64,000 bases of DNA from Owenia fusiformis (taxonomy: Eukaryota; Annelida; Polychaeta; Sabellida; Oweniidae). Positions within the stretch are counted from its first letter, which is position 1, and every line of letters starts with the position of its first letter. A program made the translations under genes and the position numbers. The stretch is from the NCBI GenBank assembly GCA_903813345.2, contig CAIIXF020000003.1:1766109-1830108 (forward strand), read 5' to 3'. A model generated the notes under the pieces. The model was not told the DNA's origin and ran no database searches. It worked only from the letters and a program-made list of their open reading frames with translations. This document shows positions 1 through 64,000 of the stretch, piece by piece.

Positions 1-154
1 CTCTAGTTGATGGAGCTTTTCTATAACGGGAATAGTTATGTTCCATTAAGTACAATTTAAAATTGATTTGAGTAAATATAATAGTTTGACATGACCCTTT
101 AAACTATACGTATACGTATAAGTTTTATTTTCACTTATGTGCGAAATCTCTCTA

Positions 155-690
155 ATATGAAACTCACAATTGTTATTGGGTAGATCAAAAATTCAAATTA
201 CCTTTTCAAGCTTCATAGTTGGACCTGCCTGTTGATAATAGAGACAAATGTGCTGTCATTTGACATGGCATGTGAATAAATATCTTTATAAAGCCCGAAA
301 TTATTAAAGATCCACCAAAAATACTTACATTGAAAAGTTGAGATCAATTTAGAACAATGTATGAGATTTATAAATTATATCGGCAGAATACAATAAACAT
401 ATAAAGAGATTTTGGATGATTAACCCCTCTCATTTTGAGGGAGTACTGATGGCGCCATTTCACTTTGTTAAGTGAGTTCATCTCCATATTGTGGCAGAAT
501 TGTTTGAAATCATAACCAAAGAATGTGTCATGAGAGTTATAACATATAAGTTGACAAGATGTCCATCGAATGGAGTATCAATGCCAATTGAGGATTCATA
601 GAATGATATTTTGAAAATAATTAAAAAGTACATTATTTAAATTAATAAATTATGGTTACTTTTTCTGACAACATATTTGAATAAAATGAA
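155..690 (+). repeat. Dispersed repeat family A, copy 1
   Basis: This stretch matches 35862-36410 and, over its first 240 bases, 44198-44398. Shared landmarks are the run around CTCACAATTGTTAT, the TTTATAAAGCC block and the TATCGGCAGAATAC block. Compared with copy 2 it lacks about 230 bases after ATAACCAAA (near 517), where copy 2 carries a coding-like segment twice. A splice-like acceptor at 711-712 follows directly, so the family may be the 3' part of a multi-exon element or gene. Confidence 0.7.
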
Positions 691-712
691 TTAATCTATG
701 TTCTATTTCCAG

Positions 713-812
713 ATATACAGCACTGAACTCAGAGCGTCTGGTCACTCGATTTAGGACTCAAAGAGACAGCTGCTGCTGCTACACCTGCACTACCATAACA
801 AGGACAGTCTAG
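713..812 (+). CDS. Possible terminal exon of an unknown gene
   Basis: A polypyrimidine run and AG at 711-712 precede a frame that is open for 32 codons and ends in TAG at 810-812. The peptide includes the stretch SERLVTRFRTQRD and a run of three cysteines followed by YTCTTITRT. About 300 bases downstream an AATAAA signal gives a normal 3' end. The exon carries no start codon, so the upstream exons would lie in or before the dispersed repeat at 155-690, or outside the window. No family is recognised. It could be the last exon of a transposon gene rather than a host gene. Confidence 0.35.
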
Positions 813-1115
813 GCCTAGATATCCCACTACTCTGAGCATATCAAAACCAATACATTTTCGCAAGATCATTTATTTAATTTTTTTAATTTTTTAACCTCCG
901 CTACATCCATTTTTTACCTCACAAGTTCTACCCTGTTTCCTCTTCCTGCCTTCTGTATGTTTGTATTGGTTTTGATATGGCCCGAGTAGTTGGACTATGT
1001 AGTTGGACTATGCGTCTCCATATTAAACATTGTAGATTTTAATGTAAATATAAATAAATATATTTAGTTATTGTAAATATGTAGATATTTTGTACAATTT
1101 TAATTTTATAAAAGC

Positions 1116-1121
1116 AATAAA
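1116..1121 (+). terminator. Polyadenylation signal AATAAA
   Basis: AATAAA lies in an AT-rich 3' UTR-like stretch about 300 bases after the stop codon of the exon ending at 812. The region 813-1960 otherwise shows no coding sequence that I can support. Confidence 0.4.
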
Positions 1122-1968
1122 GTATGGAAATTCTTAATGAAATGTTTGTTTTTCTCAAATCTTTCAAGCTACTTCACAAGCTTAATCAATGAGTTGATTC
1201 ATTCAGAATAGAGTAAAATATTATTGAAATACTCTAGTAATTTAATGCTTATTAAATATTCAAAATATTAATGGAAATATCTAGCTTACACGGTGCTGTA
1301 TAGTATTACAGCTGAAACAGTACCGTACGGCAAGGACACCACCATACCACTGTGACATTCAGGTAGTCAATTGTATTGAATAATTAAATTATATTTAAAT
1401 TCTGGTTTTGAGGCAATATATTTCAATAGTTATAAAAGGTGAATAATGATTGATCAATTCCATAGTCAGATAGTGTAATCCCATTCCCAAGTGCAGATGT
1501 AAAAATATGGCATGTGTTAAGATCAATTCACTACTATAACATTCAAACATGTCAAAAGATGGCAGTGCGATCACACCTACACATGAACAAAAATTAAGTT
1601 AGAATTGATGCACATTTCAATGTAAATGAGTGGGTTTTATTTTAAGCTTAAGTTGTGTAAGCTTGATTAATCAGGTTAAACTTGGAGAAAACACTTAATT
1701 TTTCAACTTTTTCCAAATTTTGAAATTGATTCAATTCCTCAACATTAGAATCGAGTCAACTCGAAGCTCTGAACCTGTGAGTACTTGACTCATAAGGTTG
1801 TTGTCTCACCCCTAGTACTTAATATATTAAAGAGCCCAAAATAAATGTTTCAGAAACTGTTGCTAAGATACATAAATAAATGACTCTTTTGTTTCTTTTA
1901 TGAATAGGTTATGAAAACTATATTTACTTTCGGCATAGATGAAAAGAAGAGAAATGGTATTCTTAGAG

Positions 1969-2049
1969 GATGTACCACAGGTCTCGCAGGCCAGAGATGT
2001 ACCACAGGTCTCGCAGGCCAGAGATGTACCACAGGTCTCGCAGGCCAGA
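1969..2049 (+). repeat. 27-bp tandem repeat, three exact copies
   Basis: Three identical 27-base units begin at 1969, 1996 and 2023, each containing GTACCACAGGTCTCGCAGG. A diverged fourth unit starts at 2050. The period is a multiple of three, so the + strand stays open with a 9-residue repeat (GLAGQRCTT). A conserved flank that recurs near 57675 follows. Confidence 0.9.
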
Positions 2050-2130
2050 GATGTAACACAGATCACACAGGTCTCCCAAGCCAGTTAGAAAGAAGAGCTC
2101 GTAATGATATTAATAAATATTCAAACATGA
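2050..2130 (+). repeat. Fragment shared with the Harbinger relic's 3' flank
   Basis: This block carries ACAGATCACACAGGTCTCCC, then a GCCAGTTAGAAAGAA block and a TATTAAT run. It matches about 57676-57745, just downstream of a Harbinger nuclease fragment. It is therefore probably a solo piece of the 3' end of that transposon family. The 27-bp units upstream look like amplifications of its first part. Confidence 0.55.
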
Positions 2131-2341
2131 CCGTGCTCTATTCGAATTTCTCAACCAATCAGAATGCAGCATAGCCAATATAGAACGTTCTCTAATTCTC
2201 AATAGATGCACGACCATGCTCTATTCAATCTGCAATTTGCATTGTTTTGAGTGACGTCACATCTCAGCTGCACATCTGGGGCTCTGTCCGGGGATAGCTG
2301 TTCTTTTTTACTCCCTCCGTAACTACTGTAACTATTTAACT

Positions 2342-3667
2342 ATGGCTGACTTCAAGTTTGCAGTCGGTGAACCAGTCTTATTTAAGGACGATTTAAGAGT
2401 TATTATGGAGCGTTCTTATTACCAAACATATAAAGTATATTTCATTTCAAAATTAGGGGAAAATGAAATGACACGGGCAATAGAGAGTGATTTAAAATGC
2501 ATAGAACTCTCAGAGTCTGATTTCGATGACCAGGATAAAATTGACCAGATTGTCCCGGTAAGTTACTAAGCTACTCGTTGTTATAAATTACTGCCAGAAC
2601 ATAATATTTATGTAATTTCCAAGCTTTAAAAAGATATATGGTGATAGTGTATGTGTGTTTTGAATGCTTACACTGAGTGGGGGTTAACTCTTGTTACCGA
2701 GCCTCTTGTGCTACGTTTGTGTGTATTTGATACATGTAGCCTAGGTCTAATCCGGGGTCTAATCCGGGGTCTAATCACCATCTCCCCAACAACTTGAACT
2801 TGGGATCTAGTGTTCTATCGTAGATCTAGGCTTACACGTATCATGGCCTATCATATGTGACATGACAGTTCTATTTTTATTTTCAGCATTGTCTACATTG
2901 CCAACAAACTGTTGCAAGATGCAGGCTCTTTGACAGATGCTGTTAACACAAATATCCCAAACAACCTTCGCTATGTGTTCAACAAAGGAAATAAACAAGC
3001 TAGACGGCAATGAATCGATTATGTTAAACAATTGATAGACACATGTCTCCTGTAAGTACAAATTATTTAAGTTAGGGTTTGTACTGGCCCTTATTTTGCA
3101 AAATTACATTGTATTTATTGCTTTTTTTATTGTGAAGTTAGACCACTTTTTATGTCCCCACCACATAGTGTGGGGCCATATTGTCGGCCTAGGCACGTCT
3201 GTCCTGTCTGTCCTGTCCTGTCTGTCCTGTCCTGTCTGTCCTGTCTGTCCGTCTGTCCGTCTGTCTGGCTGCCTATGATGAATGGTCCTTGAACTGATTT
3301 AGATTAGTAATTTTGGTTAAGTACTCATACTTCAGCACTCGGGATTTTTCTTTATGACTTATTTTAAATGATTAGTCTATCATTGTGTAACTACACTCCA
3401 CGTAGACAGATCGTATAAAATTAAAATTGCATGATGTGACATGCTACAATAAGCAGGAAACTAGAAAACATTTTGTCACCCATGTTACAAAATTATTTTT
3501 TAAATCCCTAGAAAAAGGTGAATGAAAAAATTGGCCAATTTTTATTGCTAGATCACCCACGATATGCAAGGGAATGGGCCCAAGTGGCTAAGCTGATCAG
3601 GATAAATGATAAGAAAGGAACATACAAGATCCAATGGTATGTTCTGCACCAGGGTCACTATAAATAA
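2342..3667 (+). CDS. Two-exon small gene, unknown function
   Basis: Exon 1 (2342-2557) starts at an ATG that follows a CRE-like TGACGTCA at 2251-2258. It encodes 72 residues beginning MADFKFAVGEPVLF and ends exactly at a GTAAGT donor. Exon 2 (3512-3667) follows a CCCTAG acceptor and is open for 51 codons to TAA. Both junctions fall at codon boundaries, so the spliced protein has 123 residues. Exon 1 has an acidic tail (ESDFDDQDKIDQ). Exon 2 has RYAREWAQVAKLIRIND followed by a GTYKIQWY segment, which has the look of a small beta-strand module such as a Tudor- or chromo-like fold, but that is only an impression. A strong alternative donor (GTATGT, at 3639) inside exon 2 means more exons could follow. 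The intron holds a GTCT-type microsatellite. I recognise no family; it may be a host gene or the first exons of a transposon gene. Confidence 0.5.
2558..3511 (+). other. Intron of the two-exon gene
   Basis: This interval lies between a GTAAGT donor and a CCCTAG acceptor. It contains two tandem copies of a GGTCTAATCCG motif near 2750, a short palindrome CCCCACCACATAGTGTGGGG at 3156-3175 and the microsatellite at 3199-3275. No coding sequence is supported. Confidence 0.45.
3156..3275 (+). repeat. Palindrome followed by a GTCT/GTCCT microsatellite
   Basis: CCCCACCACATAGTGTGGGG reads partly as its own inverted repeat (CCCCAC...GTGGGG). It is followed by an irregular (GTCTGTCCT)n then GTCCGTCT tract of about 75 bases. 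Such palindrome-plus-microsatellite units often mark microsatellite-bearing mobile elements in invertebrates, which is inference here. Confidence 0.7.
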
Positions 3668-3936
3668 TACAGAAAGAATGGCCCTTTGGTAGAAGTCAAC
3701 AAAAACTACATTATAAAACATTCATTTTCTTTGACTCCAATGGCAATCATACCCCAAAAATATATGTTCTTGTAAAGCATTAAGTAACCAAACATAAACC
3801 AAAGTCAAAAATCCTATTGAAGCCTGTTTCTTTGAAATGAATGTTATCTTTATATATAATATGCAGGAGCAGTGGACAAAAGTGGGGCTGCTTTATGCAC
3901 CTTTAGCGATATAATGTTTATTCAGAATACAATAGG

Positions 3937-4176
3937 ACAAACCCATTCCAGGCCCCTACAAAAATACTAAAATTAGCAACATTTGCATCAGTGGGTTTCA
4001 AGTAGAAAATAAATACAAGACAAAAAAAAATAGAAATTACTGCCCATAAAAATTTATTTGGCAACTTCTTACTTGTGAAAAAAATGTATTATTGACCTTG
4101 AAACAAACCCATTCCAGGCCCCTACAAAAATCCTAAAACTATCAACATTTGCATCACTGGGTTTCAAGAAGAAAGT
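3937..4176 (+). repeat. 70-bp duplicated block, two copies
   Basis: ACAAACCCATTCCAGGCCCC and about 50 further bases occur at 3937-4008 and again at 4103-4176 with a few substitutions. Both copies end in GGGTTTCAAG. They are separated by about 95 AT-rich bases. In one frame each copy is open, so these may be decayed coding duplicates. Confidence 0.75.
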
Positions 4177-4190
4177 AATAATCACTTATC

Positions 4191-4397
4191 ATGGCAAGTG
4201 TGCCACTGGGCCTACCTGAACACACAATACCTGCTCATATTCCAGAAATACATGAGACAGTAGCTTCTATCCAAAAGTGCTCACAAAAACAAAAGGGATC
4301 ATTTAGTAATGAAGAGTTGAGGAATTGGGAGAATTTGGCTGAAGATGATTTGCCATTTGGTAAGAAATCTGGTAGACAAGTGCATAGGCAGGAGTAA
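4191..4397 (+). CDS. Possible first exon, unknown protein
   Basis: A 68-codon frame begins MASVPLGLPEHTIPAHIPE. At 4360 it meets GTAAGA after ...LAEDDLPFG, which is a plausible donor, so the true exon may be 4191-4359. A separate open stretch around 4655-4780 (EWNKLLLSIISDKENAP then an in-frame stop) may be a further decayed exon, but the phase does not join cleanly to this one. No family is recognised. The neighbouring P-element-like relic at 5452-6298 suggests all of this could belong to one old transposon. Confidence 0.3.
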   Translation: MASVPLGLPEHTIPAHIPEIHETVASIQKCSQKQKGSFSNEELRNWENLAEDDLPFGKKSGRQVHRQE

Positions 4398-5451
4398 GGC
4401 AAATGATTTGCTAAAGTTCTACTTGAGAAGTGTGTCATTGTAATATTTCCAATTTAACTCGGATTTGACTCACCTTTTGAATAATTAATTTTTTTTATCC
4501 TGGCAATGACCCTGATAGATAAATATATAGTTTTCGAGTCAACTGATCTAAAAACCAAGACATTTTCAATCAGGATTTATTATTTTAGTATGAAAATATT
4601 TCTTTGGAAAATTTTATTATAATGACATAAACATATCTGCCAATCAAAAATGCAGGAATGGAACAAACTACTATTGAGTATCATTTCAGATAAAGAAAAT
4701 GCACCAAAATTTCCTCTTAGAGGGATACTTGCTAAAAAAGCAAACTGTGTACAAGTAGATTCGGCTAAAGATCTTGATTAAGCAGATGGGTTGCCACAAA
4801 TTACATCAGGTGTCAATGTCCAGGGCAGAGTAAGTGGAGTGTAACTAAGACCTTCAATTTCAAAAACAAAATCACAATCTCAGTGATACAGATTGAATGA
4901 GATTTTTTGACCATGAGTATTTCTTCTCCAATTATGAAGAGCTTGCATATTTTATTTTAATAAACTGTTTTCTAAACATTTAGATTATTTGTTTTCAGGT
5001 TTAATAGAAGTGTCAGAACTCTGGAAAATCTGACTCAAGAGATAATGGAATCACAGACTCTATAACATGTATAATTTAGGCCTATACATGTACTTACTGT
5101 GTACACATTGATAATTTATATATCATGTTAGCCTCGTGATACTATAAAACAGGCAATATCAAATTAAAAATAATTAATTCACAATGCATGACATAATATT
5201 CATAAAGAAACAATATAACACCAATACAGTACTGATTTTGCCGAGAGTCATATTGGCATGTTCCCATCGGTGTAGCATCGGTAGTTTGGTCGGCACACCG
5301 TTAGTTCTTCTGAATTAGGCGAAATGGTTGACATAGCTACTCAAAATGGATGGTTAAATGACAATTCAATTTAGTTCCATGTACTGAAAGATTCAATGAT
5401 ATCCCTAGAAAAGCAAGAGAAGGAATATCAAAAATCAGGCTTTATATTAAC
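4398..5451. other. AT-rich stretch, no supported gene
   Basis: I see only the short coding-like stretch at 4655-4780 and the beginning of the P-element-like homology near 5330. Nothing else can be called. Confidence 0.4.
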
Positions 5452-6298
5452 AAAAAAGAAGCCCAGGCCCAAAGGTATGAGATACAGTCCAATGTAGAGA
5501 AAGTGGGTACGATGCTATAAGTAGTATTCTGCCTATTCCAAAATGGAACACCATTAAGCAATATAGACAGCAAGCATGTAACACTGAACCTATAAATGAA
5601 GAAAAAATATAGCAATGATGATACAGGAAATAAAACCTAGAAACTGTAAAGGTATTGGTGGGATTCACTTTGATGAAAATATGGTTAAAAAGGTCTGTGT
5701 ATCAACTGGTAACTTGGTTGGGTTTGAAAATTTGAATATCCCAGATGAATACCTTGAAAATATTGATTCCAGTGCGGAGAGCCAGAACTCCCAAGGTTCT
5801 TCTCAAAGTCAGTCACACTGTCAGTCACACTCACAGTCAAGCTCACAATCCTCACACTGTTTTTCCACACAGTCATCAACAATTCCTGAAAAAGAGAGAT
5901 TATCAAACATGGTATGTCAATTCTTTTTCACAAGCATCGAGGGAGATTTTTGTTGGCCAGTAATATCATATCCTGTTGCCAAAGTAAATAGCATCAAAAT
6001 ATATAAAATGCTTTGGCAAGTCGTTGAATGTCTCAGTAAAATTGAAATCAATGATAAACAATGGATGCAAATATTATATGATGTCTGCAATGGATCAACT
6101 TATTCTCGTTCTTTCTTCAAGAACTCAAGCAACAATAATTTTGTTCAAATCCCTATAATGACAGTAGACCAATTTATTGGCTCTCAGATTTCCCTCTATA
6201 TTTTGACTATTATTAAAAGGTTCTTGAAACAACGGTGTATATTTTACATAAGAAAAGACAAGCTTACTCCCAGTGAAAATGACCACAGTGCAATATGA
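5452..6298 (+). pseudogene. P-element (THAP9-like) transposase relic
   Basis: The readable core is 5615-6298, open for 227 codons. It carries GIGGIHFDENMVKK, then STGNLVGFENLNIPDEY, then a Ser/Gln/His-rich insertion at about residues 57-85. These are followed by QFFFTSIEGDFCWPVISYP and CNGSTYSRSFF. The order is that of P-element-type (THAP9-related) transposases: a conserved D-E segment, a VGF segment, an FxW-P segment and a D/N-G segment. About 130 bases upstream, in broken frames, the segment KGMRYSP is another hallmark of the family, and stops separate it from the core. P-type transposases cut and paste DNA in the nucleus. This copy lacks an intact N-terminal THAP domain and is interrupted upstream, so it is probably inactive. 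Assignment rests on motif recall, not on a search. Confidence 0.55.
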
Positions 6299-6458
6299 CC
6301 AATGCTTCAACTGTAAAAAAAGTTTGGCCATTGGGCGACAATGCACGGAACCAATAAAAAATGAAGAGTGGTTGAAAAAACAGACATGCACAAAATGCCA
6401 AACAAAAGGATGTAATTACAAAACATGTCCATTAAGTTCAAATCAAAAGAATAGATAA
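6273..6458 (+). other. Short cysteine-rich ORF after the transposase relic
   Basis: A 61-codon frame overlaps the end of the P-element-like ORF in another frame. It contains QCFNCKKSLAIGRQC and then TCTKCQTKGCNYKTCP, giving eight cysteines in CxxC-like spacing. It could be a zinc-binding tail of the transposon protein reached by a frameshift, or chance. No start context supports independent translation. Confidence 0.3.
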
Positions 6459-7116
6459 TACATTGAAATACATTGTCAGTAGCATAAATATATGTACAAT
6501 TTATATGTATAGTTTGTTATATTTTTGTCAGCATTTACTGGAACAACTCTAAAGACTGTTATAGCACAAGGAAAGGCTATAAAATCAAAGTACATTTTGA
6601 GGAACATGGGTTTATTTAAGCAAAGCAAATGCAACAAAGCTACCCCCAGTTTAATAATGATAAAAGATTGGCATATTATGCTGTTACGACTCTCATGACC
6701 AGCTTGCAAGTTCATTGCAAATCTACATTAACCCTCTACCATAAGTGTCCAGGAAACTATGAAGTAAGATTCAAGCACTTGTTGCTAACTTGTCCTGGTA
6801 TAACCTAAGGTTTCATTTCAAAACCTGTTATGGGGCTCTTTAAAACTGTAGTATATATCACTTTGGTTGTTTGGATTTACAATATCTTTTGGATATATTC
6901 TTCTTCTATCAAAGCTGGTACTAATGATTTATAAGTATTGACTTCAGAAAACAACAGAATGTGAGGAATGTGGAAAATACTTGAATGCAGTTTAACAGTT
7001 TATGGTGTCTAACCATAATATTGTTACTTAAAAAGATTGCTAACTGAACTGTTGTGTGTCATCCAGCTTCGACCCTAACCCTTATATTTGTTAGTAGATG
7101 AGTATCAGTTATCTGT

Positions 7117-7302
7117 TGGGTCCTCTGTGTTCAGGTACAGAGAAGAGCTGCCAGGTTTGTCACAAAATTTCACTCAAGGGAACCAGGCTGCGTCACCAAA
7201 GCTCTTCAAGACCTACAGTGGGAGCCACCGAAGGAGCGTCAAGAGGCCGCTAGAGTTTTCCTTTTTTACAAAGAAAAGCAGAACATAGCAACAGCTGCCT
7301 AA
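7117..7302 (+). pseudogene. LINE reverse transcriptase C-terminal fragment
   Basis: Read from 7117, the frame is open for 61 codons to TAA. It contains VQRRAARFVTKFHSREPG and ALQDLQWEPPKERQEAAR followed by VFLFYK. This spacing is the well-known C-terminal segment of CR1/Jockey/L2-type non-LTR retrotransposon ORF2, downstream of the reverse transcriptase domain. Only this small piece remains, so it is a 5'-truncated, dead insertion. A short overlapping ORF in another frame begins at 7088 and is a shadow of this one. Confidence 0.7.
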
Positions 7303-7518
7303 AGGTGAAACACTTATTCTAGTGAGAAGTTCATATGGTTTAAATAACCATACGAATAATGAAATGTTTCCGTGTGTCTACTTAGCAGCTTGTTCTATGT
7401 CATCCATCCTGCTAGGTTACATTGTTGAAAGCAGCCAAACACGACAATGAAGGCAACAGCATAGCGATATTGATCTTAGCAGAATTTTTGGAAATTTAGA
7501 TCGTCCATCTTGCAAGCT

Positions 7519-7574
7519 CACGTGACTGATCACGTGACACGTGTCTGATCACGTGACACGTGTCTGATCACGTG
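7519..7574. promoter_or_regulatory. Six CACGTG sites in 56 bp (19-bp tandem repeat)
   Basis: CACGTG occurs at 7519, 7531, 7538, 7550, 7557 and 7569, built from a 19-base unit GATCACGTGACACGTGTCT repeated about three times. Diverged units (CACATG, CATGTG) continue to about 7620. CACGTG is the core E-box of bHLH factors such as USF, MYC/MAX and TFEB. TCACGTGA-type sites match the CLEAR element. Whether this is a working enhancer or a minisatellite cannot be told from sequence. Confidence 0.6.
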
Positions 7575-7619
7575 ACATGTGTCTGATCACATGACTAGTT
7601 ACTGTATCGATCATGTGAC

Positions 7620-8290
7620 TTAATGACGTGTCACCCGAACCATGTCTTCAAGGAAAACGGTAGTAAATATTTTGAATCAACATTTTAAACCCACACTTTG
7701 CATAGATTAGCAAGAATAGGGTACCTCAGATAGCATCCATACATTTAAAAAAATACAGCCTTATTCTTATTTTTAAGATACACAAAAATTATAATCAACA
7801 TTACTCTTTTGTGATTAAAAGTCATACTTTCATACAGTATATCATGATAATGTCCAAAAGGAGAAAAACCTCAATGTGTTTGATTTTAATTTTAGATAGT
7901 CTTAAACAGTCAAAGGGAAACATTACAGATGAGGTCATCTTAAGACAAGGACAGATGACTGGTGCAACTGAAGGCCTATTGGAAAATATATATTCCAAAA
8001 ATATTCTGTTCATCAAAAACAAAGAAAGTTTTCAAGTACAGTGTGACTAACTTTGTAAATCAATACTTAAAAGATGATTTGGTTTCATACAAGCCCTCAA
8101 GAAGACACACATCTTTTCAAGAGTAAATCAATAATTCAGGATACAACTATGAAAAGATCATCCACAAAATAAATCAACGGAGTCAACAACTTGATGACTG
8201 GAGCAATATGATTCCTATAGATGATATAAAATAGATGATATAAAATGACAATTATAGCGATGCATCAAACGATTTATTGGCTAACGCCAA
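7620..8290. other. AT-rich stretch, no firm gene
   Basis: An ORF of 79 codons at 7811-8050 follows no clear signal. Its second half (from about 7900) sits after an acceptor-like TTTTAATTTTAG and could be an exon, but nothing in it is recognisable. Confidence 0.3.
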
Positions 8291-8293
8291 ATA

Positions 8294-8548
8294 ATGGCAC
8301 GTCACCTAGACAGGATAACAGGACAATGTGTATCAATGACAGCTGCTATTATACCCGCAAAATTACTGCTACGTCACATTTATCAGGACCTTCGTTGTAA
8401 AAGTTAGTGGAAGCAACTGTTGACTCTGTCAAATGGGGCTCGAAAGGAATTACAATTTTGGCTCACTTATGTGGATATATGGAACAAAGCGAGCAGGTTC
8501 TGGGACCCAGGATTGGAGGGTATAGATGATCGAAGAACAATTTTGTGA
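8294..8548 (+). pseudogene. DIRS-like retroelement RT/RNase H fragment
   Basis: The frame from 8294 is open apart from one in-frame TAG. It contains ARHLDRITGQCVSMTAAIIP, LLLRHIYQDL, and after the stop WKQLLTLSNGARKELQFW. This is the signature found after the polymerase core of DIRS/Ngaro-type and some other tyrosine-recombinase retrotransposons (an A-R-x-x-G-x-I/C-x-S-M block, an R-x-x-Y block, then a W...L...A..EL.FW block). The usual polymerase catalytic box is not present, so only the connection/RNase H start survives. It is a dead fragment. The subfamily is uncertain; a Gypsy-like origin is the alternative. Confidence 0.5.
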
Positions 8549-8888
8549 ACCCCCTGTTCTGATTTATACCAAGGAATTGGGATTTAATACAACAAAATGC
8601 AATAGCTACCATAATCGCCCCATATTTGACGGCCCAAGAATAGTCAAATTCCATTGAGCAGAGACACAAACCTTGTCTACTTTGTCTATGACAGTCGAGC
8701 TAATTATGTGTGTGTGAATGTGTGGACTGTAAACTTTTCTAGGACCCACAAACTCCAGCAGAAATCTGATTCATATATCTCATACCTGAAGCAGGGCAAA
8801 GATATAGTTATAAAGATCCAAAAACAATCTACAGAAAAAACAGAAAATTGCCCGAAATTGTAGTCAGAATTAAGACCCAGTATGTTGA

Positions 8889-9236
8889 GTGGTGAACAAG
8901 GAGGAGCGGTGGAATGCCTATATGATAGGCTACTTGTTTGGTTTAATGGAGGAAGGGCTGGAAGATATAAATTCAATCTACCAGCTATTAGAACAATTTA
9001 ATGTGATTGAGACATTTTTGGATGACAATGATGAGTCCAGAAGAATAACTCCGCAAACTGTGAGGAACTACCTCCAGTCCATGTCTAAATTTCTTCTATT
9101 CCTCAACTTGGGGTGTAACCTAATATCACCTGAAGAGGCAGCTTCATTGGAGGAACAAATGCGCCTTTGGAACCTAACCTATGATATGATATGGTATGAT
9201 CTAGTGAACCAAAAATTTCAGTCATTTTCAGAGTGA
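8889..9236 (+). pseudogene. Transposon-associated protein fragment (PQTVRNYL family)
   Basis: A 115-codon frame contains FLDDNDESRRITPQTVRNYL followed by QSMSKFLLFLNLGCN and EEAASLEEQMRLWN. The block P-x-T-V-x-x-Y-L...F..FL is the layout of a helical core-binding (SAM-like) segment such as precedes tyrosine recombinase domains. The same layout recurs at 47880-48160 (KTIKANLNRLKHYYIFLL). At 9232 an acceptor-preceded segment begins that is nearly identical to one at 63950, so the ORF's last few codons are probably intronic. It is likely one exon of a multi-exon mobile-element gene. Function is inferred only by layout. Confidence 0.4.
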
Positions 9237-9275
9237 CCAAAAACAGTGAGCAACTACCGTGCTCATGAAGAGGAC
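9232..9275 (+). other. Exon-start segment shared with 63950-64000
   Basis: After TCATTTTCAG the sequence AGTGACCAAAAACAGTGAG matches AGTGACTAAAAACAGTGAG at 63950, which has an acceptor of the same kind (CATTTCCAG). Conservation begins at the splice site, as expected for paralogous exons. At this copy the frame soon meets a stop. Confidence 0.5.
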
Positions 9276-9485
9276 CGAATTATAGTACGCCACAAGGAGA
9301 GGGAGTTCATTCGTGGAACCGATCAAATCATGCCATATGATGGTAATAGATACTACCATCTGAACATCTCCTGTATAAAACAGAGGCATGATTCTTTTAA
9401 TTCTAGAACCGTGCGATGGGATAGCACTCAGATTATTGAGGGAGATATCGATTATGTCCACCATTCCATTGGTCACCCTATATAA

Positions 9486-9852
9486 AACGTGTCACGAACA
9501 CATAGCTATATTCTTGATTGGATTTTGGTGTCTCAACAATAACTTAAAAGAGTTATATTAGAGCCATTAAAAATGATTTGGACGTGATATATGTTTTGAA
9601 ACCGATGAACGTAATAAAGTATCTGAATGTGCCGTGATGTTTCGCGACATACTATTTGACCTGGTATTATTGAAAGATGTAACACAGGGGTTCAAAGACA
9701 CAGAACTATATTTTATGATGGCTATTAAGCTACCTTCATACAAACAATGAATCTTAGTCCAGCAGTTTGACTGTGGCATGCGGATGAACCTTAGGGTTTT
9801 ACTACACTATACTTTTCAAAAAAGTAGAACTTTTGATTACTGAATATCATCA
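9486..9852. other. Gene-free stretch before the Gypsy fragment
   Basis: No coding sequence or repeat is supported here. It may be decayed retroelement sequence belonging to the integrase region that follows. Confidence 0.3.
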
Positions 9853-10571
9853 TATAAGCCCCAAAGTGATTGAATGTGTGAACGATTTAATCGAAGCTTG
9901 GAGAGTATGTTGAGCATGTTCGTGGCAGGGAATCAGCTAGATTGGGATGAAAACTTACCAACAATTGCAATGGCATATTGTTCTACTCCACATGACAGCA
10001 CTCATTTAACACCAAATATGATGATGCTTGGAAGGGAGATAGAGATGCCTCTGGATGTTATGATTGGTCTTCCACCTGAAGAAGTAGATATGAGTGTTGA
10101 CTTGTATACCTTCAGATTGCGTTATCGAATGATAAAGCAAGAGAATTCTTGGCTAAGTCAGCTTTGAGGCAAAAGAGAAACTATGATTAGAACGTAGAGA
10201 CACAGAGATTCAAGGAAGGTGATTTTGTCTGGCTATATACAACTTAACTGCATGTGGTCATTACCAAGAAACTGCAACGATTATGAAATGGTCCATTCCT
10301 GGTTGTGCAAAGAATTTCTGATACGACGTATAAAATACAATTCAATGAGAGGTGCACTCCTAAAGTGGTCCATACAGATCGCCTGCGAAAATATAATGGC
10401 AAAGACGGAGTCAACTGGTTGAAGGAAGATGTAGATGATGAGACTGAGTTGAGACTTGAACTGGAGCCTGAGCAGGAAAAGGAACCAATAGATACTGAAA
10501 TAGAACCAGATGCAGACTGCAGAGTGATACGAAAAGGCAGAGCAATTCATAAGCCAGCTAGGTTCCTGTAA
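9853..10571 (+). pseudogene. Ty3/Gypsy integrase C-terminal relic
   Basis: The relic opens with the PQSD...ERFNRS box, where the expected glycine codon is a TGA stop (9871-9873). It continues in one frame (9874-10167) through NQLDWDENLPTIAMAYCST and TPNMMMLGREIEMPLD. A frame change then gives a stretch near 10165-10250 with a KEGDFVWLY-type block. A further frame (10305-10571) has VQRISDTTYKIQ-like sequence and VVHTDRLRKYNG, then an acidic tail to a stop. This is the usual order of a Gypsy integrase: end of the catalytic core, the GPY-type module, then the C-terminal tail. At least one premature stop and two frame changes make it non-functional. Long terminal repeats were not identified; the repeated GTCACATGATGGG at about 10718 and 10800 could mark a decayed LTR edge. 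Confidence 0.8.
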
Positions 10572-10953
10572 TGGAAATGAAGTTGTTATTAATATTGCTT
10601 TTTGTCATGAAATTGTATAAAATGATTAAATAAATAATGTTTTGTTCAATTCAAATTGTACCGAGTGTTGTTAATAAAATAAAAAAAAGCTGTGGTTTTA
10701 AGTCCGAGTCCGAGGTTGTCACATGATGGGATAGTCGTAGCGTGTTGTCGTGATTTAGCGGTACCCACCATCTTGGATCAATAATCCATTGGAGAAGGAG
10801 GTCACATGATGGGTAAATGATATATTGAATTATGAATTGTTGTTTGGTTTGTAGATTCCTGCTGTGTTCTACCTACTGTTGTTGAGTACTGCTGTGTATA
10901 ATCCTGTAGATTGCTGTTGCTGTTATATTCATTGATTATTGCTGTGATACAAG

Positions 10954-11252
10954 ATGGCTGGAATGGGCTCACTGCATATTTGCCACGTGGATGAATGTGG
11001 AGAGATCTTTGACAACTCAAAGGATCTGAATACCCATAAGTCCAAAGTACATGGAAAAAGAGGTTTTATTGTACACTATGCAATAGAGGCTTCAGTCAGT
11101 GCTATGATCTTATCAAAGACCACATGCCAAGGGCACATCCTGGCACTACTCGAAAAAAGATTAAGATTGTGACTCTAAACAGTGATGAAGATCTGAAGTT
11201 ACGGAAAAAAGTGTGTGGAAAAGTTGAGAAGAAAGGAAGGAAGAGGAATTAA
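10954..11252 (+). pseudogene. C2H2 zinc-finger ORF, frameshifted
   Basis: From the ATG at 10954 the frame gives CHVDECGEIFDNSKDLNTH followed by KSKVHGK, a C-x4-C-x12-H-x4-H finger. Near 11056-11062, in an A-rich run, the frame shifts by one base. The new frame reads FYCTLCNRGFSQCYDLIKDH followed by MPRAHPG, a second finger. It then runs to a stop at 11250-11252 through a lysine-rich tail. Two fingers in adjacent frames separated by a homopolymer point to a one-base deletion, either real decay or a sequencing error. C2H2 fingers bind DNA in the nucleus. The downstream fragment at 11641 suggests a transposon gene rather than a host regulator. Confidence 0.55.
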
Positions 11253-11450
11253 GGAGGAAAAAAGGAGGAGAGGTGGAGGAAAAAAGGAGGAGAGGTGAAG
11301 AAGACAGGAGAGCGAAAAAAGTTGAGAAGAAGAAAGAAAAGAAGGAAGAGGAATAACGGAGGAGAGGTGAAGAAGAAGACAGGAGAGCGAAGAAAGTGGA
11401 GAAGGAGAGAAGGAAGAGGACTAATGAGAAAGAGGGGAAGACGACCAAGG
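11195..11450 (+). repeat. Purine-rich (GA/GGA) low-complexity tract
   Basis: About 250 bases are nearly all A and G on the + strand, with recurring GGAGGAGAGGTG and GAAGAAG units. The two minus-strand ORFs here (phenylalanine/leucine/serine-rich) are artefacts of this composition. Confidence 0.9.
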
Positions 11451-11640
11451 ATTTCAAAAGACCAAATATAAACAGACTGACAACAGTCGAAAAACAGCGG
11501 AAGGTACTTCAAAAATAACCCAAATATTGTACATCTCTTTATCATAAACCAGCTCTTATTGAGGAATCAACAGAGATGCTTGTTCCATATACATCACGAC
11601 GATTGGTGCATATATAACAAAATACCTGCACCAGTCCTGT

Positions 11641-11919
11641 TACTTTTGGAACACCCTGTATGCAATGAAGTATGTCGATATCTACCTTGCAATGTGTGAA
11701 CGCAACTGGAATCTTAGAAATGCAGCCATAAAAGCCACATCTCCACTTTTCACTACATTTGATACCCATAACTATGCAAGACTCTTGCCACAGCATATTT
11801 CCCATCTTCTAACACTGCCAAATGATGTTGCACAGCAATTTGAAAGTGGGGCTTTTGCTGTTAGTTTGAAGGGTGTTTATTATGCCAGTGTCAATGGCAT
11901 AATTAGTCTTCATTGTTGA
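11641..11919 (+). pseudogene. Transposon-protein fragment with NYAR motif
   Basis: The frame is open from about 11600 to 11919. It contains YFWNTLYAMKYVDIYLAM, then ERNWNLRNAAIKATSPLF, THNYARLLPQHISHLLTLP and FESGAFAVSL. The layout W..L..A......LF....H.NYAR..P...S.L..LP recurs in many invertebrate mobile-element proteins that follow zinc-finger N-termini. I cannot name the superfamily with confidence. It lies about 400 bases downstream of the two C2H2 fingers on the same strand, so both may come from one element. No catalytic residues can be assigned. Confidence 0.4.
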
Positions 11920-11930
11920 CAGCGATAAAG

Positions 11931-12276
11931 TGGAAAAAATGACCTGACCAAAGATGGTAACGGTAAATACGATCATGAGTTACGTCATACCAGATGGCGC
12001 ATAAAGAACAGTGAAAGAATGTGTAAGATTCTTAATAAAAATATCAACGACCCTCTGGAGGAGGATGAATACTTTTTTAAATGGCATACATATGAAATAA
12101 AAAGTGTAGGACTAAGAAGACAAATCAATTGGATCAAGAAAGAGGGAAATGTTTTATATGGTAAACTGTTTATACAGTACACTGTTCCAGTTGGTGTAAC
12201 AACTGTTAATATTAGTGTGAAATCACATGGGAACAAAAAAATTAAGAACAAGCCTTTTTATGAGACTTCGAAATGA
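11931..12276 (+). CDS. Unknown ORF downstream of the NYAR fragment
   Basis: The frame is open from about 11931 to TAA at 12274-12276. Its first methionine is at 12019. It contains YDHELRHTRWRIKN, DEYFFKWHTYEIKSVGLRRQ and a lysine-rich C-terminus. The close spacing to the preceding fragment (about 12 bases) suggests it may continue the same element after an intron or frameshift. No family is recognised. Confidence 0.3.
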
Positions 12277-12532
12277 ACAATCACTAATTTAAAGAGACTC
12301 TATTGAGACTTCTCTGTGGCATTTTTTCTTTATTCGTTTTTGTTTTGAATTTTTAACACCATAACATTAACTAACTACTCAATATGCAACTTTTCACCAC
12401 GTCGAATTTTAAAATATTAAGTTTGAAAATTCCATTTTTATAATGGAGCTCAATGGGAAAAACTACATAATTTGAATTATTTTCAAACGTAGCGGCGCGA
12501 TTCTGACGTTTCATACAAAGTTTAATTACAGT

Positions 12533-12683
12533 CTAGCAATCTGGCCTTATGCAAAAGCTCTCTCCTCTCAGGCTCATAAAGATGACATTCTATAAAAAAT
12601 GTATTTCTGTTTCCACGGCATTACCACAGGGACATAGTTGCTCATTAAGTGGAATGTTGGCGTATCTCCCAGTCTCTAATTTG
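12533..12683 (-). pseudogene. LINE 3'-end fragment (minus strand)
   Basis: On the minus strand the frame reads KLETGRYANIPLNEQLCPCG and then AVETEIHF. This RLETGR...P...R.C..C.....E.E.HF pattern is the zinc-knuckle-like C-terminal segment of many invertebrate non-LTR retrotransposon ORFs. An in-frame stop follows, and a recognisable but shifted continuation (YEPERRELL) lies beyond. It is a short, dead, 5'-truncated insertion. Confidence 0.65.
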
Positions 12684-12689
12684 AGTGGC

Positions 12690-13950
12690 AACGTGGCTAA
12701 ATATGTTTAATATAACATGTGGCTCTTAACCTATTTGATATTCATAACACTTCATTTGCAAATTTTCAAAGCATTGTCATCATATTACAGGTAACACAGA
12801 AAGCGGATATTATGGGGGAAATAGAAAGTGTCGGCGTAGATGACAAGAAGGAAATGTAGGTCTCATTATATTCTTATCTGAAGTTTACAATATTACGTAT
12901 TCACCTTTCCCAAAAGTCCAAAGTGTACTCATTTGACCTCTGCGCTGATTGATCGATGAAATTTGATGATGTCAAAGCAGGGCACATTTCGCGCCAAAAC
13001 CAAATCAAGAAGAAGCGTCGATGATATTAATGTCAATGCTACCATGTCTATTAGGATAAACAGAAGGGAACAAGATGCATCATAATGGCTGGAGTCAAGA
13101 AGTTTAAAGATAAGGTGATCACAAGATACATGAAACTTTGTAAAATAAATCAAAACATTTCGGATGAGGAACAATAATGAGAGGATGTCCTTGCACGGCG
13201 ATTTGTTGGTTGCTGTGCTAAACCAGAATTCAATGCGAGCATTTCGAGTATTTCGTCTAGTGTAATGAAATATTTGGGCGCATTCGTCAAATCAAGAAAA
13301 CTAAGATAATGATGTCAGAGAGCAATGATATCTTCATGGTGTGGTCCTATATATTTAGGTTATATTGTGTGTAATGTTAAGTTACATCTGGCTTTCTCTC
13401 CGAAAAACAAGGCGAAGAGCTACTTTATGGCCGCACGGTTAACATTATCAGTGGAAAGAAGTAAAAGGATGGAAATTAGCGCAACAGATTTTGGACAGTC
13501 ATATGTTTGATTATGGCCATTTCCTGGGGATTTAAACAGAAGCATGTGTTAGGCGAATGCAATACCTCCAGCAAAATGACTTCTAGAGATGATAAAATAA
13601 TTTAGACTTTAAGACAGGTTAGATTCAAACAACCCACCCACACCCTGAAGGAATCACTTATTCCTTTAAAGGGGTAAACTGTGTGTCAAAACACAACATA
13701 CTGATGCAAGAAAAATTAATAAAAAAAAACAGGAATGGAATGGGTCGAAAATTAGGAAAACATTTCGCGTTCAATCATAAACACAATGCTATAAATATTG
13801 AATAAAAAATGTTTAAACAATTTACAAGAACTTTAATTATATGCCAACATGTGTTTAACTAGCTTTAGCCTGATCTCTTCAATGAAACTCTATGTATTAT
13901 AGCATACTGTTTCTTTTCAGATATTCTATTTTTTCTATTTTTATTCTAAT
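12690..13950. other. Largely non-coding stretch
   Basis: Short ORFs on both strands (for example 13325-13510 and minus 12929-13174) carry no recognisable features. No repeat structure stood out. Confidence 0.35.
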
Positions 13951-13952
13951 AG

Positions 13953-14696
13953 GTTCAAGCATTGTCTACCTCACACAGACCATGATGTGTTGCATCGGGA
14001 ACACTCCTTGTACTGCACTCTACCGGATTATGCTATTCCACCAGATGTACTATCAAATGCAGCTGAATGCGCTGAAGATGATGACACTCATTTTAGATGT
14101 GATGTTGTTTGGAATTACCTCAGTTCATTGATAAATTTAGCGCTACAACATCCAAAATGTCTAAGCAACCAGCTTGGGAAGAGATCACTAACAAGCTCTA
14201 TATGTTAGGATACCCCCAAAGAAAAACAGATCTTTATTCCAAACACTTTTAACCTTTTCACTTCACTCCAAACCAATATGCATTTTTAACTGTGGACCCT
14301 GATGGTAGACCTTATAGGACCCCTGACCCAAACACCCAACGGCATGAGGAAGTTCTGGTCAAATATCATTGGGATCACATTCATAGGCTAGAGAAAATAG
14401 ACGTGTGTGCTCTTGAGAGTTCAGTATTTGCCTTCAATACATTGCATGATCAGCTTGAGGAATGACATCATCTAGGTCTGGAAAAAACAAGGGATGCCTT
14501 AACGCTGTTGGCGGGGACACTTTCATTGGAAATCACTGACATGGCTGCCAATGAAGGAATAACCATTCTTGTTCGACAACCTCAAACCAACCAATACCTG
14601 CAGAACCTGGACAAGACATGCTTTTTTATTAATATTAATATGCTTCTTACTATAAAATTACAAAACATTGAGTATTATGAATGTAGTTTAAATTGA
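13953..14696 (+). pseudogene. Coding relic with a possible Myb/SANT-like helix, interrupted
   Basis: An acceptor-like TTCTAATAG precedes a frame with DHDVLHREHSLYCTLPDYAI and CDVVWNYLSSLINLALQHP. A shift of frame near 14160 gives QPAWEEITNKLYMLGYPQRK, which resembles the third helix region of Myb/SANT-like DNA-binding domains. Another frame from about 14264 is open past 14460 (TPNQYAFLTVDPDGRPYRTP) to a TGA. It then stays open from 14466 to 14696 (ETRDALTLLAG-like, ITDMAANEGITILVRQP). The same-strand order and residue usage argue for one ancient coding sequence broken by at least two indels and one stop. The family is unknown. Confidence 0.4.
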
Positions 14697-14699
14697 TAC

Positions 14700-17600
14700 A
14701 CTGTACTTGTAGGAAACATGAGGTATATTTGAACCAAATATGATAATGAGCTTCTCTACCTCAGGGGGCAGCAATGTCTATTCCAATCAGTACATTTAGG
14801 CTTTTGTAAAGTTCAAAAACGTAAACAGTTTACAAAGTACATGGTCCTATGTCATAATTGTTTACTCTATTTTTCAGGTAGCAGCCCCTACTGAGTTATA
14901 ACTTAAACCGAAGTCAGTCTCAGTCATAAACAAAATATTCTCGAGACATTTAGATATAGGTCTACTTAGATATAATAATAATCGATCAAATCTGTATTTG
15001 TCATTTGATTTGAAGACAACCTAAATGTTTATCCAAGCAGTTTTGAGATAAAACGGAAACAGTTGGAACACGGAAGAAAAAGGTAGTTGAAACCATAATT
15101 CAGAATGATTTCTTTTTTCCTAGTAATTGTTTATTAAGGATTGTATCAGGATTGGATAACTAATAAAAATGATAACCACAAAAAATCTGTCAGACAGTTC
15201 ATCTAAGCTCTACATTTTATTTGGAGAGTTTTATTATTTAATTCCAGTCATTAAATATTTTTCACGCTGACCATATGGCTTGTTTTTTAGATTGATCAAT
15301 GGAGTTGGAAGGTGAGGGAGACCTTTAAACAATGAAGTGTCCCCTGACTAAGATTCTTTTTGTGATGTTAATCTTGTCAAGTTAAAATCAGGATTAATGG
15401 GAGCTTTAAAAAGAAATGCCTATACGTGTTCAGGGTTGTCAAATATTTTTAGGTAATGTTTTTATTTCTGGAAATTTCAACCAAAAATAAACTTAAGACC
15501 ATGTACTTGAACACTCTCAACAATTTAAAATACTGTGAAACACTTTAAATCTGCGGCGCGCACTTTTCACTAAAATAACTTTTTGTAAAATATCTGCATA
15601 CATCCTATGACATGTGTGGTTGCTCTCCAAGAGAGGTTGATGGAACAGTTGACATAGAAAGTGATTTTGAGGTTTCTGATGATAGTCAAGGAAATGTTAT
15701 TTGGACTGCAGATAAAACAACACGATCCCCCACTTCAACTCCCTGTACCTTACACTAAGGTCATGACATATGAGGTAAAAATTAACTTATGGATTATCAG
15801 ATAATGCTTATCTCATTTAGATCATTATTTTCTTTTTGGAGATCAATCATGTGACATAGCTTAATGTTTTCGTGCATTAAACTTATTGAAAAATTGCACC
15901 TTTTAGGTCGAAAATTCGACCTAAAAAATTATGGTTTTTAGATTATCCTAATCCCAAAGCAATTAAGTTTTCCTTTTTAGAGGTAAATCATTCCTTACAA
16001 TAAAATTGTAATTTTGCCATAAAAGCTGAAATGAAATGCTGCATTTTTGGTGAAATTGCGTCAGAATTAGGGAAAATTGGTGAGGATAGGTGGATAAGGG
16101 ACACCTTGAGAGATAATCCAATCAACTTGATTATCATCCTTATGTCATTTATTGAAGATAAGACATGGATCTAACATAACCATTTGTTTTTGTGGTTAAA
16201 GTATTCTTAGAACTAAAGATATAGCCCTTCAAAAATACTTGCCATACCTTACCTCGTTTTTAAAAAATTTAGGGCCCCTATTTTGATAATTTGGCTAAAA
16301 TTAATTAATAAGGTCCGAAAAGGCCAAGTAACGTCCAAAATGTCCCACTGAGGCCCTACAAATATACCTCTTTCAAAGTTGATTTCTTGCTTTACAAACC
16401 CATCCCTTGAAAGAGGTAAATCTCGGGAATATCACAAAAAATGCCCCGGGGAAAATGCATGAACCTCCAAGCCTTTCTCTTGAGGTACTGGGCTGCTTAA
16501 TTTAGGTCAATTGTGCTATATAAATACTTGTACAAATTAAAAAGTCCAATTTTGACTCCATTTTTAAATCTAAATTTTTTATATAGTTTGTTTCTGATGA
16601 ACAACTGCTTTTTAATGACATTAAATGATATGGGATTTTCATGACCTAATGCAGGAATTACATAGAAAGCGACCTAGGATGCAATTTCTCTCCCACTGTA
16701 CTACACCCATCAACACTGGGGCAATCAAGCAGCTGAGATATGATTTCTACTTCTTTGCTGAATCAAAATGGGACATAAGAGGACATGCATTTGAGAATAC
16801 TCAAGCCAAGTGTTAAACTGACTTCAGAGATGAGTCAAGAAGAATTCTATGAAGTCTTTGAAGAATTTGTCAGGAGTTGCAGAGTTTGAACTTAAATTAG
16901 TAAAGAAACAGACATCTGTGAGTGAGACACTCATACATCTACATGTGATATCTCGATTTCCTTCACGCTACTTTTGAGCAAAATGGCAACTTGAACAAAT
17001 AGCTGCACTGAAGGTAGCAATAGAAGTTATCCCACAACTTCAATGAAAATAATGATTAGGGCCCCTGCAAATATTGAAAAATCAAGTCATCTCATTTCCA
17101 AATAACAGAAGTCATTATTTATATTTCTTTTAAATATACAGAAGACTATCAGAAAATGAGAAGAATGAAGATCTTGAACCAGATAAGAACAATGTAAATT
17201 TGTGAAGTTCTTCTTAATATTATAGCATCTAATCCAAAGCACAATGACATAAAAATGTAGAGTCTGCTCAACTATTAGTATTACATCTGAAAGATATGTG
17301 TACGACTGCATGAATGGCTGGCATATAACATGAAAGGTTGGATAATTAGCTGAAATGAAGAAGCTCCAAGTTTCACAAGAACACCAAGAATTATCAGACA
17401 TGACCCATGATGAGAATGTTCAGTGTCTTTTAAGACTAAAATTGAAATTTAAATAGCCTCCTTTTAAATTATAACTTTGAAAAATCAAGTGGATAGAGAT
17501 AATTTAGGTCAACTCAAGTTCTCTCCAACAACATACAAAATTAACTATTACAACTACATTGTAACAATAATTCTATTCTAATTCCAATCATAACTCTTGG

Positions 17601-18436
17601 TGACGCTTAATCGAAGAAGGAGTGCTTGATAAGCCTCCTAGATGTGCACCGCATACAAGCGGAGTTGACAGCTGCAACCTCAGCACCTAATACCCCTACA
17701 TTGGATAGTGTTCGGATTATAATAAGCATTTTGGGTGCACAGTTTCCCACATACCAGTTCCTGCACTAGTAATAACCACTAGGCAAATTGAGAGACCAGT
17801 TAAATTTTATAAGAAACGAACAACAGAGAGAAAATTTTATTTGTCAATTGCTGTTTTTTAGACATTCTCTTCAAAATGTCTCATGTTAAAAGATTCAATA
17901 TTGTACACTGCGCATCAATATAATGCAATTTATGCCACATAAGTCAAATAAATGGGGTATAAAAACTTGGGGTTCAGCAGAAAAATATTACATATTGCAC
18001 ACGCCATGCCTCCTTTGTGACGTTTAAGTGCATATGATCACATAGAATGCAATCATTTTAGATGTGAAGTCATTTAGAGCAACCTTAGAACAAAGAACAA
18101 AGCAAATGGAGAATTGCTTAGTTCTGCCTAATATCAATAATATCAATCAATATTGCTTAGTTTTGCCCTAATATCAAACAACAATGACCAATTCAATCGA
18201 AGGAACAGCATTAATGTACACAGCATTTCAGAAACACTGAAACACAAAGCAAAAAAATTGTTGACGCACTTAATGTGAATGGCATTCAAATAATCAGGTA
18301 AGATTTTGAATCTCAAAATTAACACATGCAATATAGGCTTGCTTTAACATTTTTACATTGTCACCAAATGTTGTTTTGACTGTTCCTATAAGCCATGATC
18401 ACTTCAGGTATACAGTTTACCTGTAAAAGATGTTGA
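14700..18436. other. Long stretch with little coding signal
   Basis: Weak candidates are a 48-codon ORF at 15612-15758 (acidic, IESDFEVSDDSQGN), a 63-codon ORF at 16625-16816 (RYDFYFFAESKWDIRGHAF) and an open stretch around 17755-17862 (RQIERPVKFYKKRTTERK). None has a recognised family or splice context good enough to call. The rest is AT-rich intergenic or intronic DNA. Confidence 0.35.
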
Positions 18437-18533
18437 TTAACCCTCTCTTTACGGGACCCCCTATTTTCGTTAAATATTTTACGATGGAAAGACCTCATTT
18501 CATGATATTGATTGTCGGGCACAAAAGGGTTAA
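18437..18533. repeat. Inverted TTAACCC motifs at the left end of the piggyBac unit
   Basis: TTAACCCTCTCTTTACGGG at the edge and the reverse complement of 18516-18533 (TTAACCCTTTTGTGCCCG) form a terminal/subterminal inverted pair about 97 bases across. piggyBac elements commonly need subterminal inverted repeats for transposase binding. The inner copy looks closer to a typical piggyBac end than the outer one, so this could also be a short end-to-end derivative. Confidence 0.5.
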
Positions 18534-18719
18534 CATCCGTCAACTATTTACAAAACTGAACAAAAATATTCAGTTTTTCTTACCTGGACTAAGTTTTCAA
18601 GTGTTAATGCACTGGTATCACGTAAATTTATGTTTTTGTTGGAGAAAATTTTCAAACCGTTGAATTTTAAAAATGGCAGTTCTCGCGCGAAATCGCGCGT
18701 GATCTCCATACAAGCAGAA

Positions 18720-21700
18720 ATGGCGTCTCAACGACCAGTGAGAGGCTCTGCAATACGGGCTCGTGAGCTCTTCCAGAGAGGGTTTGGGGAAGATGGGGAC
18801 GATGATGTTATGTCCGAAAATGAGGAGGATGGTATGGATGAAGATATGTTGGAAGATGATGAGTAAGTTGGGTAAAATTCGTGACTGAATAGAGATCGTA
18901 ATTTTTTTTAGTTTTTGAAAAATTAGCGCTTAGACACTAAAACCCATTGTAGTAACATACTTCCGTATTTGCCGAGTGGGCGATAATAGAGTAGTCTAAT
19001 TCGTAATATTTTCAATCATCATCTTTTTCCAGAAATACGCTGAATAATTGTGATTATTGCATTCTGTTATCGTTTCATATAGCTGGGGAATGAAGTTTCA
19101 TGTAATGTTAAGTCTAGAATACACCTTCATGTTAATGATAACAGTCAAGAAATAGCTCAGTTTTCACTTTGATTTTCAACAGTGTATGAATACATGTAAG
19201 TCATGACCATGCTTATTTAGATCAATTTATTTTTCAATCATGAGATAGAAACAGAATGATAGTGCTCCCTATTAATTTTCAACTCTTTTAGGTCAGATGA
19301 TGGTGTAGATATTGGAGATCAGCAGCCCCAGCAACGGAGACATCGTGGAAGGAATCCCAATATACAAGTGCCTGTAGAAGTCGGTGCAGGAGATGCTCCA
19401 GCCCAGAATGGCCAGGTAATATATGGATATGATAACAATGATATTGAGCCTTTCAGGGTTCGATTCGCTCCAAGAAGACCACCTGGTGTGCAGCTTGGAA
19501 GGCTGACAAGAAATGGAATATTACAATATGTTACCCCCCTTGCAATTTTCTCCCTCTTTTTCAACCAGGACATCCTCCAGACCATTGTGGATAATACGAA
19601 TACCTATGCTAGGCTTAATATTGCTAACCTTCCAACTTATGGCGACCAACAAGGAGAGTGGTTACCTACAACGGTTGATGAAATAAGACAGTTTCTGGCC
19701 TGCCTCATATATATGGGCTTTGTAGACGTTGCCACAATTTCACGTTATTGGTCAACCCAAGCCCTGTACAATGGGCTTTGGGCAAGACGCTTCCTCAGTA
19801 GAGACAGATTTACATCTATTCTTGCCATGCTGCATATTTCTGATCCATTAAATGAGCCAGCATTAGCTGAGGATAAGCTCAGAAAAGTTCGAAACCTCAT
19901 ATCCCATGTACAGAATGTCTGCATAGAGCTCTACCAGCCAGGAGAGAACATTTCCATCGACGAACGCATGGTAAAGTCAAAGCACAAGAGTGGGATAAGG
20001 CAATTTAACAAGGACAAGCCTTGTCGCTTTGGGTTTAAAGTCTTTGTTCTGGCAGAAAGTGACACAGGATTTACCTGTAGGTTTAAGGTTTATACTGGGA
20101 AAGCAAACACACCTATAGGGGACAATGGACTTGCCTATGATGCTGTAGTTAGTCTTATGGATGGACTCCTGAACCAAGGGTATAGAGTGTTTTATGACAA
20201 CTGGTATTCTAGTATCCCCTTGGCAGATTACCTTGCAGACAATGACACTGTGTGTTGTGGGACCATCCGTGACAATCGCCGTGGTATCCCGGAGGGGCTG
20301 AAACAGCAATGGCGAGGTGTCCAGAGAGGTAGCAATGTTGCTGTTCCCCATTCCACTGGTTATTTGTTGACTTTTTGTTTCCCAATTCATATTTTCTGTG
20401 TATTTGATGATTGCAATAATTCCTGTCTTCCTAATTTCTGTTACAATTTTTCTTAGCTTTTATTTAAATATAAAAGCAATTGTTCCACTTTGCCTTGAAA
20501 TGCTGAACAATACAGGGACTTTTTTACATATCATCTTAAAATAGATGCCAGGAATTACAGTAATCATCTGATCATATGTTGTTTCAAATTAATTAATTCA
20601 TATTTCTATTTAGTTTTCAGATACAACTATGAGACCCTACGACTGACACTAGGTTTCAGATTCATGTTAGCTAATTTTATTAAAATTAAACTAAATTGTT
20701 ATCTTATTTACTAAAAAAAATTCTAATTTTATTTATTCTTTTGTAGAAGCTGTTGACACAATTCTCCCTACTACTTAGATCATTAAACATGTTAAATGTA
20801 AAAAATACATCACGCATTTCAGTGTGGATCATAAAAATCAATATATTTAATAAAACAGTATAAATAAAATTTATCAAATCAATCAATAATTCATCAATAT
20901 AATAACATATACGTGAAGTTCATAGAGTATTTGTAGTCAAAGGCCCTTTAACAATATACTGATAAAGCTGAATACTTTCTGATATAAACTGAGATCTTCA
21001 TATTTTTCAGGCAACATGAGGTATGTCAGGGAGGACAAAAAGCTTTTTGTTCAGTGGCGTGACAATAAGACAGTGACAGTACTTTCAACACTAGGGAATG
21101 CCTCTACTTCTGACCATGTGAAGTAAGTCTTGCCATTATATCCACCATGCAATATCACAAACTATATGTTGTATACAAGCTCTGAAAAAAGAATTTTGCA
21201 TTTATCCTTTTAAGTATAGATGGCATCTATGCTATCCATGCTTGACTCACTTTGAAATGTGAAAGACACTGACAGTGACCATTGACAATGTAAATTAATG
21301 TATTCGGTGAATTGAATAGTTTCCCATAAACTAACACCAGCTGTTGGTGGTGTATTTTGATTGAAATGATAAAAATCATGAGCAGGCAACATTTAGGAAA
21401 CAAAAAGGAAAGCAACAAACAATAAAACAACCCATAGAATAGAAATCTATTAAAACTAAACTTGTAAACTAATTATTCTGATGTATTATTTTTGCTTATA
21501 GTCGTACAGTGAAAGTCAATGGAGAGTGGCGCAGGCACATTGTCCGTCGGCCTAGTGTTGTCCGCATGTACAATGAAGGAATGGGTGGGGTCGACAAATC
21601 TGATCAGCTGATAGGATTGTAAGTACTATTTTCTCATGTTTTATTCTTTAAAGGCAGAATCTGATCTAAAGGGGTGACAAAATTACAAGCAACATGTATA

Positions 21701-22892
21701 ATTGACCTACCAATCTATTCCCTACAATATCAAATACAATATCTCCCAAAACATTCACAATATGTTATAAATTGGTGAAGTTATTAATGATTCAAAGTGC
21801 AAAAATGAGTGAAAAATGTTTAAAATTCTCCCAAATAATAAGAATGGTGACCATTCTTATAGAAAAATAATACATTATGTAAAAATCTTTAGTTTTCCTG
21901 TAATAAAGTATGCACTTTTGTGATTTTTAGAAAATAGATATGACAAGGAATGACATGAGCCAAAAATATTCTAAAATTGAAACAATATTTTGTTTAGCCT
22001 GCTCGCTATATCTGATTCTCTCTTTAAGGTAACATGTTTAACATGTTTTACCCCTCGGAATTAAAGCTCCTGTTTTGTTCATGTGCTACTTTTATATATC
22101 ATCTTTAACATTTGGTTTTAGAAATCGGTGTAGTGTCAATGGAGTATAAACTTAGGTTCAATTTGGTTTGCATATTTTCAGGTACAACATCATTAGGAGA
22201 AGTCTGAAGTGGTGGAAAGTGTTTTTCTTCCATATGGTAGATACATCAGTGGTTAACTCATTCATTATATTCCAAGAGCTGCAGCATAAATTCCCAGATG
22301 TCCCTGAGCTTCAACGACCATCTTGTAAGTTTTCTCCATGTTAAATACATGTATTGATGAAACCTCTAAGCCTTTTAACAGTATGATAGAAAATTTCTTT
22401 TATTAGATTTTGGGTCATTTGATTTAGTTTCATCTTACTATGAAGTGCGAAGGAAAGTCCATTTATAGTGTGTTTGCGTATCAGGTGTTTCTTCCCAGGT
22501 GGTTAGGCACACCAAAGTTGGTATTTTGATAGGTGTCTAGTAGGAAACTTAAATTTTTATTGCAGCAAACACCAATTATTTTTGTAATTGAAAGAAAATT
22601 TTATAACATTCCAGGCTACGGTCAGCTTGAGTTTAGAGAGGAGTTGGTGAGACAATTTGCCCATATAGAGCTGAATGAGGAGGTACCAAGACCCCGTTGT
22701 CTAGCTCCTAGAGTTGACCCAAGTCCCCATTTGCCAGTCCACAGTGGCATGTCACGAAACTGTCGCCTGTGCTACGCAAATAACAAAGTTGAAAGAAAAT
22801 CCCAGTGGACGTGTAGCAATAGAAACTGTAGAGGCAACTTGTGCCTGAATTCAACTAGAAACTGTTTTTATAACTACCATATTAATCATTAA
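18720..22892 (+). CDS. piggyBac transposase (PGBD-like), six exons, intact
   Basis: Exons are 18720-18862, 19292-20328, 21011-21122, 21502-21618, 22182-22324 and 22615-22892. All introns are GT-AG and all five junction phases agree, giving 1,830 bases or about 609 residues without a stop. Residues 1-90 are acidic and disordered, as in other family N-termini. The DDE_Tnp_1_7-type catalytic region contains FSLFFNQDILQ near 120, RRFLSRDRF near 205, NISIDERM (D271), VFYDNWYSSIPLA (D350) and EGMGGVDKSDQL (D462). These three aspartates fit the catalytic triad of the family by position and context. The C-terminus (about 570-609) is a cysteine-rich zinc-binding domain starting CRLCYANNKVERK. The protein would excise and insert DNA at TTAA sites in the nucleus. 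Five introns are unusual for a piggyBac transposon ORF, so a domesticated PGBD gene is the main alternative. TTAA-type ends nearby favour a transposon. Confidence 0.88.
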
Positions 22893-23649
22893 TATGATAT
22901 GTAAACATATGTTATCAGAAAGCCATGTTACCAGAGAACCTTTAGCTATTATTGTATGCATGATAAGGCAAACAAAATGTTCATTTATTCATTCAATGTC
23001 TCTGTAAAACAATGTATGCACACTATATAGCGTATAGTGCATTCATGTATCTTATTGTTTCTCGTATCGTGACAATGTATCATGATACACATCATATTGT
23101 GGCATACTGTATCATACTGTATCATAATAACACTAACTGACACTTACATAAAGCAACATACCCATAGAAACAGTTTTCTGTGATCTTCTTGTTATGGCGT
23201 GAACACTGTTGATTACAATTTACATATTGTGGAGGTTATCAGTTATGTTGTTATCTATAGATTACAAACGGGAAAATATGTGAGATTTTTTATCGATTTT
23301 TTAAGCTTTACCCCTAAATAGGCTTAAACAATCAGGACATTAACATTTACTTAAATTGCTAACAATTTTATATAAATGAGATACATATGTACATGTATTG
23401 TAGTTCATGTTCTAAAGTTTGATATGGTACCAATAAGACAACTGTCGATAAGAAATTGAGTAAATAACATTGTTATTTGTGATGTAAAGATTTGGTAATT
23501 TTATCGATTTTTGAAGCTTCACCTGTAAATGACTGGTGATGACATCACCTAATTAGCATAATTTATGTATAGTCTATGTAAATAAGATGTTCTCATGTTC
23601 TTAGCTTTCATATGGTACCAAGACAGTTTATTAAATAATGAGGAAGTCA

Positions 23650-24530
23650 AGCCACACATTTATTTGTAACAAGTGATTACCTTTCATGGTCATTTTTGCT
23701 CCGAAATGCACAATTATCAGCTTTTGCGATATTTTGCATAAATTCAGTAATTTTCAAAAAGCTCCTTTATCATTGCTTTTTGGAGTTGTAATTCAGGAAA
23801 TATATCATTGGAAAGCTTGGAACTCATAGAAAATAGATTAAAAGTATTGTTGATATTGAAGTAAGGTATTAGTCCAAGAAAAATTTCATAGCACCATTGA
23901 TCATGAGATTTTTGAGATTTTTTTGAGATTCTTACGAGATTTTCCTTTTTTCGTTGAATTGTGACATCATGATGACGTCATCTCATTTACATAATTTATT
24001 CAATTATATGTAAATAGGATAGTGTATGCTTTTGGGTTTAATTTGATACCCCAATTGTAATGATTGCTTGGATAATATGGAAATAACAGTATTTTATTTG
24101 TGATATTAGTTCTTATCTCTTATGGTCATTTTTGCTCCAGAATGCACATTATCAGATTTCGCGATATATTACAATATTTCGTGTAAAACCAGAAATTTTC
24201 GAAAAGATCTCAATTCGTCATTTTTTGGAGTTGTAATTCAGGAAATATATCATCTGAAAGCTTGGAACCCCTAGAAAACAGATTTAAATTATTTTTGTGC
24301 TATTGTTGTAAGGTATTTTCAAGATAAATCTCATAGCACAATTGATCATGATATTTTGAAGATTTTTGTTTTTTTTGATGACCTATGACGTCATGATGAC
24401 GTTATCTAATTTGCATAATTGATTAAATTATATGTAAATTGGATAGTATATGCTCCAAGGTTTAATTTGATACCCCAATTGTAATGATTGGATGGATACT
24501 ATGGAAATTACAGTATATTTTGTAATTTTG
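23650..24530 (+). repeat. Two tandem diverged units of about 435 bp in the piggyBac 3' region
   Basis: The block starting GGTCATTTTTGCTCC at about 23689 recurs at about 24125. It carries TTTTTGGAGTTGTAATTCAG, a TGACGTCAT-type segment and TAATTTGATACCCCAATTGT in the same order in each unit. Shorter related segments (TTTATCGATTTTT...AAGCTT, then ATGACATCACCTAATTAGCA) occur at about 23290 and 23500. The whole 23280-24530 region therefore seems built from diverged repeats. Each unit carries TGACGTCA- or TGACATCA-like (CRE-like) motifs. Confidence 0.75.
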
Positions 24531-24581
24531 TGCACAATTATTGATAAAATGCCCAAAAACCCTCAGTAATGAAGGAGTTAA

Positions 24582-26323
24582 TAACTTATGCTGCAACAGT
24601 TCAAGAAAGAAACTCGCAAGAATATTTAATGGCCTCCTCTGTAAAGGTTTGTAAACTAATTGGGCCCTGCCTCCTGTTATATTTACAGATCATGGATGTT
24701 GCAAAAAAGGTTATGTCAACAGTAGACAACATCACATCAAATTAAGGCCAAAAAAAGCTGTTGTGGGTTGAGGGGGAAGAATGTCTTATGCAATGTATGG
24801 AAACGATGAATTCTCAGAAATGCAATGTAGCTGAGTGACTGATTAACATGATGAAGAGCTTTTTGTGTGGTGAAGGAATAATTATCTGAAAGATTACCTG
24901 AAGATTTAGTGCTAAAAAAAATTCTACAAAATCGAATAAAAGAGAAAACAGAGTATATAATTCATACCATTGAAGTTTATATTGTGAAAAATGTACACAC
25001 ATGAGTAAATACAAGAACATAATGATGTTATTTGTAGAAAGGGGGATCATAACCAGTATTGATGATTATAACGATATATTAGATCAAACATTACTGCAGC
25101 ATAGTGTCAACAGAGCAATACATAGAGCTTATACAGGATGCTCCTTAATCAGATTATTACATTTTGTTGCTTTGGGTTGGGGATAAATACCTCACCCAAT
25201 CAATTGTGCATTCTTCTTATTTAAAGGAGTCCTTATTTCCACCCTGTCTTGGAGAGTCAAAAGCAAACAGGGAAAAATAAAAACCTACTACACAGTCGTG
25301 TGCTTGGGCATCAGAGGTAAGACATTACAAAATTAAAATTCTTAATTTCATCCTAGATTTTTACTTGTTAATTAATTATTAACATCATGAAGTGTAAACA
25401 TCACAAATGTGGAAATAAGACGCACAATCAAAGTATGAATTGGACCGGATCTGCAAAGGCTATGGAGCCTGCCAAAATTCTTTTATTCTATATGGCAGGG
25501 TTGAGTTTTTGTTCAAGAGGAGTGTTTGTTCAAGAGGAGTGTTTGTTCAAGAGAAGTACACGTAGGTGCCATTTTGTAATTTATTCATGTTCAATTTGTT
25601 CTAGCCTCTAGTTTATGCTATATTTAAATTGCATGTGCATTAACTGCATTAACTAGTATCAATTTTAGAGAAGTCACACTAACCTGAAGTTGACCCTGTA
25701 AGAGGCTTTACTTGATGTTCTCCATGGTTTCAAATACTAATTGCTTATCATGAAAGTGAAGCTATTTTTATCAATTGATTATTAATGATATTGTGGAAAC
25801 ATGTTAATCAAAATAAGTTTAAACTTACTACTGTCGTTGATAAAGTGAGCAATTTATAAAAAAGATTTGATTTTAGGTTTTATACTGAATGCAAGGCTAT
25901 GAGAATGCTGAATAGCACAAAGGATGACATAAACCAGTTGTAACTATGTTATCTTTCTATTATAATGTATTTTATTTGTACAATTGCCAACTTTTACACA
26001 CAATAAAAAAACAAAAAACTCAACCATACTACCTTCTGGTTTAGTGTTGGAGATTTCCTTTGGAACAATAAAATAAATAAAAAGAACCAAGATTTAAAAA
26101 AGATGTACCCCAAAGGTATGAGGTTTAGAAAAAAATAACAGCATGTAGCAGTCTGTGATTTAACAATGGTATCAGAAAAAATACTTGTCATAAGGAAATT
26201 AAATTGGGAATATATATATATGCATTGAGGCAGTCAGATAGATAAACTTCCAACAAAGGACATTCAATGTGTTTCAAAGATGTTCATCGCTAAGGTGATC
26301 CATTTTATTTTCACCAATAATTA
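24582..26323. other. AT-rich stretch, no firm gene
   Basis: Short ORFs at 25001-25186 and 25387-25611 are unrecognised. Within the second, an 18-bp unit (TGTTCAAGAGGAGTGTTT) is repeated almost three times at about 25509-25556. No exon with good splice sites was seen. Confidence 0.35.
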
Positions 26324-26580
26324 CACCCCTACAAAGTTCATGTGTGGGCTGGTATATCAAGAAGAGGGCTACTAGCATCAAGGTGTTCACGAGATAATGA
26401 TTAGCAACAGCTATCAAGAAATCTTGGCAGAAACATTTTTTGCCTTTTATAAATCAACATTTTCCACAGGCCAATTGTCTTTACCAGGACAATGATCCAA
26501 AACATGTGTCAAGATCGACAAAAGATTCGATGAGGAAGAATGGAGTTTTCCAATGGGAAAGTCCCACAGTTCCACCTAAC
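26324..26580 (+). pseudogene. Tc1/mariner transposase relic, C-terminal half
   Basis: Three short blocks in shifting frames spell the catalytic part of a Tc1-like transposase. They are HPYKVHVWAGISRRG (from 26324), then SNSYQEILAETFFAF, then FPQANCLYQDNDPKHVSRS (from about 26461), which includes the second catalytic aspartate in the QDNDPKH box. An in-frame TAG at about 26402 and at least two frame changes show it is dead. The final glutamate/aspartate region is missing, because the leucine-rich-repeat sequence begins where it should be. Confidence 0.8.
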
Positions 26581-26920
26581 AAAAACTCTTCAGATGAGCA
26601 ACAAGCTTCAATGGCTTGAGCTAGATGGTTGCAATATGTCAACTCTTAGCTTTCTGAGATATCTGCCAAGACTAGAGATTCTCAGCTTATCTCGATGTGA
26701 AAACATAACTGATGATGATCTATCAGCCATAAAATATGTGCCAAAACTGGAGCAGTTATACATTTCACATATGGGATTATCAGCAAGCCAAGTACTATTC
26801 AATTTGACTAAACACAGACTGCATAACCTATATGCCCTTGACTGCCAGGGAGTGGAATTCATATTTACTGAAGCTCTTACGATGATGGTCATACAGAAGC
26901 ACCTGATCTTCTTTGGCTAG
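26540..26920 (+). CDS. Leucine-rich repeat ORF (FBXL/AMN1-like fragment)
   Basis: A 126-codon frame starts with an ATG that lies inside the Tc1 relic in another frame. From about residue 20 it carries LRRs: KLQWLELDGCNMSTLSFLRY, LPRLEILSLSRCENITDDDL, VPKLEQLYISHMGLSASQVL and HRLHNLYALDCQGVEF. The LxxLxLxxC-xITDxxL spacing is the cysteine-containing LRR type found in F-box/LRR (SCF ubiquitin ligase substrate adaptors) and AMN1-like proteins. No F-box is visible and the protein stops at TAG (26918-26920). It is therefore a partial gene: either an exon whose 5' neighbour was replaced by the Tc1 insertion, or a captured or retrocopied fragment. No clear splice donor was seen at its end. Confidence 0.6.
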   Translation: MEFSNGKVPQFHLTKTLQMSNKLQWLELDGCNMSTLSFLRYLPRLEILSLSRCENITDDDLSAIKYVPKLEQLYISHMGLSASQVLFNLTKHRLHNLYALDCQGVEFIFTEALTMMVIQKHLIFFG

Positions 26921-27407
26921 TATCCGCGAAATAATACACCGAAGGCCTGAGGTTATTATTTCTTATCAAATCGAATTCGAATGCTTTATTTTACTTTAAT
27001 CACACAGACTCTTATCACAGGCAAAGGGTCTATTATATATACAGTTAAAAGGTCTTTAATCCGGAAAACTGTGATTTCTTTTGTATTGACTATTCAAACT
27101 ATGAATTTTGCAAACTTCAACCAGGCTCACAATGACCCTGGCTCTTATTGGTTAAAATTTGTTGTTATATAGCCAATTAATTGTAACAACAAAAAGAGTT
27201 GGTTGCATTGACCTCATGAGTGTGAGTTGATGTAAGTGACTGAGTGGGCTATAATTAGTCTAGCTTCAGTGCACTACAGGTGACTGTCCAGTCCAGTCCA
27301 GAACATTGAATTTGAATACAGCAGAATATTTGTAAGTAAGATAAGATCAATCATGTAGATAGCAACAAAAATTGATAAATTGTTTTATTCTAAAGAATGC
27401 ACAGTAA

Positions 27408-27554
27408 CAAGGGAACATGTATTTTTTTATATTGTTTTTAGGGAATGAAAACTATCAAAAACTGTCAATGGTCATTTATGTCTCACTTGTTTTTGATAGC
27501 TTGCCAAGTGTACATTCTTTAAAAACAATAGAAAAATAATGCACTTTCCTTTTG
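27408..27554. repeat. Long imperfect hairpin, arms about 55-65 nt
   Basis: The left arm (27408-27462) ends in ACTATCAAAAAC and the right arm (27489-27554) begins GTTTTTGATAGCTTG. Reverse-complement matching continues through CATTC..TAAAAACAATA and an AAAAATA..GCACTTTCC-like segment. The loop is about 26 nt. It may be a small palindromic MITE or a transcribed hairpin. Confidence 0.6.
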
Positions 27555-27758
27555 ATAAAACCATACATTCTTAAAAATAAACCACAGCAAATTCTATTGT
27601 GTTGCTACCCAAGTTTGATTTAATATAGAATAAAAGAGGGGAGGGAAGTGACATCATCCCCGTGAGTCTAGGCTAGAGTTTTGATTTCCATCGCATCAAG
27701 TCGAAATTTTCTCTCGAGATCAGATAGCTGATAGTAAGTACATGAATTGAATATGCCA

Positions 27759-27834
27759 CTAGGGGAGATCCGTCGAAGGTTCGACATATGACGAATTATC
27801 CCCATACGTCGAAGTTCGACAGATCTCCCCTAAG
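27759..27834. repeat. Near-perfect 76-bp hairpin with TCGAA motifs
   Basis: CTAGGGGAGATCCGTCGAAG on the left is mirrored by a right arm ending GACAGATCTCCCCTAAG. Both arms contain GTCGAA..TTCGAC and flank a loop of about 13 bases around ACGAATTATCCCC. Arms of about 31 nt differ at only a few positions. The structure resembles a small inverted-repeat element or a pre-miRNA-size stem-loop. Confidence 0.7.
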
Positions 27835-28301
27835 CTTAGAAGGAAATTCAAGGAGTTTTAGAAATCGCCAAATGTTTGTTGTCATGGTGGTTACTGAAAA
27901 AATGGGGCTTTATCAGGTTGATCAGGCAATATTGGTAGATATAACCCAACTTCCATCAAAACATGAAGGGGTATAATATCGTTGACACCATTTCTTTTTT
28001 CAATTTGGGGTATCTTCGATGTATAGGGTAACTTCCACAACTTGTTATTTATTTGCTCTAATTTCGAACTCATTCAGGTTTAATTTCAAATCCTGAAGGG
28101 AAGTAATTATTTGTTGCATGGATCGAGATTTTTATTTTTTCGAAATTGAACATGCTGGAAAATGGAAATTCTAATTTATCACAATGTCAAAGTTATTCCA
28201 TTCCTTGTCGACATTACCCCACATGTCAACATTACACCCACTCTACCCTACTTTAATAGTATGCTTATCCCTTTTCAAGTTTTATACTTTTTTTCTTTCA
28301 G

Positions 28302-28511
28302 AATGAGAAGATGGATGTCGCAATCGAAGAGTCGTTGAATTCAGAACAAGAAGGTTGGATGAATTCACAAAGGTGGCTTAGTCGAAGTGTTATAACATCT
28401 TAACCATGTGATGGGAATTGTTTCTTCCATAGTATTGTGGTCCAAACAAGAAATAAGCGTGAAGAACCCATTTTACTTCGGAGGAAAGTTATTGACTTCC
28501 TGAAATCAAAG
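28302..28511 (+). pseudogene. OTU-type cysteine protease exon with one stop
   Basis: After a strong acceptor (TTTTTTTCTTTCAG) the frame runs exactly 70 codons to a GTACAC donor, with one in-frame TAA about 30 codons in. Just after the stop comes CDGNCFFHSIVVQTRNKREE and then PILLRRKVIDFLKSK. D-G-N-C-F/L-F-x-(S/A)-I is the active-site cysteine box of OTU-family deubiquitinases. The upstream part (MDVAIEESLNSEQEGW) is acidic. OTU domains occur in host deubiquitinases and in several transposons (for example some Helitron- and LINE-type elements). The catalytic histidine region was not found downstream. The stop may be a lesion, or the true exon may start after it. Confidence 0.55.
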
Positions 28512-29177
28512 GTACACATTCATATTGCATATTTTAATAAACGGTGATAAAAATTGAAAACATGCCCTTTACCAATGACATCTCAGCTTTAACAAAGTAC
28601 TCATTCTCTTTGAATGTGTTTTTTAAAGGTACTAAATATCTAAATATATGAATGATTAATTATATTTTCCTGCACTCCATTAAAATAATTGTATTTACAA
28701 ATATTTACTTTTGATCCCTCAACTTCAATATACACTTTGCGTCAAATTGTATTTGATTATATGTAACATGTTAAAATTGGAATGAACTTAAAATTAACCT
28801 AAACTTACATAGCTATTACATGTATTTTTCATTACAGTATTGATAGTAGATCTGAAGCTTTTTTCTACTGATCTGCAGCACTCTAATCTTAAAAAGATTT
28901 AGCCATCATTCACTTTTGAGCAACACGATGTGAGCCCAACACCTACACTACTATTTATATTTATCCTTTTTACATGCAATTTTCTATTTAGTCAAGTTAA
29001 GACTGAAACTTGATGATTTGTCAAGGTTATGTTTGAAGCTAAAAAACCAATCCTCAATTAAGAAGGGTTCCTAAAGAATGTATGTAACTACGAGGGTTGT
29101 CCCATAAAACTGAAGATGTTAACCACTTTTCAAGTCTGCTGTTTACATTCTAACTCCATATCTGAATCCAGAGACCA

Positions 29178-29290
29178 TTCAATCCGTTTTCTCCAAAAGG
29201 TTCTTGTCAAGGGACAGATTTAAACTTATATAGAGTTCCCTGCATATATCTGACCCTACGCACTGCATCGAAAAAATCAAGGAATAATTT
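29178..29290 (+). pseudogene. piggyBac transposase relic 2
   Basis: The frame reads VFSKRFLSRDRFKLI, a stop, and then SSLHISDPTHCIEKI. The intact copy at 19780-19880 has RRFLSRDRFTSILAMLHISDP in the same order. The two stop codons and short length show a decayed fragment. Upstream, CGAGGGTTGTCCC at about 29091 resembles a mariner-type end, but a matching partner was not found. Confidence 0.6.
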
Positions 29291-30406
29291 ACTGAAAAGT
29301 CTAATGGCAATTGAGAGCAGTACATGATCTAAGTACTTCATCATAGATGGTTATGAAGTGGTCTGGGACATGTGGGTTGAGATGTACAAGTGGGATAAGG
29401 AGACTAATTCAGCGAGGAATTTGAACTCACACATGAACATTTATTTCCCAATGATGGACAGGAGATGAGGAACCACTAGGCTTTGCCTCGTCTAGTATTT
29501 TTTCCCTCAGATAGATATTCTGGCATATCCACCTCATGGTCATCCAGTATTTGTTTAATACCATGATATAGGCTTTTAGGCTGTAACAGCTTTATCCAGA
29601 TAAATTGACATGTGTATTTATTGGAATTTTTATCATATTGTTAATATTCCATTTTTATTCCAGATATAATATGTATAACTGTAGTCGCTATTCGACTTGG
29701 AAATACTTCAATTATAAGAGGCATGAAGCAAGTAAGGCATCTTGAGCCTAGCTGAGGTAAGCTTGATGTAAACCCTATCAGTTATTTGTCATTAGTCTTC
29801 ATCCGAATCCAGGACTAATTCTTGAACTACTAATTTATTTAATAAGTTTGTAAACAGTAATGTGATTTGCTGACTTAAAGGTGCAACAATAAGTGCATTC
29901 AACATTCATCGACCAGTGTCAAAAAAATATATTTAAGTTTGGATACTTCATCAAAACTAATATATTATTTATAAAAGAAACCCCCTTGATGAAGTTTATT
30001 TCAGCTGATATTCTTCTTGAAAAGTGATGGATCTTAAAAATCTATAAGTGGGACTACCTTTATAGAAGCTTTAAACTGAATTAACACTTCTTAATGCTGA
30101 AATTGATAGCTTTTGATTGATCCATACATTTTAAGAAAATAGGTATGTCAAAGAAGATGCTGAGCCAAATGTTGCCCTGATAGCTCTCAATTGTTTTACT
30201 TGTATGAAAGCAACCAGATTGCGCAAAATATAAATGCTTTTGTATAGATCACTATCCCTATCATACATATGAATATGAGCTTCGCCTTGATGTCATGTTG
30301 TGATCAAATAAAAGTAGTAAAATCTCATTTGATGATAAACCAATATTGTATTATATTACTGTAACAAATAATTAAAAGTGTTCATCCCCTAAAATCTATG
30401 TTTTAG

Positions 30407-31248
30407 CCACAAGTGGAAGAGTTTGATGACAGTCATTTCATTTCTGATGAGGATTCCAATGATAATGTTGATGACTCCAGTGATGATGATGATCATGATG
30501 ATGAGTATTATGAAAATGATGTGCCTATGGATTTACTTGAAGGTAAAGGATTAAATAGATAAAAAGCCTTAGTGATAAGAAGGTATGGTTTTTTGTTCTT
30601 CTTTCAAATCTTATGACTCATATATGTATAGTATACATTGAGAATTGCTACTCCGTGGAGTTGCAGTTTTCTAGTTATATAAGTATGAATGCCAAAGGAA
30701 AATATCCAAGGACTTAAAAGGCACCTAGATGGAGGAAGTGTTTTCAACTAACAGTGTTGAGATTTGGCTACGACAAGCATATGTTTATGAACTGCCATCA
30801 TATATGAGGTACCCATGACTCTTACCCGTTACAATGAGAAAATAAAGGAGAAGCCTGTCTGTGAGTGTCATACTGCTGTTTTTTCTTCAAATTTTTCCAT
30901 TCAGTTCAAAGTTCAAAGTGAAACGAAAATGTCTTTCTGTCGGCGCATTGCTTCATTGTACAGAGTTTCTAATATAAGGGGCATATGAATCCCCAGCTGT
31001 GAGAAGATATCTTTACAGCTTGTGAAGAATAAAAAGCCACATAAAGGTGAGACATACACGACTTTGAACACATATGGGACTTTTTCTGCATTATTCTGGA
31101 CAATTACTGCATTGGTCGATGGTTTTTGAGCTCAAAATAGTATATTTGGTATATTATATGATAGATGCAGCTGTTGAAAGCAAAGAACACTTGTATGAGG
31201 ATGAGGATGATGACACCCCTGATGAACCACTTCCCAAAAGGCGAAAAT
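30407..31248 (+). CDS. Two acidic exons with a nuclear-localisation-like motif
   Basis: Exon 30407-30542 follows TGTTTTAG and ends at GTAAAG. It reads PQVEEFDDSHFISDEDSND and then a long Asp/Glu run (DDSSDDDDHDDEYYEND). The next exon, 31165-31248, follows ATGATAG and ends at GTGAGT. It reads DAAVESKEHLYEDEDDDTPD and ends with PLPKRRK, a classic basic NLS. The junction is phase 1 on both sides, so the exons join cleanly. The OTU-type exon at 28302-28511 lies upstream on the same strand and ends in phase 0, as the first acidic exon starts, so a single gene is possible. A later in-frame stretch near 33989-34114 (KRPMKPEPTAEVEKHLKP) might be another decayed exon. Function is unknown; acidic linker plus NLS suggests a nuclear protein. 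Confidence 0.45.
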
Positions 31249-34200
31249 GTGAGTTAATTGAACCACCTAAATTCCTTCAATCTTCAATAATATTTCGTAA
31301 AACGGATAATCTTTCATAACTTGAATACTATAAAATGGATTTGGTTCAAATTTTATATGCCGATTCTTGAATTCTAAGGGAAAAATAGCTCTCCTCTAAA
31401 AAGTTTAAAATGCCATTCAGGATTTAATACTTCGTTGAGTTGCTGTTTTTTCTAGTTTGCTGTGCCATGACACTACTTAGCTAGCAGTTATTATAATATA
31501 TGAACAATTAAAAATTGGTGCAGTTTGCATCAATTGTGTTGTATAGCTATGTAATACTCATAGCCCCTTTCTGTTTCACCTTAGGGCTGAGAAGGTTTGA
31601 GATGTCATGGTTTATCATAATGGATATAATACGCAATAACTAAAAATAGAGGTGTGTATATTTTTTCTTCTTATGCTTAAAGTTTCTTGTAAATTGAAAC
31701 TCTGACTTGAAATGACTCAGCACTTTTGAGCCTGATTCAGAACCTGTCACATATCAATTTTTCATGTCTAGAGGTTTTTTGGTCAATTCCAGGCTGGCTT
31801 AATCTAGTCAATCAAATACATTTCATGTCTTAATACTCCATACATGATATAACTCTAATCTTAAGTGCTACTTGACTTAAATTGCCAATTACGTTGAAAA
31901 TTTATATTTTGGAAAATGGGGTAGGGGTAGCTTAGTATTAGCCAATATAACATGAGTTAAAAGAAGCATTGTAACTACTTCATCCATCAATTCAATGATT
32001 ATAATCCATTTGAAGTTTAAATTAATAATCCTGCTTGATAACACACATTTTTTTATAAAAAATATAATTGAAAGCCCATGATTTGAACAATGAAAAATGG
32101 GGTATGGGCACTTTATTAAGACAATAATATTGACCTTACATCCTTCCATTTTGGCCAATAGGGTTTATTGTGCCAGAAATGTCATCCTTATTCTCCATAT
32201 ATCATATGTGGCAGATTTAGATATAATATGATAATCATTGCTACATCTAAACAATATCATGTTTGCAACTTAAAATCATGAAAAAGTTCAAAAATACTCC
32301 AAAGTAGCGAAAAAATGGGAAAAGTAAAAAGCACGTAAAATCTTGAATTCTCAAAATCCCAGTTATTTTATTGCAGATTATTAAGGCCCTAATGCTCCTC
32401 TTTCCAACAGTAATACTCACTGTACATGGGACATCTGGGTTTTCTGGCAAATTGGATCCAAAGATGGTTGCCATTTCGTCTCTATATTGACACTCATGTT
32501 TACAACTAAAATCACGAAAACCTTGAAGAAATGGCCGAAAACATCGAAAAAAAAGTTAAAAGTAAAATGCTTGTAAAATCTTGAAAACCCAAAATCCCAG
32601 TTATTTTATTGCAGATTATGAAAGCTCTAATGCTCCTCTTTCCAACAGCTGGCTTATTAAACAAACTGGGTCCAAAGATGGCTGCCATTTCGTCTCTTAA
32701 TTGACCCATGTTCCAGAAAAGGCTCCGTAACCATGGCAACCAATGTGACGTCACAATAAACAATACATATGAACTCTTCAACATGTCCCATATAAAAATC
32801 AAATGGTTATTAACTGGTTTTGGATTATCTTCTTGGCATATCATAAGCTGGAAATATGTCTTTTTTCACTGATTTTGGTGCATTTTCTAGGTTGTAAAAA
32901 GACAACAAACATGGGTTGCTTAGCAACGGTGTCACACACTAACAACAGCAAGGGTCTCTCCCTCTTTGCGGCGTGACAGCTTTAAATAATGCTATAGGGC
33001 ACTCTATTGTGACTCCTATCCAAATGGCTTGTACAGCAGATGAGCTGTGGCTATGACAGTTCATAGAAATGGATACCTTCATTTCGTCGTATCAACCAAT
33101 GCGTGAGAAAGAAGGTGACTTTAAATCATAGATCATAGACTCAATAGGACCCCTGAGGCATTGGCCTTATGGAATGAGAGATTTTGGAATTCAGGTATTT
33201 GGTAAGTATATTAATGTAAACAAATGGGTCAAAAATGTAAACAAATGGGTCACAAATATAAAACAATAATTTTCCTCCCTGGATAAATAATTTACTGCCA
33301 AGTTCCATCATGTACGATAAAAAATATTTCAAGTTTCCCTTATAAAAAAATTCAACCTTGAAAGTCCGAATTTAAACCGTTTCCATCAATCATTGAATAC
33401 TGATTGTTTCAACTACTAAGATCAAAGGAAAAACCATTGTACGATGATAAGCAATCATTGTGCAACCATTGTGTTCAACCAAGCAAAGTCAACTCTTTTT
33501 CAACGACTGCGCAACGGTTTCTATACAATCATAGTAATCTGCAACCATTGTAAACTGCAACCATTTCACATTGAAATTTAAATGTTTTGTTCAATGATTA
33601 CATAGTTCAACCCCTGCAACGATCCTGAATTAGTATCGTTCCAAAAAATTATCATTTTACCTGAATTAAAATTATCTTTAAGTAAGGATTTGGATCAACC
33701 TCTATTCAAAACAGTATATTAGGATATTTTTTGTAATTCAATTATGAAAAGAATTGAGCAAATTCCAATTTGGTTAAGAAATTGACCAAGGAAAATCTTA
33801 AGATTTGTTTTAAACTTAACAAAATCACAAAATGAGACACAATGGTTTTTGTTCATGATCAGACTGATAATCAAAAGAAGCAGGATATGATGTACAAAAT
33901 AATACAAACATGTGTAATATTATCTTCTGTAACCTTCTTTTCATTTGAGATTTTGGCTTGAAAAAATGATTTTTAGAAATCGAACTAATATGACAATGAT
34001 GATCTTATGAAGAGGCCAATGAAACCAGAGCCCACTGCTGAGGTAGAAAAACATCTTAAGCCAAGTGATTACACAACACCACAGCAAGATGATCAAACAT
34101 GCAACATTAGATAGGTGGTAGTCATGTTATATCAGTGAAAGTTTATTTATAAGTATTTACTGCTGTTTGTTGTGTTTTTCCTCATTTATGACTTGATCCA

Positions 34201-34448
34201 TGAGAGGTTTTCAACATCCGGGCAATTTCAAAATGGCACAAACTTTATGGATTTATACACCTCTATCAGAACGCAAGTCGCTAAATAAAATATCTCTTAT
34301 TGTTTAATAATTGTGATTAATGTGATCAAGTATGACCTAAATTATATTCTTTTTACCCCAATGCAGGGAGAAAGAATGCATAATATGTTTTTGGAAGAGT
34401 ATAAATGGTAGAAGAAGATCAAGGACTGCATGATTTCATCATCTCAAC
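31249..34448. other. Largely non-coding, with a tandem duplication
   Basis: This interval contains the duplicated 236-bp unit at 32259-32705, a low-complexity zone around 33370-33610 in which CAACCATTGT-like words recur, and the possible decayed exon at 33989-34114. Nothing else is supported. Confidence 0.4.
32259..32705 (+). repeat. 236-bp tandem duplication
   Basis: CATGTTTGCAACTTAAAATC at 32259 is repeated with changes at about 32495. Both units carry AATCCCAGTTATTTTATTGC, CTAATGCTCCTCTTTCCAAC and CCATTTCGTCTCT in order. The second unit lacks a short stretch around the CAACAG site. Minus-strand ORFs here are a consequence of the duplication. Confidence 0.85.
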
Positions 34449-35003
34449 ATGACAAAGATTACTCTATACGCTCATCCGAGAATTGTGAACCTGAAGAAGA
34501 GTGGCAAAAACAACACACAGATCAAGAGGATCCTGAAGGAGGACGACAATATTGTGGTAACATGTGAAGGCATCAGCAGATTTCTGAAATGTTTTTCGCG
34601 CAACGGGGAGAGTAGAAGATGACCCGAGACGTAGCAAGGGGTCCAAGTTCACGCTTGAACACATGGACTTCCTCGATAAGCAAATGGAGATGGACATTGA
34701 GATGATGTCAGTGACGCTAGCAGCAAAGATGAGTGTGCGTTTCAACTTGGAGTTCTCTACGTCAAGCGTGAAGCGAATGAGAGGCAAGCTAGGCTGGAGG
34801 TGTGTGGGGACCAGGTACTGCCAGATGGCCCATGAAGCAAATAAACCAAAGAGATTGGCCTTTGCACTAAAGATACATACGTTTTACAAAGGGCGAGGGG
34901 TCTCACTGCATGTGCATTACTCCAAATACAGAAGGAAATCAATTCAACTGATGAAAATGTTCTGGAAACTTTTATTGAGAATGGACCAAGAAAGCTGGAC
35001 TTA
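34449..35003 (+). pseudogene. Tc1/mariner transposase relic 2, N-terminal half
   Basis: A frame from the ATG at 34449 reads HPRIVNLKKSGKNNTQIKRI and on to ISRFLKCF. A one-base shift near 34590 then gives DDPRRSKGSKFTLEHMDFLD, LAAKMSVRFNLEFSTSSVKR and RKLGWR-like KLGWRCVGTRYCQMAHEANK. This is the paired helix-turn-helix region of Tc1-like transposases (first HTH, GRPR-like linker, S-xx-T/S-V-x-R second HTH, LGW.....RY). The catalytic domain is absent beyond a scrambled start. The copy is frameshifted and truncated, and it is unrelated by position to the relic at 26324. Confidence 0.8.
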
Positions 35004-35649
35004 GTTCCATAACAGTGTTCACACTTTATTACCTCAGACATACCTGTCTACGGGTTAATTTCAATAGAATGACATTCCCTAGGCTGTGAGAAATTCCTTT
35101 TGGATATGAGGCTTTTTGGCCACATGCTCTCCGCTGAAAGGCAGCCAGTATTTATGTTTGAATTCTAAAAGGAACTGCTTTTTGGACTATCATCATTCAA
35201 TCATTCAATAAAGGTATCTTGTTGGCTTGTTAAGATATAAACACTTTCACTTTCTTGAGGCTTTTATCATCATGAGATTAGAGTCTAAAAGGTTGGAGAA
35301 GAGTACTCAAACACAAAATAATGCACTCGCCATGCTGCCCAGATTGTAATGAGCATGGGTTAGTACTTATTTTATCCAGGAATGAACTAATGGTATAGAC
35401 CTATTTGTTTTATAGGATACAACCATTTATCTTATATCCATAGTAACAATTAACATTTGGAAATGTTTGATATAGTCAAAATCAATCATTCAAAAAATGA
35501 TGCATTCATATGAGCACACTAGCACAGATTATTTCGTGCAAGGGAGAAACACTTGCTACATTTAATGATATGTATTTACAATTTTTACCTCACACCCAAT
35601 TCATGATACAGACTTTATATTCTACAACCACACCCCAACACTTTTATGG

Positions 35650-35862
35650 TTGCACTCCTATCCATGCTATAGTCTTCTCTCTCCCATGCTCAACAAACAT
35701 TGCTCTCAAATATGCAAGGTCAAAAACGATACGTTGCCAGTACTGCATGACTTGTATGCCCCTGAAATAAACGGGCCAACCCTTGATGAGTGCAATGCTA
35801 TGTGTGGAGAATGGGATGATTTGCACTTTTCACTCGGTGCAGTAGATGGCATCTCTCATTAA
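35650..35862 (+). pseudogene. Harbinger-like DDE transposase fragment, cut by repeat A
   Basis: The frame reads DTLPVLHDLYAPEINGPTLD, EWDDLHFSLGAVDGISH and then a stop created by the junction with dispersed repeat A. F-x-L-G-A-V-D-G-x-S-H fits the first catalytic-aspartate region of Harbinger/DDE_4-type transposases (G-x-x-D-G-x-H). The reading ends exactly where homology to the repeat at 155-690 begins (about 35862). This marks an insertion or deletion breakpoint. Confidence 0.5.
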
Positions 35863-36410
35863 AGATCCACCTAAATACTTACACTGAAAAGTTGAGATCA
35901 ATTTAGAACAATGTTATTAATAATTATATTGGCAGAATACATGTCACAATAAACATATAGTACTGATGGCGCCATTTCACTTTGTTAAGTGAGCGGATCT
36001 CCATATTGTGGCAGAATTGTTTGAAATAATAACCAAAGATTCAGAGAAAACAAAGCATTTTAGAGATCTGCTGATGAAACATTTTCCTATAAAGAAATAA
36101 AAACTGTTAAGTTTAAGTGTTAAGTGAGCTGATCTCCATATTTTGGCAGAATTGTTTGATATAATAACCAAAGATTCAGTGAAAACAAAGCATTTTAGAT
36201 ATCTCTGCTGTTGAAATATTTTCCAATAAAGAAATACTATACAAACTGTATGTAAAGAATGTGTCATACAAGAGTTAAATCATATAAGTTGACAAGATGT
36301 CCATCGACTGGAGTATCAATGCCAATTGAGGATTCATAGAATGACAATTTGAAAATAATTAAAAATACATTATTTAGATTAATAAATTATGGTTAATATT
36401 TCTGACAACA
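35862..36410 (+). repeat. Dispersed repeat family A, copy 2, with internal duplication
   Basis: The copy matches 300-690 but contains two tandem copies (about 35984-36112 and 36113-36240) of a unit with GATCTCCATATT.TGGCAGAA. Each unit reads ELF(E/D)IITKDS.KTKHFR in one frame; the first continues DLLMKHFPIKK to a stop. The segment at 51660-51770 encodes EFMEIITNNTAKTKHIRDLL and IKYFPIQKY. Conservation at the amino-acid level shows that this part of the family was once protein-coding. Confidence 0.75.
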
Positions 36411-36972
36411 TATTTACGATATACATGGAACACAACAAGTGCATAAAAATTGGGGACAAGTAGACAGAAAAGTATGTATTGGAGCAAATTTAATTTCCTA
36501 TTTGGTGTATATTAATTACCACATATTGCTTAAAAGTTAATTTTAAAACAACCTAAAAATATATTATTTTGCTTATTAATCATATTAATATATCAGTATT
36601 ATGTGAGTATATATTTTCATTTGAATGAATTTTAACAAAAGTGTATCTAAGAATTAATGTAAAAGTTAAACAGTACAACCCTAATCTAATCATCATCATC
36701 ATCGGGTAATAACAAACAGTATAGGTCACGCCGAGGGTCTCATTTTAGTGCATCACAGCACACTATCTTGGTACATCTATTGTTGCATTGGCGCAACCAA
36801 TTCAATGTCATTTGTGAAATGTTGGAGATCAATGCATCAGACTACATTGACAAGATTAACCATAGTCATGGGAAACCTAGATTTGATTAAAATCAGATCT
36901 CTCTGATTCGTCAATTATTATTCGTTATTATTATTCGAGGATGATAGGATAATCAGAAGAAACAAAGAGATA

Positions 36973-37771
36973 ATGCTCGCTATCTTGGATGCTGTCATAT
37001 TCTTTGGGTCCCAAAACATGGCCTTCCGAGGCAAAGAAGATTTGTCTAATTTTATGTCCCTAGTCAAATACGCCGCCTCAAAAAGTCAAGTTCTTCAAGA
37101 TCATTTAAATAGCGCACCGAAATATGCAACCTACCTCTCCCCTGAACTACAAAACAAACTGATTAGTTTGTGTGGTGATCAGATCCGAAAAAATAAAAGA
37201 AAAAATAAATGAAGCCGAGTTCTTCAGTATATTGGCTGATGAGGCTACCGACAGTGCAGTATACGAGAAGCTGGCTTTATGCATCAGGTATATCAAAACA
37301 TTTCCTGATAAGCCATCCATCTTGAAAGAGGAACTGCTCGAATTTATAAAATACTCTGATGGTAAAGCGGAAACGATTACAGATGCGATACTAGAAGGTA
37401 CAAATGGCCTAAATATGTCAAAACTTGGAGCCCAGGGCTATGATGGAGCCAGTGTCATGGCAGGGATTCACAATGGGGTACAGGCACGAATTACGGGATC
37501 ATACGAACAAGCTGTGTACATTCACTGCCAGGCACATGTATTGAATCTGTGTATTGCCTCATCATGCAAGGAAATCTCTCTGGTTCGCAACCTTATCGAC
37601 ATGGTCCAACAAATTCCATTCGCCTTCAAATATAGTGCTAAAAGAATTTTCAGACTTCAAGACAAAATTAGAGCACATGGTAACCCTGCAGCTGGACGAA
37701 AATCAAGGCTCTAAACAAGCTAAAATAGCTTCAGAATGTTTGACATTATGTCGGTCCAGGGGTACCTATTA
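36973..37771 (+). pseudogene. hAT-family transposase relic (ZMYM/DUF4371-like)
   Basis: Frame 1 (36973-37212) has AILDAVIFFGSQNMAFRGKE, a hallmark start, and LSPELQNKLISLCGDQIRK. A one-base shift in an A-rich run at about 37190-37206 leads to frame 2 (to 37714) with EAEFFSILADEATDSAVYEK, AQGYDGASVMAGIHNGVQAR and YIHCQAHVLNLCI. F-S-I-x-x-D-E-x-T-D, G-Q/Y-D-G-A-x-x-M-x-G and C-x-A-H-x-L-N-L are catalytic-core motifs of zinc-finger MYM/hAT transposases. A further shift near 37650 leads to a third frame. The N-terminal zinc finger and the C-terminal dimerisation domain are missing. It is a dead fragment, though still closely recognisable, so fairly recent. Confidence 0.85.
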
Positions 37772-39349
37772 GAGGTGTAACTCGAGTTCAACTTGCAAAA
37801 TATTTCCAAAACTCGTGTTCATTCATTTCGTCCAGTACATATTGTAAACGGTCAAGCGGCAAGTTTCTCTGGTTTAGTCTCATCTAAAAGGTGTTTAACA
37901 CGTTGGGGCCATAAGAAAGTGGGGTATTCATTGCAGTTATCTCATATTTCAATAAAAAACGATCTGGTATAGATGTCACCACATACGGTAAGGACAAGAG
38001 ATCGCTAGAATCTAACCAAACAATATTTTAGAAAACCCAGAAATGGAGAAATAAACATGCAATCTGTCTATTCCTGCAATGTGGCTTTGGCAGGGTGTTT
38101 CAGTCTGAACCACATACATGTATGTATGACATTTAAGTATGTTTGTATAACATCAGTGACAATGTATATCATCAAAGGCACTAAAGGGGGAGAGAGAAAG
38201 AAGACTGGAAAGGGGCAGATTCCTTGGTCACCATGCCAACAACCAACACAATTAAAAAGGGCTTTGTATAAAAAACCTCCTACCCACGTACCCTCGTACC
38301 CACGTACGTGGGTCCTGACCCAGTCTTTAAAGAGTTAAATCTTTAACATTTTTTAAACATTATTCTATCTCAATGTATGCTTTATTATGGATGAATTTAT
38401 GTACCCATATGCCTTTATTTCTAGATCGGACATCTGTCTCGTCATAAAATAAAGCCGGCATTGCATAATGTTCATTTGAGCTATTTGAGTGTTGTTTTTG
38501 ATATATCGAAGCGATTTTTTGTTGATCGGGCAGTCTTACAGTGTACAACCAATCTATTGCTTGGCGCAAATTCGACCAAGCGCATATATTTAGTATTTTT
38601 GTCAGTCATACTTTTAATAGTCCTATACCTTTTAATTTACCATAATGTATATAGAATCAACAATCCACTTTTAGACCATTTGCTTTAAAGTGTCTCACAT
38701 ATCCGATCAAAATTTGCCATGCAAACATGTTAGTCTACTTTACTGGCCCCCCTTGCTGTAACAAGGAACACAAAACACATTAAAACGTAAACATAAACCA
38801 ATTAGTCACTTCACTATGAAAGTCATTTACTGTGTCAACTTAGTAACCCTTGCATATCGTGCTCACTCAAGTATTGAATATTTTTTATGATCTAAATGAT
38901 TGTGGTTTATCAAAAAGTGATATATTTTAGTTACAAATACATTAATAAATATATTCATTCAAATAGCACTAGAATGCGGGAAGAAAGAGCAATGATGACA
39001 AAATGCAGACAGAATTTTCCGTAAGGGTTTCAAACATTTCTGGACACAATCATAAATGTACTTCATGTGTACTGTTATTTTTAGTGCTGCATTTATAGAT
39101 ATAATTTCACGTATTAAAATCATATTTTCCAGCAACGACTTCAAATTCGGAACCACACCCTTATCACATTTTCTTCAATAACTCCAAACATGTGTAAACA
39201 TTGACCATGTGCATATAAATTCAGATTTCACGAGCTCTTTCCTACTCGAGTACCTCATACACCCCTGCATGGATTTGAGTTGGATTCGCCCTTTATACGT
39301 GAGCCGATACACATCGCAAACGCTGATTGGATAAAGATTGCGAGAGTCT
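37772..39349. other. No gene recognised
   Basis: A short palindrome CCCACGTACGTGGG (about 38297) lies within a CCCACGTACC repeat. Otherwise the ORFs here (38057-38338, 38461-38688) are unrecognised. Confidence 0.35.
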
Positions 39350-39650
39350 TTAAAACCTTTGTCGTTAGGATTCCCGTTTTAAGTTATTTTTATTCAACAT
39401 CAATACCAAAAACACCCCTATGACTCCTGGTTCAAAAGCTTGCCTATTTTCAAAATGGCCACCATTTTTGTCTCGCCAAATTCAATTTTGGACCATTTGT
39501 TTTAAAACCTCTGTCGATAGGATTCCCGTTTTAAGTTATTTTTGTTCAACATAATATAAAAAAACGCCCTCTGACTTCTGATTCAAAAGCTTGCCTATTT
39601 TCAAAATGGCCACCATTTTGTCTCACAAAATTCACCTTTGGACCATTTGC
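39350..39650 (+). repeat. About 151-bp tandem duplication
   Basis: TTTAAAACCTTTGTCGTTAG at 39350 recurs as TTTAAAACCTCTGTCGATAG at about 39500. Both units contain GGATTCCCGTTTTAAG, GCTTGCCTATTTTCAAAATG and the GCCACCATTTT.GTCTC block. The GCCAT-type ATGGCCACC words resemble those in the duplication at 32259, but the units are different. Confidence 0.85.
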
Positions 39651-39774
39651 TAGCTTTATAAATAATTTCAGGTGTCCTGCGTTGTAAAAAGTAGTTGTAT
39701 GAAATGATTTTGTTACAAAAAATCTGCAAAAAATTATGTCCGTTTTTTATTTTATTTTATGCCATTTTCGCCAT

Positions 39775-39830
39775 CATTCACTTTTGAGCAACACCATGTG
39801 GGCCCAGTTCCCACGGTACTATTTATTCTT
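39775..39830 (+). repeat. Short dispersed repeat shared with 28905-28975
   Basis: GCCATCATTCACTTTTGAGC followed by AACACxATGTGxGCCCA and a CTACTATTTAT-like end occurs here and at about 28902. The copies are about 60 bases long. Confidence 0.7.
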
Positions 39831-40789
39831 GATTTGGATATCGTGTCTCTTAAAATTAACGTAGCTGTAAAACATTTTCTATGATACTATTCTTAATAAG
39901 CTTTGATTACATAGGATATCCAAATTATTATTCAATGATTATAAACAATTTTTTCAAACCCTGCACGTTCCTTCTAATTTCAGTAGTCAACAAGTTCAGG
40001 TCAGTCGAGCTCTTCACGGCCAGTTCTCTAAATACACAAGAGTAAGCCGGGTTGAAAGTACTCCTGACAATGGTGACAGTACTCTCGACAATGATGACCG
40101 TGTTCATGTTGCTGATTCTGAACCAATAGATGATTTGGGCGATTTAGAGCCATTACAACAATGCTTTACCAAGAGCCATTTAAACAACATCATACATAAA
40201 AGTGACATTCTTATAGAGAACAATCATGTACAAGAATTTCCACCCAATTCCTAAAAAGTGAGACTGTTGGTGTGCATTTCATAGAAAGGTGCAAAGATTC
40301 ATTTAAATGCCCCTGCCCATCATTTTCAAATAGAAAATTTTGTGCACACGTCCTTGCAGTGGCTGGGTTATAGAGACTTGCTTCCCATCTATTGCCCCAA
40401 TCAGGTTTGGGTAGTTCCATTTATGCTGGAACCCCTTTGCCACATCTTTCCACTCTTGCTCTGCTTCAGGACACTGCAATGTACAAGATACTTTAACTCT
40501 GCATGTTTTTTAGCTGACCACAACAACCATTGAATCATCTGAGGATGAAGCTGAAGAGGCAGAGCTCCAAGAAACACCTAATGGGAAAACAACCCATGAG
40601 ACCACTGAGGAACCTATGAAAGAAACAGTTCAAGGTATGGTATGGTAATGGTGAGGCTATGGTGTGATACAAGTATAGTAATGGTATGATACCGGTATAC
40701 TATGATAATGGTATAATACTAGTATGGTGAAGGCATGATACTGATATGATAATGGTATGATGATGGTATGGTAAAATAAAAAAATACCA

Positions 40790-41010
40790 TGAGGTTCTCA
40801 TACATAACACTGAAGCAAGATACCATGAGGTTATCAGAGAACATGGAGGTATGATACCATGATGTTATACAGATCATTAAGGTATGATACCATGAGGTTC
40901 CCATATAGAACATTAAGGTATGATACCATGAGGTTCCCATACAGAACATTGAGGTATGACATCTTGAGGTTCCCATACAGAAAATTGAGGTATGATATTA
41001 TGAGATCATT
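40790..41010 (+). repeat. 36-bp minisatellite in the intron
   Basis: About six units of a 36-base repeat with GGTATGATACCATGAGGTTC at their core run from 40790 to 41010, degrading at both sides. Upstream (40640-40790) a looser ATGGTA-type repeat precedes it. The period is a multiple of three, which explains the LRYDTMRFPYRT ORF on + and its shadow on the other strand. It falls between the donor at 40635 and the acceptor at 41701. Confidence 0.85.
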
Positions 41011-41013
41011 GTA

Positions 41014-41148
41014 CAGGCCCGTAGCCAGAATTTTCCAAGGGGGAGGTTCACTTTTCCAAAAATTCTAGGGGGGTTCACTTTGGCAAATTTGGCCAAAAAT
41101 CACTCAAAAAATAGTCATAATGGTGAAAAACTGCATGATTTTGAAAGA
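41014..41148 (+). mobile_element. CAGGCCCGTAGCCAG element, truncated copy
   Basis: This copy starts CAGGCCCGTAGCCAGAATTT and matches the reverse complement of 57101-57263 over about 130 bases, including GGTTCACTTTGGCAAAT and AACTGCATGATTTTGAAAGA. The second inverted terminus is missing. At 41150 the match ends and a coding relic begins. Confidence 0.75.
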
Positions 41149-41149
41149 A

Positions 41150-41400
41150 ATGACAAGAAAGGATATATCACCAAATTATTGCGCAGAGAAATTATAAATG
41201 CCGCCCGTCACATTTTTGGATACCACAGGTTGTGTGATTTTGCCTATTGTGAATCCCCAAAAAATAAGGAGAAATATGTAAAAAATGGATTGGTCAAACA
41301 TGTTTACTCTGTAATGAAACAGGCTGAGGTGTCAAAATAGCCCAACGTGGCAAAGGAAATTTGGAAAAAATGTCAGGTTTCATGCAAATGTTTTAGCTGA
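41150..41400 (+). pseudogene. Transposon-protein relic with HIFGYH-x2-C motif
   Basis: The frame reads LLRREIINAARHIFGYHRLC, DFAYCES and later NGLVKHVYSVMKQAEVSK before a stop. The second part recurs at 49392-49490. H-I/V-F-G-x-H-x2-C-x4-C is a zinc-binding-like signature seen in several invertebrate mobile-element proteins (MULE- or YqaJ-associated). The precise superfamily is unknown. At 41337 this copy stops, while the copy at 49460 reads on because of a one-base difference. Confidence 0.45.
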
Positions 41401-42349
41401 AATTGAAGGTGAAGACCTAGAATGGGGATAACATGTCATTTCAAAATCCAGATTTATATTCGGTCAGTGAAAATACTGGGTCAGATTAAAAAAATGTGTC
41501 TCCCATAACCAAGATACACACACCGGAATAGCCCTACAACGGTAAAGTCAGATACCATAAAATAAAATTGCATTTTTGTTACAGTTATAGTGAATTGTCT
41601 ATCCAATGGAGTCTCATTCACATGTAACACTGATATTACTTTGAGGTTAGTGTACTGTTTTCATTTTTTTCATTCGTTATCTAACAATACATAAATTACA
41701 GGAGTGTGCCCTAGTCAATCAGGAAATCAAGGACCTGCTGAAGTATCTGAAGAACCATACAGGTTGAAGAACCCATACAGATTGAATTACCCATACAGAT
41801 AGAAGAAACTAGTATAAGAATAGACTTTTTGAGTGATGAGGAGGAGGGTCCAAACGATTCAATAAGATTCAAGCTTACATACCCATTTAGAAGTCATCTC
41901 ATAGAGGAGAAAATAAAAGAAGTCTATAAAAAAGTTTGATGTTGTTTTTAAGACTTATTGTGTTCTAGACAGTTGGTTATTCTTTGGTTGTCCTGTTGAT
42001 TTTCTTTATTTCTTGGTCAAACTGTGCTCATGATTTGGTCTCAAAATATATCTAAGATATATGTGTTATATGAGCATCTAAATTAGGACATTACTGATTG
42101 TCCAGGAGAAAAATCTGGATGGTCTGATCTCTAATAAATCTGAACTTTTATTTGAAAATGGTGGGAAATTGAAATATTTGATAAATTAAATGAAAATCAC
42201 CCACTAGGTCAGCGAGTCAATGCAGCATACATATCCAAGGTGAATGCACATTTACTATTAATCTTAATTTATTTTATTATTTTTATTTTGATAGAATTTA
42301 TTATATAGATTATAGTTTAGAACTAATGTGCTTTGAATGTAAAACATCA

Positions 42350-42733
42350 AAAGCTCTATTGTTTCAAATTCTGAAAGTGCAAAAAAGATTCTTATGACTA
42401 ATTACAAACAGTGTTAGAACAAACGATTCCTCTCTACAATTTAAGAAAATAAAGCTAAATGTTGGTATTTTTTTTGTATTTAATTGTCTCAAACGACCTA
42501 AAGAATTTCCTCAAACTCTATTCTATGACTTCTTCATATCAAATGCTCAAACTCATGGTCAAGAGACATGTTATAGTTTCAATCTTAGAGCTAATCAATT
42601 TAAATCTACATTTGGACAAAGGAGCATTAAATACATAGGACAAACAACATGGAATGAATTACCTGAAACTTTTAAACTTCTGAATTCAAGAAATAAATTT
42701 AAGTCAGACTTGAAAAAGTATTATCTGTATTAA
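42350..42733 (+). pseudogene. CR1/L2-type LINE ORF2 C-terminus
   Basis: After one in-frame TGA the frame is open for about 110 codons to TAA (42731-42733). It reads SLQFKKIKLNVGIFFVFNCL, FYDFFISNAQTHGQETCYSF and TFGQRSIKYIGQTTWNELPE and ends FKSDLKKYYLY. The block T-F-G-x-x-S-x-x-Y-x-G-x-x-x-W-N-x-L-P followed by F-K-x-x-L-K-x-Y is the C-terminal hallmark of CR1/L2-like non-LTR retrotransposon polyproteins. The 5' part is missing, as usual for LINE insertions. A 3' UTR with the short palindromic CCCGCATGGGTG word and AATAAA (about 42944) follows. Confidence 0.85.
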
Positions 42734-42965
42734 ATTAAGTATTAAATTGATCTTTATAACATTTAGCTATATGTGCTTATATATATGTATAGTTCTTTCT
42801 CTTCTTTTAGTTTTCTCCTAACTTTTCTATCCTTAAAAACAGTTTCATATCTTGTCATCTTGATTAATACAATTATGTAATGTAACTATATACACCCGCA
42901 TGGGTGTCAGTTGCCTGTACAATGAACATTTATATAAGTGATGAATAAACAACTATGTAAACTGT
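42734..42965 (+). other. LINE 3' UTR and end
   Basis: The sequence after the LINE stop includes CACCCGCATGGGTGTCAGTT and a GATGAATAAACAAC polyadenylation-like end. It matches the expected 3' UTR position of the truncated LINE. Confidence 0.5.
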
Positions 42966-43162
42966 ATTTCATTGTTTCAACAAAGAGGTTAATTAACAAA
43001 GTCTCACAAAAACAAAAGAAGCCTTTAAAGAAAAAAGGTTGAAAGAATAATGACCAATTTTATTCACTTTTAACTTTGGATAATTTAATAATATCATTGT
43101 ATGGTTATTTTCAAATTTGAAAAATTTAAAGTTATTTAAAAAAAATTATTTTTGAAATTAAG

Positions 43163-43417
43163 GATACCCAAGACAAGACACAGCTGCCCTTGCAAACCTA
43201 TGCAGACAAAGACTATGGACCATTCCCAGAGGTTTCTTTCAAACCAGCTTGCAGACCTAGGGTTCAGCTTTGACAGATTACCAGACAAGGTGTTCTTGAA
43301 TTCAGGACTGTAATTTCTATCTTTTCTCTCTTCAATGATGAAATTCTAAATCTCAACAACTTTGCTCCGCGTGAAAATGATTCAAAAATTGCTTTACAAA
43401 GAAGAAAAATGGAGTAA
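43163..43417 (+). pseudogene. piggyBac transposase relic 3
   Basis: An 85-codon frame has one in-frame TGA. It reads PEVSFKPACRPRVQL, stop, QITRQGVLEFRTVISIFSLF, then NDEILNLNNF. The intact copy at 19450-19590 has FAPRRPPGVQLGRLTRNGIL and IFSLFFNQDILQ in the same order and spacing. This is the start of the piggyBac transposase domain. The rest is missing. Confidence 0.65.
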
Positions 43418-43751
43418 TTTAATGGTTAAACTACTATCGTTGGGAGTCCAACACACTGTGGGGATGGAGAAAGTCGAGAGGAAGGTAAATGTAAGAGATG
43501 GTAAGAAGAAGACGGAAAAGAGGAAGCGGGAAGAAGACTTGATAGAGTAAATAATTTACCATATGTTGAGGAACCCCTGCCTACATCTTGTGTCAATTTT
43601 GGAAAGAACACCTTCACTGTCTTAACTAAGATGTAGAATGCAGTATGTCTGCAGTGCAATGCAACAGTTTATGTATTTTCCCACACTTAAATTTTTATAT
43701 TAATTTATATATAATTTCCCAATTTTTCTAGTTCTCTATTGTTGTTACAGG

Positions 43752-44229
43752 AGTGAATGTGGGGGTAAATGTTTCCCAATACCTACAGGCCAGAAAGTGT
43801 GTGCTGGATACACGACAAAAAAGCAGTGCTGAAGATGGGCCCACATTCTTGTATTACAATTTCCATTTAGAGGGTAATTTTCTGCAAAAGATGGTATTGG
43901 GCTTTGAGAAGCCTGCATGGACTGCCATCCTTTCATCAGGATTTGATGACAAAATCCAAATCCAAGGATGCTGCTTTCACTGGACGCAAGCAGTGTGGAG
44001 AAGAATACAAGGAAGTGGCCTTCAGACTGCATTCATGGAGGATGCTGCTGTGCAGAATTACGCGAAGAAGATATTTCCACAGCTTGTGACGCAAACCACA
44101 CTAAAACGAGGGATGTGGTATAACAGAATAATGTACCAACAGGCAGGCATTTTTGTTTTGTTTTGCTTTGAATGGAACACATTTGACAAAAAACAGAGCA
44201 ATATGAGACTCACAATTGTTATCGGGTAG
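43752..44229 (+). pseudogene. MULE-type transposase relic, ends in repeat A
   Basis: An acceptor-like GTTGTTACAG precedes a 158-codon frame. Its informative part is IQIQGCCFHWTQAVWRRIQG followed by SGLQTAFMEDAAVQNYAKKI. G-C-x-F-H-x-x-Q-A-x-W-R-x-x-Q...G-L is the C-terminal part of the MULE transposase DDE domain as found with FLYWCH or SWIM neighbours. The last codons (from about 44200) are already dispersed repeat A, so this ORF is interrupted by that repeat. The catalytic aspartates were not located; the first third looks rearranged. Confidence 0.65.
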
Positions 44230-44398
44230 GTTGAAAATTAAAATTACCTTTTCAAGCTTCATAGATGATAATAGAGACAAATGTGCTGTCCTTTGACATG
44301 GCATGTGAATAAATATCTTTATAAAGCCTGAAATTATTAAAGATCCTCCAAAAATACTTACATTGAAAAGATTTATTAATTATATCGGCAGAATACCA
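44198..44398 (+). repeat. Dispersed repeat family A, copy 3
   Basis: This matches 155-400 closely (CTCACAATTGTTAT, TGTGCTGTC.TTTGACATGG and AATATCTTTATAAAGCC), with a 14-base gap near 44262. It ends at TATCGGCAGAATACC and unrelated sequence follows. Confidence 0.8.
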
Positions 44399-45815
44399 AA
44401 AATATACCATATATACCAATATGCAACGGAGTGAAATAAGGAAACGAAGATTAACATCCACGCCCCGAGTTGACAGGGCCTTAAATGATGTGTAAGCGCT
44501 GCGGCAGCAGGCTGCTGGAGCCAGTAAATTTGTGTAAGGGACACTAGATGAGACCATACCACTAAACAGACAAAACCAAAGAAGAAACCACTGAAAAGAG
44601 GACGAAGGAAACCTAAATTCTGTCATAAGAAAAGGAAATATTCAAGGTACAAACCATGTTGTTCTACCATGTCGATCAATACTTTTTTCTCCATTGTGAC
44701 TTTATCATTTTAAAAATTAATCAATGGAATTCTTTCATTTCTTATTTAAAATTAAGTTCAGTATACGAGTCAGTTATATTGGTACATGTAACATAGTAAA
44801 AACATATTAAAGACTTCATGTTTTAGACCATGTGAAGGAAGCCAACAAGAAGTATTTCTTCAAATTGAAAGACAACTCTCAGTAAAATGTACAGGATGAG
44901 AAATTAATGCTTCTTAGTCTTATTTGCTGAAGAGAAGGTTACTCGTTAGAAGTTGAGCAAACTGCCTGCATATTTAATAAAAATGGAAGACGGGGAGGAC
45001 ACAACTCCAGTACCACAACACAACAAGTACTACCTATAATCTAATTGTCCTAATCTAATCTTTGAAATTCTAGGTCCTATGTAGGTTTTATAAATAAGGC
45101 TTCTGATCAACTGAAAAACTTATTTTTTCTGCAATTGACAGGTTGGAGGTTGAGTTTCAAGATACAACAGTTTTATATACAACCATTCTTCGAAGAGTCA
45201 CCAACGAGAAGACAGTTTCGGAAGGGAGCACAATTTTGACAGTGACCAGAATATAGCTTTCACACACACATATACAGTGGCAACTACTTCAGTGAAAAAT
45301 AATGTGCTGTAATCAGATGATTTTCACAAGTCTGCATTAGGGGATTCAGTTTTCACCATCTACATAGTGCCTACTTTCTGGGGGATGAAGTGCAACCAGG
45401 GCCTCTTGATTCTTCCACATTGGATTTTTGACTCCTCAAATTTCCTTATTTCACTGATTAATTTATTCTTATTTCTCAAACGAGTATGTGAAATAAATAT
45501 ATTAGCACAAGAATTGTATGATTTCATACAAAAGCCAAAATAAGAAGTGTTAAGCCAGTCAAAAAAGATCTAAAAAGAAATTGTCTGCTACCAAAGATCA
45601 TCCTCCTGGCCAGCATATTATTGTTGTCATCACATGACATAATAAAAAGATTTAAAGGTATGTTAAAGACAAAATATGCTGAAAAGCATTTGATGAGCCC
45701 CATTGGAAGATATGAATAAGAAAAGACAACAACATCTATAGAGTTCACTGGAAGTTCATCAAGCCTCCCACTTTTCCTAAAACTCGGGAAGGATCTAACA
45801 AAAACACTGTTTTCT
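44399..45815 (+). other. Degraded coding-like stretches, unassigned
   Basis: Around 44420-44650 frames read TPRVDRALNDV and then, after stops, a basic segment KPKKKPLKRGRRKPKF ending at a GTACAA donor. A frame after an acceptor at about 44825 (PCEGSQQEVFLQIERQLS) joins it in phase. A third open piece at 45142-45256 follows ATTGACAG and reads LEVEFQDTTVLYTTILRRVT to a stop. Together they suggest exons of an old gene with stop codons. No domain is recognised. Confidence 0.3.
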
Positions 45816-46315
45816 TTAAAGGACAACTGAAATAGCTTTTCTCAACTTGCAGCTACAAAAATGCGGTTTTCTCCATTGTAAGCCCAACGTAGAGTTCTTG
45901 CGATAGCCATTATAAAATAAATGTTAGATAACTGCTAACGGTCATAAATAACGAAACAAAACTAACTGATCAATCAAATTGGCCCCCACGTGATAAGTAA
46001 CGTCATATACAAAATATAGCTTTGGTTTGTTGGTTCCTTAGTAATCACAACGTCACGGCAACCATAGGATTGTAGTGTAAACCAAAACAAAACATTTAGG
46101 CATTATGACGTTATGGGCCACGTGGGGACCAGTGAGAGATCACGTGGGGGCCAATAACGTCACAACCAATTCGAATATTGCTTATTAAGCAGCTATAACG
46201 ATCGTTAGAGTGAAATAGTTTTCGCACTACTGATGAGAAAACATGTCCAAATACATTTATCAAAAAATTATATTGATTTCTGTAGGTTAAAAATACCATT
46301 TCATATCTGCTTTAA
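45816..46315. mobile_element. TTAA-ended MITE, about 500 bp, rich in CACGTG and CRE-like sites
   Basis: The left end TTAAAGGACAACTGAAATAG and the reverse complement of the right end (TTAAAGCAGATATGAAATGG) match at about 16 of 20 positions. TTAA at both edges fits a four-base target duplication. Inside are GGCCCCCACGTGAT at about 45980 and its exact reverse complement at about 46138, a further GGCCACGTGGGG, and several AACGTCA/TGACGTTA words. The element has no coding sequence. The minus-strand ORF nearby is incidental. Confidence 0.65.
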
Positions 46316-46910
46316 CAACATCATCAATGCATGCTGCGGTATTATTATCTTCTACTTATCTACAAATGCAAACTAATCATCAATATCAACTGTATGTGTG
46401 GAATGTGTCATACCAGACATACGAATATATAAAGAACCATAAAACATATGTGAGTGTAATTAAATAAAACTAAAAGACACTAATTAAACAATGAGTGCGC
46501 CGTTAATCCATATGCTTCTCAATAATAAATATTTTCAGATGATTTAGAAATCTAAGTCATAACATATTAGCCCAGTCAAACTAATGAAAAAAATAGCTTA
46601 ACCCAAAACAAATTGCAATAGAAATCAAATTAGGTTAGTTATTTACATTTATCAACCTTGAAATACATACTAAAAATCTACCAAAATCGAAGAAGTGGAA
46701 CAATGTTAAAATTTGAATCGAAGACTTTCATTTGCAACTCTCTGCCAAGAAAATGAACAACTGTGGCTGTTGTGTAAGAAAATCAGGTTGAAGAAAAACC
46801 ACAATCATTACTTTTTTTAGAAGTCATTACGAAATGCCCTTGCATCAGATTTTTGAGCTCAAATAATATAAAAATAAGACACTTACAACTTCAGTTCACA
46901 ATCATGTTGA
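46316..46910. other. Gene-free AT-rich stretch
   Basis: No coding sequence or repeat was identified. Confidence 0.35.
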
Positions 46911-48159
46911 ATGGCTAGGACAAAAACAACAAAGAGAAAATATCCTGTAGTAGCTACAGACATGGAGAAAAAGGACCCTGTAAGGTACCCTTTCCTGTAC
47001 TGTGATAAGAATTTCACAAGGCGTAGCACCCTCAAAAGACACTTAATTGACTTTCAAGCGCACTGGTTTACTGCTGATGATTACACTGACGCAATAGAAG
47101 AAGAAGACTGGTATGTCTTAATTTTACATGCCAGAAGAACTTATACTTGGCTATCATATCCCTTAATTATTTCAAATAATGCTCTGGCAGAGGCATATGA
47201 GCTTATTTTTAGGGCTAATGACCCTCCCTTGCTGTTCAACTACAGTTACATAGCAGATGCATAGGTAGCTTTCATATTCAACAAATGTGTAACATGCCAC
47301 TGTAAACTTATATTATTTATCTTCAGATGACCAATTTCAAGATGCATTATAACACAGATGTGTATGATGGAAGCACGTACCAGGCACACTTTCGTCCAGG
47401 GGGCACCTAGTTGGAGGAAGTGTTTTAAGCTCATCGTGATGTACAATTAAAAATGTATCCATTCCCCAATTATGTTATCCCAAAAAACTACAAAGAATAG
47501 TACAAGCATGAATATGCACGGGAAAAAATTAAAGAATCCAAGAAAACTTAATTATACACAATGTCAGGAATGTCTGAAAATGGTGACCCGTATTGACAAA
47601 CATAAAAAGTGTGTAAGGGCGTGAATGTTGAAATATGTAAAAAGGAAGAAATATCAGAAGTTGGAATCCTCAAAAACATGCCATTATTTGAGGAATATGG
47701 CTTAAAACTCCCCCAGGAGCCCAACACACGGGGTATAATACCCAAAGGACAAAGAGGGACGTCTCTTTTGTTCTTGAGCAGATTGCACAGGGAGAGGATA
47801 ACTTTGACCCCCTTGATTTTGACCAAATCAATAATAATTTCATCAAGCCTGCTCTAGATTGGACAGCAGGTAACATTAAGCAGCCAAAGACCATCAAGGC
47901 AAATCTCAATAGACTTAAACATTATTATATTTTCCTTCTTTTGAGCATGAAAACAATCAAACATTCAGAATTCCTTATTTGCGTGAAACAAAACAGAATA
48001 TGGTGTAATTCAATGAAAAATTTAGCTAAGAAAAATCATCTCAACAAACATAGTGACATTCATGAGAAACTCATTACTCCAAAACACATCAAAGCATTCA
48101 TGTTAAGGAAACAAAGACGTATTTCCTCAAAAAAAAACGATATTACTCTCAGTGTATAG
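46911..48159 (+). pseudogene. Zinc-finger-headed mobile-element gene relic
   Basis: The first ORF (46911-47264) reads MARTKTTKRKYP and then YPFLYCDKNFTRRSTLKRHL, a C2H2 finger in which the first cysteine is phenylalanine. Later open pieces follow: 47609-47857 (MPLFEEYGLKLPQEPNTRG), an overlapping frame near 47770-47870 (LEQIAQGEDNFDPLDFDQIN, ALDWTAG) and 47872-48159 (PKTIKANLNRLKHYYIFLL, then KLITPKHIKAFMLRKQRR). The last part has the same layout as 8889-9236. The order finger, LPQEP block, ALDWT block, P-x-T-(I/V)-x-x-(Y/N)-L block suggests one gene with introns and frameshifts. A helical core-binding fold is possible; no catalytic domain was found. A missing cysteine and several frame changes make it likely non-functional. 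Confidence 0.45.
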
Positions 48160-49391
48160 GATGCAGAATTACCTTTCTCTGAATGGAACATTGCGTGAAA
48201 AATGGAAGTCTAAGCACATCTAGAAACTAAGTAAGCACGCTAGGTGCTTAGGCGTGACTAGTTTTGACACCATTTGACAATGATACTGACAATGTCCGTC
48301 AATCCATCAGTCTGTCTGGTATTTCCCAAATGAGATCAGTTATGTATGTCAATTCAATCCAAGTTGAGAGTGTCCCCTTATACAATCATTGCAATAATTG
48401 TCTAATCCAATCTCAAATACTCCAGTCAAGAATCCTACCATGCTTCAGCTAAATATTGCATCAGTTTCATCCCGTTTTCTCTTCAATTAGGTATATAGAC
48501 ACCTTGCCCTTCCTTCGTTCAAACATCGAAGCCCCCAACCATAAATTAGACAGCATAGCCTCTACTCTATTTCCCAAAGATGAATATGAATATATATTTT
48601 GTATAAAATACTTGGACATATTTTCAAAGAGAATGACTGTATACACAATACCACTAGTGATACATTCACAATATAATATCCTTAAAAAACTCTGAAGGCT
48701 AAAAACCTTGCAACGTTATCGCAATTATCAAACCCTCAAAAGGCATTCTTGTGAAGATTGCAAGTTTCTTACAATAATTTAGGTTTTGCAGTAAGAAATC
48801 ACTCAATTAAATAAATGCTTTTGGAAAACACTGAACCCCTATACAATTTTTATATGCTAGGTCTGTAGCCAAGGGGAGCGGTCATGGAGACTTCCTTGCT
48901 TAAAGATCTTAAAAAATGGATTGGTGCAAAATGGTAATTAGTTGTTGAGAAAGGTATATCAGTGACCTACAGTGACGTACAGTGTTTTATTGTATATTTC
49001 AGGTGTAAAAGACTTTAAAATAGAAGCAGTGTGTTCCTACACATCTGTTAACAAGAAAAATCCAAAGACAGAGAGTGGAGGAACTTAAGCAGAATTTAAC
49101 AAGTGATACTGCAAACTCAGTAGAAACAATTTTCTTCATCACAAAATTGAATGAGGTATATATCCTAAAGACATGTAAGAGGGAATCAGATATAGGAAGA
49201 AAGCAAAAAATTTCATCTAGGTCAAAGATCAAGAATATTAACAAAATGACACCCAACAATTTCAAAGGGAAAAAATAATAGGTTAGTTACATGAGAGGAC
49301 GTTATTCCCCATGTAAATACCCTGCCTATTGAAGAGGAGGTTACACCGCGCTCAGAATTAGAAATCAAATTTGTTAACTTAAAGAATTCCA
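48160..49391. other. Unassigned stretch
   Basis: ORFs at 48264-48452, 48456-48695 and 49075-49278 are short and unrecognised. An acceptor-like TATATTTCAG at about 49001 precedes sequence with several stops. Nothing can be called. Confidence 0.3.
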
Positions 49392-49490
49392 CTTGAGCAA
49401 TCAAATGGATTAGTAAAACATGTTTACTCTGTAATGAAACAGGCTGAGGTGTCAAAAATAGCCCGAAGTGGCAAAGGAAATTTGGAAAAA
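49392..49490 (+). pseudogene. Second copy of the 41150 relic's 3' part
   Basis: About 95 bases match 41284-41375 with few differences: AAACATGTTTACTCTGTAAT, then CAGGCTGAGGTGTCAAAA and GGCAAAGGAAATTTGGAAAA. Here the frame reads on (VSKIARSGKGNLEKIM) where the other copy has a frameshift, so this copy shows the original frame. Confidence 0.7.
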
Positions 49491-49992
49491 ATAATGTATA
49501 TTTGTCGCATATTACCTCTTAATTTCAAGTCCTTAATGTTTTATATATCTTTACTCTTTGCATCTTAAGTTATATCTCACATGTCTTACCAAACAGTGAG
49601 ATGATTCAGGCATCACATTTATATATTTTTTCTTTTTCTTTTCGTGCCCGGTTACACTATTTCGCTTTCATGAGGAGGGAAAATATTATAGAGAAAATAT
49701 TATGGCAACTATAAAAAAATGATTTGTAAAATACAATGAAATGACACTTGATTTTGTAGCATAATTGTATTATGATATTGAGCATTGCAATTGTGGAGGA
49801 ATTCAAGTCAACAGACGGCATGAACAATTCATTCTTTTACTCCTTGTATCTGACATAAAGATACAGTTAAAAACACATGCAATGACTCTTTCTAAAAATT
49901 TTATTTACATGTATTACCAGAGCAAGGTCCATATTTATTTATAGGTTTGAATATCTGTTAGCCTTTTTATCAACATTTTTATTCTCATTCAG

Positions 49993-51340
49993 TTTGAGAC
50001 ATGGCGAGAAGATGTCAAAGGTAATGATCTTAAATTCGCATGTATTAATCGACTGGATGGTCTTACAACTTTCACTAAAGAGCTATTTCCAGGAACGAAA
50101 GTACTCATATAACTGGCACCAAATAGGGGAGACTCAGAAGAGCATAACAGCAAAACAGAGTTCATGAATGAGTACTTTTGGAACAGATACAAAAATCACA
50201 CGATATTAGAATCATTTATTCATTAAATCAAAAATATGTAATTGTACCCATTTGAAGTATGCGGTAATGGATATGCGGTAAAAGGTGTGATATACATGAT
50301 TTAGTTTATTAAATGTACATTACATTTCTGAGTTGTAGAAGATGATTGAATCAAAGGATGATCCAAAACACCTGGTGTTCAAAGTGAAGGACGATATATA
50401 AGTGTTACAATTAGTCATATCCAGGGATTCTTTCAGGAATGCTAAGATGTGGGATGTCATTGCCCAAGAAATGACCAGATCTACAAAAGAGAAAGTAAGA
50501 TTGCAATAAACCTTAGGTTTAGTGCTGATTTTAGTGCTGATTATCTCATATTATTCTAGGACCAGATAATAATTTAAGAATAGATAATATAAGACTATAT
50601 ACCTTTTCAATACTGTAAACAGAATGCTTTAGTAAGCTTTAATGTTTTAATACACAAATAATCTCCAATCTCTTTGAACAATCTCTTTAAATATCTATCT
50701 CTATTTAAAGTTTATAACAATCTATTAATCCATTTGAGTTCCCTGGGAAAGAAACTGAGTTTATTAAGAGGTGATGACATCACTGGTTTAGAAGTCTTTG
50801 AACTTCTTTAATCTTCTATACAGTTGTGAAGGATGGTGTGGATTTTTGAAGGTAGGTCCATTGTTTAAGCACAAGAACATCAGACAAAATCTGAGTAATT
50901 TAGGTCTTTAGGTCTTAAGGTGTAAGGAGGTTATGTTGTTTGTTTGTGTTAATATTATCAAGCTCTAATGCAATCCACAATATTGTGCATTCTAAAGTTT
51001 ATGAAGTGGTAGGGGGCGTTGATATTATCAAGCTCTAATGCAATCCACAATATTGTGCATTCTAAAGTTTATGAAGTGGTAGGGGGCGTTGATATTATCA
51101 AGCTCTAATGCAATTGAAGGCTTCCACAATATTGTGCATTCTAAAGCTCCCAAAGATCTTTATAATAAAGGCTCTTATATCATTCCGTTTCAGAAAATAT
51201 GCTGAAGGGAGACTCTCCAGCATCCAGTTGGAAGTAATGATGGACATCATTGAAATGAAGTACGATGTATTCATGCATTCTTTAAGTTAACTGCTCAAGC
51301 TGAAAAAATGAACGCGGAATGGGATTGTATTGTAAAGGAG
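49993..51340 (+). pseudogene. Decayed exons of a possible Myb/SANT-like protein
   Basis: Exon 49993-50226 (after ATTCTCATTCAG) reads FETWREDVKGNDLKFACINR, LTTFTKELFPGTKVLI, a stop, then more to TAA. A second piece (50339-50494) has one stop, reads SFRNAKMWDVIAQEMTRST and ends at GTAAGA. A third (51194-51340, after CCGTTTCAG) reads KYAEGRLSSIQLEVMMDIIE. It then shifts frame after YDVFMHSLS to LTAQAEKMNAEWDCIVKE and a GTAAGC donor. The W-x-x-I-A pattern with spaced helices resembles MADF/Myb-SANT-like DNA-binding domains used by Harbinger-type transposons. This is an impression of helix layout only. The 33-base end of the third exon recurs at about 58852. Confidence 0.35.
50947..51150 (+). repeat. 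70-bp tandem repeat, about three copies
   Basis: The unit with ATTATCAAGCTCTAATGCAA, CACAATATTGTGCATTCTAA and GAAGTGGTAGGGGGC is repeated at about 50948, 51019 and 51089. The first two copies are nearly identical. The third has an 8-base insertion (TTGAAGGC-like) and loses its end at the exon at 51194. Confidence 0.9.
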
Positions 51341-51537
51341 GTAAGCTTAGATTACCAGTATTGGCGTCTTGACATCCCGTTAGATTGATATAGAATTTCT
51401 TCCTGATATGTGTTATTGAGTAAAGTTTTAAATAAAATTAGATCTTATATGTTATTGACCTACAGTCAATTTATCATATTTATCTAAACTGTAATTTTTA
51501 TAGTATCAGAATAAAATAATAATAACCCAATGGCCCC

Positions 51538-51635
51538 ATGGTACGAGGAGGAATTTCTGGTCACCTCAAATATATCACATTCTCCTTGGTACGAGGAGGA
51601 ATTTCTGGTCACCTCAAATAGATCACATTCTCCTT
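51538..51635 (+). repeat. 48-49-bp tandem duplication
   Basis: GGTACGAGGAGGAATTTCTG plus about 28 more bases occurs at 51540 and again at 51588, differing by one base (ATATATC versus ATAGATC). Confidence 0.9.
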
Positions 51636-51649
51636 AGTGCATTCTGTTT

Positions 51650-51775
51650 TGTAAATAGCACTGACCCAAACAGTAACCGAATTCATGGAAATAATTACAA
51701 ACAACACTGCTAAAACGAAGCACATTAGAGACTTGCTTATTAAGTATTTTCCAATACAGAAATACTGAGGAAACT
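51650..51775 (+). pseudogene. Coding segment homologous to dispersed repeat A
   Basis: The frame reads EFMEIITNNTAKTKHIRDLL, IKYFPIQKY and a stop. Repeat A copy 2 encodes ELFEIITKDSEKTKHFRDLL and MKHFPIKK. DNA identity is lower than protein similarity, so this is a diverged family member rather than a recent copy. Confidence 0.6.
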
Positions 51776-52545
51776 GATAGAGCTCTACACCAGGACAATA
51801 TAAACACCACAGAATTCAATCCTCTAAAGGACCTTATACACCCTCCATTGGGATCTCCCCATGGGAAAAAAATAATTCATCTGATTTTTCAAAATGAGTA
51901 TTCTGCTTCAATTATTACATTTATATGCACACTAGTATCTTGTTGACCTATATTCAGCACTGTATTGATGTATAGGCCACTTATTAGGGTCATAATTCAA
52001 TCATGAAGTGTAGAGGGATAGATTCCAAACCAGGAAGTATTTTTGTGTCTGTCAAAATCCATTTACATCCTACGCATCCCTGCATCTTATCCAAATATGT
52101 TACTACATAATGAAATATAATAGTATAATCTTTGGTTTTACAAACTTGTATGATATTTGATAAGTGTAAAAGTTGTTTTTGGAGCATTTTTCTATAGCCA
52201 TTTTGTAGGGGAAAAAATGATGAAAAAATGTACAATCTTTTAATTTTAAGTATGACCTGAATCTATTGCAAACTTCATATTTGCACATTTGATGAGATAA
52301 ACCATTTGTGTCGTATTGTGAAATTATTAAATTTGCAATCGATTCAGGTCAGAGTGTATTTTTGGTAATTCTGTGATAATCAATGGAAACCAATGGCCTC
52401 TATTGGGATCTGCTGATATCCTCATGTTAAGTCAATGGTGCACAGCCCCATGTAAGTCAATACAACCTTACTGAACGAAATGATCCCTATCTCAGCTTAT
52501 GAGTGTCCGAGCACTTTAATATTTTCCAAAGTATTATATTATGAG

Positions 52546-52697
52546 GTTATATAATGGTTCTCTCTGTATATCGTGTTTATACTCGAGTGAATATATGATA
52601 TATTCACAAGTGAGCGTAGCGAACGAGTGAATATATTATATTCTCACGAGAGTATGAAATGCACGATATACAGAATGAACCATTATATAATCTTATT
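52546..52697. repeat. Imperfect palindrome, about 150 bp
   Basis: Left GTTATATAATGGTTC, then CTGTATATCGTG, is mirrored on the right by CACGATATACAG and GAACCATTATATAA. The centre contains ACTCGAGTGAATATAT and its partial inverse. It abuts the TA-flanked element beginning at 52699, and together they may be one compound element. Confidence 0.75.
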
Positions 52698-52698
52698 A

Positions 52699-53045
52699 TG
52701 CCACTCTAAGTTCAATTACAGTTGATTCGAACACAATCATAACAATTAAAAACCATAAAAATATCCCATAGCCAACTCAATAATGCTGATGTTGATCTCG
52801 AACCATTTATGACGTGGCTTGATTCTAGCAAATCATGCCGGAACCATTTATGACGTCACTTGATTCTAGGAAATCATGAACATTTTCATGATTTTTTTAT
52901 TCATTAGTTCCCAGAATGCACTTCTACAGTGGTATACGCTGGAGTGTATACGGAGGAGTTGTATACGATGACGATATTCCACTCTCCATTGTATATCGTT
53001 GTTATAGACCCATTTTATACAACTGTAATTGGACTTAGAGTGGTA
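52699..53045. mobile_element. TA-flanked MITE, 347 bp, Tc1/mariner-like ends
   Basis: Left end TGCCACTCTAAGTTCAATTA and right end (reverse complement TACCACTCTAAGTCCAATTA) match at 18 of 20 positions, continuing through CAGTTG. TA dinucleotides flank both ends (52697-52698 and 53046-53047). Inside is a 49-bp duplicated unit with CATTTATGACGT and TTGATTCTAG. There is no coding capacity. Confidence 0.8.
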
Positions 53046-53149
53046 TAAGACATTTTATTCTTCATGTTACACCTACGAATGATTCATTTTGACCATAGGG
53101 ATATTTGCCAATAATTGCACCTTGTCCTTTGTAGGGCTGATGAGAGACT

Positions 53150-53655
53150 AGCTCCAGTTTTAGATATTTTGCAATTTTCAGCTAATTTTAATATTTTCAT
53201 CAAAGCAAAATGTATATTATCTATTGATTTTTTCAGTAGAACCAAATAGAGCTTTGGCACTGGCAAAGATGATGAGAAGTGTTGAGCAATTCAATCAATT
53301 GCAGAATGACACATGCAAGACACAGGCGAATGGACAATCCTCTGGAGAATCAGACACTTATCCATCTACAGATGAAACTAGTGAAAAGGTATTGTATAGG
53401 ATGCCAATGTTGCCATAACACTGATCTCTTAAGGTAGAAGGAAGTTGTTTAGATATTTCCATTTTATTAAACAGGCCAGGTCTAAACACGGTGGGGGGGG
53501 GTGTCGATGGTTCAGCACTCTATTGGCTGAAAAACAAGGAATATTTGTTCTAGTTTTGATATTTTGTGAATCCAATTCTCAGCTTATTTTAAATATCTTC
53601 ATCAAAACAAAATGTATATTATCTATTGATTTTTTCAGAAGAAAATGCACTAGAC
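53150..53655 (+). repeat. Duplicated intron end, about 105 bp
   Basis: AAAATGTATATTATCTATTG and the following TTTTTTCAG occur before both exons at 53237 and 53639, with about 80 further bases of similarity upstream. The duplication therefore includes the acceptor and the first bases of the exon. Confidence 0.85.
53237..53388 (+). CDS. Exon of unknown gene, EPNRALALAKMM
   Basis: The exon follows TTTTTTCAG, is open for 50 codons after two leading bases, and ends at a GTATTG donor. It reads EPNRALALAKMMRSVEQFNQ, then a Ser/Thr-rich acidic end (SGESDTYPSTDETSEK). Its acceptor region is duplicated before the next exon (53639), so the two could be alternative exons. No family is recognised. Confidence 0.4.
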
Positions 53656-54108
53656 CCTCATCACCTGGCAGAGACACTAGACCCTCATCACCTGGCAGAG
53701 ACACCAGACCCTCATCACCTACCAAAGACACTAGACACTCATCACTTACCAGAGTCACTAGACCCTTATCACCTACCAAAGACACTAGACCCCCATCACC
53801 TACCAGAGCCACTAGACCCGCATCATTTACCAGAGCCACTCGACCCTCATCAATTTCCAGAGCCACTAGACCCTCATCACCTACCAGAGCCACTAGACCC
53901 TCATCACCTACCAGAGCCCCACATACCAGATCTCAAATCCGTCACTGATCACCAACTACTCCTAGATCCAGAACACCTGCAGGATCCCCAGTGCCTTCCA
54001 GATCAGCAACATCCTCTTCACCTCCTATTTTTGATAATATTTTTGTTAACAAATAATGAACAAATAACCAAGGAACATTTGGATTATATTTCATCTAAAA
54101 CTTAAACT
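53639..54108 (+). CDS. Exon with 27-bp coding tandem repeats
   Basis: After a duplicated acceptor, about ten units of 27-30 bases (CACTAGACCCTCATCACCTA core) run to about 53925. Two frames stay open. One reads LDPHHLPEP repeats and continues to 54105. The other reads TRPSSPTRA repeats (Ser/Pro/Arg, typical of disordered linkers) with a stop at about 53946, but keeps the same composition (PTTPRSRTPAGSPVPSRSAT) beyond it. The phase of the exon start allows the LDPHHL frame with the same phase as the upstream exon's start. I cannot decide which frame is real. The repeats are recent enough to be well preserved. Confidence 0.4.
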
Positions 54109-54109
54109 T

Positions 54110-55246
54110 CCCAGCCTATTTTAAAGGATTATGAAATTGATTCCTCAATAATTGCTCATACAAGAATTATATTTCCACCTGACGATAAGAGATGGAGTAA
54201 GATACATTTTCATCCACATGTTCCCTCTTAAAGAATGTAAAAATTGCAATGTGACTCGGTAAGTCCCTGCTGGTGTGGAATCAAAGGGAAAACTGAACCA
54301 AATTTAGGTGGCAGCCTTAATGGAAATATAGTAAATTCTTTACAAATGAAAACAAAAATTTCTAATAGAGACAATCAAATTTAAAACACAACATTCATAT
54401 CATTTTACAAACTAGCATGATTGTACAAAAGAGGGACAGATAAAATGATCAGGTGATAACATACACAGTATGTCACGCTGAGGGTATCAATTAAGTGCAT
54501 CGAGGTGCACTCTATTGGAGCATCTATCTATCTCTATTGGAGCATCTATCTATCTCCCGTTCACCTTTTTGTACTTTTTTCACACTGGCTGGCTCCAAAT
54601 GGACAAATTATTATTCCTTGAAAAAAGGACTTTTATCAAAATGGACAAATTATTGATCGTTTTTCTGGTTTTAAAATGAACATGTTAATGAAATGGCATA
54701 AAAAGAAGCCAAAATCATCAGGCTAAGGAACAGTCTTGGCTGATATGTGAGTGAGAGTGATCTTGTATGACAAATCTGCAAAAATCAATAGACGCAAAAT
54801 TTCAAAAAACTGAAAAGTACCGAAATATAATAGCCGCAAATTTCAAAATGCCAAAAATAACATCATATATTAAAGGAAGTACAGTATTCATGGGCCAAGC
54901 AATGCAACCTTATTGAAAAGTCGTATTTACCAGTATGGCTTTTTTCACCAAGGGTAAATCAATCAGTTACAATTTAATAGGAATAAAAATATCTAATCTT
55001 AACAATATTGCCTGATGACAAGTTATAAGTTAAAACTAGAATGGTTGTTTTGGATGATGTTAAGTCGTTGGTTGTAGGTGTTTCACAGTCAGTGTTTGGT
55101 GGTTGAATTCTGTACCAACAGGTGGTGACAGTTTCCATCTAATGGTTTGTTTATCAATGTAATTTGTTCTGGCAGATCATTTGAAAATAGTTTGGTACGT
55201 ACCGTATTGATCATTGAGGTACAGTGAAGTAAATATTTTATGAAAA
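54110..55246. other. Non-coding stretch with a short dispersed repeat
   Basis: At about 54466-54560 ACAGTATGTCACGCTGAGGG and AGTGCATCGAGGTGCACTCT match, with changes, 36716-36780. The unit TCTATCTATCTCTATTGGAGCA is repeated. No gene is seen. Confidence 0.45.
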
Positions 55247-55837
55247 ATGAACAGAATGTATACTGTCATAGGTAGGAGAAAAAGAAACCAGATGCGTATG
55301 TGGTCAATGTTATACACCGAAAAGAACCGTGTTTCTTTCCAAGATCAGCAAGGTGTTCTGATGCAATCTTTTGAGGAACCAGTAGTGTTGGCAGATGATG
55401 CATGGTCTAACATATGGGACTGTCAGCAAGTTGTTCTGATGCAATCTTTTGAGGAACCAGTAGTGTTGGCAGATGATGCATGGTCTAACATATGAGACTG
55501 TCAGCAAGGTGTTCTGATGCAATATTTTGAGGAACCAGTAGTGTTGGCAGATGATGCATGGTCTAACATATGGGACTGTCAGCAAGTTGTTCTGATGCAA
55601 TCTTTTGAGGAACCAGTAGTGTTGGCAGATGATGCATGGTCTAACATATGGGACTGTCAGCAAGGTGTTCTGATGCAATCTTTTGAGGAACCAGTAGTGT
55701 TGGCAGATGATGCATGGTCTAACATATGGGACTGTCAGCAAGGTGTTATGCTACAATCTTTTGAGGAACCAGTAGTGTTGGCAGATGATGCACGGTCTGA
55801 CTCGCCAGGTTCCACCTGTTTCAGTTTAAAGTTATAA
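55247..55837 (+). pseudogene. 26-residue tandem-repeat ORF, one nonsense change
   Basis: From the ATG at 55247 there are 35 unique residues (basic, MNRMYTVIGRRKRNQMRMW). Then come six in-frame copies of a 78-bp unit starting at 55352, 55430, 55508, 55586, 55664 and 55742. Each encodes SFEEPVVLADDAWSNIWDCQ with small changes. A unique tail follows (RSDSPGSTCFSLKL) to TAA. In copy 2 TGG has become TGA (55493-55495), and this is the only stop in about 197 codons. The repeats are nearly identical, so amplification was recent. The minus strand is also open across the repeats by the same periodicity. Function is unknown. It may be a repeat-bearing gene with a premature stop, or a minisatellite that happens to be open. 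Confidence 0.5.
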
Positions 55838-55933
55838 GGGGAAATGCAAAATATTCAAAGATAAACTACTCATATCAACTTATAACTTTATGTTTAAATA
55901 TCATTGTTTTTTGATATTTATCTTCCTTTCTAG

Positions 55934-56071
55934 CTTCAACTTTCAATATTGGAGGGACATGGGTTAAGCGATGCAGAAAGGGGATTTGCTGATATTGAGA
56001 ACTATTTGGCCACCACAGGGATTCAGAGACTCTTATTATTCACAATTACAAAGTTGATAAATAGCTGCTGA
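55934..56071 (+). pseudogene. Possible DDE transposase exon (RGF..IE.YLA)
   Basis: After TTCCTTTCTAG the frame reads LQLSILEGHGLSDAERGFAD and IENYLATTGIQRLLLF to TGA. D-A/x-x-R-G-F-x-(D)-I-E-x-x-L-A resembles the third catalytic segment of DDE_Tnp_4/Harbinger-type transposases, usually A-D-R/K-G-F-x-I. The position of the aspartate is shifted, so it is at best decayed. Confidence 0.35.
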
Positions 56072-56094
56072 TTTGTTAAATATTTTATTTTCAG

Positions 56095-56250
56095 ATGCAT
56101 GAGTTCCTTTCAAAGCTGCACAACTTAACACACGTGTTAAGACAAGAACAAGAAGATGACTTGTCTGAAAGACTCAAACCATTGAACTACAAACATGCAA
56201 GACAAGGCTATACCAACACAAGTACAAAGCACACCATGGTAATAGGATGA
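56095..56250 (+). CDS. Short exon/ORF MHEFLSKLHNL, partly duplicated
   Basis: After a TTTTATTTTCAG acceptor a 51-codon frame reads MHEFLSKLHNLTHVLRQEQE and ends at TGA. The acceptor and first 50 bases recur at 56372-56446 (GATTTGTTAAATATTTTATA, then TTTCAAAGCTGCACAAC). Duplication of an exon start with its intron end echoes the pattern at 53150-53655. Family unknown. Confidence 0.35.
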   Translation: MHEFLSKLHNLTHVLRQEQEDDLSERLKPLNYKHARQGYTNTSTKHTMVIG

Positions 56251-56533
56251 GATGAGAAAACCTCCATGTAGAGGGATCAAAACCCAGGAACACCAAAAAA
56301 TGAAGGTTTATTAAACTAGTGAAATTATCAAAACAAGTACAATGCTCCGTGAGCTTCCAACTTTTTGAGGATTTGTTAAATATTTTATATTCAGGTGCAT
56401 TTAAAGTTCCTTTCAAAGCTGCACAACCCAACACATGTGTCCCAGATTAGTGATTAAAAGAAGAACTTGACAAAAATACATGAAACACACTTTTCAATAG
56501 ATGCATTTTATTTGTTGCACTTTTGGTTTCTAG

Positions 56534-56653
56534 CCTTATTATTTTCTGGTAATTACTTTGTACTCGAAGTTCGATTCATGGAATGGATGGCGGCACCAGG
56601 AAGATCTTCATATCACGGGCTCCTATATTGCGCACAATGAAAAAACGACACTG
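56534..56653 (+). CDS. Exon of unknown gene, SKFDSWNGWRHQED
   Basis: The exon lies between TTGGTTTCTAG and GTAAGT. It is exactly 40 codons in one frame (PYYFLVITLYSKFDSWNGWR, HQEDLHITGSYIAHNEKTTL), phase 0 on both sides. Good splice sites and residue composition support a real or recently real exon. No family is recognised. Confidence 0.4.
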
Positions 56654-57100
56654 GTAAGTAAGGCACATCTTTAATTGAAAGTATGTAAAAATTAGTCCCA
56701 TAAATTGTTTTTCTTAAAATGAACGAGATTTTGAGCATTTCCCTGTATGACACCTGTAGTCGTCCCAACAACAAGCACTTCCTTTAGTGAAGCATGACTC
56801 TACCAAGCTTGTGGTCTCAATAAGTGAACATGCCTACAAGAGGGCGTTTTATTAAAGGTGAAATTATTTTGAATTTGTTTTTTTTAATATTTTACAGATA
56901 ATAGACAATAGGATAAAATGACTATGGTTACATATAACCTTGAGTTGAAACATAAGTACAACAAATAGTGGTATATGGTGCACATTTGAAACTTGGTGAT
57001 AAACTCATCTGTGATATCAGGAAATATCTACATTATATGTTTACTAGATCTAATAGGGATTTCATTTTCAAATGTCATAGTATCTTTAAGAGTAGATGAT

Positions 57101-57263
57101 CAGGCCCGTAGCGAACCCCCCCCCCTGGCCAAAATTTCTTTCAAAATCATGCAGTTTTTCGCCATTCTGACTACTTTTTGGCAATATTTGCCAAAGTGAA
57201 CCCCCCCCCTAGAATTTTTTAGAAAAACGAACCCCCCCTTGGAAAATTCTGGCTACGGGCCTG
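57101..57263. mobile_element. 163-bp MITE with CAGGCCCGTAG ends
   Basis: It starts CAGGCCCGTAGCGAACC and ends GGAAAATTCTGGCTACGGGCCTG when read on + (perfect inverted 11-base termini). It is flanked by ATGAT on both sides. Long C-runs (up to about 10) lie near each end. It matches 41014-41148 in the opposite orientation. It interrupts a Harbinger gene whose coding resumes at 57264. Confidence 0.85.
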
Positions 57264-57584
57264 ATGATGAACTATAAAGTAAAGTGGTGGCACAAATGCA
57301 CTAGAGTAACCATTGAGCAATGTAATGGTGTCCTCAAGAATAGGTGTGGGTGTCTGCACAAGACCAGATGTCTACCATTTACCTCACCAGAGAAATCCTG
57401 CGAAGCCATAGTTGCAAGTGTTGTGGTGCACAACATTGCAGTCAGAAGAGGCATCCTCATCATTGATGATGTACAAGATCTTCCCAATGACAAGGACAAT
57501 GATGACATGAATATTCAGCTTCCTCAAAATGGAAATGCTCAACAAGTGCGTGAAGAATTCATTCAATATGCATTCAGGGTATAG
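57264..57584 (+). pseudogene. Harbinger (HARBI1-like) nuclease C-terminal part
   Basis: A 106-codon frame begins directly at the MITE edge. It reads TRVTIEQCNGVLKNRCGCLH, PFTSPEKSCEAIVASVVVHN and IAVRRG, then an acidic tail to a stop after EEFIQYAFRV. The R-V-x-I-E-x-x-x-G-x-L-K-x-R-x-x-C-L block contains the third catalytic residue (E) of DDE_4/HARBI1 transposases, and V-x-x-V-V-x-H-N-I-A is the following conserved helix. Upstream coding was separated by the MITE or lost. The initiator methionines at 57264 are created near the target-site duplication, so this is not a true start. Confidence 0.85.
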
Positions 57585-57663
57585 GCAAAGCTAAACTTTT
57601 GTGGAGAGAAGAGGCAATCACTAGGAATCACCTAGAATGCCGAAATAATCGTTCAGGTCTTGC

Positions 57664-57745
57664 ATGACAGAAATGTACCACAGATCACACAGGTCTCCCA
57701 AGCCAGTTAGAAAGAATAGCTCATAAAATAATATTAATGAATAAT
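57664..57745 (+). repeat. Harbinger 3' flank, shared with 2050-2130
   Basis: About 75 bases 80 bases after the Harbinger stop carry ACAGATCACACAGGTCTCCC and AAGCCAGTTAGAAAGAA. The same block lies beside the 27-bp repeat at 1969-2049. Confidence 0.6.
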
Positions 57746-60066
57746 GATTGACAAACTCTATAAGGTCTCTAATTATATTAAAACATGTAAATCTGGCAGA
57801 GTCTAAGCATTAAGCTTAAAAATATCTATTACAAGCCAGTAACAATATAGATTGAATCAGTGAATGTCAAAAAATGTAGCGAATGAAGACTTGGGGGAAC
57901 ATGTAATCATGTTGTGGACCTTCTATTTCTGGTGGAAGCTGCAGACTAATCCTAGCTGCACATCAGTACCTTGCCGGTGGAAGGAACCAAGCACACCAGA
58001 GGTTCAGATACATCCTATTGTGTTAAGGGAGCAGTTGTGGAAGAATGAACATTATTCAAAATCTGGTAAGATCCCATGCCAGAAGTTTTTTGCTTATTCA
58101 TTTATTTCATCAGTCATCATTCAGAAATATCCCTTCTTTTTTTATTTCTAAGCAATTTTGTGTCAAAATTTACGTCACAAGATTTGTCAGGTCAACCTTT
58201 TTCATAAACAGACAATTTTTGTTTCGAATTCCAATTATTTAGTCTCATTTGGCAAGGATGTTAAGAAATAATAATGGCAATTTAAGATGCAGCTTGCATA
58301 TACTAAGCAGGTTTGGGCGTGTTGCTGTTAAGCTGTAAAGTGAAGTTCAAGAATCAGATCGTAGGCCGTGGCTAAAGTATCCTTACGAATTAAATATTAG
58401 GCGCTGGTTAAAGTATGCTTAATTTAACTTAATGCCAGCCAGGAATACAAGTAAATATTTGTGTTTTTCGGGTGATGATTGTCAATCAACCAAACATCAT
58501 TCGAAGGACCATCTCGAGGGAAATATCCCGAATCTTGACCTACAGAGTAGATGATTTCATGAAAACTGAACTGTTGACACTAGCCAAGAATCTAGCCCTA
58601 CGTTCCTGTTTCTCTCTCTTTTAGACCCTAAAAGAATCAACAAAATAACCCTTAACCTATCGCGTGTCGGCAAATTATTATTGCCTTAAGTTGTATTCAC
58701 AAAGCTATCTGCAAATCTAAGGCATGTCCACATGTTATCTCCGTGTCTGCAAGCCATGTCCTTGACTGTCACTTATAATTAGGACAGCTTTTTCAGTTTG
58801 ATCCCTTAAAGCTTCCCTTCTAAATTTTGACCTCAAATTGACATTCTTCAGTACGATGTATTCATGCATTCTTTAAGTTAATTTTTCAGTCCGACATCAA
58901 ACTTTTGATGCCTCCCCTTATCAAGACAATAACTTGAGCAATGTTATTCATTTTAATGTCATCACCAAAAGTGTTGACATATTTTCATATTGTCCAACAA
59001 AAAGTGGATGGTGTTCGGTACATGTAACAAGTTATACTTGTTATTACAACAATTTCAATGTTATTATTCACAATTATTAATCAGAGCAGCGAATGTCTGG
59101 TCAAACTTATTCATCGATGTTTTTACATTATTGGAAATTATTAAAGGTTGCAACCAACTTTTAAATGTGTCAAAAAAAACTTGGACAAAATTTATTTCAG
59201 ATTTCCTAATGAGAACCAAGGGAATGACTAGGGCGCAAGTGAACGATGTTATCAGTTGTAGAAACAGAGAGGTATGTTATTAAAGGTCAGCTACAGCTGA
59301 AATGTAATAGAGAAAACTGGATAAACAGGATCAAACCTTATCTCTCAGTATATACCTAGTATGTCTCAAGTCTCACATATTAAATCAATGGGGTACTGGT
59401 TGGCAACAAATAATGTTTTCCTCTAATTTGAAATCTCTCGAAAAATGAAGAAAACAACAGCGAAAATATTGCATCTTATGACATTAACAATCCCATTTAC
59501 AGCGATAACTTTTGCTTTTGGCCATTATGTCTTGGGTTGTAATTGAAAGGCCCTGTTTAACTATACTTTCAGGTATACAATATGACGAGGAAGCAACAAG
59601 CCAGCAACTTAGGAGGCTGAAAACCACAATAGACAATCTCACTAGATATCTTGTTTTTCAAAAAGAATAGAAAATATAGACATCTTGTTTTTTAAGTAAA
59701 AACAGTTAAACCTGTGTATATTGAACATTTTTGATAAACGTTCAGTATTGGTATCACTGGGCGAAGTGACTAAATATAAACAATTTTAATCACAAATAAT
59801 CAGTGAATTAATGATTATTATCTGGTTAAAACCTATTATCGAGACTATTATTGCTGGTTATCACTGATTATCAAGACTTATTAATCAACAATAACCAGTG
59901 TTTTAACTGGTTGTTACGATAATCAATTCTTATTAATGTGTAGCCAATGGCAAAAAATCGAAGATTATCAAGTCAAGTGATTATTATTTGTTTTCGTTAG
60001 GAATTAAGAAATGTCTGCCACTTATCCATCCAATCCTTCCAATTATTATCCCTTGAATAAACAAAG
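57746..60066 (+). other. Mixed stretch with two possible small exons
   Basis: An ORF at 57864-58151 contains NPSCTSVPCRWKEPSTPEVQ, a Cys/Trp/Pro pattern that recurs in invertebrate transposon proteins with SWIM or YqaJ neighbours; support is weak. A 33-base piece at about 58852 equals the exon end at 51260. An exon-like 59201-59271 (FLMRTKGMTRAQVNDVISC, TTTATTTCAG to GTATGT) and 59573-59670 (IQYDEEATSQQLRRLKTTID to a stop) have splice sites, but the phases do not join. Confidence 0.35.
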
Positions 60067-60068
60067 TA

Positions 60069-61052
60069 CAGGGTGACCCAAAAAATGCAACCCTCCATTT
60101 CTTCAATATTTTTCTTGAATGGAGGTTAATTGCTCTGAAATTTGGCACACAAGGACTTCATTCAATGTGGGATCCTCTGGTTAAGTTTCAATAATCGTCG
60201 TCTTATATTAATAGAGTTATGGTCGTTCCAAAATATGCTCCAAATGTCGTCCATTTCAAATGTTTTCGGATGAATCACATTCCCCTCTTTCTGAACATGT
60301 AAACTCAAGAAATAATGTTGTCTGGGATCACAAATTCCAGATGAAGTGCTTCAGAGACCCTTCATTCTGTTAAATGCACAGTTTGGGCTGCCAATTTTCA
60401 AACATGAAATCAACAGCCCCTTTTGGTTTGAGGTTGATAATGGCAACACTGTTACTGTTAACACACAGAACAATATTGGTGTTCCCAGGAAGTTCTAGGC
60501 AGTTCTAGAATGACATACAGGCTTCAATAGACAAGAACAGTGGTTCTAGAAGTATGGAGCTACTCCTCACAGTATGGAGCTACTCCTCACACTTCTTATG
60601 ATAGCAAAGCCTGGCTCATTAGTCATTTCTATGAGATTATCTCTCCTAGGATGGAGAACCCATGGTCGTCCCAACTTCTTGATCTCAATGCCCCGGACTT
60701 CTATATATGGGGTTATTTAAAGGATAATGTGTATGAAAATAACCCTACCGCAATTGCAGAACTCCAACAAGCAATGAATGCAAAAATTTGAGCCATACCC
60801 ATGGGGAAAAATGCATCCGTGTTATGAACAGTTTTCCTTGAACATTGCAAGTTTGTTTTCAGCGAAATTGACGATATCTGGAGCATATTTTGAAACAACC
60901 ATAACTCTATCAATATAAGACTATGATTATTAAAACTTTGCCAGAGGATCCCATGTTGAATGAAGTCCTTGTGTGCCAAATCTCAGAGAAATTTACCTCC
61001 ATTTATGAAAAATATTGAAGAAATTGAGGGTTGCATTTTTTGGGTCACCCTG
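60069..61052. mobile_element. Mariner-like element, 984 bp, about 175-bp inverted ends
   Basis: The element starts CAGGGTGACCCAAAAAATGC and ends with its reverse complement (…TTTTTTGGGTCACCCTG), with TA on both sides. The inverted similarity runs about 175 bases to GGAGCATATTTTG at about 60880. The middle encodes the C-terminal end of a mariner-type transposase (60540-60791). It is a deletion derivative: the helix-turn-helix part and the first two catalytic residues are absent, so it can only move with help. Confidence 0.9.
60540..60791 (+). pseudogene. Mariner-like transposase C-terminal remnant
   Basis: The 83-codon frame reads YGATPHTSYDSKAWLISHF, then LDLNAPDFYIWGYLKDNVYE and NNPTAIAELQQAMNAKI to a stop. 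S/L-x-D-L-x-x-x-D-F-x-x-W-G-Y-L-K is the third catalytic-residue region of mariner/IS630-type transposases. A duplicated GTATGGAGCTACTCCTCACA at 60552-60595 is inside. The N-terminal part of the ORF is not homologous, as the element has lost most of the gene. It lies centrally between the long inverted ends. Confidence 0.8.
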
Positions 61053-62649
61053 TAGCTTTTGTCTAGCTTAAGAATATGAATTTTTGCGAAATTTAATTTT
61101 TTATTCCAACATCAGATTTTTTAAGTTCATTGTCAACCAAATGAAAGAAACATATTTTTATAATTTCATTAATGTTAGATTTTATTTTCATTTTATTTAG
61201 CTGTCTGTCAGGCCTATAAACAAAGATAAGATTTTTTTATACATAAATTTATTCCTTTAGTAAACAATAATAGACATGCAATTGATTGCCAAAGTTTTTT
61301 CATATAAACATTAGCGGCAATTTTAGACAATATGAATAGGAATACATTAAAATTTAAAAATTATTTCAAAGTAATGTTAAAACTCATATAAGAAACTATA
61401 ATCCCATGGGCCAGGGTTGAGTTACCACATGCATGCAAAAATTAGCCAAACCAATCAATTTGGCTCAAACTATGATTCACAAAATGACTCATTAGTTCTA
61501 TTAATTTTTCATTTAATGAATTATCTAAATGTGACAGGTTAGGTGTTGCACCCTGTAAAGACAAGGATAAGTTACATAGTTCATGAGTCAGTCATGTACT
61601 CTCATACATATGAATTTAAGTGAACCATGCTTTTAGAACCCCACTTACTGGGTTAGATTTTCCATTCAGTATAGGATAATTACATGTAAACCTTATTTTT
61701 ATTCTTCTATTTTGTAAGTTTGTGGCTGGTTTTATAACCCTGCATTAGCAGTGGTTTCTATTTTTCAAACTGACCTCAGTCTACTGGCTGAGCTTCAACT
61801 GGAAACACCTCTGTGTATAGGTAAATACAATTTTGCATTTTTCCTAATTTGTTCAGTCAAGTACTTTTTACCAGTTAATCCTATACTATCATTATAGAAG
61901 AATGTCAATTTCTTTTTATATCATATTTTCTGGTAAGGTAATATTTCATATCCCTAGACTACAACTTTTTGTAAACAAGTTTTGTAAATTAGAATACGGG
62001 TCACGCCCAATTTTACAAAGCTTAGATGGCTTACTTTTACAACTGGAAATAATGTACACATTTTATAATAATTATGTCCTGTTAATTGCAGACACACGGT
62101 TTAAGTACACGTATGTACTCTCACCCAGGGTCTCACCTAACTTCAAAGTCCTAAGGACTATTTGTAAGTTTATATAATTTTGTGTCAGCCATTTTGTATT
62201 TTAAGGTGCAGCCATTTTGTAGAATGATTTTAGAATATTTTCACCAGAGCTAATAATAATAATTATGTTGTATTGGTGAATATTATTAATTGTTTCATGT
62301 TTTGTTCATTTGACAACATGATACATTGCTGCACTTCTAATTTAAGTACTGGAGATTGATTGTTTTCTGACATTGAGGTTCCACTAGTCTCCATTGTTAG
62401 TCTCCATTAGACTAGTCATTAGGGTATGCATATCTCCTAAAATATAGTATTGTATTATTTGTGTAAAGTACATGAAACTGTGTGTTTGGTTTAGTCTAAG
62501 GGATTCACATATGAAATGTAATAATATTTGTATATCTATCTTGTATTTTACAGTCTCGACAAAATATTGGTTCATATTTTAAATGCACATTATTACCAAT
62601 TCACCTTCCTCCACACGATGGCTGGTATAAAATTATTATATGTTTTACT
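61053..62649. other. Mainly non-coding stretch
   Basis: A 91-codon ORF at 61902-62177 and short coding-like stretch near 61760 (LSLLAELQLETPL) are unassigned. CAGCCATTTTGTA occurs twice at about 62188 and 62209. Nothing else is supported. Confidence 0.35.
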
Positions 62650-62659
62650 TACGATCCTT

Positions 62660-63480
62660 AACATAGGCAGCCTTGATATAATGTGCTGGAATGTGCAAGG
62701 TGTCATGTATGGGACCCCTTATCTTGTGAATAAATTGAAATGTTTGCATATTAACTGAACATTGGCTATATCCTGACTTGCCCAGAAAGCGCGGACAGGG
62801 TGGCGTTGCTATTTTGCACCGTAAGAATTTATCTGTAAAAAACTTACTTACCATCAAGCAATACACCATTGTCTATTTTTAAGGATTATGTATCTTTTTT
62901 AACAAATCTATGCTACATGTATAACAGCCGAGGTACAGTAATCCTGGCGGGTGGCATAAGGTAATAATAATGAAAAGTGCTAGAATTAACTGGATTGTTA
63001 ATGGAAAGGTTCATAGTGAAAATGACTCAAACTATATTTATTATAAGCAAGCTAAATGTGCCTTCAGATCTGAGCTCCGGGGTGCAAAATTGATTTATGA
63101 GCGCGAACAAGATTCTAATTTGGAGCAAGCATCTGAACTGGAAATTGGTTAATTTTATAAAGAAATTAGGAAATCTAGGAGGCTCAAACCACAAAATCAC
63201 GAATTGTTAATTAACGATGTAATAATCGGGGACCCGGTACAAATCAAGGATGCTTGGGCAGATTTTTATGAAGATTTGTGGGTGCCTCTAGATTCCCCGA
63301 ATTTCGATAATATCTTTAAAGAAAATATTGAGTCTAAATTCAATATTTTCAAATGTGAGTCTTTCAACAATACGTACTGAGAAAAAATAGCAGGCAATGT
63401 ATTAGAGAAAGACGTTCACAGTATAATTTCCAAACTTCCCGGTAAAACAGCCATTTTGTTTTTCGCTAAAGCGAGATATA
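62660..63480 (+). pseudogene. LINE ORF2 relic: endonuclease start and linker before RT
   Basis: The first block, LDIMCWNVQGVMYGTPYLVN, is an APE-type endonuclease N-terminus (W-N-V/C-x-G). After a stop, EHWLYPDLPRKRGQGGVAIL is the next endonuclease block with an internal deletion. From 62970 other frames read INWIVNGKVHSENDSNYIYY, FYKEIRKSRRLKPQNHELLI, and NDVIIGDPVQIKDAWADFYE. These match the I-N-(D/G)-x-x-x-x-D-x-x-x-I-x-x-x-(F/W)-x-x-(F/Y) linker ahead of reverse transcriptase in RTE/CR1-like LINEs. The last part (LEKDVHSIISKLPGKTAI) fits the start of the RT domain. Several stops show decay. Endonuclease to RT order is preserved, with a large deletion between. Confidence 0.75.
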
Positions 63481-63945
63481 GATCAACCACAACAGATGTT
63501 TTTATAAATGGAAGACCATATGATTTTAAGATTAGAGGAAAGCATGCAATATCTCACAAAGGACATTATGATTTTTAAAAATCTAAACTTTTTTTCTCCA
63601 GAATAAACATTTTCACTAGTGCACAGTGGTCCACATGCCAAGCCAAGTAATTTGGCTAGAGACTCGAGTAACCTTAGGCCAAATATCTTTCTCACTTGTG
63701 TCATTTTTCCAAGATTCAAATGAACAACCATGAGGGTCATATAAAGTTTAAAATATACTAAATTTCATTGTAAAAATGAGTATTTTGGATATAGAAAAAT
63801 TATTTAACATGCAATTTACAGGGATTAAACAGTTTAGACAAATGAAAATTTGACAACATTTCATGAACATTAATTCATTCAAAAAAATTTAATGTGATGG
63901 CACTTATTTGTATCATCAATTAAAATACATGTTTTTCATTCATTT
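63481..63945. other. No gene recognised
   Basis: The minus-strand ORF at 63483-63740 is unassigned, and the rest is AT-rich. Confidence 0.35.
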
Positions 63946-63949
63946 CCAG

Positions 63950-64000
63950 AGTGACTAAAAACAGTGAGAAACTACACAAGCTGGTTGATCCAGATCCATT
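63950..64000 (+). CDS. Exon start running off the window, like 9232
   Basis: CATTTCCAG precedes AGTGACTAAAAACAGTGAG, nearly identical to the segment at 9232. With one base from a previous exon the frame reads RVTKNSEKLHKLVDPDP without a stop to the window edge. It is the better preserved of the two copies and would continue beyond 64000. Confidence 0.4.

Follow-up and report, generated by a model that had tools for sequence, protein, structure and literature searches.

The TTAA target site and CCC-type tips define the piggyBac superfamily of DNA transposons. Two described members, piggyBac from Trichoplusia ni (structure 6x67) and piggyBat from Myotis (9c0f), combine these features with a DDE_Tnp_1_7-type core and three catalytic aspartates. 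In Pavelitz et al. 2013 (PMC3902484), most other piggyBacs are described as having no introns in the transposase domain, and the chordate gene PGBD5, a domesticated piggyBac with several introns in that domain, as single-copy, devoid of terminal repeats and lacking three of four conserved Asp; that paper counts among the unknowns whether the introns of PGBD5 are older than its arrival at its present locus. In the open-access literature searched, mobile piggyBacs are likewise described as free of introns in the transposase domain, the exception found being Pokey from Daphnia, which is reported to have two ORFs with an intron in each (PMC4912750). No mobile piggyBac with several transposase introns was found in that open-access literature.

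Here we describe an element of this kind from the annelid Owenia fusiformis, found in a stretch of 64,000 nucleotides that we call the window (assembly GCA_903813345.2, contig CAIIXF020000003.1, positions 1,766,109 to 1,830,108). We are highly confident that window positions 18437-24581 hold a complete, probably autonomous and very recently mobile DNA transposon of the piggyBac superfamily, with an intron-bearing transposase gene at 18720-22892. It has the core, the three Asp, the TTAA target and the CCC-type tips in common with piggyBac and piggyBat, but it is only 27% identical to each over the core and, unlike them, carries introns. As PGBD5 is described, the element resembles it in having several introns in the transposase domain and is its opposite in copy number, terminal repeats and conserved Asp (PMC3902484); it resembles Pokey as a mobile family with an intron, with five introns here against one (PMC4912750). 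The kind of element is ordinary and its form is unusual: the gene has five introns, and four of these have exactly the same places in other families. A lineage with several introns that is intact and has moved very recently shows that introns do not preclude mobility and that introns alone are not a mark of domestication; it also makes the question of where the PGBD5 introns came from testable by comparison of intron positions, and it is a natural example of a cut-and-paste element with a transposase that would rely on host splicing.

The element, its gene and its copies

An earlier note on this DNA, made from the letters alone, had proposed six exons joined in phase by GT-AG introns into about 609 residues, with D271, D350 and D462 in catalytic contexts, and both proposals are borne out. 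The gene on the forward strand has five introns of 429, 682, 379, 563 and 290 bp, all GT...AG, with phases 2, 1, 2, 2, 1 in order, and a CDS of 1830 nt that gives 609 codons plus TAA and zero internal stops. A chance open frame is excluded since three of four near-identical copies keep the frame and all four keep the splice sites. Pfam PF13843 (DDE_Tnp_1_7) matches the product along its whole profile (positions 1-349 of 349; E=3.1e-84), and at E≤1 the product has two matches among solved structures, piggyBat 9c0f at 1.8e-46 and T. ni piggyBac 6x67 at 6.7e-31. All three catalytic Asp are kept, aligning with D268, D346 and D447 of the T. ni protein and with residues 243, 315 and 419 of the piggyBat chain; the published piggyBat residues D237, D309 and D413, as given in PMC11707139, equal these chain numbers minus a constant 6. 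The same note called the terminal cysteine-rich domain complete. Judged from its sequence this is likely, given a C-terminal Cys/His stretch with similar spacing in two related families described below (sub2 and sub3) and in intronless relatives, although Pfam zinc-finger models gave no match to the transposase at E≤0.001.

The span of 18720-22892 that had been singled out covers the coding sequence; the whole element is larger and extends on both sides of it (Table 1). Its ends read TTAA-CCCTCTCTTTACGGGACCCC on the left and, on the opposite strand, TTAA-CTCCTTCATTACTGAGGG on the right. These are terminal inverted repeats of the CCC/CYC type, imperfect here and clearer in sub2. Because they are imperfect, an inverted-repeat search did not reveal the right end among the 25 of 114 pairs listed, and it was comparison of copies that found both ends. 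For the ~380-bp repeat nested in intron 4 there are 3050 first-look candidates in the genome and at least 40 matches at ≥95%; the copies of this element account for four of these matches. An Rfam scan of the window at gathering threshold returned 0 families. Elsewhere in the window, at 53433-54105 and 55310-55750, ORFs arise from short tandem repeats (RPSSPTRAT-like; YVRPCIICQHYWFLKRLHQN unit).

Table 1. Features of the element and its surroundings, in window coordinates.
Feature	Positions	Strand	Basis or remark
Host segment, left half; paralogue C3:418112-420220 without the element	17615..18436	+	99.5% over 823 bp
Whole piggyBac element with both TTAA, 6145 bp	18437..24581	+	four-copy comparison, colinear, ~99%
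TTAA target-site duplication, left	18437..18440	+	homology between copies begins here; outer flanks differ
Left terminal inverted repeat tip, CCCTCTCTTTACGGGACCCC	18441..18460	+	imperfect match to right tip
Exon 1	18720..18862	+	ATG; acidic N-terminus
Exon 2	19292..20328	+	bulk of DDE domain; D271, D350
Intron 2	20329..21010	+	phase 1; splits Gly codon invariant in 13/13 aligned rows; donor GTAGCA, non-consensus
Exon 3	21011..21122	+	spliced model
Exon 4	21502..21618	+	carries D462, the third catalytic Asp
MITE-like high-copy repeat, ~380 bp, nested in intron 4	21648..22027	+	carried by 4/4 copies
Exon 5	22182..22324	+	spliced model
Exon 6	22615..22892	+	Cys-rich C-terminus; stop TAA
Right subterminal tandem duplication, two ~430 bp units (23659-24095, 24093-24520), ~77% identical	23659..24520	+	
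Right terminal inverted repeat tip, reverse complement CTCCTTCATTACTGAGGG	24560..24577	-	copy comparison
TTAA target-site duplication, right	24578..24581	+	copy comparison
Host segment, right half; same C3 paralogue	24582..25863	+	98.8% over 1285 bp

The genome searched comprises 498 Mb in 525 contigs, and a protein search of it gave at least 73 exon-level matches, including four exon-2 matches that are 99% identical. The family of the window copy (W), termed sub1, consists of at least four copies of the same extent and ~99% identity at unrelated genome sites: W itself on C3, and those at C1:16729436-16735697, C8:7536812-7543068 (-) and C1:54114831-54120997 (-). The other copies read include L004, L005 and L006. 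TTAA stands at both ends in three of the four copies, the outer flanks are unrelated in all four, and the 609-codon gene is intact in three. The broken copy is L006, in which the left TTAACC is gone, the right TTAA is kept and an 88-bp deletion takes the end of exon 6. Splice sites are identical across all four; W itself lacks, in intron 1, 120 bp that are present in the three others. Genome searches with the element ends returned 7 matches for the left and 11 for the right, 4 of the latter being the internal right-side repeat of sub1 copies, and the remaining matches include a few degenerate partial copies. Near-full copies are few, and therefore amplification has been modest and the family is small. 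A scan of viral contigs with exon 2 gave one stretch with a pattern match and no encoded relative.

Intron-bearing relatives in the same genome

Three further families show 66% (sub2), 55% (sub3) and 32% (sub4) identity to sub1 over the DDE core. The first of these, sub2, is a separate family with the same anatomy, and five copies were read (L007-L011): four end in TTAACCC...GGGTTAA, the left tip being altered in L007, and four carry an intact 609-codon gene, L011 having a deletion in exon 2. On the right side sub2 has a tandem pair of 420-bp units, 97% identical, with weak homology to the sub1 pair. The third family, sub3, is represented by loci L012 and L013. When the best-scoring models were compared, with one modelled locus each for sub2 (L008) and sub3 (L012), introns 2-5 were found in the same place and phase as in sub1, with a 0-nt shift in 8 of 8 cases. 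For intron 1 of sub2 the donor lies within ~3 nt of that of sub1 and there are two near-equal acceptors, of which the second-ranked at 2629, in the expected place, was used over the top-ranked at 2584; in sub3 the model fixes introns 2-5 only. The exon-peptide search also took in L013, L014 and L015, which the copy statistics leave out; L014 (C3:1453800-1463799) combines sub2-like exons 1-4 with a sub1-like exon 6 (93%), and is a composite or a nested pair. The earlier remark that five introns are uncommon in a piggyBac gene thus fits the open-access literature searched, but in this genome the arrangement is common to at least three families.

Another young intron-bearing piggyBac family is sub4, whose three copies (L028, L029 and L031, on C4, C4 and C67) are 99.4-99.7% identical in the longest aligned piece and have TTAACCCTTCTCGAAC at both ends. 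One sub4 intron lies exactly at the place of sub1 intron 2, in phase 1, and splits the Gly that is invariant in 13 of 13 aligned rows; the frame stays open where sub1 has introns 3 and 4, and for a second sub4 intron the acceptor was not found. Its right side holds an array of ~96-100-bp tandem repeats, and TA stands directly outside the right TTAA in three of three copies. A very divergent piggyBac, 25% identical to sub1 (sub5, locus L030; C4:23717500-23725499), has a phase-2 intron near sub1 intron 3, which is not counted as shared because it lies about three residues away in the alignment; a 42-bp tandem array occupies one end of the stretch fetched for this locus. The same genome also holds six transposase ORFs without interruption, which are 27-30% identical to sub1. 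A search with a family model scored 116 of its 164 candidates and yielded 113 matches; further intron patterns may be present among these matches, most of which fall outside the modelled set. In a tree the clade of sub1-3 is solid (100/100) and the deeper forks are not resolved, so that a single origin of the introns is neither shown nor excluded.

Recent movement and alternative explanations

Two sites without the element bear on its recent history. Both 400-bp flanks of W are found again on C3, at 418534-418933 and 418938-419336, in a paralogue that shares ~2.1 kb with the W flanks. The four bases that separate them there read TGAA, which differs from TTAA by one base, and the paralogue is therefore not a perfect empty site. 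For the copy at C1:16.73M, the right flank has a single other full-length match, 5.49 kb downstream; from base 185 on, this flank consists of a common repeat that matches in part at many places. At this second place the left flank, a single TTAA and the right flank follow in clean succession, and within the fetched stretch the occupied and empty sites agree without a mismatch for 2440 bp of left flank and 1465 bp of right flank. The pair reflects either insertion after a very recent tandem duplication, precise excision, or two haplotypes placed in tandem by the assembler, and under each of these three origins the presence/absence difference is young; the clean single-TTAA site may be pre-insertion rather than post-excision. 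The surrounding stretch, C1:16727000-16742652, contains a perfect tandem duplication of at least 3.9 kb with no mismatch, which either exists in the genome or was made when the assembly joined two haplotypes. To the right of the C8 copy the flank consists of a common repeat, whose other listed matches are at 77-80%, and it led to no useful empty site.

Among sub1 copies the exons are about four times less variable than the non-coding DNA. In the three intact copies, variable sites number 4/1830 exonic against 39/4305 non-coding (p=0.002); with the broken copy added they number 5/1774 against 53/4255 (p=0.0002), a variation to which its lost left tip contributes. With the 5′ region dropped, the non-coding count in the intact copies is 35/4023 (p=0.003; p=0.0009 with the broken copy), and against introns alone (16/2341) the difference gives p=0.04, or p=0.007 with the broken copy. 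Codon differences are 3 synonymous and 1 non-synonymous between W and L004, and 2 and 1 between W and L005. It looks as if the sub1 copies descend via functional sources; gene conversion could be behind part of the low exon divergence. In sub2, tested on four of the five copies with L011 left out for its exon-2 deletion, the counts are 13/1830 exonic against 57/3637 non-coding (p=0.007), a contrast that fades without the 5′ region (p=0.07) and against introns alone (p=0.38). The sub2 codon changes relative to L008, synonymous to non-synonymous, are 2/3, 1/3 and 5/4; they do not show a sign of purifying selection, and sub2 adds nothing to the case made by sub1. Between sub1 and sub2, pS is 0.825 and pN 0.286; pS is saturated, and therefore the comparison supports only a conserved protein.

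The explanation that we favor is a complete, probably autonomous transposon of the cut-and-paste kind. The host would transcribe the gene and the spliceosome would take out the five introns; the 609-aa DDD transposase would then bind the ends of the element, excise it scarlessly at TTAA and insert it at another TTAA. Since the DNA itself moves, the introns would travel with the element and not be purged by reverse transcription. We infer transcription, splicing, enzymatic activity and continuing movement from the sequence. The closest rival is an element that moved recently with a gene that is now silent or unspliced, for example because it was silenced, and it fits the same explanation in everything except present activity, so the odds of the two overlap. 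The low copy number and the one copy in four that is already broken speak for such a recent death, but three copies are intact and otherwise identical flanks differ in the presence of the element, and we regard it as possible, though on the unlikely side.

The earlier note had left a choice between a recently active element and a PGBD-type gene domesticated by the host and kept by selection. The first part stands, on dispersed near-identical copies, element ends and element-free sites. The second might draw on the intact frame, the introns and the low exon divergence between copies, with PGBD5 described as a known intron-containing domesticated piggyBac (PMC3902484). Against it, several copies of the gene lie at unrelated sites and come with TTAA and terminal repeats, and counterpart sites without the element exist; copy number, element ends and element-free sites led us to reject domestication as very improbable. 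That the three catalytic Asp are kept, where PGBD5 is described as without three of four conserved Asp (PMC3902484), is a weak argument, because human PGBD5 is reported to be able to induce DNA transposition (PMC4625184). Still less credit can be given to the idea that modelling created the introns and that the gene is a pseudogene whose open pieces arose by chance: the model was built from sequence alone and the intron-2 donor is weak, but introns 2-5 recur without shift at the modelled sub2 and sub3 loci and all four sub1 copies have identical splice sites. Segmental duplication of a host gene without transposition can be dismissed almost outright, for although recent segmental copies do surround two of the insertions, homology stops at the TTAA or within ~6 bp of it in four of four copies, the flanks differ, and duplicated flanks occur without the element.

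Intron 2: origin and possible regulation

For intron 2, shared ancestry is a simpler reading than parallel gain, although the latter is possible because an AG|G proto-splice site arises naturally from the Lys/Arg-Gly codons at this place. A broader reading would join three things, that mobile piggyBacs had spliceosomal introns from early on and most lineages lost them, that PGBD5 inherited its introns and that splicing of intron 2 is regulated; taken as a whole it is speculative and, in our estimate, rather doubtful. As to origin, it would have the phase-1 Gly intron predate the split of families that are now ~32% identical, and PGBD5 and other domesticated genes could in that case owe their introns to a mobile ancestor instead of having gained them after domestication.

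In the Drosophila P element, regulated splicing yields a repressor. By analogy we hypothesize a switch at intron 2: its donor is non-consensus in all four families, so its splicing may be regulated, and retention may give a truncated protein without the third catalytic Asp. Reading through intron 2 from the split Gly, a stop is reached after 42, 23, 51 and 6 codons in sub1-4, so the product ends ahead of that residue. The four donors are GTAGCA, GTAGTC, GTAATT and GTATTA, with G at +5 in none of them, against 9 of 11 other resolved donors (p=0.011, post hoc). This comparison at first left out the second sub4 intron, the sub5 intron and sub3 intron 1; with the former two added the count is 11 of 13 (p=0.006), and with sub3 intron 1 as well it is 11 of 14 (p=0.011).
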